Assembly: GCA_023055355.1 (NCBI GenBank)
Contig: JALJCS010000028.1
Span: 5,580,418 to 5,644,417 of the forward strand
Direction of reading: 5' to 3'
From: Agelaius tricolor
Lineage: Eukaryota; Chordata; Aves; Passeriformes; Icteridae
Length of the DNA: 64,000 nt
Shown here: positions 1 to 64,000 of the stretch, piece after piece
Numbering within the stretch: the first letter of the stretch is position 1
Layout: each line of letters opens with the position of its first letter
Notes under the pieces: generated by a model
The model's database searches: none
What the model was told of the DNA's origin: nothing
The model's input: the letters and a program-made list of their open reading frames with translations, nothing else
Made by a program: the position numbers and the translations under genes

Positions 1-589
1 TTTGTGTTGTCCATTGTGTTGGGTGATATTTTGGGAGGTTAAGATTCTACACACACCTTTGCCATTACCCCTTATTGATGCTTGGCAAGGTGTGAACTGC
101 CTTGTGGAAATTCCTTAGTTGGGACTAGCTGGGAAAGGATCAGTGGACATGGCTGGTGTGGAAGATCAAAGGAAGCACCACAGAGCTTTGAAAGACAGAG
201 CTGGATGGCAATCCCAGGAAAGACCCAGGGACTGCTCTTTCATAATTTTTCATCATCTCCATGTTTGGTAGAGGGTTTGTGTCACCTTCAAAGAAAGCAG
301 TGTTAGAAACCCCCTCTGCACATTCACTTAGGCTGCATGTCTCTTGTGTTCTTTCCACTTTTTTGTTTTAGGAAAAGAAGGAGAAAAAAATTTGATTTGT
401 TGCAGGGAAAAGTCAGTATATCTTCTCAATAAAGCACATGGAAGCATCAAAGGGGTTAATGTGTAACTGTAGAACGAGATGTTTCTAGGATCAATGCTTG
501 AATTCCAAATATCATGAGTGTTTTGGTCTGAAATCTGAGGAGAAGACCAAAAACTGAGTTCTCTCCTCTCTTTTGGTTTCAATTTACAG
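1..589 (+). other. DNAJC11: DNAJC11 intron, left edge of window
   Basis: This stretch lies upstream of the first DNAJC11 exon in the window and ends at a splice acceptor (AATTTACAG, 581-589). I see no exon, RNA gene or repeat that I can name in it. The exons for the start of the J-domain must lie to the left of the window. Confidence 0.7.
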
Positions 590-3500
590 TGCTTAGTGAT
601 CCACAGACCAGAGCCATCTATGACATATATGGGAGGAGAGGACTGGAGATGGAAGGCTGGGAGGTGAGAGAAATGGAGCACATTATGGCCAGTGGCCTTG
701 ACTAAGCCCACCTTTATCTGCCATGGTTCTATCAGCTGCACTGACACCTGGCTGCTAATAAATGCCCCTTGGTTTGAAGGCATCCTTGGTTAGTTATTTC
801 TGTCTCTCTCTGTCCCTGCTGGAACACCATGATGGATTTTCAGAGAACCCTTTGGTTTTGCACTTGACAAGAGAACAATAAACCTGACATTCAGAGTTCC
901 CTGGAAGGATATTACCATGACAGGCAACATCTTTATCTGAGACAAATGTGTCATTATTGTCCATCTAGTCCCATCTTTTTCATCCAAAGCTTGTTTTTTT
1001 CAGCATCAACTAGCTTCTGAGTTTGAAATTACTTTTTCTTCCTAGGCTTTTTTGGGGTGGGTCGAGCTGGAGTTTTTTGGTTTTGGTTTGGTTTAGTTTT
1101 TGTTGGGTTTTATGGGCTCGGAAACAGAACTTGTCCATTCGTGTCTGTCCAGCTCTGGAGTCCCTTGCTCTGCCAGCCCTGGTAGATTGCACTATGCTGC
1201 TTGAAGCAGGATCCTGTGGTATTGGGCCAGGTCAGCACCAAGGTCAAACTTGGAGTCAGTTGCTAGAAATGTGGAGCAGATCCAGCATGTAACAGATGCT
1301 TTGGAAACCAGATTTTTTTTAACTGCTTTTGGCAGACTTGATCTTATTTTGAAGAGCCAAATCCAATACTCTTTCTATCCATTCCAAAACTGGGCCTGTA
1401 TAAAACACTCATTCCCTGACCAATGTCAGGTAAGCAGCTGTGAACCAGCACAGCCTAAAATCACACAGCTCTTGTGGAATCAATTTACCTCAGGCCAGAG
1501 ACATTCAGTTATTTTCATTTTTGTGTCCACACCTGGTAGAGCAGTTAATGGATCACCGAGGGTAACAGCTGCACTGCAGTGTCCTCTAGTTGTGGTTGGA
1601 CAGCTCTTTGCCTTGGTTTTGTCAAGGGAATGGAAATAACAAAACCATTTTCCCTTCTCTCAAGGCATGGGGCTTTCTCTCATGCCTGCCCCAAAGGTGC
1701 TTTGTTCCAAACTCTGACTGCTCAAATTGGCTTTCAGCAGCTGGGGCAGTGTGTTAGTGCATCCTGCACCCAAGGCCTCTGAACCCCAGCACTGCAATGC
1801 CCTGAGCAGCCTGTGTCTGGTAATGGTTTGGTTTTCATTTCTTTTTGAGCAGGTTGTGGAACGAAAGAGAACTGCAGCTGAAATCAGGGAAGAATTTGAG
1901 CGTTTGCAGAGAGAGAGGGAAGAGAGGAGACTGCAGCAGCGAACTAACCCAAAGGTAAGCAAAGACTTAATCCTGGTCTCAAGAGTGGGTCTGTGATTAT
2001 CACCAGTGTGCAGGGGGTGCTGAGCCTAGGTGAGGGCCCAGAGGAAAGAGCCCCTCAGGTGTCTACACTTGCTGCATGGCTTTCTGTCCTTTGCATATAC
2101 AGTTTCTCTGCATAATATAGGGCAAACAGCTCATTCTTTGAACAATCTCTTACTGAATGTTCTTCTTTTCTTAGGAAAACGTTGAGACAAAATACCTTTT
2201 TCAGCAATTTTCACAAAATAGACCTAACACTGAAATATTTATGATTTCTTTCCAAGTTTACTAAAAAATTGTAACTCACTGCAGTTACCTGACAGGTTTT
2301 CCCTTTGGCATTGCTGCGGTGTCACAACAATGCAGGGAGCTGTTCAAATGCATCTTGAAACCAGCAACAAATCTGAAGCATCCCTAAGCCAGCTGGGCAG
2401 CAGCACAGTGAGCAAAGTCAATCTGAACAGGGTCAGTGCCTGTTTTTGGAAAGGGTGATCGTGCCCTCAGGGTGAGAATCATCCTGGATGCTGTTCCCAT
2501 CTCAGTTTGAGCAGTGTCTGACTCACCTCAGCTAACCTTGGCTGGTCAGAGGTGCTCAGGAATACCATTGGGATGGCAGGGAGAGATGGGCATGGCAATT
2601 GGCCAGAGTATCCATAGCTCAGACTTTTGGTGTCTTTGCTGGCTCTTGGCTTGATGAGTGTGTGAGGCAAACCTGGGGTTTGTCAGGATGGTCCCTGACT
2701 GAAGTTTCAAAGCTTGTTGAATCACAAAAATCTTGGTTCTTATGCAATAACTAACATTATCCAAGAGCTGCATTTACTATTAACTAAATGAATTCATAGA
2801 TTAGTGTAAAATCACAATGTCTTCTGAGTGGACAGATGTGGGATTGCAGTGGTGCTTTGGACTGGATCTTAAGGAAAACATCCATCTAAGCAGAGCTGTA
2901 ATATTTTGAGACATTCACCTTGGCACCACCTTTGGATGTGCACTGCTCTTAGCAAAGCAATTGGGCTGTACAGATCTCCAGGCTGAGGGTAGTTTATAGA
3001 CACTAAGAACTGGTTTGTACTAGAAGGGTAAACAAGCATAAAGTGTTGTGTGAGTATCTGTTGACAGCTTTATTCCAGGCAGGAAGGGATTTCTGTGTGC
3101 CACAAGCCAGGCAGGGCAAACTATCCCTGCTGGAGGTGTGGGTGAGTGGGGTCAGAGAGGTGTTTTCAGAGAGGGGCATGGTTATCTCCCACTCTGCTGC
3201 TCCCTGCTTCAGGAATGTGACATTTTCCCTGGGCGCCTCGCCGTGGCTGCGAGCTGCACTGTGAGCCTGTGTCCTGGGATAAAATTAGCCATCTGGGTGT
3301 TTACAGCAATTGCAGGCTGGCAGCTGATGGAAATGCCTCTCCAGGCAGTGTTCCCGTGGAATTGGGGGAGCACAGCTGTGATCATTTCATACACGAGCAC
3401 AAGTTATTTTAAAATTTCCAACATTTTGTCGGTTCTATAAAACAGTTTCACAAAAATAAAGCATTTTAACCAGAAATGTTGAGCAATAACCAGATGTAGG

Positions 3501-6500
3501 CAATTTGGAGGGTTGAAATTGAGTCTCCTATTTGCTTTTAGAGCTTTGTTTTTGCTTTCAAAGATGTGCAGAAGGGTTGAAAAGTTCATTACTAGGTTTA
3601 AGAAGAACCACTTCCTGTTAGGAGAAATTAAATCCAGTTATTTTCTTGCTGTGAAAGGTGAATATGTAAGGAGCACAGGTCCCTCAAGGCAAAGTCTGGC
3701 ATAACTTCCAGGTATCACCTTCCTGAAGGTAAATCCCTAAGTAAAAAGTAAGGAGGAAGTACATTTTCCTCTGGCACATCTACGAATTCCATCAGTGAAG
3801 TCTGTTACCTTTTCACAGGCTGGCAAATAAAAGTGATTTCAAAAGCTAATCCCAGCTCTGATGGTTCCATAGTGCCACTCCTGCTCCCTGCCCTGCTGAG
3901 CTGCTGCTCTGTGCAGCACAGTGTGGGCACCTCTGACTCCTGAGCAGGAGCTCCAGCTCTCTCCTGCTGCCCTTCCTTTGGGGAAAATTCCTCCATGGTC
4001 GGAGCAGGTGGCTGATGGGAGCTGGGAGCAGCAGCAATCCCCTCCATTATCCGGAGGCACAGGGGTGCTCTTGTTCTCTGGGAATATTTTTAACTTTACC
4101 ATCTGCTGCTTTTCCTGTGCTTGTGCCTGAACCAGTTTCCTTGCCAGGATCCACAGAGCTCCCAGGGTGACTTCACCTGCTTGGCAGGAGGTGGAGGATC
4201 TGCCCAGGGTCCACCTCTGACCTTAGGGAAAGGCAGAGGAGCAGGAGCTCTGCTGAGGAACAGGGAGACACTCCTGTCCTCTGAGCAGATCTTGTGGATT
4301 TTCATGGAGAGGTTCAGGTGTTTTCCTTGGGAGGAATATTTGCTGTACAATTCATACATGTGAAAAAGGAAATCCTAGTGTTCTGAGTGTGTTTTAGAGA
4401 AAGGAGGTGCAGTGAAATTCAGGGAGGCGTGTGGATCTTGGTGCATCTTTCCAAAGGGTGCAGCAGTGTGGCACCAGGAAGCCAAGTACAGCAGGATTGC
4501 CTCCAAATGGGTGTTTGCTAGCACAGGACTGAGCCCTTCCAGGGTGGTTAGAGGTTTTCCATTGCTTCCCTCTTCTTTTGGCCTGGTATCAAGGAACAGC
4601 ATGGCATAGGAGAGGGCTGAAACTGGAGAAGCTGTAGGGTCTGGAGTCACTTGAAGGTGACTTGCAGATGATTCCTGAAAGTGCAGAAGCTGGTTGTTGG
4701 TGCCACCACAGTGCAGAACAATGAATGTAATTGCTCTGAAATTCACCAGCTGCCAAGGGTGGTTAGTAACCAGCTGGGGCACAGCCCCTGTTCCAGGATT
4801 CAACTGGAAATAACCACACCTTTCGGTTTTAAAATATTTATCCAATTTTTCCTTCATAAGTAATCAGAAAATGAAAATTGAGAAGAGGCTGGGAATCTCC
4901 ACAGCAAATAGATAGACTGGGAGCCCAGGCAGAGAAAAGGTTCCAGTCCTGTCAGACTCTGCAATTCTTCCTTTATTTACAGTCCAGCATTTGATTGGAG
5001 TGGAGCAATCAAGGAAAAATGCTCCCTCAGACTGAAATAAGGATTTATTTCAGCCGTGCTTGGCCTGAGTGTGGATGGGGTTTGTAGCTACCCAGCTATT
5101 GAGTTTCCATATACAAACTGCTCCGAGTTCAGTCTGTGCTTGTGCACAGAGGGGGGGTTTTATTGCAATCCATATGTTTTATAGGAGCTGGGATGCTGTC
5201 AGATGGGTCCATAGGGAAGGTTTCCAAAGCCTCTTGAAGTTATATGACCCAGACAAGTACCTAATTGTGCTCTTTTGAAAGAAACACACTCCTGCAGTTA
5301 GTCTGAGGGAGCACAGCAGCAGGTAGCCAGGCTATTGTGCTGTGGCCTAGATTTTTGTAGGAATAAGTTTTTCTATATAGTCTGAGAAAGGAAATATTTA
5401 CCACTTGCTAAAAGTATGTCTTTTTCAAGCTTTCCTTCTCATCACAAAGTATAAAGTAGAAGAAGAAATCAAAATATTTTGCTAACAAGGTCAATTGCAA
5501 GTGAATGGTACAGTTCAGTACTAAGTTGGTTTAGGTAACTCATAAGAAGAAGCCTGTAGAGGTTTTCTGACCAAGTTCCATTGAAGAAAATCAATTTCTA
5601 GAATATATTATTTCAACTTTTAAATACTGACAGAGCACAGTCATTCGTGGGGAAAGAAGAAACCTGCTGTGTAAAGGTGTTCTACCTGCTTCTGTAATGT
5701 GTCACTATAGAAAAATGACCTCCTGGGATTGCAAGTTGAGTTTGTGCTGAAAAACTGCCTGTTCTCCAGTCTGTCTGATGATTTATATTGCTGTTTTAAA
5801 ATATTGTAATCATTCACTTTTGTTTTGTGCATTAGGAAATGCATTTTAGAGTGGTAAAAGTAATTGCAGAGCAATGGAAAGCTGCACAAAAATGTAATCA
5901 TGCACAGGGATGGTTCAGCCACTTGTTCTGTGTACGCCAGATGTTTGCTAATGCTGAATGCCTGTTTCACTTGTCATCCCTCAGGGAACAATTAGTGTGG
6001 GAATAGATGCCACTGACCTGTTTGATCGCTATGACGAGGAGTATGAAGATGTGCCTGGGAGCAGCTTTCCCCAGATTGAGATAAACAAAATGCACATATC
6101 CCAGTCCATCGAGGTGAGGAGGGCAAACTCTGCCGTGCGAGCGGGGCGTGAGTGAGTGCAGAACACAGAACACTCTGCTCCTGCCTCTCTGCAGGGTTTG
6201 GGGGGGACAGCACAGCTGGGAAGAGGCAGCTTGGGGCCAGCAGAATGGTGGGTTGGCTCTGCAGCCTTTGGGCAACTGCTCTGTGGGCTGCAGTGGTCCT
6301 GCCCTCCTGGCAGGGAGATGCTCAGTGCCCAGTTGTCACTGAATGGAATGTGTTCAGTGGAGGAAAGCAAATGGCACCCAGTCCTGAGGATGAGCATAAG
6401 GAAAAGGATGGAGAAGCATTTTCTCTTTCAGAGAGTTGTAGAAATTTAGTCTGCTAGAGAGATGAGAATGGTTTACAGCTCAAGGTCAGGACTTCAAGGT

Positions 6501-9500
6501 GGTACATTACAGGTGTCACAAGTGTCTGGTACTGTAAGAATTATCTGACTTTTTGCCATGCTTGATGTTTGACTACAAAACCATTTACACTCTGCAGTGG
6601 TGATTATGTTCTTGCAGAACATGCACTGAATGTGTGAACTGGGATCAGAGTTACTTGAAACAATATATTCCTTTTTCAGGCACCCCTGACTTCCACAGAT
6701 ACAGCAATACTGTCTGGAAACCTTTCCACCCAGAATGGGAATGGAGGGGGATCAATTAATCTTGCACTGAGACGAGTGACATCTGCCAAGGGATGGGGGG
6801 AGGTAAGAGTACCCCTGTTATGCAGCTTTATATTCAATCTATTAGCTGGTGTTCTATTTTTTGGGGGGGAGCTTTAGCTGTTGTTCATCTCTCATTTTCT
6901 ATATTCTGTAAAATGTAGAAAAATTAATTCTTAAAGGAATTTGAGACAAAGGGAATACCAAACCTTGGGGTTTTTTTTATTTTTCTCCCCTCTCCATTTG
7001 GCCATGCAATTTGGACTTTACCTGTGCAGACAGAATTGTTACCTGATGTCTCTGGTCTTTCTGATTGCTCTGTCTGAAGGCACAGTGCTGTTAGCAGGCC
7101 TTTTAGGGCAGTGTGATAGTTGGCCTTTGCTTCCAAAACTGCTTTGCTTGCATGGGAAGAATTTATGGGGGAAATAGTTTGAGCCCCCCAGCAGGTCTGA
7201 GCAGCTGGAAGGTCCCACGTTGCACCTGCAAGCTGTGCTGTGTTTGAGGTGCTCATGGCATTGCTGGTACAGCTGGCAGCTGCCTGTGCCTTCCTTCTTG
7301 CACATGAGCCCCTGCTAGCCTGCTTCCTCAGCTTGGCAGAGTGGGAGTCTTCCTCTCATTTGAGATTCACACACTGGAGGCTTTTGATTTGCATCAGGAT
7401 TTTTGTAAGAGTTTTCTCCACGTTCCCTGGAGTGACCAAAGCAGGTGCCAGTAGCAGTCACCTGTAGCTTTACAAAACTGGCTTTGTTTTACCCAAGAGC
7501 TCCAACTCAGCGAGACACCTTTTCTTCTTCTGAATGCAAAGCTGGAGAGAAGGGAGGGTGCTGAAAGAGGTTATAAATGTAACTCAGATGTGTAAAACAG
7601 CTGTGATAAAAATGATGCTCGTGACATACTTTGTCACTATTGCAAAGGATGTTTTCTTCTGATACTCTGGCACTGTGTATTCCAACAGTTGGAGTTTGGA
7701 GCTGGAGACCTTCATGGACCTCTCTTCGGGCTGAAGATATTTCGTAATCTTACACCAAGATGGTAAATATTAGAAAAATGGCCTTGTGGTTAATATCCCA
7801 CAATAAGGAGCTGAATGACTTGAATTCTCTTCCACATTAATTTTTGATTCGTTTTCTGTCCTACAAAATAAGGTATTTTCACTTTAGACTTAAGGTCATA
7901 CTTGTATTGTCAAAATGCCTGCATTCTTTTTGGGTGTTGGTGCCCTCCCTTTTCATATTTCCATTTTAAGGAAGGTCTGTGTTCCACATCCTTAGATTTG
8001 TACTTGATCTTGTCATGATTCATCATACTTGAGTCAGAGCAACTGAAGTTTGCTCTAGGAACAGAACAAAAAATGGGGAACTCTTCTGAGGCTTCCATGT
8101 GTGAGAGGGAGTTTTCTGACAGCAAAACAGGAGATGATGTATCATATTTTAGGAAAATAATATCAAATTTGCCACTAGTGTCATGTCTGTCCACAAATGA
8201 GTAGAAGTCTCAGGCTGCAAAGGAGATACAAGGTAAGGCCTGTGATTGGAGCCACATGTCAGAGCATCATAGGAGCTCATGTAGGTTCCCTCTGTTTACA
8301 TTTTCAAATTTGCCATTCCTCAGAGCTTGTACAGGATTCTTGTTCCCCGGGGAGTGCTTTAGCACTGGTTTTTAGGATTATTGAATAGCAGGGCTGCTCT
8401 GTGCCAGCAGCCCAGTGTGCTGTTCTGCAGAGACCAGGATGTTACCTGCACAGGGCAGGAAGGGGAAGGCTGGGTGCCTGGCACAGACAATAAACCAGGG
8501 CACAGCCTGCTCTCCTGGGCGCTGCTGTGCTCAGGGCAGTCTGAATTCATTTTTACTTTTCCCTGAAAGCCTCGAGCATCACGCTTTTTGCAGGATGGTC
8601 TCTGGGCACTCAGTAAAAATTCCTGGGCAAGAAAGACTTCTGAGGCCAGCTGGGAGCTTGTGTTTTTTCACTGACAAATTTCCCCTCATTTTTCTAGTTT
8701 CATCACCACAAACTGTGCCCTGCAGTTCTCATCCCGCGGGGTCCGCCCCGGCCTCACCACGGTCCTGGCCCGCAACCTGGACAAGAACACCATGGGCTAC
8801 CTGCAGTGGAGGTGGGGCATCCAGTCAGCCATGAACACCAGCATTGTCCGGGACACCAAAAGCAGCCACCTCACCCTGGCAATGCAGGTGAGAGCCACAG
8901 GCAGCACAGGGAGGGATCCTGCCCTGTGGGAGAGAGCAGCCTCACCTTCCTGGCCCAGCTGTGTTTTGCTCTTGGGAGTTTGCAGTTTATTGCAGCCCCA
9001 AGACACATGAAAAGTCTCTGTTTTGGCCCCCACGTTCAAAGAATGAGTCAGAGCTCTTCAGTTCTTGGTCTCAGAGTTGTTTATTGTATCTTGTCTATAA
9101 ATTTTTTTCTCCTGTCCAGCCAAGGTCTGCTCAGCAGGACAGACAGAGGCACTCTGCCTGCCCCCGGGGCAGTGTTATCTCTTTATACTACAAACTATGT
9201 ATAACATGTTTACAATTACTTCCCAATACCTATCACCTATGTTAGACAGTGAGTTTCTACTCTAGACCAATCCAAAAGTGCCAACATCACAGCAGAAGGT
9301 GGAGGTAGAGAAGAAGAAGAAGAAAGGCTGGACACACCCAAGTCCCTCCATCTTGTCCCCAAAACCCTTATTCTAAAAACCCCAAAATCTACTTTTCCAC
9401 CTAGTGATAATTTTATTATTACACTGCTTAAACTTCTGTGGCTTTCAGGTCTTCATACAAAGCTGGTAATTTGCTCCATGGGTCATAATCAAACCCACAG

Positions 9501-12500
9501 GTGTTCTGGGCTGTGTGCCAGGGTCTCTGAGCCCCCTGGCAGGGGTCCCAGCAACTCTGGACACCCAGAGGGATGAACTGAGTTCTGACATTTTGCCTTG
9601 GGATTACAGATTAAGGAAGCAGTTGGTGTATTTTGTGATAGACCTAAGATAGGTCACCAGCTGTTTGGCAGAGCACAGCTTTTGACATTGTCATAGGTGA
9701 TGTGGGTCAGCTTCCAGTAGGGTCAGGACAACATGGACAGCAGAGGTTGTAAGTGGCAAGCTCTGCTTTGTGTTGTGTGCTTCAAGGTTGAGAAGGGAAA
9801 CTGGGGGGGCAGCAGTTGCCAAGAGTATGTTTTGATATGTTTGTGCCTCTTGTGTTTCAGCTGGGAATCCCCCATTCTTTCATGATGGTCAGTTACCAGC
9901 ATAAGTTTCAGGATGAGGATCAAACACGAGTGAAAGGTTCTCTCAAGTAAGTGCTCAGGAGGGAATTCACATTGCTCACAGCCTGAGGACTCTGTCCTCT
10001 CCTGCTGTTGTAGGCCTCCAGGTTCCACACAAACCAAATGCTTCTGTGGCCTTTGGGAGCCCGCTTTTCATTCTTTAAATCTGGTAAAGGCTGAAGGGAA
10101 TGTCTTGGAGGCTTGCCCCTGTGTGCCTCTGCACTTAAGTGGAGCTAATAATACTTGTCTATGATATCTCTACATCATCCCAAATAAGAAAGCCAGAAGT
10201 TCTTGTTCACTACTTAGCAAGCTGGAAGGTCTCATCTCACCTTGGAGGGATACTGTGAATCTTCCAGAGGCCAACATCTGCTGCAAACAGATGCATTTCC
10301 ATGCTTTACTTGTTTGGGAATTACAGGATTCAGTAAAGAGAAATTCAAATGTCTTCTCTGTCTTAACAGTTCTTGGTTCTGTCATTCTAGGGTGGGTTTC
10401 TTTGGGACCATAGTGGAGTATGGAGCAGAGAGGAAGATCTCCAGACACAGTGTTTTAGGAGCCACTGTCAGCGTCGGTGTTCCTCAAGGAGTGTCCTTGA
10501 AAATCAAGTCAGTTCAAGATCTCAACTCTTTTTTGCAGAGGCTGACCATAACCTCCATGATTCTATTTCCAGTATTCAGGTGGGAAGGTCCCAGTCCCAG
10601 GTCAATACAGGTGTATTGATACATCACTGGGAGAGGGTGCAGCTGCCCTCAACTCTAATGCAAGCTGTAAGCCCATCATAAGCAATGGGTGCTTTCCACT
10701 GGTGTGACTCACAGCCTGAGCCACCTGTCTGTGTGTGTGTGCATCAGAATATTCTGAAATGCAGCTTAAATTGAGATTTGGAGCACTCTGGTAAGTGAAT
10801 GGAAGATTTCTGAAAATCTTAGTGGAGATGGATTCCATGTGTATTATGCTGTATGCAAGTGAATGCTTGAATTAGGGAATGACCATTACCTACTGCAGGT
10901 GATTGTACCATTACCAAGCTGCAGTTCACAGAAGGACAGAGCTCATTAAGTGTCCCTGTGCTGTGGTGCACTTCAGTTGGGGCCAGCTACAGGTGGGGTG
11001 TGAAACTGCTGAAGGCCTGAAGAATTCAGGCCCAAGGAAACTCATATTTTCTAAAATACATATTGTTACAGACTTCAGAAAAATATTCATGTACACCTAC
11101 CCTGAAGGCCCATGCCAGTGTTATGAGCACAGGCCTTCTCTAGAAGCATTTTCTCTTCTTTCATGGGGATGTTCGTCCCTTTTTCGGTTGAAATTAATGA
11201 CCAAGCAAATTCTCCTAAGATTAAAAAAAGAACTTTAGAATGGTCAGGTACTATCACGAGCTGCTGCTTCAAAGTCTGGCTCTGGCTGGTGTCAGCTGCC
11301 TTTTCTGCCGTTGGCTTTTTCAGTTTATCAGGCTTTTCACATTTTGAGCTCCTTATTCATCTCTCCTTGGTTCATCAGCAAGCACTGCTGCTAAGTGTGC
11401 TTCATCAAGCACATCCAGCTCTGCTTTTTCTCTTACCATCCCTCTGCTCTTCTTTGTTGCAGGCTGAATAGGGCCAGCCAGACCTACTTCTTCCCTGTCC
11501 ATCTAACAGATCAGCTGCTTCCCAGCGCCGTGTTCTATGCCACCGTGGGACCTCTCGTTATCTACTTTGCCATGCACAGGCTGGTCATCAAACCCTACCT
11601 CAGGGCACAGAAGGAGAGGTGAGCTTGCACATTCCTCAGGAAGTCTCACTTGGGCTTATTTGTGTGAGGGTAAGGGATGGGTAAGGAGACCCTGCCCCAG
11701 TTTCTGCCTGAATCCCAGCTCTGCCTTCCTTCTGCCAGAGAGCTGGAGAAGCAGCGGGAGAGCACAGCCAGTGACATCCTACAGAAGAAGCAGGAGGCTG
11801 AAGCAGCTGTAAGTCTTTCTTGTAACTCAGTCCCCTTAGTGAAAGGAAACTCTTTTCACTCTGGACCATTCTCCTTTGGCCACAGTGTGTGACCCTGTGT
11901 GACTTCTGCTCTGCCACTTGTGTCGTGACAGGTCCGGTTAATGCAGGAGTCAGTCCGAAGGATAATTGAAGCAGAGGAAGCCAGAATGGGTAAAGATTAT
12001 GATGTCATTTACTTGTTCTATAATTTTGGAGAGAAGAAGGAACAATGCAAAGGTGGTGTTTCTTCATTCCCACTCCTGATAAAGTGCAGCTTAGTTGCTG
12101 CTGTGCCTGCAGTGGGGGAGCCCATTATGACTCAGCTCCAGGTGCCTGAGCTTAGGAGGGATCACAGAATATTATCTTGGGACATGGTGTGAAGTGGATC
12201 AACAGACTGAAGACAACAGTCTGGAATTACCTCTTCCCCAGAGAGAGGTGTGCCTATAAAAAGGTGCAAAAGTTGTAGTCTGAAATTCAGCTTTCACTGA
12301 TTTCTCCCTTACATGGTTTGCTCCTGGATCATGATGGGAATCTGGTCTCATATGGTTACTAGCAGTTTTCCACAGAATGTTCCAAAGTGAACTGAAATCC
12401 ACTTGGACTGTCACATCAGTGTGACACTGAGGTCCTGTCACTCCATTCTAGTGCTGAAGGTTGCTAACAAACGTGCAAGTAAAAACGTTGTTCTTTGTTG

Positions 12501-13956
12501 GGAAGTGTGGGTCCAGGCTAGGAGAATTAAATTTCACTGAAAGCAAGAGAAAATGCTGGGATGATATTTTTTGTTAGTGGAAGCCTTCCATCACAGTTGT
12601 GATTTCCTGGGAAATGCAGGTCTGATTGTGGTGAATGCCTGGTATGGGAAGTTTGTTAACGACAACAGCAGGAAGAATGAGAAGGTGAAGGTTATAGATG
12701 TGACTGTGCCTCTGCAGTGCTTGGTGAAGGATTCCAAACTCATCCTTACAGAGGCCTCCAAGGTACGTAGATGTTCTGTCAAAGCCCAGATTCAGGGACT
12801 CAAATGTGTGGCCCAGAATTTTGTTTGAACCATGTGGTGTCCTGCCAGGGGATCTCTCCAGTGGCTTTGGATCAATTCACAGATGCCATTTACCTACCAA
12901 GTATTTATTACAAACTTCCAGGAACTTCTGTTTCTTGGAGCTTTTCTAGTGCCAGTGGGACTGGTTGTTCTTGGGGCTGTACACCAGAAACTCCCAACCC
13001 CCTGGTTTGCTTTTTTGCACCAAAAACTTGTGGAAATGATAGCCCAGTGTCTCAACTTGCTGGCAGCAAAACTCCCTTTTTTTTTTTTTTTTTTTTTTGT
13101 TTTCCTTTATGACACCTTGTCCTTGGCAGTAATAAACGTTTTTGGAGAGCTGTGAAAGTCCATTCCCTGATGCTCAGTGTGTCCTTCTCTGATTCAAGGC
13201 TGGGCTGCCAGGCTTCTACGACCCCTGTGTGGGTGAGGAGAAGAGTTTGAAAGTGCTTTATCAGTTCCGAGGAGTTCTGCACCAAGTGATGTCAGCTGAC
13301 AATGAGGCCCTTAGGATACCAAAGCAATGTAAGTAGCACAGACTGCCCAGCATCTTCCTTGGGGAACTTCATGGGCTGCTTCAGCTCGGTGGTGAAGCAC
13401 ACAAACCTGGGGTTCAGAACTGGGGTTACTGGAATGGACTGACCATGACTTGCCTCTGGAGTGAGGCCCAAAAGAACTCAGCAGCAGCTCTGCAGCTGTT
13501 TGTACCAGCTAGTCTGTATCTCCAACTGGGGCTGGAAGCAGAGGCCTCCCACAGGTGCCACTGTCCTTCTGTGCAGTTCTCAGCACTGCGTGGCCATTTG
13601 GGGACTGAATTTAATGTACGAAGGCCTGAGTCAGATTTCTTCCTTGTCCCCATTTATCTTACCTGCCAAAATATTTTCTCCCGGCTGGAACAGCTCTGTG
13701 AAACTAGTATCTGCTTGTGACAGCTTTTACTGGCACTCCTGTGGGTCTGGTGGGTTGGCTCAAGGGCACCAACCTTTGTTTGCTCTAGACCAGCTCCCTG
13801 CCCAGTGTGAGCAGCACATCCAACTGACACAGCTTCCAGAAGTGCATTGGAGGCTTATTTGAGTTGTGTCTAATTAGCAGCCAGAAGTGTTGCTGCCTGT
13901 GCTTGGTGCAATTCCTTGTTCTCCCCACAGCTCACAGGATCGATGCCGATGGCTAA
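590..13956 (+). CDS. DNAJC11: DnaJ homolog subfamily C member 11 (3' part, 14 exons)
   Basis: DNAJC11 is a mitochondrial J-domain protein linked to the MICOS/SAM bridging complex that shapes cristae. Coding exons seen: 590-663, 1853-1954, 5985-6113, 6680-6802, 7689-7762, 8698-8887, 9861-9946, 10391-10507, 11463-11618, 11739-11808, 11932-11989, 12620-12762, 13199-13328, 13931-13956. All have GT-AG borders and matching phases, and together give 491 residues plus a split first codon. That fits human residues from about 68 to the end of the 559-residue protein. Recognisable pieces are the end of the J-domain ([15 protein letters not shown]), the charged helix [18 protein letters not shown], the beta-rich middle ([27 protein letters not shown]) and the C-terminal domain ([10 protein letters not shown], ending HRIDADG). 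The J-domain HPD motif is outside the window. No frameshift was seen. Two introns over 900 bp flank the first exons, and one carries an LTR. Confidence 0.96.
8960..9563 (-). mobile_element. Solo LTR of an endogenous retrovirus in a DNAJC11 intron
   Basis: A 604-bp block between DNAJC11 exons. Read on the minus strand it begins TGTCCAGAGTTGC and ends with CACA, giving TG...CA termini. It is flanked by near-identical 6-bp duplications, CCCAGC (8954-8959) and CCCAGA (9564-9569). Minus-strand AATAAA signals lie at 9080-9085 and 8986-8991. There is no gag, pol or env reading frame, so it is a solo LTR left after recombination. A 6-bp duplication fits a class II (ERVK-like) element. I recognise the sequence style from passerine genomes, but the family name is not assigned. 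The exact ends rest on the duplication, which has one mismatch. Confidence 0.72.
13077..13098 (+). repeat. Poly(T) run of 22 bases
   Basis: An uninterrupted T tract in the last-but-one-exon region of DNAJC11, about 100 bp upstream of the acceptor at 13198. It is a mononucleotide repeat or a retrotransposon tail remnant. No adjoining element could be recognised. Confidence 0.8.
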
Positions 13957-14161
13957 TCCGGGAACGCGCGTCTCTCCCACAGTACCTGGGTCAACAGAAA
14001 CTGCAAAACCTCCCCCGGACGCTGCGAGTTTGAACAGAGACACTTTTATTTTTACTGTCTGTATAGCAGGAGGTGTCCTGCCGGTTCTGTTAGGGACAAA
14101 AGGACAGACCCTGCTGCTGCAGGCAGCTCCCAGGCAATATCTGAGTTGTGGCTCGGTACCC

Positions 14162-14167
14162 AATAAA
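14162..14167 (+). terminator. DNAJC11: DNAJC11 poly(A) signal AATAAA
   Basis: A canonical AATAAA about 205 bp after the DNAJC11 stop codon, followed within 30-40 bp by GT-rich sequence (AGTGTGACTCTGAGTGC). It is the likely end of a short 3' UTR (13957 to about 14190). Confidence 0.8.
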
Positions 14168-14190
14168 GCAGTGTGACTCTGAGTGCACAG

Positions 14191-16710
14191 TGCTTTCTGC
14201 CAGGGGCTCCGGAGCCTCCTGCTCCCAGCTGGCCACAGCTCCTTCCTGCACTCACACTTCTCTCCTGGCACTCAGCAGGGATGAAGACCTCTTCTTCTCA
14301 CTTCTCCACGTGCTTCCTGGGGTAGTAACACACCTTCTTCCTTCTCATGAGGGGAATTTCAGTTCTCTGGCCACCTCCTGGAAGTCCCCTGTGCAAATAC
14401 TTTTGGAGAGAGGTCAGTGATTGTTTCAATCTCAAATCTGTGTTTGAAATGCACTTGTTAAGAAATGTGCTTAACTATGAATGAATTTGCCTTTTGAAGT
14501 AATATGGACCTCTTCAGCACCAGTCTGTCCAGCTGCTCATTTCCAACACTGGTCTTCCAGACAAGGACACGGTGTATCATAGTTTTATTATTTCTTCTGC
14601 CACCCACAACCATGTATTGTCAAGGATTTCGAGAAAAGAGGAAAGCAAGTGAGGGAGAAGGGCAGCAATTAATTTCGTTTGATTCTGATGCTGCAACTAT
14701 CTCTTCACATCTAATTTATTTCTAGTAAAAATAAATCTAGTTCATAAAGTAAACTGTACCAAAGTGAGGAGAGAGGCCAAATGGATAAAGGGCTGAAAAT
14801 GTAACACTCACCTGCTCTTTCTGAAAAGCAGCAGTTACAGCATAGATCCATTGGCTTTTATCTTGCCTAGAAGCCCTGGCAGGGATTTCCAGCAGAAGGG
14901 CAGTCCTGGGCTGGTGATTCAGCAGCTGGAAACAGCACCTTGTAGAATCTGTTACACACTGGGTACATCAGCACATCTGAGGCTTTTGCAGAGAGACAAG
15001 GAATTGTGGTGCCTGTTTCTTGATCATAGTTTTGCTCTGGATAAGCCCTGACCAGCCTTCATTGCTCATGGGTGACAGCAGAGGGGAAAACATCCATGTC
15101 TTGGCAGTGCAGAGTTGCTTTTGACAACTCCTGCCATAACTCCTTTCCTGACATGGACCTGGCCCCTGTTCTGTGCAGCTGTGGTTCTCTGTGCTCAGGT
15201 CACTGCACCAGGAGAATGAGATTTCCAAAAGAAATGCTTTCCCCTGTAAAAAACAAGTTCATATTATGAATGGGGTGTTCATTTGTTTTTATTAAAACCA
15301 AAACTTTTCAGTTGTGACCAGTTCCTGGTGCAGGGCTTTATTTCACTTATGGCCAGCGTTCTGTCAATCTTAAAGTAAATGTAAAATGTGCAATAAATTA
15401 TATTCAGCTGAAAAGCAGCTCCCATTCCCTTTGCATCTGTAGGAAGTTTCGTGAGATGAAACCCCTGGAAAGCAAGGGTTTGTAAACATAACAGCACTCT
15501 CCATCCCATCCAGCTTATTGACCTCTGCTGGGAGGGACTGGGCAGAAATCTAAATCTCCTCCAGTTCCCTTTTGTGAGGTGTATGGTCAGAAGTGAGGAG
15601 CCAGCCTGTAGAGACTAGAACATGGCACAAGAGCATCCCTGAGAGCCAGATGCTCAGTCAGTCTCCCCCGCCCCCTCCTCCTTTCTTCCTTGTTTTCTAT
15701 CAGTGCCACATTTTGCCAAAACTGTAAGAACAGCCCCACTGCAGAGCCACAGCCTTCACCACCATATTCTTGCTGTGAGCAGCTGCCATTTTACAGCCAC
15801 AACTCCCCTGGGACTTCTTTTTATGACTCTCTATAATTCAAAATTACCAACAGAATTAAAATAGAAGCTCTAAGCAAGCAGAGCTGAACTTCCAGCCTAG
15901 CTTCCAGCATGACCTAGTGCCATTTCCAAAAGGTTGAGCTGCTTTTTCAGTGTGCCAAGGTGTTCAGGCTGCTGCTTTGATGGCAGCTGGCTGAGCAGCA
16001 GTGCCTGTGGGCTTGTGGCACATCCATGAGCTGCAGGGTGGCACCAAGGCTCCAGCAGCTCTTGGGTGGTTTGGAGTCTTGGTGCTGCCTGGCGGTGGGG
16101 AGGGAGGGAAGGAGGGATTTCTCTTTCAACAGAGGGTTCACAGGGGTTTGGTTTGGGTCTGGCCAAGCCTCCAGTCCTTGCCAAGGGGGTGCAGGGCTGT
16201 TTCTGAGGCTGCAGGGACCTGCTGCCAGGACTGTGCACTCTGACACCATCTCCATCCTGGCCTGAGCCCTGTTCCCAGCTCAGTCATTGCACCCTTCAGC
16301 AGCCCCTGGCACTTTCCCAGCAGTGTCCCTGCTGTCTGCAGCCACTCAAGCAGTGCCTCCCTCCCAGCCCTCCTCCCTGCCCAGCCCAGGGCTCCATCAC
16401 CGTGTCCCACATTCTAGCAAGGAGCAGCTGCTCCACAGAAAGGTGGGGATACCTGCCAGCTCTTCCTATCCCCACCTGAGTGTATTGTTTTGGGAGGAGA
16501 ACTTCAAGTGTTAAGTCTTCCTGCTGCTTGGCACAACAGCTCACAAACCAATAAATCATAACAACAGACTCCTGAGTTTGGAATATAACAAACTCATTGT
16601 TCATTTGTCTCACATGTAAGAAAAAAACATGGTTCATTAGAAGTTTTAATGAAAAAATAAAGTTCTGAATTAAACTATAATTATACATGGCTGAAAGTGA
16701 TGAACTAAAA
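14191..16710. other. Gene-poor interval between DNAJC11 and PHF13
   Basis: The 3' ends of DNAJC11 (+) and PHF13 (-) converge here. Short reading frames exist on both strands but none resembles a protein family I know. In human, THAP3 sits between these two genes. I found no THAP zinc-finger signature (C-x2-4-C, then conserved P, W and the AVPTIF-like end) in any frame. No RNA gene or transposon was identified with confidence. Confidence 0.5.
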
Positions 16711-18854
16711 GAATGGAGATGTTACTTTTTTATTTCTCTCTGCTGATATTGTAACGCGCTGGACACCATCCACTGGGATAAATCCGAAAAGGGGACAGAA
16801 CAAGAGTCAGTCACATTGATTAGTGTTGAACCTCTGTGAAAAAGAGCCAGTTCACTTGACAGTGCACCATTTCTCCCATAAAAGCTTCAGGAACACAGTC
16901 CACAGAGGTCCAGTTGAACTGCAGACACACTGTAAACACAAGAGATACGAATTTCAGACCAGGTCCAACCCTTGTGCAGTTGTGGCTGGGATCTTCCAAA
17001 GCATTTCTGGGGAAATGGCAGCACTGCAGAACTTTGGTTATTTTTCTGGCTGCAAAGGACAGTCAGGCAGCCATTGGGAGCGAGTCTTTGGCAAACTCCT
17101 TGGTGGTTCCACATAGCTTCTGAAGGCAGCACAGCACAGTCATGGTTGAGAGATTTCACAGAAGCTGGTTTTCTGAAACCCAGTCAGGTGTTACAGCTTG
17201 GTGGAACGAGATCTTTTTCAAGAACCAGGAGAAGAGAACAGTTGCATGTTGTGCACTTTTGTCACCTTTTCCCACATTGTGGAGCCCCAGGGCCCTGTGG
17301 TACTGGGCTGCCTGAGGTTTGGCAGCCCTGGGGCCAAGGTCTGAAGGAGGGCACTTGCCCCTGTGTGCTAGCAAGACCCTCAGTCATCACCAGGATGCAT
17401 CTCCCGGTGAGCCAGTCCTCAGACAAGGCAGTGCTCCAATGCTGTGTGACTGCAGAACTCCTGGGGTCATGTTCCTGCTGGCACAGCTGGTCTGGCTCAG
17501 CTGCTGTGCCAGCCAGCGATTCTCTGAGCCTCTTCCTGGACAGAGCACACGCTGTTCTTCAGGCATAACTTCAGAGACACACCTTGAAGCATCAACCTGA
17601 TTTGTGTGATCCATGTGGATCTGTCTGGCCATTGAGGAACAATGCCAGCATCTCCCTGCTCTTGTGCATGAGCTGTGACATCCCATCGTGGTCCTGAAGG
17701 GATTTCCCAGGGGCTAAGGCCCAGGAGGTCCTGTCTGCAGTGTTGGCCAGGCCTCACCACTCTCCTATCCACACTAGACGGATCCTCATTGCACTTCATC
17801 CTGTAGCTGCATTGCCTGCATTTGATCTGTCATTGCTACCAACAGAATAAAGATTCTGGCTTTTTGGTTACAGTCCAGTTTCAAAAAACAAACAGCAAAA
17901 GCAAAAATCAACTCAGCTGTCATACTTGGATAGACATGATCAAATTCCAAACCAGACCTGCCAGGTTCTACATTTCCTTTGGCCCCTTTTACAGCCCATG
18001 TTTGAATTCTGGGCTGAGAAAAAGGAGAGTCATCTTCTTAAAACAGCACCATAGAGGTTAACGAAGGGACAGGAAATGGTGCAGTTTCCCCTCATACACA
18101 CATTTGAGCTGTTCATGCAAATAAATCACGAAAAAACCACTGTAAGAAGAGACCTTCTAGGAAGGAATCTGATGCCACTGATCCCCCACGCTGCCTGTCC
18201 AGGGAAAGGGTTGCTCCTTCCTGCCAGGGCGCTGTCCCTTGGCACAGGAGGGAGCCCCGAGTGTCGTTTGCACTTGGATGATGCCAAATGACAGAACTCC
18301 CCTCTGCTCAGGCCCGTGGAAGAAGCAGCAGATCACACAGAGGCTGGTAGCACTGAGGCTGACTCCTATGGAGTCTCAGGATATCTAAGATTGATCTATA
18401 CGGACAAATGGGCAGGTATAATATCACATTGAATTTAAAACACAGGGCCATTTACTTTTCAGACTCTTCACACAGACTCCCTCCTCCTCCCCTCCCTCTT
18501 TGGGAGGAGGAGGAGTTTTCTAGCACAGAGAAGATTTGCAGTTTCCCAATGGGATGAGAAAACCTACTTGGCAAAGGTATAGTACATCACCCAGTCATCA
18601 TAACCAGACAAAACTCCACTGAGCTCAGAGAGCTCTGTCCATCTGTCCCTCGAGAGTCTCTCACCACAGTTCTGCCCAGTCGGCCGCTCCCAGCTCCAGC
18701 TGCCCGCGGCTCGGCGATTCCTCATTCCCGGGCCACAGGCCGGCTGGGCAGCCCTCCTGCCTGAGCAGCAGCAGTTCAGGGGAGCCCTCCCCGGCCTCCC
18801 GGCCGGCACCCACGGCTCTCCCACCCACGCAGAGCACCAGCACGTGCCTCCCCC
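16710..18854 (-). other. PHF13: Probable PHF13 3' untranslated region with poly(A) signal
   Basis: This stretch follows the PHF13 stop codon on the minus strand. A minus-strand AATAAA occurs at 16729-16734 (TTTATT on +), which would give a 3' UTR of about 2.1 kb, similar to the long 3' UTR I expect for this gene. No coding sequence is recognised in it. The end point is an inference, since other weaker signals exist further left (for example near 15286). Confidence 0.45.
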
Positions 18855-21246
18855 CTAGTCCAGAAAGCGCCTGCGCGAGCCCGTCCGGGAGCGGTTCGAG
18901 CGGCGAATGTCAAACTTGGAGTCCCGGCACTTCTGGCAGATGTAGATCTCTGGGACGTTCGACTTGCGGATTTTGGCGCAGGAGAGGTGGATCCAAGTGT
19001 GGCACTCGTTGCACTCGATCATGGGCCGCCCAGCGAAAGGCTTCATGCAGAAGCAAGTGACCAGGTCCCACGAGTCGTCATCTGCAAAGACAAATGGCAA
19101 AGATACGTTTTTAGCGGCTGATGCCTCTCACACCAGGAATTTTCTCTCCTTTCATGCTAAATTAACTACCTGGGTTTCAAAGACTTTGCTGCTTTTTCCA
19201 GGTCTCTCTTGCACGGGAAGAGACTCTCAGCAGTACACAGGAGGCCGTAATCGAGGAGATGCTGCTTCTATAAAGTTGCAGCTTTTCACTCAGTTTATTG
19301 CACAAAAGAGCCAACCCACCTCCCTTCCCCCCAAAAAACCCAACTGCTCCTGAATTCCACCCAGGCAGTGCTCCTCAGCATTATCCTCAGGCTACAAGTA
19401 AAGCACCACTACTTCCACCTGGCTAATCCTCTTGGACAGCCAGGCCACCTACCTGAATCCACCATGATGTCCTCGTCGTCACCAGTGCCATCCTCATCCC
19501 GAAAGACCACCTGCTTGCCCTGCCGAATGACCGTTCGCTTGCCCACGCTCTGGATCTCCACCGTCTGCTCGGCCGTCACAGCAGGGTAGGAGACGCTGGA
19601 CGGGGTGTCAGAGTCCCACACCGAGCAGTGCTCAGTCACAGACTGAGGGTCCCCCTCTGACGAGGGGCTCATCGGCGTCTCTGCGTAAGAGTCCTCTGCC
19701 TCCAGATCCAGCAGCTTCTCCTCATAGTCCTCCTCTGCAGACACCTCTGTTTCCCTCCTTTTCAGCTTTTTCTTCTTCCTGATCTTATCGATTTGCTTTC
19801 TCTCTGGCAGGAAGTTGCTGGCCTTTGCCCGCTGGAACAGGGAACCATACGGTTTTGCTCGCTTAAGCTGACTAAAGTTCTTTCTGTTCTTGGTGGGCAG
19901 GGAAACAGAGGAAGGGGTGTCATTGAAGCGGGGATCCCAGCTATCACTGTCAATCGTGCCTCCAGTACTGTTGGGAGGGCTGGGGCTGTTCCTCAGCGGT
20001 GTTTCCTGGAACACATTCAGGAAGCAGGTAACAGTTTGACTCAGAGCAGACTTGCATGTAGTGCAAGGTGCTGTCCCCTGTCCCCCAGGGCACTCTGACC
20101 CACCCCTGAGATGCTGTGCCCTGTCCCATAGAGTGATGTCCCCTGTCCTCAGGGCACTCTGACCCACCCCTGAGATGCTGTGCCCTGTCCCCTAGAGTAC
20201 TGTCCCCTCTCCCCAGGGGTGCTGTCCCCTGTCCCCGAGGCCTGAGCCCTTTCCCCCAGGTATTGTCCCCTGTCCCACGGGGAGCTGAGCGCCCTGTCCC
20301 TGAGGCACTGTGCCCTGTCCCCCAGGGAGCTGAGCCCTGTCCCTGAGGCACTGTGCCTTGTCCCCCTGAGTGCTGTACCCTGGACCGCTGTGCTCTGTCC
20401 CCAAGCCGCTGAGCCCTGTCCCTCGAGGCGCTGCCACTCCCGCTTTCCCCACACAACACCCCCCGGGTTTCTCCGGCCGCAGCTCCGGGGCCCGGGGCGC
20501 AGCAGGAGCGATGCCGGATCCGACGTTTTTCACCCCGCCCACGCCGGGCACCACCCGCCCCGTCCCCAGAGCCTCCAGCCGCCGCGGTTCCCCTTTTGTT
20601 CAGGCCCGGCGCGGGGCCGTGACCGCTGGAGCGGTCGGTCTGACAGACCGGCCCGGTGCCCCCCGTGCCCCCAGCCCGGTGCCCCCCCCCGTCCCCCGGT
20701 GGAACTCACCTCCTGCGGGTACGGGATGTAGCCGGCGTAGGCCAAGACGAAGGTGCAGAACTTATTGAAGTCCTCCACGGTGCGGTGCCGCCGGGAGCCG
20801 GGGGAGAAGTCCTGCGGGGGGCGGGGGTGAGCGGCGGCCGCGGGGCCGGGCCCGCCGGTGGGAGGAGGCGGTGCCGCTCCCGCCGCGCCCCGCCGCCCCC
20901 ACAGCGGCGGAACCGGGCAGTGCCCCCCACCCTCCCATCGCCCCCGGCGTCGGTACCGGGCCCCCAGACAGCCCCCCCGCGGAGGGCACAGCGGGGCGGC
21001 GCCGCCGCCATTCCTCGCCCCGGCGGCACAAGATGGCCCCGGCCCCCCGCCCGCCCCGCGGCGGGGAACGGGCAGCGGGCACCGGCGGCCGGACAGGGCC
21101 GGGCCGGGCCGGGCCGGGCTCGGCAGCGGGACAAGCACCCCCTCCCCTTCTGTTCCCTCCCCGCTTCTCCCTTCCCTTCCTTTTTGCCCCCCGGGACTCC
21201 GGCTCACCTCCGGGGCAAACGGCGAAGCGCAGGAGTCGGAGTCCAT
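18855..21246 (-). CDS. PHF13: PHD finger protein 13 (SPOC1)
   Basis: PHF13 is a nuclear chromatin factor that reads H3K4me3 through its PHD finger and affects chromatin compaction, meiosis and DNA-damage response. Coding exons on the minus strand: 21246-21208 ([13 protein letters not shown]), 20811-20710, 20005-19453 and 19081-18855. They sum to 306 residues, against 300 in human. Visible parts are an N-terminal [22 protein letters not shown] block, a basic nuclear signal near residue 125 ([10 protein letters not shown]), a Ser/Glu-rich middle with the [12 protein letters not shown] segment, and a complete Cys4-His-Cys3 PHD finger at about residues 238-284 (CFC, CNEC, WIH, C, CQKC). The protein ends RRRFLD. 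Introns are phased and GT-AG. The gene is divergent from KLHL21. A close paralogue, PHF23, exists, but the sequence and synteny favour PHF13. Confidence 0.97.
20069..20436. repeat. GC-rich minisatellite in PHF13 intron 2
   Basis: Degenerate tandem copies of a roughly 20-bp unit built on TGCTGTGCCCTGTCCCC plus an AGG-type spacer. A larger near-identical duplication has a 64-bp period: CACTCTGACCCACCCC recurs at 20091 and 20155. The array begins 63 bp upstream of the PHF13 exon 3 acceptor (at 20006), inside the intron. Long minus-strand reading frames across it only reflect the repeat composition. Confidence 0.85.
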
Positions 21247-21498
21247 GTCCCGGCGCGGGCGCGGGCGGGGCCGGGGCGGCGGCGGCGGCAGCCGGGCAGT
21301 GCCGACACCGCGAGCCGCTCGGTGCCGGCGGGAGGCGGCGAAGGGGCGGCCGCCCGCGCGGGGCCGCCGGGAGCCGTAGTCCGGGCGTGCGCAGTGCCGG
21401 GCGCGGGGCGCGCTGGGAGCGGCGGAGGGGCGGGGGCGGTGCCGGGAGCGGTGAACGGAGCGGGAAGCGGAGCACGGAGCAGGGCGGAGAGCGGATCG
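21247..21498. promoter_or_regulatory. Shared CpG promoter of PHF13 (-) and KLHL21 (+)
   Basis: The PHF13 start codon (21246, minus) and the probable KLHL21 5' exon, which ends at a GTGAGT donor at 21499, face each other across about 250 bp of extremely CpG-rich sequence. There is no TATA box. The island continues from about 20450 to 23100. The layout indicates a bidirectional promoter; transcription start sites are not visible. Confidence 0.65.
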
Positions 21499-22035
21499 GT
21501 GAGTGCGGTCCGGGAGTGGCTCTTACCGGGGTGATTGTGGGACCGGGCGGGAGGGGCCGGCCCTGGGCTCACCGCGGGGCCTGGCTGGTGGCGGTGGCAG
21601 GACGGGCAGGGCGCCGAAGCGTCTACGGTGAGCTGGACCCTTAACCCCGACCCGGACCCTCCGCCCGCACTAACGGCGGTACCCGAGCCGGACTCGGAGC
21701 GGAGCTCCCTCAGCGCTGTCTGCGCTCGGGACGCTCTTGTGTTCCCCCGGTACCATTGGGCGGCTCCTTCTGAGCGCCAGCCCAGGGCCAAGGGCGCGGG
21801 GCTGGGCGCGGTAGCTGCGGGGCCCTGGGACCGGCCTGAGCGGGGCCGCGCTGCCAGCGCCGCCGCCTTACGCAACGGCCGCTCTCGGGGGATCCCGGCC
21901 GGGACGGGCTCCCCGAACCCACCCGCCGCCTCCTTGCCTGATCTCCACCTCCCTTTCCCTCTCCGGGAATCGCTCGGGGTTCGGCCCAGCAGCTCCGCGC
22001 AGGGCGTGATCCAGGTGCTCTCCCGCAGGCACGGC
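21380..22035 (+). other. KLHL21: KLHL21 5' untranslated exon and intron (inferred)
   Basis: A GTGAGT donor at 21499 and a CTCTCCCGCAG acceptor ending at 22028 flank a 530-bp GC-rich intron. The exon after it starts seven bases before the KLHL21 ATG at 22036. The left boundary of the untranslated exon is a guess. The whole stretch is open in the KLHL21 frame from 21535, so the start codon is chosen from the splice acceptor and the N-terminus of the family, not from an upstream stop. Confidence 0.5.
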
Positions 22036-25000
22036 ATGGCGACGGGCACCGGCGGGACGGCAGCGGGAGCCTCAGCCACGGCGGCGGCGGCGGCGACAGG
22101 AGAACCGGCACACGCGGTGTCGCTGCTGCGGGGTCTGAGCGCGCTGCGGGCCGAGCGGAGCCTGCTGGACGTGACGGTGGTGGCCGGCGGGCGAGAGTTC
22201 GGGGCTCACCGCGCCGTTCTGGCCGCTGCCTCGGGATATTTCCGCGCCATGTTCGGTGGGGCCCTGCGCGAATCGCGGGCCGAGCGTGTGCGGCTGCACG
22301 GCGTCGAGCCCGAGTGCCTGGGGCGGCTGCTCGACTTCGCCTACACCGGCCGCGTGGGGCGGCTGGGCCCCGACATCGCCGAGCGCCTGCTGCGCGCCGC
22401 CGACCTGCTGCAGTTCCCCGCCGTCAAGGAGGCCTGCGGTGCCTGGCTGGCGCGGCAGCTGGAGCCCGCCAACGCCCTGGACATGCAGGACTTCGCGGAG
22501 GCCTTCGCCTGCCCGGAGCTGGCGGCTGCCGCCCACCGCTTCGTGCTGCGGCACGTGAGCGAGCTGGGCGCCCAGCTGGAGCGGCTGCCGCTGCCGCGCC
22601 TCCTCTCCTACCTGCGGGACGATGGGCTCTGCATCCCCAAGGAGGAGGCTGCCTTTCAGCTGGCGCTGCGCTGGGTGCGCGCCGACCCCGCCACTCGTGC
22701 CCCGCTGCTGCCGCAGCTCCTGGCCCACGTCCGCCTGCCCTTTGTGCGCCGCTTCTACCTGCTGGCCCACGTGGAGAGCGAGCCGCTGGTGGCCCGCTGC
22801 CCTCCCTGCCTGCGCCTCCTGCGTGAGGCCCGCGACTTCCAGGCTGCCCGCCTCGACCGCCACGACCGGGGGCCCTGTGCCCGCATGCGCCCACGGCCCT
22901 CCACTGGCCTCGCCGAGATCCTGGTCCTCGTTGGTGGCTGCGACCGTGACTGCGATGAGCTTGTCACCGTCGACTGCTACAACCCACGCACTGGCCACTG
23001 GCGCTACCTGGCCGAGTTCCCCGAGCACCTGGGAGGGGGCTACAGTGTCGCTGCGCTGGGCAACGACATCTATGTCACTGGTAAGGCATCCAGGGAATGA
23101 GGGGAAGCACCAGGGTGGAGGGTTCTGTTGGAAATACGTAGGTTGTAGCAGCGACACTTGGCTTTTCCTGGGTGGTGGAGAGTTTGGGACTTGGCTTGGG
23201 TGCCTGCAGCCTGCCAGCAGGCATGGAGACTCCTGGAGTCGGTGCTGGATTTAGCAGCTGGTCTCAGTCCAGGAGCTATTTTGTCATGACTAATGCTGTT
23301 GAGCATGCTGGCAGAAGTCACAGATCTTGTAGTTAGAACTTTTTAACCGTCACTGAGGACAGGGGTGATGTAAGAAGGTTTTGAGTTTCTCTCTTTGAAG
23401 AAGGTGTTCAGGTTCAGAGCCCCCTGAATCACATGCTTGAGGCAGAGGCATGTCAGAAAGCCCTAGGTTCCTTCGCCAGCCCCTGTGAGTCACAGTAGCT
23501 TCTCCTGCACAAATCCTGCCTCCTTGCTGGGGCTACAATTACTTCTGTCAAGGTGACACCAATATGTAAATTTGGCTGTTAAGCTGCATACAGATGCCTC
23601 CTTTGAACTACATCTCTGTGACAGCTGTAACAAACTGAGGCCCAGGACACCCAGTGCTGTGGAACAGCGTGCCCTCAGTGTGCAGGACACACTGGTAGAG
23701 CTTTGAAGAGCAAGTCTTAATGCAGGTGAACAGAAAACTGTGTGTTCTCTAGTCACAAGCAGAAAACAAGGACCTGCTTTAAGGACAGAGCTGTAAAAAT
23801 GACAAGCTACCACATGGATGCAGCATGTTTTTACAGAAACCCCTTACATCCTGTGGGAGCTTCCTGGAGTGATCCCAGGCAGGTTAGTCCTGCTGGGAGC
23901 TGTGTGCAGGCTGCTGCTGGGGATTTTGGGTTGGTCTGGACTGTGTCAGTATGACAAAGGCAAGGCTGGGAGGTTCCCAAGCTGCCAGCAGCACCACTGC
24001 CTTGGCAGCTTAGCTGGGCAGTGACAGAGCAAGGGCTGTAAAATGGGAGAGAAGTGGGTGTTAGAGGACAGAGGTAATGAAACATGGAAGACTCATTTTG
24101 AGTCACAGCTGGATGTGGACTAGGAACGACATGGGAGAAATCCTCCCCAGCTTGCTGGGCCTGAAATAGTGCAAAACTTCCTTTAAAATCCTTGTGGCAC
24201 ACGTGCCAAGCCAAACCCTCTGCTTATCCCCCTTCTGTTTGTGGAGCCAGGCTCCTGACACGTGTCATGCTGTGCCACAGGGGGCTCGGACGGCTCCAGG
24301 CTGTACGACTGTGTCTGGAGGTACAATTCCAGCGTGAACGAGTGGACAGAGGTGTCGCCCATGCTGAAAGCCAGGGAATACCACAGCTCCACGGTCCTGG
24401 ACGGGCTGCTCTACGTGGTTGCCTCTGACAGCACGGAGCGCTATGACCACACGCTGGACAGCTGGGAGGCCCTGCAGCCCATGCTGTATCCCATGGACAA
24501 CTGCTCCACCACCTCATGCCGAGGGAAACTCTTCGCCATCGGCTCCCTGGCTGGCAAAGAGTCCATGGTCATGCAGTGCTATGACCCTGACAGTGATCTC
24601 TGGTCCCTTGTCAACTGTGGCCACCTGCCCCCCTGGTCCTTTGCCCCGAAGACAGTCACGCTCAACGGTCTCATGTACTTCATACGGTGAGTAGTGTGAG
24701 CAATCACTTCCCTCCCTCCCCATGTCCCCATGAGGAGAGCCCACAGCTTCCCTGGGAAGGTGGATTTTGCAGGTGGTGGAGGGAGGGCACTGGGTTTGGA
24801 CAGCATAGCAGTGCTTCCCCTGATGGCGCAGGGAGGGCCGTAACACCTCTTTCCTTGTGTTGGTGCATCTCAAAGAGCTGCCAATAAACTTGTGTGAAAA
24901 TATCTGAGTGTAACCCAGGGCTGGGGAACAGACACGTGTAAATCCATCTGAAGTCAGCAGGGCTGCTTGGAAATTGGCTTCTCGCTTTCTTCAGCTCCTG

Positions 25001-26857
25001 GTTCAGCCCCCCTCGTTGCTATAAATAAGCACATAAGCTCCAAGAAAACGTTAAACTCTAGTGCAGGAGAGGACGTCTTCCGTCTCAGCAGAGATAAGAG
25101 GGCTGAAGATGAAGTGATTGGTCACTATTTTTAAGCACCTTTCCAAATTGGGACTTAATTACCCATCTGAAGCTGTCCTGGTGGCGCAAATACTTCAGTT
25201 ATCCGCTTAATTAAAAATAAACGGGAAGGCATGCTAGGGCTGGAGCATTTCATCTCCCTGTGTTGACTCTGAGCAAACAGAGACTTCTGTGATGGCCTCC
25301 AGGCACTTCTCTTTTTTTAATCTCCTCTTGGCTTTGCATAAAGTAGCAGCTTTGGCCCAAGATTTTTTATTTGATCCTTTTGGGTCCAGCCAAATGTCTT
25401 GCTGGCGGCTGTTCTGGTCAGCTGGTTTCAGTCTGTCCTGCCAGGGTGTTGCAGCTGCTCAGCTCCTTGTCACAACCTGATTCTATAGAATTTCTGTTTT
25501 CTTGCCCATTTTAAAATACTGACGATTGACACTTCAGGATTTTCAGATCGCTTTGCATCCGCAAGAGTCAGTGAGGAAATGATCAGGGTTAGGTTGTGTT
25601 CTCTCATTTCACGTGCTGTGTGTGCGTGGGCTGCTGCTCTGTGTGGAGCTGTGGGATAATCTTTGGAGGACAGAGGAGTGGGTTGCAAGTAAAAGTAGCA
25701 AATAGGTTTAATAGCTCAGGCTAAAGGCTCTGAGTGATGATCCCTCGTGCTGGGACTAGTTTTATACCTGTAAATAAAGCACAGGAGTGAGGTTCAGGTG
25801 CTCTCTGCATTTGCCCCAGGGTTGACCCAGAGTGGGGAGAGGAGCCCCTGGTCTGGCTGCTGGCCCCGCCTGGAGCTGCCTTGCAGCATCTTGATCCCAT
25901 CTGTACCAGGACTGTCTTGGAAGGACTGACAGCTCCTCTCCAGCTGCCCTGACCTTGTCCTCCACGCATTCTTGTGTCAGCAGCGCATGTCTCTGAGTCA
26001 CAAACGTCCCTCACCTGTCACTGTCGCCCTCCTGTCTGCCAAGCAGGGTGGGTAAGAGAAGCCCTGGGGGATTATGTTGCCTCCCCAGCTCTTCTCTCCC
26101 CCTGCCCATCTAAATTTGGCTTTGATGAAGAACCCAAGCAGCGTTTCTAGAATGCAGAAGAGTAATTTTGTGTTCTCTTCCCCAGAGATGACTCGGCTGA
26201 AGTGGATGTTTACAATCCATCAAAGAATGAATGGGATAAAATCCCTGCCATGCTTCAGGTAGGACATTTTGCCACTTCCAGGATGTCTTAAATGTTATAA
26301 ATTAGTTTCATTTACCTTTGGAAAACCAAAAGCTTTTTAGAATTAGAACCTCTTGCGTGTGGAGCTGGTTTAAGTGTGTTGGAGTCACTGGGAAGAGAGT
26401 CCTGGATGTGATGGCATGTTTGGGTGTGCAGCCCAGCACGTGATATCTTTGTGCAGCAGTGGTTCAGAGCCCAACCTGCAGCTGGCAGGCATGAAGCTCC
26501 CTCTAAGAAACAGATCCCACAAACACCCCCTGGTCACAGTGTCTATTTATTGTTACATTGCAGGTTCACGTTGGGGGGAGTGTTGCTGCGCTCGGTGGGA
26601 AGCTCTATGTATCAGGAGGCTACGACAACACCTTTGAACTCTCAGATGTCCTGGAAGCCTACGACCCCGAGACACGAACGTGGAGTGTCGTGGGCCAGCT
26701 CCCTGAGCCCATCTTCTGGCACGGCAGCGTCAGCATATTCCGGCAGTTCATGCCAGAAACCACACAGGAGGACGACAGCATCACGCTGGACAACACCATC
26801 AGCTTGAGCAGGCAGAACCAAAACCTTCACAACCAGAACCTCAATGAGCTGCCTTAG
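22036..26857 (+). CDS. KLHL21: Kelch-like protein 21
   Basis: KLHL21 is the substrate adaptor of a cullin-3 ubiquitin ligase that acts on the chromosomal passenger complex (Aurora B) in cytokinesis and has been linked to IKK-beta. Exons 22036-23080, 24281-24686, 26186-26258 and 26564-26857 give 605 residues, against 597 in human. The order is an Ala-rich leader (about 25 residues), BTB (from about residue 26, with [20 protein letters not shown] and YFRAMFGG), BACK ([44 protein letters not shown]), then kelch blades with the paired-Gly motifs ([45 protein letters not shown]). The tail after the last blade ([13 protein letters not shown]...) differs from the mammalian tail as I remember it. All splice phases agree. 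The gene is divergent from PHF13 and convergent with ZBTB48. Confidence 0.97.
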
Positions 26858-28250
26858 CGCAGGAAGCGGCTTGACAGAATCCCTCATCCGGAACCTGGGC
26901 TGCTTTGGGAGAAGGCTGAGGCAAACCAGTGCTTGGAAACAAAACCATGCTGTTCACAGAGGGAGCAAGAACTCTGGCTGTTGGATGTGATGCTGTGGGC
27001 CTGCAGGCAGCGAGGCCTCCACTGCTTCCCTCAGCCCTTCAGGGTGGGAGACGGCGCCACACTGCCCGCAGGGACTCGAGAGCTGATCCTGGGGAAGGCG
27101 CTGGTGACCCACACCACAGCACCGCTGCTTACAGACACCTTTCACTGGGAGCTCCTTCACCCTGTAACGCTTCATTTGCCACCAAGCTCCTTCCTTCAGT
27201 TTCTGTCTTGGGAGGGGTCTGTCTGGTAGGGCAGTGGTCTGGACACCCCCCCTATATTCTGTGCCTCGGAGGGAGATAGGCTTCCTGTGCACGTGTTGGA
27301 TTGAAAGGTAGTTATTTTAGGGTTTTTTTCTTCTTTTTTATTTGGGGTTTGCAGTTTTATTTTGGCCTGTGTAAGATTTGCCTTTATACTTGCCCAAGTG
27401 CCCTGGCCAGTGGGCTCTGGTTATCTACCTTTGCTGAAGAGCAGCTGTGTGCAGTTTACTTGTGGAATGTTTCTGGAAGAAAGCAAATGGCTGAACCTGC
27501 AGCATGGCTCCCTGAGAGCAAGTGCTGCACCTTCTGGAGAACCCTGAAGTGTGGCAGAAGCTAAGGTGTGGCTGGATGCATTTGCTTTTTTGGTCTTTAA
27601 ATTTTACCTAATAGAGGAAAAATTTGCATTTAAACTGAATTCAGAGATGGAAACCCCGTGTACTCGATCTCTCTCCTCCAGGCTTACCCCTGGATCAAGG
27701 AGCATCCGAGCCCCATTTCCACAGCATCAGCATCTTCACAGCTTTACAGAAACGTGTTTTGCCTCAATGCTGTCTGATGCTGCTGCCCTCCTCAGCCACG
27801 GGGAGCCTGGGCTGTTCTCCAGCCAGGAACTCTGACAGTGCCTTGAGAGCGCCGCGTGCCAGCAGGGAACACACAGGGCCCGGCTGCCCCGTGGTGTCAC
27901 ACCCCTGGATGGAGCAGGGGGCACAGGGGCCCACAGTTCGGGGCAGCTGCTGCTTTTTTTGGGAGCAATGGCCAATTCCCGACGGCGCCACGGCTCCAGG
28001 CATTTCTGCTGAGCTATAAATAACGCGGCCGTGCTCGCTGCTGGACCCCCAGTCCCACCCGCTGAGCAGCTACAGATCTGTATTTATTTTTTGTAGAATT
28101 CATTGTGTTGAATCCTCAAGTACAGTTGAACTCCATCCTTTGAAACAAAGGCATTTTACATTTGCAGATAATGTATTTTTATTCTCATAGTTTGTTTTTA
28201 AATTTACTTGCAGCAGTCAAGTTAAATAAAACTTGTTACACAATTCTGTT
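26858..28250 (+). other. KLHL21: KLHL21 3' untranslated region, poly(A) signal 28225-28230
   Basis: About 1.4 kb follow the stop codon before a canonical AATAAA (28225-28230), preceded by AT-rich sequence with TGTATTT and TTGTTTTTAAAT stretches typical of 3' UTRs. No coding frame is recognised. From here to the ZBTB48 3' end there is only about 0.4 kb. Confidence 0.75.
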
Positions 28251-28669
28251 CTTTTGAGGGGAAGGGAGCTGGAATGAGATTTTACTGGGAGTTTCTCATT
28301 GCAGATATGCTTAAATTGGAGCCTCTCTGCCTCCTTGGTGAGTAGAGGGAGAAAGGGGAGAGAGCACAGCTGCAGTTCTGGGGTGTGGGGGTACACACAG
28401 AGATCTCTCCCCACCCTGGCACCACTCAGGCCATGGTTCTCACTCTCCCAGCAACCCTGGATTGGGTTATTTGAGACAGAGTACATCCCCACACCTGAGC
28501 ACAGGAACACAGGCACTTTGTGCTGCAGGAGTGTGTTCTGTTCTGAGCAGACATGGGTCATGCCCTACCTTTAATGGGGTAAGGAAAGAGCAACTGACAA
28601 AGGCTTAACAAAACAAAGGAAAAATAAGGCACCAGTTAAACAGAGGAGTTAAGGAATGGGCAGAGCCTC

Positions 28670-29009
28670 TCTGTGGGGGAAGGTGAGCTTTAATCACAGG
28701 CAGGGTGAGAGGGCTGAAGGAAAGGGGAGGGCAGCACCAGCTCCTCAGGCATCAGAAAGTGAGTCACAGTATGACACAGGGAGGTCAGTCCCATCCCACT
28801 GCACATCACGCATGGACACTGACTGGAGTGACTGTTCTGAGACATTTCTTCATTTGACAATCACAACGTCATGGTGACTTTCTTTCCTTGCAGCCTGGGA
28901 TGGGAGATTGGCAGAAAAGGAGGGGAGGAGACTAAAAGAACAAGTGTGGCAGAAAGTGGCTCAGCTCAATGCTTTACTGTGTTTCAGTGGAAGGGGATGG
29001 GTGGCCACA
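28670..29009 (-). other. ZBTB48: ZBTB48 3' untranslated region (inferred)
   Basis: Minus-strand sequence after the ZBTB48 stop at 29010. No AATAAA is present close by, but the ATTAAA variant occurs on the minus strand at 28689-28694 and again at 28570-28575. The true end is uncertain. The UTR converges on the KLHL21 3' end. Confidence 0.5.
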
Positions 29010-32000
29010 CTACGTCTCACAGTCTTCAGGAATCGTTGTAGTTATAATCAGTGATTGCTCAATCACGTCCGCAGGGGAGAAGTTCTCATTTGAGCAGAGT
29101 TTCTGTGCAGGGACCTCCTCAGGCAGTGGCCCACGGGCCAGTGACTCCACGATCACCTCAGCTGAGCCCACCTCCAGCTCTGGTGGTGGCTGCAGCACCA
29201 CCATCACATCCTTCTCATCCTCAATGATCAGGTTCCGCAGCTTCCGCTGTCGAGGGTTATAGTTCTCCACTCGGTCGTGGATCTCCATGTGCCGCCTCAA
29301 GTGAGCCTGCAAAGGAAGGGGAATGTGGAGAGACCCAGTGAAGGCTGGCTCCCCAGGGCAGCATGGAGGCCCTGGAGCTGGGGAAGGCCTCACCTGCCGT
29401 GTGAATTTGTAGCCACACTCAATGCACTCAAACTTCCTCACTCCCTTGTGCCGGCGAACATGGACACGCAGCTGTTCTACCGCTGGGAAGGGAAACGAGA
29501 GCCTGTTGGCAGCAGCTCCATGTCATAGCAGCTCACAGCAATGCCAACCCACCCATGGGAAGGAGGCAGCTCCTGCAGAGCCCCCACATCACCTTTGAAC
29601 GTCTTCCCGCAGATGTGGCAGAAGTGGGGCCGCCCCTCCTGGTGCCGGCTGGCGACGTGCCTCAGCAGCGGCCCCTTCTCCGTGAAACGCTGCTCACAAA
29701 ACTCGCAGCTGAACGGCCGCTCCCCCGTGTGCGTCCGGTTGTGCTTGTCCAGACTCGCTGCCATTAAGAGGGGGGAGACAGGGAGAGTGGCTGGTCAGAA
29801 GCACAGCCCATGCACACCCATCCAAGGGGCTGTCAGGCTGGGCCAGGCTGGCCAGGAAGGCAGGAGCAGCACAAACAGCCTGCTCCAGCTAAGGGGTCAT
29901 GAGCAACACCAGCTCATTCCCCTTCTGTGCCATGAGAGCAGAGCAGGTGACAGGAATGTGCTTTTCTTGGTATCAGCCTGCACTCACAAGAGCATGGCTT
30001 TGCTCCTGGAGAAGCTGCTTTCTGGGGTTCCTGGATGCTGGAGCCTTAGCCCAGCCAGCCAGGGGTACCTTGTGTCCGGAAGGTCTTGCCGCAGAGATGG
30101 CACTGGAAGGGCTTCTCGCCGGTGTGCGTGCGCAGGTGCATGTTGAGGTTGGCTTTCTGTGTGAAGGCATGGTGGCAGAACTCACACACGTAGGGCCTCT
30201 CATTCCTGTGGGCAGAGAAATGTCACTGTCACCTCTGCCTCTGCCAGCTTCAGCCCTTTGGGTCTCAGCCCAGCACCTCTGCGAAGAGGGTGACTTTCAG
30301 CCAGCCCCCAGGCCTGTGGGGCAGAGACTGCAGCCAGGAGAGCTAAGGTGACACAAGAGAGGACATGGGTCACATTGTACCTGTGCTTGGCCTTGATGTG
30401 CATCTGGAGGCCGTTGCGGCTCGAGGCCCTGTGCCCGCACTCCTCACACACAAACAGCTTCTCTCCACGGTGCTTGAAGGCCTCGTGCAGGCGCAGCTCT
30501 GTCCGGGACAGAAAGCACTTGGAGCAGGTTGAGCACTGCAAGGCCACAGGAGAGGAGGGTGTTAGGGTTGGGGTATACCCACCCCAGACCCACTCACACC
30601 CAACCTTTCCCCAGCTGCTCCAGCAGGGACCTTCCTGTGGAACCAAGGCAGCACCACCAGCTCACAGACACCCAATAAGATGGGACAGCCCAACAAAGAT
30701 GAAGTGCTGGTCAGTGCTTGGGTCTGTGGGCTGCTCCTGTACCCAACAGAGCCCATTTCCAGTAGCTCTGTGGCCCACCCCTCACTGACAGAGCCAGACA
30801 TAATGTTGTGCTATTCCTTAGGCCAGGTCCACACTCAGGATCACACCCTCCCCAAAACCCCTGGTTCCTACCGCATGGGGCTTGGGTGCACCGTGCAGTT
30901 TTATCATGTGGCTCTGCAGGTCCTTCTTCTGCATGAACTGCTGTGAGCACGAGGAGCACTGCAAGACAGGAGAATGGGGTCAGCTCCCAGCTGCCCCCAA
31001 AGTGTGGTTTCAGAGCAAGGAGAGGACTGACAGGGGAGTAGAACACAGATTCCTGGTACAGCCATGGGAAGCCTTTGGCTGTGGTGCCTCCCTGGATCAC
31101 ATTTTGGTTCAGAGACAGGGAACAACCCTGAGTGGGCTGTCATGGACCAGAGAAGGGAACTGGTACGCTCAGCTCTTGATGGGCTGGGCTGCCCTAGAAG
31201 GGAAAAGCCTGCCCTTGCTCTGTGCCAGTGTCCAGCAGCATCCATAGGGATGTTGGATTTGGGCCCTGCTGACCTTGTATGGCATCTCTCCAGTGTGTGA
31301 CACCATGTGCAGCCGCAGCTCCATCCGCCGCTTGAACACCTCCGGGCAGGCCGAGCATGTGAATACCTGTGAGAGACAGGGTGGTGTTGGCTTCCACAGA
31401 ACCCAGAGCCTGACCTGGAGCCCACAGCTCAGCCTCCTGCCCAGCACATGGCACTGGCACCCAGCTACAACGTTCACCCCGCACCCACAGGAGCCAAATC
31501 TTGTACAGTACAGAGTCCTGGTGTGCTGAAACACAAGTGAGGGCTGTGTTGTGTATCAGGTGTGAGTCCCAGCCACAGGGACTCTGGCTGTGGGGTCCCA
31601 GCCATGGAACACGTGCCACATGGTGCTGGCAGGGTTCTGTTTGGAACTGGGACTGGCAAAAGGCTCCAGCTCCCCTGCTGCCACATGGCACCACACTCCA
31701 GCCCAGCAGGGCAGCTCCCAGGCGTACCTGTTCCGATCGGTTCATGCAGTTCCTGGCTTCGTGTTCCAGGAGATTCTCTTTTCTAAAGTAACATTTGCCA
31801 CACTTGGAGCATTCAAATGGCTTCTCTCCAGTGTGTTTCCTTGGGGTATGCAAATACAGAATCCCATCACTGCCTGTCAACAGCATCTGCACAAACAGGC
31901 CCAGGAGGTCATGGGGAAGGGTGAGGTGGGTAATTCCCCCCACCCCAGCAGTGCTACTATTCACAGCTTCCCAAAAGCTGCTTTTATGACACTTTTTATT

Positions 32001-33224
32001 CCCTTCAACAGCACAGCTGTCAGTGCCCACTGCACTCCACGGAACACCATTTCTGCAGGGCCAAGATTCTTCCCCAACACAAGCAAAGCTTGAGCTCTCA
32101 CTGCAGGGCCATGCCCTGCACTCGGTGATCCAACCTGGAGCTCCTCACGGAGCCCAGGCATGTACCCCCAGAAACTGCCCCCCAGCCCAGGGCCCTCTCA
32201 AAGCCCAGGAGGATTTGCCATTGCCCACCTGCAGCTAGCACAGCTCCCAAGGAGCCCCTCACATGGCCTTCCTGAACCCCAGATCAGGACAGTCACTGCG
32301 GCTCTGGGATGCCTTTCATTGACATATAACCCTCCCCCAGGCCACAGCACCCCCAGGGACAGAGCAGACCCTCCTTTACCACCCCGGGGGATGCCGAGGT
32401 GTTGGGACAAGCTGACAGAAAGGAGCCTGCCCTTTTTCCCCCACCCCGGGAAGGGGCAGAGCCATGGGGACGGCGCATCCCCCCACGCGCAAAGGGAAGG
32501 AGAAGCTGGAGCGTTTACCTGTTGTGCACTTTAAGGTAATATTTGCTGAGGAAGGTTTTATGACATGTGGGGCACTCGACCGGCACCGCTGTACCTTTTC
32601 TGCTCCCCGGCGCCTTTCCCGGAGCGGGGGGGCTCTTTTTGCTCCGCAGCACCTTTTCCTCGGGAAGGGGCTCGGCGTCGCCGTCCCCCCGCCCGCCGCC
32701 ACCCACGGCCGCCTCCTCCGGGGCTGAGGGGGAGCCCTGCGAGGGAACAGCGGCGTCACCGCGCCGCCCCCGCCGGGTCCCGGCCCCGCCGTCCCCCTCC
32801 CGCCCCCCTCACGCACCGCCTGCCCGCCGGGCTGCGGGGCCGCCGCGGGCTCCGGGCGGGCGGTGGCGGCGGCGGCGCGGCGGGGCCGCGGGCGGAAGGC
32901 GCGGCACAGCGCCACGGCGTCGGGCACGCCGAGCTGCTCGGCGGCCGCCAGCAGACGGGCGCGGTTGTGCGCCGTGAGCGCCAGGCGCCCCGTGTAGAAG
33001 AAGTCGAGCAGCAGCTGGAAGGTGTCGGCGAGGCCGTCGGGCAGCGCCACGGGCCCGCCGGGGCCGCGCGCGCGGAAGAAGCGGGAGCAGCTGGCGAGCA
33101 CCGGCCAGTGCGCGCGGAACTCGCGGCCGCCCACGCCGAGCGTCGCGTCGCAGAACTGCCCGGCTGCGCGCTGCCGGTTCAGCTCCCGCAGCACCCGCAC
33201 GCTGTGCGCCGCCGCCGCCGCCAT
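29010..33224 (-). CDS. ZBTB48: Zinc finger and BTB domain protein 48 (TZAP)
   Basis: ZBTB48/TZAP binds telomeric TTAGGG repeats and trims long telomeres, and also acts as a transcription factor. Minus-strand coding exons: 33224-32817, 32736-32519, 31839-31728, 31366-31274, 30958-30872, 30535-30381, 30205-30069, 29757-29593, 29482-29394 and 29306-29010. They total 586 residues, against 688 in human. Exon 1 holds the BTB domain ([34 protein letters not shown]). Eleven C2H2 fingers follow, from [10 protein letters not shown] to [10 protein letters not shown], joined by TGEKPF-type linkers. The last finger is followed by the basic arm [14 protein letters not shown], which in the human protein supports telomere binding. 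The linker between BTB and fingers is GC-rich and much shorter than in human. The protein ends VPEDCET. Every exon joins in phase. The start codon lies about 150 bp from the TAS1R1 stop. Confidence 0.97.
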
Positions 33225-33372
33225 GGCCGCGCACCGGAGCCCGCCGGCATCCGCTACCGCCGGACGTGGCGTCAGCGGGCGCCGGCAGTGACGCCGCGAG
33301 GGCCGGGGAGGGCCGGGGCCGAGGGTCGGGCCCCGCGGCGGGGTACGCGCGGTGCGGGTCGAGCCCCGCGGC
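33225..33372 (-). promoter_or_regulatory. Compact TAS1R1-ZBTB48 junction with ZBTB48 promoter
   Basis: Only 148 bp of CpG-rich sequence separate the TAS1R1 stop codon from the ZBTB48 start codon on the same strand. It must contain the ZBTB48 5' UTR and core promoter. I see no AATAAA or ATTAAA on the minus strand here, so TAS1R1 transcripts must be cleaved further downstream, inside ZBTB48, or by a non-canonical signal. Confidence 0.55.
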
Positions 33373-36300
33373 TCAGGCGGCGGCCAGGCGGCGCGTGTAC
33401 TCCTGGATGACCATCTGGAAGTGTTCGGCCGTGTTTTGGTGCGGCCGCAGCAGGATGACGAAGGCCCGCGGCACGAAGTACCCGCCCAGCAGTGCTGCGA
33501 GCGTGCCCAGCGTGCTGAGCACCCGCGCCACCGTCTCGGCCTGGCCGCGCAGCGCGCCCTGCGAGCAGAGCACGGCGGCCGAGCAGCCCAGGTGTAGCAG
33601 CAGGCTCACGGTCAGGCTCTTGGCCTCGTTGTAGGCGGCGGGCAGGTCCGTGCCCGCGTAGCTGAGCACGAAGCAGGCGGCGCTGAGCAGCACCGTGTAG
33701 GCGATGGCGGCGTCGGCCGCGGCGCTCCGGGCGCACTCCAGCACCACCCACTCGTCCCGCACGCCGTACTCCCGGCTCGGCACCGAGGGGCTGGCGGCCT
33801 CGGTGGCCACGCACAGCACCACTTGTGCCGCCGTGCTGGCGGCCACGAACAGCACCGGCCCCTGGCGCCGCATCCAGGCCTCGTAGAGCGCAGGGCAGCG
33901 CGCGTTCAGCTTGAAGATGCAGAGGATCTGGAAGGAGCGGGTCGCCACGCACGAGAGGAATACAGTGAAGCTGATGGCGAAGAGCGGCACCCTCAGCAGA
34001 CACGCTGCCTGCGAGGGCTCCCCGAAGTAGCAGAAGAGGCTGCTGCAGGTGCAGGCCAGGGAGCCCAGCATGAGGAAACAGGTCTTCCCGCCCGCGGACT
34101 TGACTACAGGTGTGGAGGCATTGAGGGCGAACAGGACAGCCAGCGCCGCTATGAGCAGCATGAGAAAAACAGCCAGGGCCAGCAGCGCGCAGGAGAGGGG
34201 CTCGGACCAGGACAGGAACTCGATGGTGCGGTTGAAGCAGACCTTGCTCCCTGCTGGGGCCCACTGATCCAAGCCACAGGCCTGGCAGTCAAAGGGGTCT
34301 GTGGAGGACATGGACCCCTCACACACCTCGGACCCGGTAAGAGCTCTGCCATGGTGCAGGCCCGGCCCACAGCTCCCTGGGCTCTGCTCACCCATCACGC
34401 CTGCTCCTTCCTGTGGGCACTCCCAGGCCTGGGGTAGCAGAGGGGGCTCTTTTCCCCAAAGACCCCCCACCTAAAATTGGCCCCATTGACTCTCCCAAAA
34501 TCCATAGCCTGGGCTGAAACAGGGGCTCAGCTGTGTGAGGCTCAGGGCCATGGGGGCTGTGGGTGGGAAAGGGCCCATGCATCAAGCAGTAATCTGGGAA
34601 GGATCTGCAGCAGTTGCTGCTGAATGGGACAGTACCACATAGGGGGGCTTTCTGCTCCCACTGTCCCCAGAGCTGCCCCTGCCCACTCCACGGGGTCAAG
34701 GGCATTGAGGCACTAGCTGCCAGGAAGGTTTTTGTTGTTGTGGCTGGTGATTCTGAGGCAGGAGACATTTCCATATGCCAGGTGCTGGTGATCACATAGT
34801 GCGGAAGCCCCGTGTGCCATCTGGGGCACAAAGGCAACCACTAGGTTGAATTTCCCTTGCAGAGGATGCGGTGCAGGGAACAGCTACCGGGCCGGACATC
34901 CCCTTTCCCTGGCCACAGGCAAACGGGCTCTGTTTGCCCAGGTGGGCTCATCTGTGGGCAGTACTCCCCGGAAAGGACAGGGCATGGGCTTTGCATACTC
35001 ACTGGTAAGCAAACAGGAGCCAGACCCATGCCTTCAGGTCAGCTCAGAGGTGTTACTGACCACAGGAGGTGAGAGGCTGGGAATGGTGAGACAGGAGCAG
35101 GAGGATGTGGGCAGGGAAGGAAGAGGCAGGAGCAGACCCTGTGGTGTACTGACCCGATGTGTTCAGGAAGGTTCCTGGTGGACAGGCCACACAGCTGAAG
35201 CAGCATTTGTGGCGGCTCTGCTGCAGCCTCATCTCTCCTGGCTTACAGGCCTTGGAGCACACCGAGCTGGGAGCCTGCCAGGAGCACAGACAGGGTCAGG
35301 CTGACAAGCAGCAGCACTCTGGCACTCCCCCACACTGCCTCAGCCCTCAGTTTTGCCCTGCTATGAGGAAACACCCCTGAACTGGTGGCATTGGGATGCA
35401 GTCAGCTCAAAAGTGAGCAATAAATAAGACCTGGGTGCAGAACAGTACCTGGCCGTCTTCTGTGTGCCACAGGATTTTGCCTGGGTTGATGCTCAGCCTA
35501 TCAGGGTTCACACGGAATGTTCCTATCACATCAAAAGCCCACTTTGGGCCCAGCCACTTCCACATGACAATGTCATAGCCTTTATGAATGTCCCCTTGAG
35601 CATCAAAAGAGATTCGGCTCTTGTACAGGGTGAAGTTTACTTGCCTAATCTTTTGTAGGAGCTGTAAAACAGAAGAGTAAGAGAGGAGCCCTTCCAATGG
35701 CACGACTCCTGCCATTGGAGGGAGATGTGCTGGAGGACACTTCCTCTGTCCTGCAGCTGCTTTGAAGCCCCCCAACATCTGCAGGAAATCCCATCCAGTG
35801 AAGGGATGGTACTAGAGGAACAAGTGACCTAGGGGTGGTACTAGAGGAACAAGTGACCACAAGGGTCTTCAGCTGGGATGTGAGCCTTTGGGAAAGACAG
35901 GAAACCTTTGGGCACAATGGAAAAATCCTTCCCTGTGGGAAAGGATCCTCATGGATCTTCTTCCACAAGGTTGCTCTTACCTGCCAGGGATAGACAGTGC
36001 CTTTGCTGCAGGTCCCCGAGGCACAGCCCAGCAGGTCATGGAGGCCATGGGCCACAGCATACACAGCTGAGTACACACTGAAGGAGCCTTGAGCATCGTA
36101 CATGTCAGAGACGGTGGCGAGCGCGCGGCAGCCGGTGCAGCACTGCGTGCAGTCCAGCCGTGTGCTCCCCACAGATTCCCTGCCTGCCTCTGCACTGCTG
36201 CCACACTCAGCCACAGTGCCTTCCTCCCGCATCTTCCAAGCTTCAAAGCGCTCCAGCATCATGGGCTCTGGCTTCTCTACTGCCATCCCAAACACCGAAC

Positions 36301-37607
36301 CGATGGTCTGGATGCCAGGTACCTGCCAGATAGCTTGAGCCAGAGACCAGTCTTCAGAGGCCACCCACACCATGCCCGTGATGTTCTTCTGGACCACCAC
36401 CTCAAAGAACGGCGGAACGCTTCCTCTGGTGGAGAACACAACAGTGACATTGACCTTGACATCTGTGAGGATTCGGACCAGGTTGTGAAGCTCCGGGTTG
36501 CTGGCATCCGAGTTGGCGGGGATGGTGCCTCGGTAGGCCACGCACACATTGCTTGCAATCAGCAGCTCCTGCAGGGCATCCAGACCAGCCCTGCCATAGG
36601 TGTCGTCGCTGCCCAGCAGCACCACCCAGGTCCAGCCAAAGCGCTGCAGCAGCAAGAAGATGGCCTTCACCTGCTGCTTGTCACTGGGGATGGTGCGCAG
36701 GAAAGAGGGGTACCGCCGCTTCAGGCTCAGCAACTCCGTGGAGGCTTCGTAGCTGATCTGCAACAAGAGCCAGGGGAAAGGGGGATGCACTGGCCCAGGC
36801 AGCTGCACCCCTGAAGGCTAACAGCATGGGCAGCCTGTCCTGGGAAGACTTGGAGCTGGGCAGGCAGTGGACCCAATGCCAAGTGTGCTGAAGCAGGAGA
36901 AAGCTGTGATGGATGGCAAGCCAGCCCACTGACTGCCTGGGAAAGATCCTTTGACAGCATACACAGAAGGGCTGCATTTCCAGCTCTACCAGGCTCCTCA
37001 GGTCTGAGCCCACCCTCCCTGAAACCATCACTCCTTAGGATCCCTGGTTTTCATCAGCCATAGAAGCTGCACTTACCTCTGGTACAAGAAAGAGACTGAG
37101 AACAGCGGCTGTGGTGAGGGCCAGCCGCGTGCTGTCAGGGCCAATGACAGCCACAGCCTGGGGTTCATAGTGTTGGAAACTGGGGAGCACCTGGACATCC
37201 TGCCTGCCTTTGCGAGCAAGAGCGCACAGCGTGGCGTGGAGGTTGGTAGACTCAGAGCAGGTATCGTAGATTTCGTAGCCCAGCGTGACATTAGGGAGCA
37301 GCGTGGTGGAGTTGTTGATCTCCTCCACAGCAAAGCGCAGGGCCTGGGCCAGGCAGTAGCCGTGGCTCTTGAAGGCGGCTCTATGGAATCGAGAGTGGTT
37401 GTTAGGGAGGACAGAGCGCATTGGGGGCACGGGCAGCGCGGGCACTCACTCATCGCAGCCGCGCACGAGCAGGCTGCTGTCGTCCCGGCGCGCCGCGGTG
37501 TGCAGCGGGAACAGCCCGGCCAGGCGGTGATCGCCGCGGAGGGTGAACGAGGAGGCGGCGGCGGCAGCCGCGCAGAGGCACAGGCGGAGCAGCGCGGGCG
37601 GCGGCAT
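33373..37607 (-). CDS. TAS1R1: Taste receptor type 1 member 1
   Basis: TAS1R1 is a class C GPCR that pairs with TAS1R3 to form the amino-acid (umami) receptor; in songbirds this dimer is reported to sense sugars as well. Minus-strand exons: 37607-37450, 37380-37077, 36757-35981, 35661-35449, 35274-35154 and 34298-33373, together 832 residues (human 841) in the six-exon T1R layout. The protein has a hydrophobic signal peptide, a Venus-flytrap domain ([38 protein letters not shown]), a nine-cysteine linker at about residues 485-545 and seven membrane helices in the last exon ([69 protein letters not shown]). It ends [16 protein letters not shown]. No inactivating change is seen. Synteny next to NOL9 and ZBTB48 supports TAS1R1 over TAS1R3. 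Confidence 0.95.
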
Positions 37608-37732
37608 GGTGGGGTGGTCCCGCACTGCGCGGGCGGCTCTTAACGGGGCGGCGGCGGCGGGCGGGGCCTCACACCGGGCGAGGCGGGGCCGGCCGAGGGG
37701 CGGCCCCGGGAGGCGGAGGAGGCTCGGCGGTC
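37608..37732. promoter_or_regulatory. Bidirectional promoter between TAS1R1 (-) and NOL9 (+)
   Basis: The two start codons (37607 on minus, 37733 on plus) are separated by 125 bp of very CpG-rich sequence, so both 5' UTRs and the promoter share or overlap this segment. A housekeeping nucleolar gene and a taste receptor that should be tissue-restricted appear to use one CpG island. Confidence 0.65.
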
Positions 37733-40700
37733 ATGCCCGCGCGGCGCAGCCGCCCCCGCCGGGCTTCGGCCCGTGCCCTGGCCCGCGCGAGCCGGGCGGA
37801 GGCGGCCTGGCGGGAGTTCGCCACCTCCTTCACTCGCATCGGGATGGTGCCGCAGGCTGAGCCGGGGCTGGTGGCCGTGGAGGCGGCGGAGGGCACGGCC
37901 GTGCTGCTGCTGGAGCCGCGGCAGGTGAGCAGCGCCCACAGCGCGCCGGGCGCGCCGCGCCCCGCACCGCCTGACCGCCCGCTCTGTCCTGCAGGCGCTG
38001 ACCTTCACCGGCAAGTGCCGCCTGCGCTGCCTCTATGGGGCCGTCCGCCTGCTGGGCTTCGCCGTGGCCTCTCACCACCCGGGACTGCCGGTCTTCTCGC
38101 CGGCCACGCACTGCGCGCTCAGCCTGGAGGCGCTGCCCGGCGCCCGCCCGCCCGCCGCCGCCCTCCGCCAGCTGCGCGCCGCCGCCCGCGCCGCCATGCG
38201 CTCGCACCGTGTCCGCCGCCGTGAGTGCGGGACGGGAGCGGGGCGCGGGCGGGCGCCATTTCACGGGCGGTGCGGGGAGCGGCCATTTTGTGCGCGGGGC
38301 GCTGCGCGGCGGGTGGGTGCCATTTCGCGGGCGGGCGCGGGGCTGAGGGTGATGATGGCGGCACTCGGCTCTTTCAGCGGCGCGGGTGAAGCTGATGGCA
38401 CGGTTCTCTCCCGACTGCGCCGTGGTGCTGCTGGAGCACCTGGACACGCCGGTGACGCGGTTCCTGCTGAGCCACCCGCCGCTGTCGCGGTTTTTCGAGC
38501 CCCAGGTGAGGCGGCGTGGTCGGTGCGTGCTGCGCCCTGTGCCGTCCCCGCACCGCCCGTGCAGAGCCGGCGGCGGCCGCCCCTGTCAGCGCCAGGCCGT
38601 GGCCTCACGCAGCCCGTGCTGAGTGCTCACCCTCTCGCCTAGAAAAAGGAGGAGTCAAACTTCACTCCAGAGCACGCGGTCCTGGCGTCCGTGGGCATCG
38701 TGAAGTGCAGCCCCGACTGCGGGCTGCAGGTGTCGGAGAGCATGTGCCTGGCGCTGGAGGAGCTGATCCAGGCTTGCTGTGGTGAGTGCAGGCATTTGGC
38801 CATGTTGCGGCTTTGGTAGCCTGAAAAAGAGAAAATTCATGAGGCTTTTCGTGAGTTAAAGTTGAGAGAGTGCCCTGACCAAAGTATGTATGCTGAAGTA
38901 ATGAAGTTAGGAAGGAGTATTCAACTGACCATTTGTATCTGTGAAGAGCAGGGAGGAGGGATTGAATCAGCACATGCTGATTGAGGGTCGAATTTTTCTT
39001 TATGAAGAATGAGCATCTAGAACTTAGGTATTGCCTAGGGTGGGTCAGTGATGCCAGCATCAGTGCGGTTCACACTCTGCTTTTCTTCCTAGCGGAAGAT
39101 GAAGGTGTTCCTGTGGTGCTTGTGTGTGGCCCAAAAAACACAGGGAAATCAACATTCAACAGATATCTAATTAACCTGTTACTGAACCGGTGAGTCTTCC
39201 ATGTTCTGCAAGCCTTTAAGTGCTACATGAGGTTTAGGAGAAGGAAAAAAATAAAAACAAATGTTTGACAGATCTCTCAGAAGAGCCATCAGAACTTATA
39301 GGTGCATAGGTTTTAAACACAAACAATAATTCAGAAAAACAGATACTCTTGTCTTGAGTGATTTCAGGAAATTGCCTCCTGAACATTTCTATTGAAATAC
39401 TGTTAAATTGCTGCCTTGGGAATGTATGAGCACATTGGGCACCAAGCAGTTTAGGTTCAGTAGGAGAGTTATAATGCTTAGAAATGCACCATGAGTGTGG
39501 TTGAGGGAAGGAGAGATTCACAAATTTTAGCTTTGCAACCTGGAACAAAATCTCATTGCTCTTCTGATGTGTTCAGGTTGTGCAGTTCTTTTGGGGGATG
39601 CTAACACCCAGTCTCTCTCCCTGCAGCCTCCCTGTGGTGGAGTACATGGAGTGCGACATTGGCCAGACAGAATTCACTCCGCCTGGGTGCGTGTCCCTGA
39701 GCAGCGTCACGGAGCCTGTTCTGGGTATGTGTTCTGCTCCTTCTGTGGTTACAGAGATCTGTTCCGTTTCTGAAATGAACAGGATGTTCTGGGCAGAGAC
39801 TCTGCTTCAGGGGAAGCTGCTGCCACAGCTGTCGGAGTTTCCTGGGGAGAATAAACCAAGTTTTGTTGTAGGGACATTTAAGCTCCCTGAGTAACATGGA
39901 GGTGTTCTTCTGCTTTAAAGAAGCACAATGTTGTAGAGGTGGTAGTACATGCTAAGGTGTATCAAAGGGGATGTTCTGCCTTTCAGATGCGAAAGGTCTC
40001 CTTGGAAAAATCTGTATCAATAGATAAAACTTGAGAAATCCAAAGTGGATCTGTGATGAGTGGAAAAAACAGAATCCAAGAAACTGCTGGAGTTTGTAGT
40101 CTTGCAGATTTGGATTACTGTCTAAAAGGATGTTGTCAGGCTGGTTTACTGTTTAACCAGTTTGTCATACGCTGTTCTTTAAAGATTTGCAAGTGTGTAA
40201 GCAGTGATTTCAAACAAAAAACCACACCCAGTATTAACCCGAAACAAACAAAACTCCCAGCCTGCAAGTGACAGACCAGTTTCCCCTACTTGCAGGCTGT
40301 GCAAGGACAACTGGCATGTGGGAGGATCATGGGTTATTTCAGGAGAGAAGGCGTGTGGGTGTTCAGGGACAGGAATGTTTTGGGTTGACCTGGGGAAGGC
40401 ACTGGATGTTCGGTGCTCTCTTTGCCAGGTCCTCCCTTCACTCACCAGCAGATGCCCAGTAAGATGGTGTATTATGGCCAGACCAGCTGTGAGCAGGACA
40501 CAGAGAGGTACCTTGATGTTGTGAAATACGTGTTCAGCTACTACAAGAAGGAAGTGCCTCTAATCATCAACACCATGGGCTGGGTGAAAGGTAAATGGGG
40601 TCAATCTGCTCTGGAGAGGTGTGGGAGGGAGGTAGCGGTGGCACAGCAGCACCACGTGGAACAACAATTCACAGCACGTCCACCCTGAGCTAACACTGCT

Positions 40701-42751
40701 GTGCCGCCTGTCACAGTAGTAGCAGCAGTTGTGTGTTTGCTGTGCTCCTGAAGGTGAAGGGCTGCTGCTCCTCATTGATATCATCCGGCTGTTGTCACCC
40801 AGCCACATCGTTCAGATGGACATGTGTGACTGGAAGGTCATGCCCCCGCTGACATCTGAGCACATCCACTTCAGCGCCGGGCTGCACACCAAGGGCAAGC
40901 AGCAATCCAAGTGCAAGCAGCTGGGAGTGGGCAGCACGGAGAGCTGGAAGTGCCCTGAAGGGGAGGACGTGTCAGCTCCACAGCACAAGCTGCTCTATGT
41001 CCACCCAGAGTTCCCTCGGGCAGGGGTGGCAGGTGAAGTGTAAGTAGGATGTTGAGTGCTCTGTGAGGTCTGAACAGAAGAGCCATATGTTGTCCTTGAC
41101 ATGGGGCTGTTCTTTCAGGCGAGTGCACAGCAGCATCCTGCGTGACATGTCCATCCTGGGATACCTGGGGCATCTGCAGAGCCCAGACATTGGGGCAGTG
41201 CTCCCTCTGCACAGCCTGGTGCCATATCAGGTAAAGGAGCTGTTTGCCTTGGGGAATGTGCACAGCACCCAACTTGAAGTGATGGGCAATTCTGTTCCTA
41301 CTGCATATGTTTCTCAGAAGAGGGACAAATGCTCTAATCTGCAGAGTGACTGTATTCAGGGTGTCTGGAAGCCAGGCTTCTGTCAAGTTGCTGGTGTGGC
41401 ATGTGTGTGCTGCGTGTCCTGCATGTGCAGGTGTTGGTGCAGAAGCTGCTCTGTGTGCCCTGCCATAGTGCCTGTGTGTAGGTGTGGTGTGGGAGTGTGC
41501 AGGGTCTTATCTCTGAACTCCAACTCAATCCATGTGGAGCTGATGAGCACTTTTCTCTCTTCCCTTTCCCCGTCAGGTACCTTTCAATGCTGTTGCACTC
41601 AGGGTTATTCACACAGATGTTGCTCCCAGCAACATCATGTACGCGGTGAACGCCAGCTGGGTCGGGCTCTGCTGCATTCCCGAGGAAGTCCGGTGCCAGA
41701 GCGAAGGGCCAGTCCTGCTGACACAGACACCAATCTGTGACTGCCTGGGCTTTGGTGAGCACACCTGGAGCTCTGCTCTCACCTGCTGTGTTTAGGCAGA
41801 CGGATTGCATAGTGATGGAGTTACCTACTCTGGGGAAGTGGGATGAGTGGGGTGTATTCTCTGCTGTTAGAGACTGTATTGCAGTCTTTGGACTTTGGTT
41901 AACAGGTGGGAAGAGCTGTGGGGAATGTCCTTGAACGGCGCCACTCGGAGCTTCTCTCAGAACTCCACAGTGACTCACTTTCCAGTTCACGTTCTCAAAA
42001 GCATGTTCCATGTAGCTTTAGCAAAATTCCAATAGTTGTCTCAGTTTCCTTGTGACTTAATTTAATGTTCCAGTTTGGACTTTGGTGTTCAGTCATGTGT
42101 AGGGATGTGATAGTGAGTAGGGATACCTAGTGACTGAGCTTTGCATGTGGGGTTTTTTTTGGTTTTTTTTTTAGGAATTGTCCGAGGAGTTGATATGGAG
42201 AAGAAGCTTTACCACATCCTGACACCAGTGCCTCCAGCGAATCTGAGACTAGTGAATTGCCTGCTCCTTGGGAACATCGCCATCCCTAACTGTGTGCTTG
42301 TGGGCCAGGTAGGAGCTCACAGGAGGGGTGGGATTTGACTGAGCTGCAGCTGGCTGGCAGGTTTTCCATTTTCTTATTCCTGCGGCTGATGCGTGCTGGG
42401 AGATGCCTGGGCATCAGCAGATGGTTATCTCTCTGTGAAATTGTCCTTAAGCACAGAAACCTTGGGAGAGCAGAGTGTTATGCTCATGTTTCAGATGCCA
42501 AAGTGGGGTTTGGTGATTGCTGAGTCCTTCCCACTCAGCTCTATCAGCCTGGGGAGGGATGTGTCTCCCCCTCTGCTGAAGGTGCAAGTTCTTAAAGTTG
42601 TTTCTGGTTTAATTTTTCCATTTTGCAGCAAGGAATTGAGGGAGAGATTCCCTACGTCACATCCGATTACAACTACAGTATCATGGGCTCAGGGAAACTG
42701 AGGAAGAAGAAGCAGCATTTGAAGAGAAGATTTGAGTGTGATTATCCTTGA
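37733..42751 (+). CDS. NOL9: Polynucleotide 5'-hydroxyl-kinase NOL9
   Basis: NOL9 is the nucleolar kinase that phosphorylates 5' ends during ITS2 removal, needed for 5.8S and 28S rRNA maturation. Exons: 37733-37924, 37995-38220, 38378-38505, 38643-38781, 39093-39189, 39627-39724, 40429-40590, 40754-41039, 41119-41230, 41577-41754, 42175-42308 and 42629-42751, giving 624 residues. The Walker A P-loop GPKNTGKST is at residues 241-249, after VPVVLVC. VEYMECDIGQTEFTPPGCVSL matches the Grc3/NOL9 kinase core, and GLLLLIDIIRLLSPSHIVQ, YLGHLQ and the basic C-terminus (GSGKLRKKKKQHLKRRFE) match the family. Human NOL9 is 702 residues; the difference is mainly a shorter N-terminus, where only a brief Arg-rich stretch (MPARRSRPRRASARALARA) precedes the conserved part. 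The ATG at 37733 is the first in frame after the TAS1R1 side of the island. Confidence 0.96.
38221..38377 (+). promoter_or_regulatory. NOL9: Cluster of YY1-like GCCAT motifs in NOL9 intron 2
   Basis: This 157-bp intron holds GCCATTT at 38255-38261, GCCATTTT at 38282-38289, GCCATTTC at 38319-38325 and the reverse form ATGGCGGC at 38355-38362, spaced roughly 27-37 bp apart in GCGGGCG-rich repeats. These fit the published YY1 core (GCCATNTT / ATGGCGGC) to differing degrees. Such clusters just downstream of a CpG promoter suggest a downstream regulatory element. No binding is shown by sequence alone. Confidence 0.45.
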
Positions 42752-42892
42752 ATCCTCAGGGTGCTCAGCCAGGGTTTGTTCATGTGGGACCTCAGATGGT
42801 TGCAGGAACCCTGGGTGCTGCAGAGGCCATGCTACAGCGGGGCCAGTTTTGATAATGTTTTGTATGTTCAGTTTGTATTTTTGGTGTTTTGT

Positions 42893-42898
42893 AATAAA
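42893..42898 (+). terminator. NOL9: NOL9 poly(A) signal AATAAA
   Basis: A canonical AATAAA about 140 bp after the stop codon, in a T-rich context (GTTTTGTAATAAATATC) and followed by a GT-rich stretch. It defines a short 3' UTR of about 165 bp. Confidence 0.85.
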
Positions 42899-42919
42899 TA
42901 TCTATGGTAAACACTGGGT

Positions 42920-45150
42920 TGGTTTGGATCTTTTCCTAGGCTGAGGCTCACGCAGCCAGGAGCAGCTGCCAGTGATCCACAGTGCCCTGAGCAGAACTTC
43001 ACTGTCCCCTGGGTCTGGGGAAGGGCCCATGCTGGGGTTCTGGCACTGTGGCTCACCCATGGCTCTGGGTGTCCTGCTGGTCAAGGAGAGGGGAGGGAAG
43101 GAGCACCACAGGGAATCCCTGTCCCCTGAGTGACAAAGATGGAGCTGCTCAGTGCTGCACTGTCACAGCCCACCCTGTGTACACTGCCACTGCTGCCCTG
43201 TGCTGTCCCAGCTGCATGTCTGGTGCTGCAGGGAGAGCTCAGTGTCCTGAGCACAGGCTGGGAGCAGCTTGGGCTGGCTTTGATGTGTCCCCAGCTCTAA
43301 GGGACTTGTGCTATGGATAGAGGCTGTAGTGGGATGGGATTGGGGTGGAAATTGTCACCCAAGTGCTACATGGAGCACTGGGTTACGTGGCCTTACCTGA
43401 CCCCACCTGCTCTGCCCCACTGGGACATGGGAGGATGTTTATTTATTTTTCTTCCCAGCCCTTTGTCAATTAGCAATTTGCTGCCAAGGGAAGCTGGGGG
43501 TGCTGGGAGTCACACAGGGCTGAGTGAGTGCCTCGGGTCAAGTTGAGGACATTTTTGGAAAAAACTATTCTTTATGGGTAATACCAGCATGCTGGGCTCT
43601 TCCCAGATCTGTGACTGCAAAAGTAACATGGCTTCTAACAGCAGCTCCTGCAAAATGAGGCATGGCTCTGCCTCAGCCCAGCCTGGGGAATAGCCCAGCC
43701 CTGGAGCGTGCAGCCCCCTGAGCCCAGCGCCCATTCAAATCCCCTGGGCCAGGTCTGTGGAGGAAGGAGGGAGGCAGAGGAAGGAGGAATGTGGTGCACT
43801 TGGGGCCAGAACTTTTTGGCTGGTGGCTGCTGTGGGTGTGAGTAATCTGCAAAACTGCTTTTATCTGGTTTGGGAAGAGATTTCCTAGAACTCCAGGAGT
43901 GAGCAGCTGTAAACAAACAAACAAACTGGGATGAGAGGTGAGGAGGGGACAGAGCTGGAGAAGAGCTGCAAGGGCCTGGACAGTGTTGCAGCCTTGTAAA
44001 GAGTTAAACTTAATCCAAGCCTAATTATCCCCATATGGCTGGGTCTGGCAGCAAAGGGAGAAGTTGGCCAGCACTGTGGCCTGAACAGTGGCTAAAATAA
44101 ATAAAGGGGCCGTGGTGCAGCCAGGGGGAACATCCCAGGCAGGGTGAGATGGGAGTTCAAGCCGCGAGGGAGTGGGTGGAAAAAGCTTCAGGAAAGGTGA
44201 GATAGGCAAAGGATGCGGGAGAAATGCCCAGCACTAAAAGCACTGTGGCCAAGCATCCCCCTTGGTGTTGTCACCAGCGCCCAGCATCCACCTCAGCCTG
44301 CTGAGGGCAATGGATCCCAGGGTGGCTCTGTCCCTTGGAGCCAGGGGACATGTGAGTAACCTGTGTGCTGAGCTGCAAGTTTGGTTTGGGGCATTTCATG
44401 GGGGGAGGTGGTACAAGATGCCGGTGCCTGCTGGGGCCCAGAGATGGATGCTGCATCCTTGGGAAAGGGGAACCTCACTGGCTTCTGGTGCTCCCTGAGG
44501 GGAAGAGGGAGAACAGGGAGGCTGGGGGTTTTGGAGCATAAACCTTGGTGAGGCATTCCACCTACAAGAACACTGTTCCATGATCAATGGGAAATCTATG
44601 ACAGCACTTAAAATATTAAGGATGCACTAAATCAAGCAGGAATAATTTTGCAATACGTTGGCATCTGTTACCTTTGCAGCAGCGATTTATCATGGAACTT
44701 CTGGCAAAAGGTGCCTGGAAGCAACAAAACTCTGAGAAGCACCTGGTGCCTCTGGGAGGAGGTGCTGTGATGAATTTAGAGGCTGGGATGGTCTTGGCCT
44801 GGCAGTTTTGCGTGGGGCAGGATGAAGGTGCCATCTTTTGTTGTCTTTGTAGGGTTTAAGCCCTATCTGGCGCTTTCTTGGATTAGCAGGAGGAAAATCC
44901 CCCTGAATATCGGTTTTCCCTATGCAGGCTGGGGGCCCCCGTGTGCCCACGGCTGCAGGGATACAACCGGAGCTCGGGGCGGCGCATTCCTGCCCCCTCA
45001 AAAGCCAGCCGGACGGCAGAGCCGCCAAACAGCCCCCTTCTTAATGCTGATTCTTTCCATCACAAGCACGTCTTGTCTCCGTGGCCGAATGTCTTCCATA
45101 GACGGTGGAAAGTGAAATTTGTGCAATGTCTGTAGGAGGCTGAAGAAAGG
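42920..45150. other. Interval between NOL9 and PLEKHG5
   Basis: About 2.2 kb with no recognisable exon, RNA gene or transposon. It is moderately GC-rich, with short A-rich and AAAC-type simple repeats (near 43912-43927). PLEKHG5 upstream regulatory sequence probably lies here, but nothing specific can be pointed to. Confidence 0.5.
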
Positions 45151-45357
45151 CCCTTTGTGCGCCCCCCGCGCGGGCGCTGGGCAGCCTCCAGCAGCACCCT
45201 CGGCCGCCCCGCGGCTCCCGCCGGCGGCGTCAATGCACCGCTTGTCCAGAGACCGGGACCCACTCTTAAAGCCAGAGCTGGTCTCCCTCCGTTAGTCCCA
45301 CCGGTGGCCCCGTCGGGGCGGGCACGGCTGCGGGGGGACCCCGGCCGCAAGCCCAGG
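45151..45357 (+). promoter_or_regulatory. PLEKHG5: PLEKHG5 5' UTR and promoter region (inferred)
   Basis: A CpG-rich block directly upstream of the first PLEKHG5 coding exon. The frame is open through it, and the ATG at 45358 is the first that yields a sensible exon ending at a good donor. A CTCTTAAAGCC stretch near 45265 is only weakly TATA-like. No transcription start is visible. Confidence 0.4.
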
Positions 45358-48300
45358 ATGTTTCTGTACTGGAGGAAGCGGGGTGCCTACGAGCTGGAGG
45401 CTTTGCCGCCCGGCCTGGCGGGGCTGGAGTACGGGGCAGTGGAGCGCTTCTCCTGGAGCTCCAGCCTGGATGTCAGCGAGGAGCTCGGGGGTAGGTGGCT
45501 GGGGGGCTTTGGGCAACCGGCAGGCTGTGGCTGAGCGCGGCCGCCCAAAGCCTCCAGCCCTGGTAACGAGGGTGAGGGGTTGGGAGAAGCTGCTGGTGCC
45601 GCCGGGATGCCGTGGGAATGCTGCAGGTGCAGCTGGGGAGCGCTCAGCAAACCGGCCCGTGCCGCTCCCCCCGGCCCAGGCGGGCCTTTGAAGCAGCCGG
45701 CTGCCGCTGCCGTGCGCTCTGCAGCAAGGACGATCCGGTTTCAAAACTCGTTTGCCGTCACCGGGAGCGCCGGCTGTGATGGCATAGCCGGCAGCAGGAG
45801 ACGGAGGAGGTGACCGGGCGGGGAGGAGAGGAGCTGATGGGGACAGGATCTCTCCTGCAGCCCTCGAAGTGTCTGGTGGGGACCCGGACACGCTCCTGCC
45901 TCTGCCCCAAAGCGGGGCTCCCTGCTAGGAGCTCCCAGCCCGCGTGTGCCAGGCCCTGGTGCATGAGTGACCCGCGGGCAGGGTCGGCTTTTGGGAGCGG
46001 CCACGCGGCTCTGGCCGTGCTGCGGGGCTGATCCCTGGCACCGCCGGCCGCTTCGGCCAGCCTCTAGTTTTTGGTGAGTTTGGGAAACTTTCCCTTGGGT
46101 GCATGAAAGAATTTCTTATTTGTTTCCGTTATTATTCCCGATAGGTCAAGTGAAACGGCAGCGGCGGGGGGCGGGGGCCGGCCCAGCTCGGCGGGCGCTG
46201 CGGGGCGGCCGCGGGGACAGAGGCCTCATTGTGCTCCTGCCGCGGGGGCAGCGCCCGGCCCCGGCTCCCAACCCGGCTCCCAACCCGGCTCCCAACCCGG
46301 CTCCCAGCCCGGCTCCTAACCCGGCTCCCAGCCCTACTCCCGGAGGGCGATGAGCTGAGCCCTGCCCGGCTGCTCCTGCATCCAGCAGCGTCCATGGTGC
46401 CACAGCAGCCTCGGGATCGCCTCCCAAATGGGAGCTTGAGCAACCAGCACCATTCCGAGTTGCTTCCCCCTCTTCAGGCAGAAGCAGCATTTTTTTCAGT
46501 GCTGCCTCAAAAAGCAGACTGTTTTATCCCGCAGACTGTTTCTAACCCCGGCCTTGGCCGCAGTCTCGCTTGGGTCGGCGTGGATGCTGTTTTTGTTGGC
46601 AGGAAGGATGCGGGAGATGGAAGCGGTGCGGCGGGGAAGTCCCTGTGCCGCTGGGCTGGTGTAATAGCCGTGCCATTGTGGCAGAGCCGTGCCATTGTGG
46701 CAGAGCCGTGCCATCTGGCCTCTCCACATCCTCGGCAGCAGCTTCCCAACGGTGCATCCCTGCCTGCAGCGGGGCTGTCCAGCCAGAGGGTGTCTGTACT
46801 GCTCGTTTGCCGCTGCGAGCAGCCCGGAGTCTGTTATTTTTAAACGATTAGGTTCGACACATAACAAAAGCCTTCAAAATAGGATTTGTCCCTAAGGCCG
46901 ATTTAACTGTCAAAGCTTAAAGTGGCTCCTAAGCTCCGTTGGGGGCTGACAGCGGCAGATTTAGTGCTGCTGCTGCAGCCCCACGCTGTGCCAGCCCAAG
47001 GGGAGCTGGGGCAGGTCCGTGTCCTCATCCTGTACCCTGGGGTGCTGAGCAGGAGGTGCTGGATTCTGTCACCGTGGCATTACTGGCTCTAGGGGCTTCA
47101 TTCCCCTGGACGAGCTGTGGGGCGGGCTGAGCCCGACTGCTTTGCCGAGCTCTGAAACCCGGGATTCCTGGTGTGGGGGCCTCAGCACGGACCCGGAGGG
47201 GGCTCAGCACGGCTCCCAGGCACTGACCCTACTCTCTCCACAGCCGAGCCGTGCCCAGAAGAGGAGACAGTGCTGCACTGCCAGAATCCCGACTGCGCCG
47301 GAGAGAGGAGGGCGGCCAAGGTGGGTCCTGCGGGGTGGGGACAGCCGCTGCCCGGGTCTTGGGGGTGAGAAGGGGCAGCGGACAGCTCTGCCCGACCCGC
47401 CGCTCCCTGAAGGGCCCCTGCCCTGGTCGGCAGCCCCTGGCGTGCCGTGCCGGGCGCGCATTCCCTGCTGGTGTCCGGGTCCTGCTGGCATTTAACGGCA
47501 CAGCGGCTGTTTAACGCGTTTCCCCGAGCTGCTGTGATTCGGGCTAATCCGCTCCAGCCCGTCTGTTCCCCTGCTCGCTAACGTGAAGCCAGGGCAGATT
47601 TAAGGTCCTTTCTCTCCCTCCGGCCGTGCAGAGCCGGGCCGGCCCCACGCCCTGGTTCGCAGCGAGTGCCCGGGTGCTGCAGCGCGGGGCCGCGGGCGGT
47701 GTCTCCGGCGCAGCAGGCAGGACAGCACCGGGGGTGTGCCGGTGCTGTGTTTGCACGGCGGGCTGGCAGGCCCGGTGCTGCTGGGGCACACGTGGCACTG
47801 GGCTGCAGCTGCCCAGGAGCGCAGCTGGGACTGCCGGGAGCGACTGAGGCCACCCCGCCGCTGTCACCCGACCCCTGATGGTGCCTGGCAGGTAGCGGGG
47901 GGTGGGCAGGGGGAGCTGGCCGGGCTGGGGGCTCATCCTGCCGTGTCACGGTGCAGGATCCTGATCCCCCTCGCTTTGTGAGGCGCCTGCTGAGGGACGT
48001 GTGCTGGGGCTCGGATCAGGAGCTGATCCCGGGGTGGGCAGAGGGGTTTGGCCATCCCGCCTGGCCCCTCCTGTGGGGCTGAGTCCAGGGATGAGCTGCT
48101 GGCACAGGGGGATGAGGAGCCCCGCATTCCTCTGGGGCGGCTGCCAGGCGTCCCAGGGGATCTCACTGAATGGGTGCCAGCTGCGGGCACTGCCTGCAGC
48201 CTGCGGCCATACTCCCACATGCAGGTGTCTCTGATGCTGTTCACAGGGGTCTTAGGATGAGGGAAGAGATGAGGATCTGACTCCGTGTTTCAGAAGGCTT

Positions 48301-51300
48301 GATTTATTATTTTATGATATATATTATATTAAAACTATACTAAAAGAATAGAAGAAAGGATTTCATCAGAAGGCTAGCTAAGAATAGAAAAAGAAGGAAT
48401 GAATAACAAAGGCTTGTTTCTCGGACAGAGAGCCCGAGCTAGCTGACTGTGATTGGCCATTAATTAGAAACAACTACATGAGACTAATCACAGATCTACT
48501 TGTTGCATTCCACAGCGGCAGATAACCATTGTTTACATTTTGTTCTTGAGGCCTCTCAGCTTCTCAGGAGGAAAAAATCTTAAGGAAAGGTTTTTTCATA
48601 CTATGTGTCTGTGACAGGTGTCACGATGGCCACGATGTGGGACACATGGTGGCAGCGGAGGAGGGCTGAGGGTACAGGGTGTGCTGAGGCTGTGTCGAGA
48701 CCTGCGATAGGACACTGGTGGATGGCAGGGGGTGCTGCAGAGGGACCAGCGGCCCCTCGGAGGGAGCGCGGGTGGTGGGAGCGCGTCAGCGCTGACCTCA
48801 GCAGCGCCGGGAGGAAGGAGGGCAGGAAGTGGGGGCGGCTGGAGCTGCACAGGCGCTTCCTCTCCGCAGCAGCAGCGCGGAGTTCTACAGGCAAGCCCGG
48901 GCAGGGCCGCCTCCTCCCAGCACCCTCGCACCCCTCCGTGGGCAGGTGGGGGTCCCACACAGGGATGGGGATGTGTCAGCGGTGCAGTAGGAATTGCTGG
49001 CAGTGGCCGGCAGCACCACGATCCCCAGGAGCGGGGCCAGTAGTAGCCCCAGTGAGAAGGGCACTGGCCAGAGAACACAGGCTGTGCACTGTGCTGGGGG
49101 CCTGGCCGGGGGTTTAAAAATAACCCGCTGTGAATGCCTGGAGGGGCTGGGGCCGCGGCCGTGGCCGCACACAATCGGAGGAAACCCGCCGGCTTCGAGC
49201 ATTGTTTGCCTGCAGACGCTCGCTTCCTCCGTCCTGCCACGGGGACACGGCTCTCGTCAGCACAAAGGGGCTGGGGGGTGCCAGGGCGGCCTCCCGGGTC
49301 TCTGCTGAGGTGCTGGTGCCACGGTGCAGGTGATTGTCCCGCAGCTCCCTGTCCAAGCCTCGGCATCTGCAGGTGTCCCAGGGTCTCTGCTCATTGCGGT
49401 GGAGCAGGGGGCGGCTCTGTGGGACAGAACCCCCCGTGTCATCAGCCCCTTACAGCACCCACTGCCACACGGCCATGTCCTGGTCATGCTGCTTTCCCCG
49501 TGCCCGCTCTGGCTTCAGCATTCCCTGTGAACAATGTGCCAGCTGCAGTTGGGGCTGGCGGAGGGGACCCTGCTGCCCGTGGTGCTGCCCATCCCTCCTG
49601 TGAACGCGCCACAGCTGCGGCCCCGGGCAGGCCCTGCCTGACGGGCTGGTGTCCCCGCAGGAATGCCACCACGCCGAGTGCCGGCAGCTGAGCCGCAGCG
49701 GCCCCCTCAGCCTGTGTGAGCTCTGCGATGGCCGCCTCCATGGCGCCATGCACTTCGATGGCCACATCCGCTTCGACCTGTCCCCGCAAGGTGAGCCCGA
49801 GCCAGCTGGGGCACCGCTGCCCCCGCGGCTCTGCGGCGGAGCAGGGATGGGACGGGACTGATGAAGTGCATTTGGGGCTGGTGCAGCTCGGGGATGGGAG
49901 TGGGATGCAGCGGGAGGCAGCACGGGGCTGGGCGAGCTGTCACAGCCCAGCTCGATGCCCCTTTGCAGGCTCCATCCTGGCCCGCAACATGTCCACACGT
50001 TCGTGCCCCCCGCGCACCAGCCCTCCCTCTGATGTGGAGGAGGAGGAGGAGGGTCCGGCAGAGAGCAGAGGGTGAGCCCCTAGCCCTGCACAGCCCGTGT
50101 GCCGCCCCAGCCCGCGGCATCCCTGTCACCCTGCCCTCCCTGTGCCCGCAGGGAGCGCAAGAGCTCAGCGCTGAAGCTGCCCAAGAAGAAGGCTTGGCGC
50201 AGGCACACGGACGTAAGGCACCGGCTCCTCTCCCTGGGGCACTCGGCAGGGCAGCAGGATGGCCCTGGTGGGAGGGAGGGAGGGACCCCTGGGCAAGCAG
50301 CTGCCCCCTGCCCCCAGGACCCCAGCAAGGAGTGCTTCACCTTGAAGTTTGACCTCAGCATCGACATCGAGGCAGAGATCGTGCCAGCTGTGAAAAAGAA
50401 GTCGCTGGGGTGAGTCTGCTGGGGACGAGACAAGGGACAATGTGGGGAGAGATGCAAAGACAAATGTAGGGCTCGTGTCCTGCAGGGAAGTGCTGCTGCC
50501 AGTCTTTGAGAGGAAGGCAATTGAGCTGGGCAAGGTGGACATCTACCTGGACCAATCGCACACGCCGCTGTCACTGCAGTTCGAGGCGTTTCGCTTCGGG
50601 GGACACTACCTGAGGGTGAAAGGTGCTGAGGGGGCCCCGAGGGAGGCCTGGCTGCTCCAGAGTTCCCAGGGGACACTGACAACCTGATGCTCCCACAGCC
50701 AAGCCCGGGGATGAGCTGAAGGTGGAGCAGGCAGTGCGAGATGCCAGGTCAGCCAGCTTGCCCATCCTGCACCCTGCCAGCAGTGCTGCATTCCTTGGGC
50801 CAGTGCTGGAACCGCTGCCAGGACGCCGGGAGGGCGCTGAGAGCCTGGTGAGTGCCAGTGCTAGCTCTGGGGAGGGAGGAATTGGGGATGGGATGACAGA
50901 ATGTGTGATCCCCCATAGCCATTCTTTCTGGTAAAGATGGGCCATGTATAGTGTGGGTTGAAGATCCCCCTGGAGTCCCCAAGACCCACTTTTTCTCCTG
51001 GCTGTTCCATGCTGGCTGTGCTGTGCTGTTCTGGCTCCACCATGGCAGTCTAGCAGCTCAAGCAGCAGCACCAGCCCTTTGGCTGTGCCAGGTACAGGCT
51101 GGCACCAAAGCAAAGGCAAACAGGGGCCCTGGGGGCCCCAGTGTTTGCTGCTGCTCGGTGCCACCCAGCCCTGGGACTCACCCTGACCCCAGGACTCGCC
51201 CTGGCCACCGGCCCTCCTCTCTGCTGCTGGCAGCTGCTGAGCACAGCAGCTCTGTCCTGCCCCGTGGACCCTGGCCCCAGATAAGGCGTGGACTGGGTGC

Positions 51301-54300
51301 TGCTCCCATGGGAGCAGGGTGCCAGGCCTGAAGGGAGAAACTCTGCAGGGTCCCGCCAGGGGGACACGGTGCTCGGTGCTGTGCCAGCAGGCCCTGAGGG
51401 CGGCAACCTGGCTGCCTGGCCGGGGCTAGTGGCCACCCGTGTCCAGCACTATGACGCCTGGCTGCAGGACCGGCAAGGCTCTAGCAGGGCCAGGGGGCGA
51501 GAGGGCAACCAGGCACCTCTATGGAGGTCTCGGTCCCGACTCCCTTCCTGGGGACAGGCGGGTCCCAAGTGGCCCCGAGGCGATGGGGCTGGTGACAGCC
51601 GGGGCGTCTGGAGAAGCGGCAGCGCAGTGAGTAATGGCAAAGGTGCCCGGAGCAGCTCTTGCCGCCTGGCTCTGCGGACGTGGCGGGGTGTGGGGCCGTG
51701 CTGGCGGCGGTGGCAGCAGCATGCCGCTTCCCAGGGCTTGGTGGCCGGCAGGGAGCCCCGACCCTGCCCCGGTGAGGAGATGGCAGCGGCCGCATCCCAG
51801 CACAGCCCAGGGACACGCAGGGAGCAGCCGCTGCAGCGCTGCCCGGGGCGGCGGGAGCCGCTTGGCCGTGACCCAGCTCCTGCGACCAGCCGGGGGGCTT
51901 TGATCTCCGCCGGTGAATTGTTCAGCTCTGGTAGCTTATCTGCCGAGGAGGGAAATTAGGTTTTCGGCGCTGGCCCCACCTCCTTTTGTTTCGGAGGAGC
52001 TCGGCCACAGCCTGCCCGGCCCCGGCTCTGCGGTCCGAGCCGGGAGTGCGGCTGGACGGACGGCCCGGCCGGGGGCTGCGACCCTCGGGATGCCCTGAGC
52101 CCCCCCCGCTGCTGGGCCCGCTTGTCCATGGCCGGCCGGGCTTGGCCAGGCAGCACCCGGGGTCCTCCATCCCCGGGGCCCTGCACCCCCGGGATGCAGG
52201 TAGGCAGGTCAGTGCGGGCAGGGGAGCTTGGCCGGGGGACCCCACTGCCCGGGGTGTCCGTCTGTCCCACGGTGCTCAGGTCAGCCAGGCCGCTGTCCCC
52301 ATCCTGGCCGCAGCGCTGGGTACTGACCCTGGGGACACTGGCTGTCCTCACTGCAGGCTCCAGGACGGCGAAGGAAGAACATAACAGAGTTCCTGGGGGA
52401 CAGCAGCATCCCCAGCCCCGAGCCAGCCCTGCACAGCAGCAGCTCTCTGCCCACCAATGGCACTGACACCTGGAAGAACCGCGCTGCCAGCCGCTTCAGC
52501 GGCTTCTTTGGCTCCGGGACTAGCACGGGCTCCTTCGGGCGGGTAGGTGGGATGCAGGCACGGGGAGGGGTGTGGGGACTGCCTGTGGCTATGCTGGGCA
52601 CCTGGGATGGGTCCCCCTGTGGCTCAAGACCCTCGTTCCACAGGCAGGCTGAGGTGGTCCGTGGGACATGCCCAGTGGCCCCCGCCCAGCTTTGTCCCCT
52701 GCTTTTGTCCAGGAGACTGAGAAGCTGGAGCAGCTGGTGAACAGGCTGCACGCCTACAGCACCTTCGGGCTGCCCAAGCTGCCGCCCCAGCTCCGCTTTG
52801 ACCGCGACTCCTGGGAGGAGGATGGGGACGAGGCTGGGCTGACTCTGGAGGACAGCTGGCAGCAGATCATCCAGGGCACAGAGGTAGGGACAGTGCCTGG
52901 GGAGCCTCAGGGGCTGTGCCCAGGCCCTGGCACAGCGCTGACGCTCAGCCTGGCAGGTCCTGTCGCGCCGGCAGTGCCACCAGCAGGAAGCCATCTGGGA
53001 GCTGCTGCACACAGAGGCCACCTACATCCGGAACCTCAAAGTCATCACTGATGTGAGTGTTGGCAGCTACTGCACTGTGCTGGGGCTGGGGGCTGTGGCT
53101 GGGGGCTGTGGCTGCAGCTCACTGCCTCTCCATTCCCTCCCCACAGCTCTTTCTCTCCTGCCTGGTGAACCTGCAGGAGTCAGGGCTGCTCTGTGAGGTG
53201 AGTGGAGGGGGCTGCAGGGGACAGGGTGTTCAGGGATGGGTCCTCAGCCTCGCCATGCTGCAGGGTGGAGGTGCCATTCCCCAGTGGTGCCCACCTCACC
53301 CCCACAGGTGGATGCTGAGCGGCTCTTCAGCAACATCGGGGAGATCATCCGGCTGCACTGCAAGCTGTGGCGCAGCGTCATGGCCTCAGTGCTGGCCAAG
53401 GCACGGCGGACTGGGGCACTGCTGGACCCCATTGACTTCCTCGATGGCTTCAAGATGGTGAGTGGGGATGCCATGCCACAGCGGGCAGCCACGCCATGCC
53501 GTGTGCTGCATGGTGACTGCCTCGTGTCCCCCAGTTCGGGTCCCTCTTCAAGCCCTATGTGCGGTATTGCATGGAGGAGGAGGGCTGCATGGAGTACATG
53601 CGGACCCTGCTGCGGGACAGCGAGCTCTTCCGCACCTATGTGACGGTAAGGGGAGGCTGGGGCTGGGGCTGGGGCAGGGCTGGGGCTGGTGCTAATGCCT
53701 GGCTGCCGCAGTGGGCTGAGAAGCAGGAGCAGTGCAGCCGCCTGAAGCTGAGCGACATGCTGGTGAAACCTCACCAGCGCCTCACCAAGTACCCGCTGCT
53801 CCTCAAGTCTATCCTGAAGAAGACGGATGACCCACGTGCCCGTGATGCCATCACCACTATGGTAAGGGATCAGAGGTGGGGGGCAGCAGGGTTGGTGGCC
53901 CCTCAAACCCACCACCTCTCCTGGCACAGATCAGCTCCGTGGAACGCTTCATCAACGACGTCAACTCGCGGATGCGCCAGCGGCAGGAGCGGCAGCGCCT
54001 GGATGCCATCCTCAGCCGGATTGATGCCTATGAGGTGGTGGAGGGCAGCACAGACGAGGTGGACAAGGTAGGCTGGACATGGTGGAGCTGCCATCTCATG
54101 CCATGCCACTCAATGCCACCCTCTGCCACACTGCTGTGCCACCCTGTGTCACTTCATGCTATGCCACCCATGTCATGTTACCCCATGCACCCCATGCCGA
54201 CTCTGGGGGTTTCTGACAGCTGCTTAAGGAGTTCCTGAGGCTGGACCTGACAGCCCCCATCCCTGGCACCTCCCCGGAGGACACCCGGCAGCTCCTCCTC

Positions 54301-55974
54301 GAGGGCAGCCTGAGGATGCGGGAAGGTAAAGACAGCAAGGTGAGGACTGCAGGGGACAGGGAGGGCTCAGCTCCGGCCCCTGCCCACCCACCCTCACTCA
54401 CTGCACTGACTGGTGCCCATGGCTCCACTCTCACCCTCAGATGGACGTCTACTGCTTCCTCTTCACCGACCTCTTCCTCATCACCAAGCCCTTCAAGAAG
54501 GCTGAGCGCACCAAGGTGATCCGGCAGCCCTTGCTGGTGGACAGAGTTGTTTGCAGGGAGCTCAGAGACCCAGGTGAGAGCACTGGGCATAAGGGGGGCT
54601 ACTGGGAGGTCCCTGGACACTGCTGACAGCCCCTGCCCACAGGCTCCTTCCTCCTCATCTACCTGAACGAGCTGGGCAGTGCCGTGGCCGCCTACACCTT
54701 CCAGAGCAGTGGGCAGCTGTGCCGCAGCTGGGTCGAGGCAGTGCGCAATGCCCAGGTGAGGGCACACGGGTGGGTGGGGGACACGTGGGTTCCCTGTGCA
54801 CACCCCATTCCTCACTGACAACCCCCCCATCCCAGAACCTGCTGCAGAGGCTGCGGCAGCGCCGGCGCATGGAGGAGCAGGAGGAGGAGGACGAGGAGGA
54901 TGAGGAGGATGATGGTGAGAGTGGCACTTCAGCTGCCAGTTCACCTACCATCCTACACCACAGCAGCACCAGCCCGGACTCACAGCAGTGGTAGGGAGCA
55001 GGAGGGGGGACCTGCACACCCCCAGCCTGGCACAGGCCCCTCCTCACCTTCTTGCCTCCACAGCCCATCCGACGGCTCCACCGAGACGCTTGCCATGGTG
55101 GCAGCAGAGGGTGGCGACGAGCTCTCCTCCCCAGACTGGGACGCAGGACCCTTCGGCTCAACCTCGGATGGCTCCTCTGTTAGCACCAGCACCTCCATCG
55201 GCACTGGCACCTCTGTGGAGACCCCCACCTCCACCGATACCCCCACGCAGGAGCTGCCTGCAGGTGCCCTGCCTGTTCCCCTGCCCCACGGCGTGGCCTC
55301 CCCAGGCAGCGGCTGCCGCTCGTCCTCCATCGACAGCGCCTATGGCACGCTCTCACCTGCCTCCCTGCGGGACTTTGGCCAGCAGCCCGAGGGGACGGCC
55401 GAGGAGGGGCAGGAGCCTTCCCTGGCCCCTCCTGCCCCACGGCCGGGCTCGCCCCGGCTGCGCCGCCGGACGCCCGTGCAGCTCCTGCCTTGCCCGGCCA
55501 GGGTGCTCAAGTCCAAGTCGGAGGCCAGCTTGCCCCAGCTCCTGTCCCCCACTTCCCCAGGCCCCCTGAGCCAAAGCCGCAGCCTCTCTGACATCTGTGC
55601 TGGTTCCCCCCGGACTAGCCAAGAGCCCGCACCTCAGGCTGCCCCCGGCAGCAGCGGCAGCTCCACATCAGAGCTCTCAGAGCCAGAGGAGCCAGCGGAG
55701 AGCCCAGCATCCCTCCCAGGGGGGCTCAGGCGCGACCCCCAGCCCCCTGCCCGCCGGACCCTCTCGGACCCGCAGGCGGCGCAGCACCGCAAGCTGACTC
55801 TGGCGCAGCTGTACCGGATCCGGACCACGCTGCTGCTCAACTCCACGCTGACGGCCTCGTAAGCACAGGCTGCCTGCTCCTGGGGGTGCCCCAGCCCTTC
55901 CAGGGGCTTCCCAGGGACCGAGTCCCAGTGCTGAAGGCCTCTCTCCCCACTCTGTGTCTTGCAGGGAGGTCTGA
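45358..55974 (+). CDS. PLEKHG5: Pleckstrin homology domain-containing family G member 5 (Syx, RhoA GEF)
   Basis: PLEKHG5 is a Rho exchange factor of endothelial junctions and neurons, linked to autophagy of synaptic vesicles and to motor neuropathy in human. Exons: 45358-45490, 47244-47320, 49661-49790, 49969-50071, 50152-50212, 50318-50409, 50486-50622, 50699-50847, 52357-52542, 52713-52883, 52957-53052, 53147-53197, 53308-53457, 53535-53645, 53712-53861, 53930-54067, 54220-54339, 54441-54573, 54643-54755, 54836-54990, 55064-55858 and 55965-55974, together 1086 residues. A 44-residue leader is followed by a Cys/His-rich block, an acidic stretch, a ubiquitin-like/RBD-type region (about 170-250), the DH domain (about 420-645, [15 protein letters not shown] and [17 protein letters not shown]), the PH domain (about 660-765, [16 protein letters not shown]) and a Ser-rich tail. 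It ends TASEV, a PDZ ligand made by the last splice. Confidence 0.95.
46261..46344 (+). repeat. 12-bp tandem repeat in PLEKHG5 intron 1
   Basis: Six head-to-tail copies of CCGGCTCCCAAC, with C/T and A/G variants (46261-46332), plus a degenerate seventh copy. It translates as repeated Pro-Ala-Pro-Asn in one frame, but lies in an intron and shows no splice sites, so it is treated as a minisatellite. Confidence 0.9.
46666..46714 (+). repeat. 19-bp tandem repeat in PLEKHG5 intron 1
   Basis: Two perfect copies of AGCCGTGCCATTGTGGCAG (46666-46684 and 46685-46703) and an 11-bp partial third copy. Short and intronic; no function is evident. Confidence 0.9.
48230..48616 (-). mobile_element. Solo LTR of a passerine-type endogenous retrovirus in PLEKHG5 intron 2
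   Basis: An AT-rich 387-bp block in a GC-rich intron, flanked by a perfect 6-bp duplication GGTGTC (48224-48229 and 48617-48622). On the minus strand it starts TGTCACAGACAC and contains a canonical AATAAA within AAATAATAAATC, near CTTCTGAAACACGGAG. I recognise this LTR type from songbird genomes (CTGAGAAGCTGAGAGGCC, GGCCAATCACAGTCAGCT). No internal retroviral genes remain. The duplication length fits class II (ERVK-like) integration. Divergence from the remembered consensus is modest, which points to a rather recent insertion. Confidence 0.85.
50848..52356 (+). other. PLEKHG5: Long PLEKHG5 intron (1.5 kb)
   Basis: The exons on either side (ending GAESL and starting APGRRRKN) join in phase zero and match adjacent residues of the family, so no exon seems to be missing. 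Open frames inside are GC-driven and show no splice sites with coding similarity. Confidence 0.6.
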
Positions 55975-56570
55975 GAGCCGCTGGCATGGAAAAGGACAGA
56001 TGCACGGATGTACCAAGGAGCTTCTCCTGCTTCTAACCGTAGCGTAAAGCCGGGGCCGGGCAGAGCAGGCACTGGGAGGCCACGCTGGTGGGGACATGGA
56101 TGGGGATGCAGACCAGTCCCCTTGGCGAGGACATGTCCTGGGCACGGTGGTGCAGGGCTGGACATGGCACGTGGCTTGTGCTGAACCCCTTGTCCACAGA
56201 CATGAGAGTTGTCGGGCAGGGGGCCCTGGGGCTGTGGGTGGCTGTGGGAGACTGTGGGTCAGCTCTTGCAGGCGAGGAAGGGATGACGACGTCGGCAGCG
56301 GTGAGTGGGGAAGGTGCTGAGAGGGACGTGGTGCCGGTGGCACGGTGCTGTGGACAGTGCAGGGAGGAGGCTGGGGCTGGTGGCAGGAGAGGATGGTGCA
56401 GGGCTGGGGCAGGTTTGCCCTGTGGGCTGGCAGTGGATGGCAGCACCTGGGACTGGAGTGTGGGAGACACGGTGGGACACGCGCGGTGGCTGGAGCCCCG
56501 GCTGCCCCCCCATGCTAAGCTGCACTCCACGTCCCAGCTGAGCAATAAAACCAGCTGGTGCACGCTCACG
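55975..56570 (+). terminator. PLEKHG5: PLEKHG5 3' untranslated region, poly(A) signal 56544-56549
   Basis: About 0.6 kb after the TGA at 55972-55974, ending at a canonical AATAAA (56544-56549) followed by GT-rich CTGGTGCACGCTCACGTC. No coding frame is recognised. Confidence 0.8.
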
Positions 56571-58588
56571 TCTGCCTCTCCTTTCCTTTGGCTTCAGCAG
56601 CACCCAAGGCTGGGCATCACCTGGGTGGGTGCAGCGTGGCTGAGAGAGCCCCCTCCGGGACAGACAAAAAGGGGATGGGACCAGTTCCAGCCTCCCGTTC
56701 TGGAGCTCGGGGTGGGGATGGAGCCCTGGGACGGGGATGCACTGCTCCCCACGTAGCCTGCGCGCCCTGCCACCCCCGCCACCCCCGCTAACGGGTGAGG
56801 GAGGGCGGCGGCCGGGTCTGCAGCGAGGCACTGCAGGTCCCTCCCGCGCCCAGCGCTCCCGTCATGTGGTTTCATACCCCCTGGACTCATTTCCAAAAAA
56901 GCATTTCCTCCTGCTGCGGTTGGGTGTAAAAGCCTGTCTGGGGAGGGCTGGCGCTCACTCACCACGCGTCGCGTGCTGCTGACGGCAGCCGTGGGGTGCC
57001 GGGGCACCCTGCCCGGGCACTGAGCTGCCCCGACACCCCCCTGCACCTGCGGCCCGCTCCCCTCAGCGCCCCGGCATGACCCAGCCGCATCGGCCACAAG
57101 GATGAAGTGTTGCTGCCCTGGGGTGGCTTGGGTGAGTGCGGTGGCCTGGGGGGTCCCACGGAGCGCTGGTACCAATTGTGGGGCGTCCCACGGCTGTGGC
57201 CGTAACGGGTCTGGAGGAGGGAGGGAGGAAGATGGATTCACTCCAGTGCCAAGCTCGCCAAAACCGCTTACACCGCTGGCTAACAGCCGGGGCTGGGCTC
57301 TGCTGCACCAAAACATTCGCGGTGTGGCGTGACCGCGGCGGGGGCCACCGGCCGTGAAGATCCCGGCCGCAGAGCGGATGCGGCCGTGGGAAGGGTGGGG
57401 TCAGTCCTGGGGCTGCAGGCAGGGCAGTGCCTGGGGAGTGGCTGTGCCCACAGAGCGCGGGCAGCTGCCCTCGGGGCTCGGGTGCCAACCCCGGCACCGA
57501 CAGCTGTTACGGGGGGCAGAGGCGGTGGCACGGCCCCAGCGGCGGTGGCGCTCCCCAGCGCGGAGCCAGCCCCGTGCCCACCGGGCACCTTCTCCCCGCG
57601 CTGGGCACAGGCAGTGCCCGTCTGCGGGCGGGGTGCGCGGGCAGGGCCCCGCTGGGGACGGTCGTGCCTCAGCGGTGACTCAGATGTGCCGCTGCCAGCC
57701 GGGACTGAGGCACCCGCCCGGATCTGCCGGCAGCGCTCTGCGAGCGGGGCGGCCCAGCGCGGTTTCCAGTCTGCCGGTGGCGGCGGGTTTAGTAGAAAAT
57801 GATTCAACTGCCGTAATCGGGGCCATCACGGCTGGGAAATCCAGCCCCCAGCGAGGAATCCCCTGGCTCCCTGCCCACACTGTCAGTGCCACGGCCCTCT
57901 CAGCCCCCGGCCCGGCCTGTGGAAGGGGTGTCAGCGTGGGCACCGCTGGCTGCACCCACCGGGGCTTCCAGGGGAGCAGGGCTGCCCTGCGGACAGCACC
58001 TGGCACCCCGCGGGGGAGCAGTGACCTACTTTGGGACGCGCGTAACGGGGAGCGATAGCATCGGGGAGAGCTGAGCCAGGCACGGCTTCCTTTCGGGGAG
58101 GAAATCACCTCCTCTGTGAGGGAGATAAACCCCAGGAAAGTCAAAGCTGGCAGCGTTAACCCCTACGCGCCCGGCTACCGACGCCTCCCTAAGCCAGCGA
58201 TCTCTGGCACCACCAGCAGTCCGTGTGCCTGACTTACTGGTCCCCATCCCTGGGGACATGGCAGGGTCCTGCTGGCACAGGCTATTGAGCATCTCGGTGC
58301 CGCTCCCCAGCCAGCATGGAAGCACCATTTGCAGAGCACACGGGGGCACCTTGGCAGCCCCATGGGCACAGGCTGTGGCACAGTGGCCCCCACAGTGCCA
58401 GCAGGAAGTTGCTTGCTCGTGTACTGCGGAGAAAGCAGAGCACAGGGGCTGCCGCGGGGCATTCCCAGCCCTGGGGCAGCACACCCACGCGGCTTTGGGG
58501 CGGAGGGCCGCGGCTTCAGCCGCTCAGCTTTGCGCAGGCACCGCTGTCCACACAGCTGCAGGTACGGCTCTGGCTCTGCTAGCCCAGC
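56571..58588. other. GC-rich interval between PLEKHG5 and TNFRSF25
   Basis: About 2 kb of GC-rich sequence with many overlapping open frames on both strands. None resembles a known protein and none has convincing exon borders. It probably holds the TNFRSF25 promoter and possibly an untranslated first exon. Confidence 0.5.
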
Positions 58589-60316
58589 ATGAGCAGGTGT
58601 GAGGGCTGTCCCCACGGGTGCGAGGCTGCTGGAGCAACCCGTCTGCCTGCAGCCCTGCTCTCTCCCTGCTTGCAGGTGACCTTGGCAGCGCTGTGGCTGG
58701 CAGCCAGCGAATCGCAGCCCCCAGGGTGGCGGGACCGCGACGTGCTGCAAAGGCAGCGGGTCCTGGTGCAGCCACTCCTCCGCCTGAGGAGACACACGGA
58801 CAGACGCCAGTGCCCTGACGGCACGCACTGGGTGGAGACTGTTCGTCAGTGCTGCCCTCAGTGTCCCGCAGGTGAGCGCTGCCCCGTCCGTGCGGCATGG
58901 CACAGCACACCGTGGCACAGCAGGTGCCTTGCTCCAGGCGGCCGTGCTCCCTGTCACCCCACTGTCCCTGCAGGGACATTCCTGAAAGACGCCTGCGTGT
59001 GCGACCCCTGTCCTGCCGGCACCTTCCGCACCCAGCCCAACACCTTCAGCGAGTGCCAGGCCTGCTACGAGTGTGACCAACACGGTGAGCTGGCACCACA
59101 CCACACCGTGCCGTGCTATGCAGTGCCGTGCTCAGCTGCTCACTGCCTGCTTTCTGCAGCTTTCCAGAGTGTGCTGAGCAACTGCTCAGCCACCAGCAAC
59201 ATCGCCTGTGGCTGTGAGCCCGGCCGATTCCGTGTCTGCCTTGACCCGCCGTGCACCGAATTCTCTTGCCAGAAGTGCCAGACCTGCACCGGACGCCTCA
59301 TCCAGCGACCCTGTGAGTGCTGCCAGCTGCCCCATGGCACAACCTGCCAGCTGTGCCACCTCTGGCTGTGCCACCCTGCCTCATTCCCACCCTCTCCCCA
59401 GGCTCAGAGGTGCAGGATGCCCTTTGTGACAGCAGCTGCAAGCCTGACTTCTACAGAGAGGGTGATGAATGCCGGCCGTGTCACATGTAAGCATTGACCC
59501 TCCTGCCAGGGATGCATGTGGGGCCCGTGGCATGGCACAGCACGGCACCCATGGGTCCCATCTCCTTGCAGGCGCACCGTGGACACGTGTGGCAAAGAAT
59601 GCCAGCAAGCGTGCGGCAGCAACAACAAAGGTATGGGGACAATGGGGCCAGGGTTGGTGGTGTGCAGTCGCTGTGCTGGCCAGCTGATGGCAATGCTCCT
59701 GCTCCTCCTTTCAGGCTCAGGTCTGGAGTACATCCTGCTGGGACTCACCGGGCCTCTCTTCCTGGGTGCCCTGGCCATCTACCACAAGAGGAAGAGGCTC
59801 CGGCATGGGGGTGGTCCCCACCCCATGGCACAGGCCGCCACCTCAATGCCCGGGGCTGCAACCACACCATTGTGCCAGTTCAGTGCCTGGAGGTGGCACA
59901 ACCCGTGCTGGACCCAGCCATACTTCCCCCAGGAGACAGAGCGTGGCACTGGCACAGCAAAGAAGAGTTTCAAACAGGAGGCCTTGCTGCGTGAGCCACC
60001 CAGCGAGGAAGGAAAGCCCTCTGCCCCCCCGGAGCCCCGTGGTGCCTTGCTGCAGGGCAGCCAGCTCTACGCCGTCATCGATGTGGTGCCAGTGCGGCGC
60101 TGGAAGGAGTTCATGAGGATGCTGGAGCTGCGGGAGGCAGAGATTGAGCTGGTAGAGCTGGAGGTGGTCCACATCCGTGACCAGCAGTACGAGATGCTGA
60201 AGCGCTGGTGCCAGCAGACCAGTGCCACGCTGGACCACGTCTTTGCTGCCCTGGAGCGCATGGAGCTGGCCGGCTGTGCTGAGGCACTGCGCCAGAGTCT
60301 GCCCGTGGGACCCTGA
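58589..60316 (+). CDS. TNFRSF25: TNF receptor superfamily member 25 (death receptor 3)
   Basis: TNFRSF25/DR3 is the TL1A receptor of T cells; it signals through TRADD to NF-kB or caspase-8. Exons: 58589-58871, 58974-59084, 59160-59312, 59402-59486, 59572-59630 and 59715-60316, giving 430 residues (human 417). Cys-rich TNFR repeats run from CPDGTHWVETVRQCCPQCPAG through VCDPCPAGTF, ACYECDQH, CSATSNIACGCEPG to CKPDFYREGDECRPC. A membrane segment (YILLGLTGPLFLGALAIYH, about 236-253) precedes a basic stop-transfer KRKRLR. The death domain (about 345-428) includes VRRWKEFMRML, LREAEIELVELE and RDQQYEMLKRW. The first exon is the weak point: ATG 58589 reads in frame through a CTTGCAG acceptor at 58677, so the real start may lie in an upstream exon. 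The membrane, linker and death-domain parts lie in one exon here. Confidence 0.92.
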
Positions 60317-60615
60317 CCCCAGCGTCAGCACCCTGGCACAGGGAGGTCCCGACACCTCCACATCTCACTGGGCATCCAGCCATACCCCTAAGTATTGTTA
60401 CTTATGCCGAGTAGACATTTTATGTCAGTTTTATGTCCCCTTCCCACCTGCCTGTTCCCTCTATTTATGTCCTCCTGCCCCCAGGGCCGGGGAGGACCCC
60501 ATGCCCCAGCACGTCGGCTGCCCAGCCCCTCGCGGGACGAGCGGGCACCGAGCCCACCCGAACCCATGGGATAGTTCTCAAGGCTGCCCCTGCCGGGCGC
60601 TCCTTCCCCCTCCCC

Positions 60616-60621
60616 AATAAA
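60616..60621 (+). terminator. TNFRSF25: TNFRSF25 poly(A) signal AATAAA
   Basis: A canonical AATAAA 300 bp after the stop codon, followed immediately by GTGGTGTGTT, a good GU-rich element. The 3' UTR contains TTTATGTC repeats. The ESPN 3' end on the other strand is only about 0.3 kb away. Confidence 0.85.
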
Positions 60622-60889
60622 GTGGTGTGTTCTCCATCCGCCAGCCCCCGCCCTTCTTCACGAGGCTGTGTCAGTCGGGCACCAGGGCACTGCTGGCCCC
60701 AGGACCGCCCCTGGTGATGTGGCAACCACAGGTGACAGAGAATGTGGGTGCTGGCAGAGATGCAGGCAGTGTGGGTGTCGGGGTGCTTGTGGCGATGTTG
60801 GTGAGGGGGCACCGCTGTCAGCGAGCATGGCGTGGGTGGGGGGTGGTGTGGGGAGCCCCAGGAAGGCGCGGGGCACTGCTGGCGGGGTT

Positions 60890-61296
60890 TATCGTTTTAA
60901 TCGCTGGAAAGGCAGGCGGTCTGGGCAGAGGTGAGCCGGAAGCTGGCCTTGAGCGGCTCTGGAGGGGCAGTAGTGAGGGCGAGCGCTCTGCAACGGCGAG
61001 TGGTGCCAGCGGGGCGTGCGGTGAGCCCGGCCGCAGCGGCCGAGCCGGGCGGGGAGCAAGGAGCCGCGTGTCCCACGCTCGCTTTGCAACGGGCAGCACG
61101 GGGTAGCGGTGGGCTGGCGGCAGCGGGATGTGGGGGTAGGGGGGGCTACGGGTGCCTGGGGCGGTGGGGGGGGCTTCTCTGGGTTGGGCTATGTGGCCAT
61201 CCACGGCAAGAGGAGGGTGCCGAAGCATGTCGCGGTCCATGGGAGGACCTGCCAGTCTCCTCCTGCTGCGAAGAGCCAGGATGCGGTGTGGCGTGG
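60890..61296 (-). terminator. ESPN: ESPN 3' untranslated region with ATTAAA signal (inferred)
   Basis: Minus-strand sequence after the ESPN stop. No AATAAA is seen, but the common variant ATTAAA lies at 60896-60901 in a short AT-rich island (GTTTATCGTTTTAATCG) within GC-rich DNA. This would give a 3' UTR of about 0.4 kb. Confidence 0.45.
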
Positions 61297-64000
61297 CTAG
61301 TGCTTGGCTATGTCCCCCTTCTTGAGGATGATCTGTCGCTGCCAGGGCGCCAGCTTTGTCTCATCGTACCCGAGAGTCCTTAGCTTTTCCGACTGCTCCT
61401 TCTCCTTCTCCTCCTCCTCTCGCTTCAGCTTCTCCTGCTCTTTCCTGCTTAGCAGCAGAGGGCACAGGGCGCCGCGGTCACCAGAGCCGCGGGAGCCGCC
61501 GTGCCCGCCCACCCAGGGAAGGGGCTTGCTGCACTCACCGTTTCTGCTCCCTGCGAAGGCAAAGGGAACAGTGGGGTTAGTAGAGCCGCGGGAGTCACCG
61601 GCTGTTGCGGCATCCCCCGACCCTGGCTCACCTCTCTTCCTCCAGCTTCTTGCGCAGGATGTCCCTCCTCCAGGCCGGCATGCTGGCCAGGCGCGCCTCC
61701 TCTTCCTTCTCCTGCAACAGACAGCCGAGTTACCGGCACTGCCCGCCCTCACTGCCGGCACCGTGGGGCCGCAGCATCATCCTGGTGCGCGGCACCACAT
61801 CCTTCTGGCAGCGCCCTCCGTGGCACGGTACCGGTGGCGTTCACCGGCGCACGGCTCTCAGACGCGGCCCTCGGTGCCCACCTTCCGCCGGCGCCGGGAG
61901 GAGGAAGGAGCGCGTGGCGTGGCCAGCCCTTGCAGCACACCACAGCTTTATTGCACGACACGCGGGGGCCCACACTGCCCCGGCACCGCAAACGCCACAC
62001 CAGAGGGGAGCGCAGCCCCGCCGCTGCGCCTCCCACACAACACACAGCCACGGCAAGCGGCACACACGGCAACCTCGGCCCGGGGCCGCAGAACAGCGCC
62101 CAGCCTTCTGCCAAGCTCAGCTGCACCACGAGCCACAGAGGCCGGCGAGCGCACCCGGGCACCAGCCCACAGCTGTCCCCTGAGCTTGCTGCTGCCCCAT
62201 GCCACACCACTGGCACAGCCTGCAGCATCCCGTTGGACTCAAGTGTCGAACATCTCTGCCTCCTTCTCCTTCCAGAAGGAGAAGCTGCGGTCAATGAAGC
62301 GGCAGACGTCCTCCTCGCTGAACTCTCCCAGCTCCGGTACTGGCACTGCTGCCCCCTGCCCTTCCGAGGTCATGGTGGGGGCCTCTGCCAGGCTCTCTAC
62401 CACTGCCACGGGGTCATCCCCAAAAAACTCCTGCACGAGGTCCTCAAAGCCGTCAAGCCAGTGGCGGTGGCCAGCCTCGACCTGCTCCAGCACGGTGCGG
62501 TGGAAACGGCGGACGCGGTGCCAGCTGTGGCTGCCCAGGCGGTCAAACATCTCGTAGCAGAGGAGGTGGCGGAAGCGCCGCTCCTCGGGGCTGAGGGGCA
62601 TCTCCAGCAGCTGGAAGTAACCCAGCATGAAGAGGTCGAGCGGGAGGCTGTCGTGGGGCATGGGCGAGCCGCCGACGTAGGGCAGGAAGTGTTGGGGCCA
62701 GTACAGCACCGTGGTGCGGCTCAGCCGCCGGATCTGACGCCCTGGGACCCGGCGGGCAACACTCCTCCAGCGGGCAAGCAGCCGCCCCGCTGCCGGTCGC
62801 CGCCTCCCCGGCCGCCGTGGCCGCTCCTCCCCGGGCACTGCCGAGAGTGCCCGCTTCTTCCAGTGCTCCAGGAAGAGGAAGACTGTGCGCTCCTTGCACC
62901 CCTTGGTGCGTTCATGTGGGCTGCTCGGCTCTGGCAGCGCTGGCCTGCTCCTCCGCAGCGCCCCATCCCCGTATTCCTCCTCCAGGATGGGCCGGCGGGT
63001 GCTACCAGGGGGCTGCACCCGCTTGCGCTTAGTGACCCTGGGGGAAGGCGCGGGGGGTCCCCCTGGCCCCTCGTAGTTGGCCTTGAGGCTGCGGACAGAC
63101 ACACCGCAGCCCAGGATCTCGCTGCGGGCGTCGTGCTGGGCACCGGGGCCGCCCCCTGCTCCCCCCGCCCCAGGGCCCTCCCGGCCCCTCAGGGTGGCCG
63201 GCGGTGCGGCCGCGCTCCTCGGCAGCGGGGGGCACTGGCTGCCGCGGGCAGGCGCGTCCTGGTGGGCGAGGGCGAAGCGCCGGGGTGCCGGGGGGGCGGA
63301 GAGCGGCACGAGTGGCAGCAGCTCCTCCTCCGGCCCCCCTGGAAGCGGCTGCCCCGCCTCGTGCATCACCCGCAGGCTCCCCAGCTGCCTCTCCAGGTGC
63401 TGCACGTCCTCCTCCCGCATCGGCTGCCCGGCGGGTCCCGGTACGCCCCCGCGGGCAGGCGGCCCGCGCCGGCACAGGGGCGGCGAGCGGCTCCCAGGCT
63501 GCGGCGGGAGAGAGGGCAAAGGGGCTCTTGAGGCCATGCCGCACGCCCCCCGTGCCACTGCCGCCGTGTGTGGCATCCCCGGGGTGTGACACCCCTGCAT
63601 GCAGGTAGGGTGGTCCCCCAGCCCAATTAGGAGCCAGAGGCAATGCCACGCACGCCGTTTCGCCAGGTCCTGAGCTGCTTGGGCCGTGCCCGCGCCGCGC
63701 TCGCCGCCGCAGCACGAGGGACCCCCCCCCCTACCTTGCGCCGCTGCTCCTCTTCCTCCTGCATGCGGAGCTGCAGCTTGCGAACCATCACCTGCCGCTT
63801 CCACTCGGGGATGGGCCGGCCGTGCTCGTCCTGGCTGGGAACCAGCGCCTCCACCTCCGCCGCTGCCCCAGCGCCTGCTGCCGGCACCGGTGAGCTCCCG
63901 TTCAGCACCGGCTCCGGAGAGCCCCCTGCCAGGCAGCGTGGCGGCCCAGCAGCCTCGGGGGTGGCCGGCGGGGTGGGCGTCCTGGTGGGTGACGGGGAGG
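61297..64000 (-). CDS. ESPN: Espin, 3' part (actin-bundling C-terminus)
   Basis: Espin bundles actin in hair-cell stereocilia and microvilli; its loss causes deafness in mouse and human. Minus-strand exons for the classic form: at least 64000-63735 (open to the window edge, Pro/Ser/Thr-rich, then [20 protein letters not shown] and EEEEQRRK), 61711-61632 ([19 protein letters not shown]), the 12-nt microexon 61550-61539 (completes REQKR) and 61444-61297 (ending [28 protein letters not shown]). These make up the C-terminal actin-bundling module as known from mammalian espin, which ends in Tyr rather than His. Phases are 0, 2 and 2, all consistent. The ankyrin repeats and most of the proline-rich part are outside the window. 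The gene converges on TNFRSF25, as in human. See the separate entry for the alternative terminal exon in the large intron. Confidence 0.93.
62239..63498 (-). CDS. ESPN: Alternative 3' terminal exon of ESPN coding an espin-like (ESPNL)-type tail
   Basis: This is a 1260-bp minus-strand open exon inside the intron that separates the IPEWKRQ exon from the actin-bundling exons. It follows a strong acceptor (TTTGCCCTCTCTCCCGCCGCAG, split here as positions 63520-63499), starts in phase 0 exactly as the exon at 61711 does, and ends with TGA at 62239-62241. It encodes 419 residues: a linker with [20 protein letters not shown], a basic segment ([16 protein letters not shown]), then a compact conserved-looking region ([64 protein letters not shown]) and an end of [13 protein letters not shown] recall these blocks from the C-terminus of the paralogue ESPNL. 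Two readings are possible: a true alternative end of ESPN, or a relic. The long open frame argues against a relic. Confidence 0.72.
   Translation of the reverse strand, partial: PGSRSPPLCRRGPPARGGVPGPAGQPMREEDVQHLERQLGSLRVMHEAGQPLPGGPEEELLPLVPLSAPPAPRRFALAHQDAPARGSQCPPLPRSAAAPPATLRGREGPGAGGAGGGPGAQHDARSEILGCGVSVRSLKANYEGPGGPPAPSPRVTKRKRVQPPGSTRRPILEEEYGDGALRRSRPALPEPSSPHERTKGCKERTVFLFLEHWKKRALSAVPGEERPRRPGRRRPAAGRLLARWRSVARRVPGRQIRRLSRTTVLYWPQHFLPYVGGSPMPHDSLPLDLFMLGYFQLLEMPLSPEERRFRHLLCYEMFDRLGSHSWHRVRRFHRTVLEQVEAGHRHWLDGFEDLVQEFFGDDPVAVVESLAEAPTMTSEGQGAAVPVPELGEFSEEDVCRFIDRSFSFWKEKEAEMFDT

Follow-up and report, generated by a model that had tools for sequence, protein, structure and literature searches.

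An ESPNL-type terminal exon within the espin gene of a songbird, probably an alternative last exon shared among jawed vertebrates

We analyzed a window of 64,000 nucleotides from Agelaius tricolor (contig JALJCS010000028.1, positions 5,580,418 to 5,644,417 of the forward strand). The end of the window carries exons of the espin gene, ESPN, on the minus strand (Table 1). On the plus strand we found a convergent gene at 58583-60316, whose product has a death domain (PF00531, E 5.2e-16) and stretches rich in cysteine. It is probably TNFRSF25, which would fit the synteny of ESPN. Exons of a Rho exchange factor lie at about 52653-55862 on the same strand. They encode a RhoGEF domain (PF00621, E 5.4e-16), with PH_5 detected only at E 0.085, and presumably belong to PLEKHG5.

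A long terminal coding exon, further called the tail and encoding a C-terminal domain (CTD) of ESPNL type, is located in ESPN between the exon of the common actin-binding region and those of the actin-bundling module (ABM). The preliminary description had reported here an exon of 419 codons with an in-phase acceptor and a stop, and its coordinates were confirmed exactly: the codons occupy 63498-62242, TGA lies at 62241-62239 and the acceptor, CTCTCTCCCGCCGCAG/CCTGGG, at 63499/63498. The peptide of the shared exon ends in EEEEQRRK and is followed directly after 63735 by the donor AAG/GTAGGG (GT at 63734-63733). The same donor serves the ABM side, where the acceptor CTGTTGCAG/GAGAAGGAA is found 2,023 nt downstream, at 61712/61711. 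Both exons are entered at phase 0. The tail thus lies in phase within an ESPN intron, and the acceptors 63498 and 61711 offer two downstream choices for donor 63735, as had been described. When the ESPN frame was continued into the intron ahead of the tail, it met a stop after 35 codons. Since the 236 nt of this intron are also not a multiple of three, an in-frame fusion of ESPN and the tail is possible only by splicing. An AATAAA signal, which the preliminary description does not mention, sits 286 nt past the tail stop and a GT-rich stretch follows it. The in-phase acceptors, the tail's own stop and a poly(A) signal upstream of the ABM exon together form the arrangement expected of an alternative last exon. 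The window tail is not a separate locus with its own ankyrin exons; it is embedded within ESPN.

Table 1. Features of the ESPN locus in the window, in the order of transcription. Positions are those of the window.
Feature	Position	Strand	Remarks
Shared ESPN exon (part), common to both endings	63735..64000	-	5' limit at or beyond the window edge
Intron ahead of the tail exon	63499..63734	-	Length 236 nt, not divisible by 3
ESPNL-type terminal coding exon (espin CTD tail)	62239..63498	-	419 codons and TGA
Most conserved tail core, residues 247-364	62407..62760	-	From identity across vertebrates
Conserved tail end, residues 387-419	62242..62340	-	28/33 identical to turtle, 22/33 to catshark
AATAAA poly(A) signal	61947..61952	-	Between tail stop and ABM exon; followed by GCTGTGGTGTGCTGC
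ABM exon 1, alternative downstream choice	61632..61711	-	
ABM microexon	61539..61550	-	12 nt, GGAGCAGAAACG, encodes EQKR; in-phase donors and acceptors on either side; eagle protein P0021 has EQKR in order
Final ABM exon	61297..61444	-	Stop at 61299-61297

Chance produced AATAAA in the same stretch in 28 of 20,000 letter shuffles and in 3 of 5,000 first-order Markov sequences. The openness of the tail exon is by itself weak evidence, because the DNA is 72% GC and an open frame of 692 codons runs antisense over the same place (61453-63531, plus strand), probably because the codons on the opposite strand are rich in GC. It is protein homology that lifts the tail exon above chance.

We searched with the 419 residues and obtained 316 proteins at E<=1e-3 (best 9.9e-261), of which 120 were listed. 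No Pfam domain was found in the tail at E<=1. Among the 120 matches listed, NCBI annotates the tail as a separate 'espin-like protein' in at least 18 named birds, and the bald eagle and godwit models assign it to espin. A longer query gave 556 matches, again with 120 listed, in which the tail closes proteins that are 791-1,598 residues long (median 1,340). Many of these 120 proteins bear the name 'espin' or 'espin isoform X'. The animals represented are sharks, rays, a chimaera and ray-finned fish, frogs, tuatara, crocodile, snakes and a duck, marsupials including opossum, and many placentals, gorilla and chimpanzee among them. The 120 matches listed do not include human ESPN. Ankyrin Pfam domains were present in 100 of the 120, the shared-exon motif P[EQ]WKR[QH] precedes the tail in 119, and the complete CTD end terminates 113. 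As far as gene models go, the isoform is already present in the automatic annotation. These models are predictions, and one can propagate to the next by homology.

The taxonomic spread bears on several earlier claims. Mammalian ESPN had been said to possess only the bundling end; the long-tail espin models of marsupials and placentals speak against this. Retention of a second ending by birds only is ruled out by the models of sharks, rays, ray-finned fish, frogs, reptiles and mammals. The proposed link to hair-cell regeneration found no support, since the exon is present in mammals too.

The separate bird annotations could mean that the ESPN intron harbors a small separate gene, in which the tail has its own promoter and an internal start, e.g. 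Met27, and encodes a CTD protein without ankyrins. Standalone models of about 540-730 aa, listed for lizards, turtles, frogs, sharks, fish and marsupials, would fit such a gene, and Met27 (MREED; MTEDD elsewhere) is nearly invariant in the alignment. However, the starts of the standalone models are scattered, within the intron or inside the exon, while ESPN and the tail are joined at one place: of the 118 listed models that have the motifs of both, 113 have them spaced by 47 or 49 residues. The tail acceptor is also in phase with ESPN. We therefore regard a nested gene as unlikely. The better reading is that ESPN has in the tail an alternative last exon, the orthologue of the ESPNL-type CTD exon found in ESPN models across jawed vertebrates, and we hold this to be probable. 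In one bird (P0005, 665 aa) no stop interrupts the frame between the WH2 exon and the tail, across two introns; in that species a transcript retaining these introns could also read into the tail.

Further, we asked how often both endings occur in one protein, counting gene models and not transcripts. ABM motifs were found in 5 of the 120 listed long-tail proteins (of 556), and none of these five has a complete CTD end. A CTD end together with ABM motifs was seen in 0/120 listed long-tail proteins, 0/120 listed proteins of the ESPNL search described below and 1/120 listed proteins of the tail search. The lone exception, eagle P0021, joins an almost complete CTD to ABM and counts against strict exclusion of the two ends. 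The espin models P0132, P0155, P0162, P0189, P0206 and P0021 combine ABM with some or nearly all of the tail; they are possibly model errors, or possibly reflect genuine internal splicing within the tail exon.

A search with mouse ESPNL peptides taken from PMC4773517 returned 538 proteins; the 120 listed were mostly named ESPNL and came from placental and marsupial mammals. None of these 120 carries ABM motifs, which agrees with the earlier statement that ESPNL keeps the long end only. The resemblance of the tail to ESPNL, also noted before, was borne out by BLASTP, in which all seven ESPNL proteins tested matched the window tail with 191-236 bits. An alignment of 63 sequences, seven of them ESPNL, has 52 invariant columns in residues 190-419. 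BLASTP scores against the window tail fail to separate ESPN (squirrel and alpaca, 213 bits) from ESPNL (marsupials, 227-236 bits), and the evidence here is therefore the tree. It was built from 52 rows, namely 51 proteins chosen from 360 and the window, after removal of columns filled in less than half of the rows (549 of 1729 columns kept). Five marsupial ESPNL rows were full-length, as they have no GPFG cut motif, and two ray-finned fish rows retain ABM residues.

The tree separated 39 ESPN-type rows, including the window, from 13 ESPNL rows, all of them mammalian, with support 100/100. On the ESPN side the window was placed with songbirds, then other Neoaves, quail and duck, and crocodile and turtle. 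In the four species checked, the ESPN tail and ESPNL lie on contigs that differ in length (Macrotis P0059/P0352, Sciurus P0188/P0323, Equus caballus P0194/P0272, Pan paniscus P0238/P0305). The likeness of the tail to ESPNL, and nothing else, could point to an ESPNL tail copied recently into ESPN in birds. The tree, with ESPNL sampled from mammals only, rejects such a copy, as the window tail falls on the ESPN-type side beside the tails of crocodile and turtle; tail-bearing ESPN models in fish, frogs, reptiles and mammals likewise speak against it. We give it almost no credence.

Three constrained topologies, in which ESPNL joined mammalian ESPN, the cartilaginous fish, or the cartilaginous and ray-finned fish together, were not rejected (p-AU 0.553, 0.331 and 0.479, respectively). 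It is parsimony, and not the tree, that speaks for an ancestral gene with both ends: ESPN shows both ends and ESPNL the CTD only, and ABM has reportedly been compared with the fly protein forked, with which it is said to be homologous. The best reading is that the tail is an old second ending of ESPN and that ESPNL kept only the long end. A motif of ESPNL is dated to Gnathostomata in the passages available from PMC13364712.

We also compared the state of the tail among vertebrates. Identity to the window over the 118 residues of the core was 117 in Lonchura, 108 in vulture, 107 in woodpecker and 105 in macaw, and, beyond Neoaves, 96 in quail, 85 in turtle and 76 in catshark. In five other Neoaves, the core was identical at 105-117 of 118 positions and residues 365-386 at only 10-18 of 22. 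The last 33 residues are identical at 29-33 positions among songbird, vulture, woodpecker and macaw. AlphaFold2 predicted helices, with confidence mostly >90 from about residue 300 and a confident core; no solved fold matching the model of the tail was found.

The songbird tail is about 150 residues shorter than that of turtle, with in-frame losses compared with turtle, quail and duck. The LE codons at the exon start of duck are gone, and the proteins alone suggest that the acceptor has moved by six bases. Residues 67-124 correspond to a region that is helical in others (LPAWCSK..LLKSMA..LLA) and is poorly conserved in the window. With this shortening and this poor conservation, the tail could be losing function in songbirds. 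Branches in the tree are long (bird stem 0.78, Neoaves stem 0.85); judged from the compared proteins, the exon is evolving fast on bird branches, and the core looks constrained.

The long branches, the shortened tail and the decay of residues 1-124 might mean that the exon is an old ESPN ending abandoned by Neoaves and open by chance, long open frames being cheap in this GC-rich stretch. A relic of this kind is hard to reconcile with the near identity of the core and of the end across songbird, vulture, woodpecker and macaw, or with an acceptor, stop and poly(A) signal that are all intact, and we consider it quite improbable. Our preferred reading remains an alternative last exon.

In such an exon, use of acceptor 63498 and cutting of the RNA after AATAAA (61952-61947) would give an espin ending in CTD. 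This product would contain ankyrins, proline-rich stretches, WH2 and the common actin-binding region, followed by the CTD. Skipping of the tail exon would join donor 63735 to 61711 and give ordinary bundling espin ending in ABM. The locus would thereby switch between bundling espin and a non-bundling, ESPNL-like espin. Both the splicing choice and the early polyadenylation are suggested by the anatomy of the locus. Through its ankyrin repeats, CTD espin would still be carried by myosin III, and at the tips of protrusions it could dilute bundling espin or compete with it. By analogy with published work on ESPNL, the CTD form may be a cargo without bundling activity that adjusts the length of protrusions. 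According to the passages available from PMC4773517, full-length ESPNL is found with MYO3A or MYO3B at filopodia tips, localizes with actin, induces no filopodia and antagonizes the lengthening driven by ESPN-1.

All espin isoforms are said to share ABM, in the parts available of PMC3953818, PMC6493769 and PMC10046292, and no description of an espin lacking ABM was found in the available text of the open-access literature searched. The excerpts from PMC3953818 further report that an antibody against large espin isoforms gave no stereocilia label in the utricle of homozygous jerker mice, and that blots of mouse utricle showed known espin size classes only. The jerker frameshift lies in ABM and should spare a CTD form; going by those excerpts, the lack of label would mean that this form is absent, scarce or off stereocilia in mouse utricle. 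As excerpted, the antibody result argues against an abundant CTD form in that tissue. A PacBio table of human retina (PMC11450717) lists, in the portion available, a 6,326-nt transcript of ESPN (TRANSCRIPT3910.CHR1.NIC) in the category 'novel in catalogue' and with an alternative poly(A) site, at relative abundance 1.00 with 565 full-length reads; its exon structure is not given there, and the text of the paper gives no account of it. To judge from these entries, a transcript with the CTD ending could look like this one.

With some hesitation, we lean to the broader view that ESPN of jawed vertebrates makes two kinds of espin by the choice of last exon, one bundling (ABM) and one non-bundling and ESPNL-like (CTD). 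The rule that all isoforms share ABM would then be wrong, mutant alleles affecting ABM only would spare the CTD class, and the CTD form could be the main espin of some tissues, perhaps of retina. This would matter because espin is a deafness gene that has been treated as a pure actin bundler. If true, one gene supplies both an elongating and a non-bundling cargo of myosin III, and antibodies, alleles and variant screens directed at ABM miss one class of products. Mouse jerker and zebrafish espin icm26 (a 5-bp deletion at the first codon of ABM) would leave the CTD class intact. The origin of ESPNL also becomes testable, as a paralogue retaining only the CTD ending.

In comparison with known systems, the espins 1-4 of published papers come from the same gene and have the same upstream domains as the window locus. 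The long-tail espin models, such as Xenopus tropicalis XP_012822811.1 ('espin isoform X1', P0126), crocodile P0122, duck P0226 and gorilla P0236, resemble the window in the shared exon, the phase of the join and the tail. The window tail differs from them in its poorly conserved residues 67-124, in having 419 residues where turtle and crocodile have about 570, and in starting two codons (LE) later than that of duck. ESPNL of human, mouse and other mammals has a CTD homologous to the window tail and a common actin-binding segment homologous to that of ESPN, and lacks ABM. Unlike the ESPN tail, mammalian ESPNL is a separate gene, on other contigs in the four species checked, and occupies its own side of the tree.
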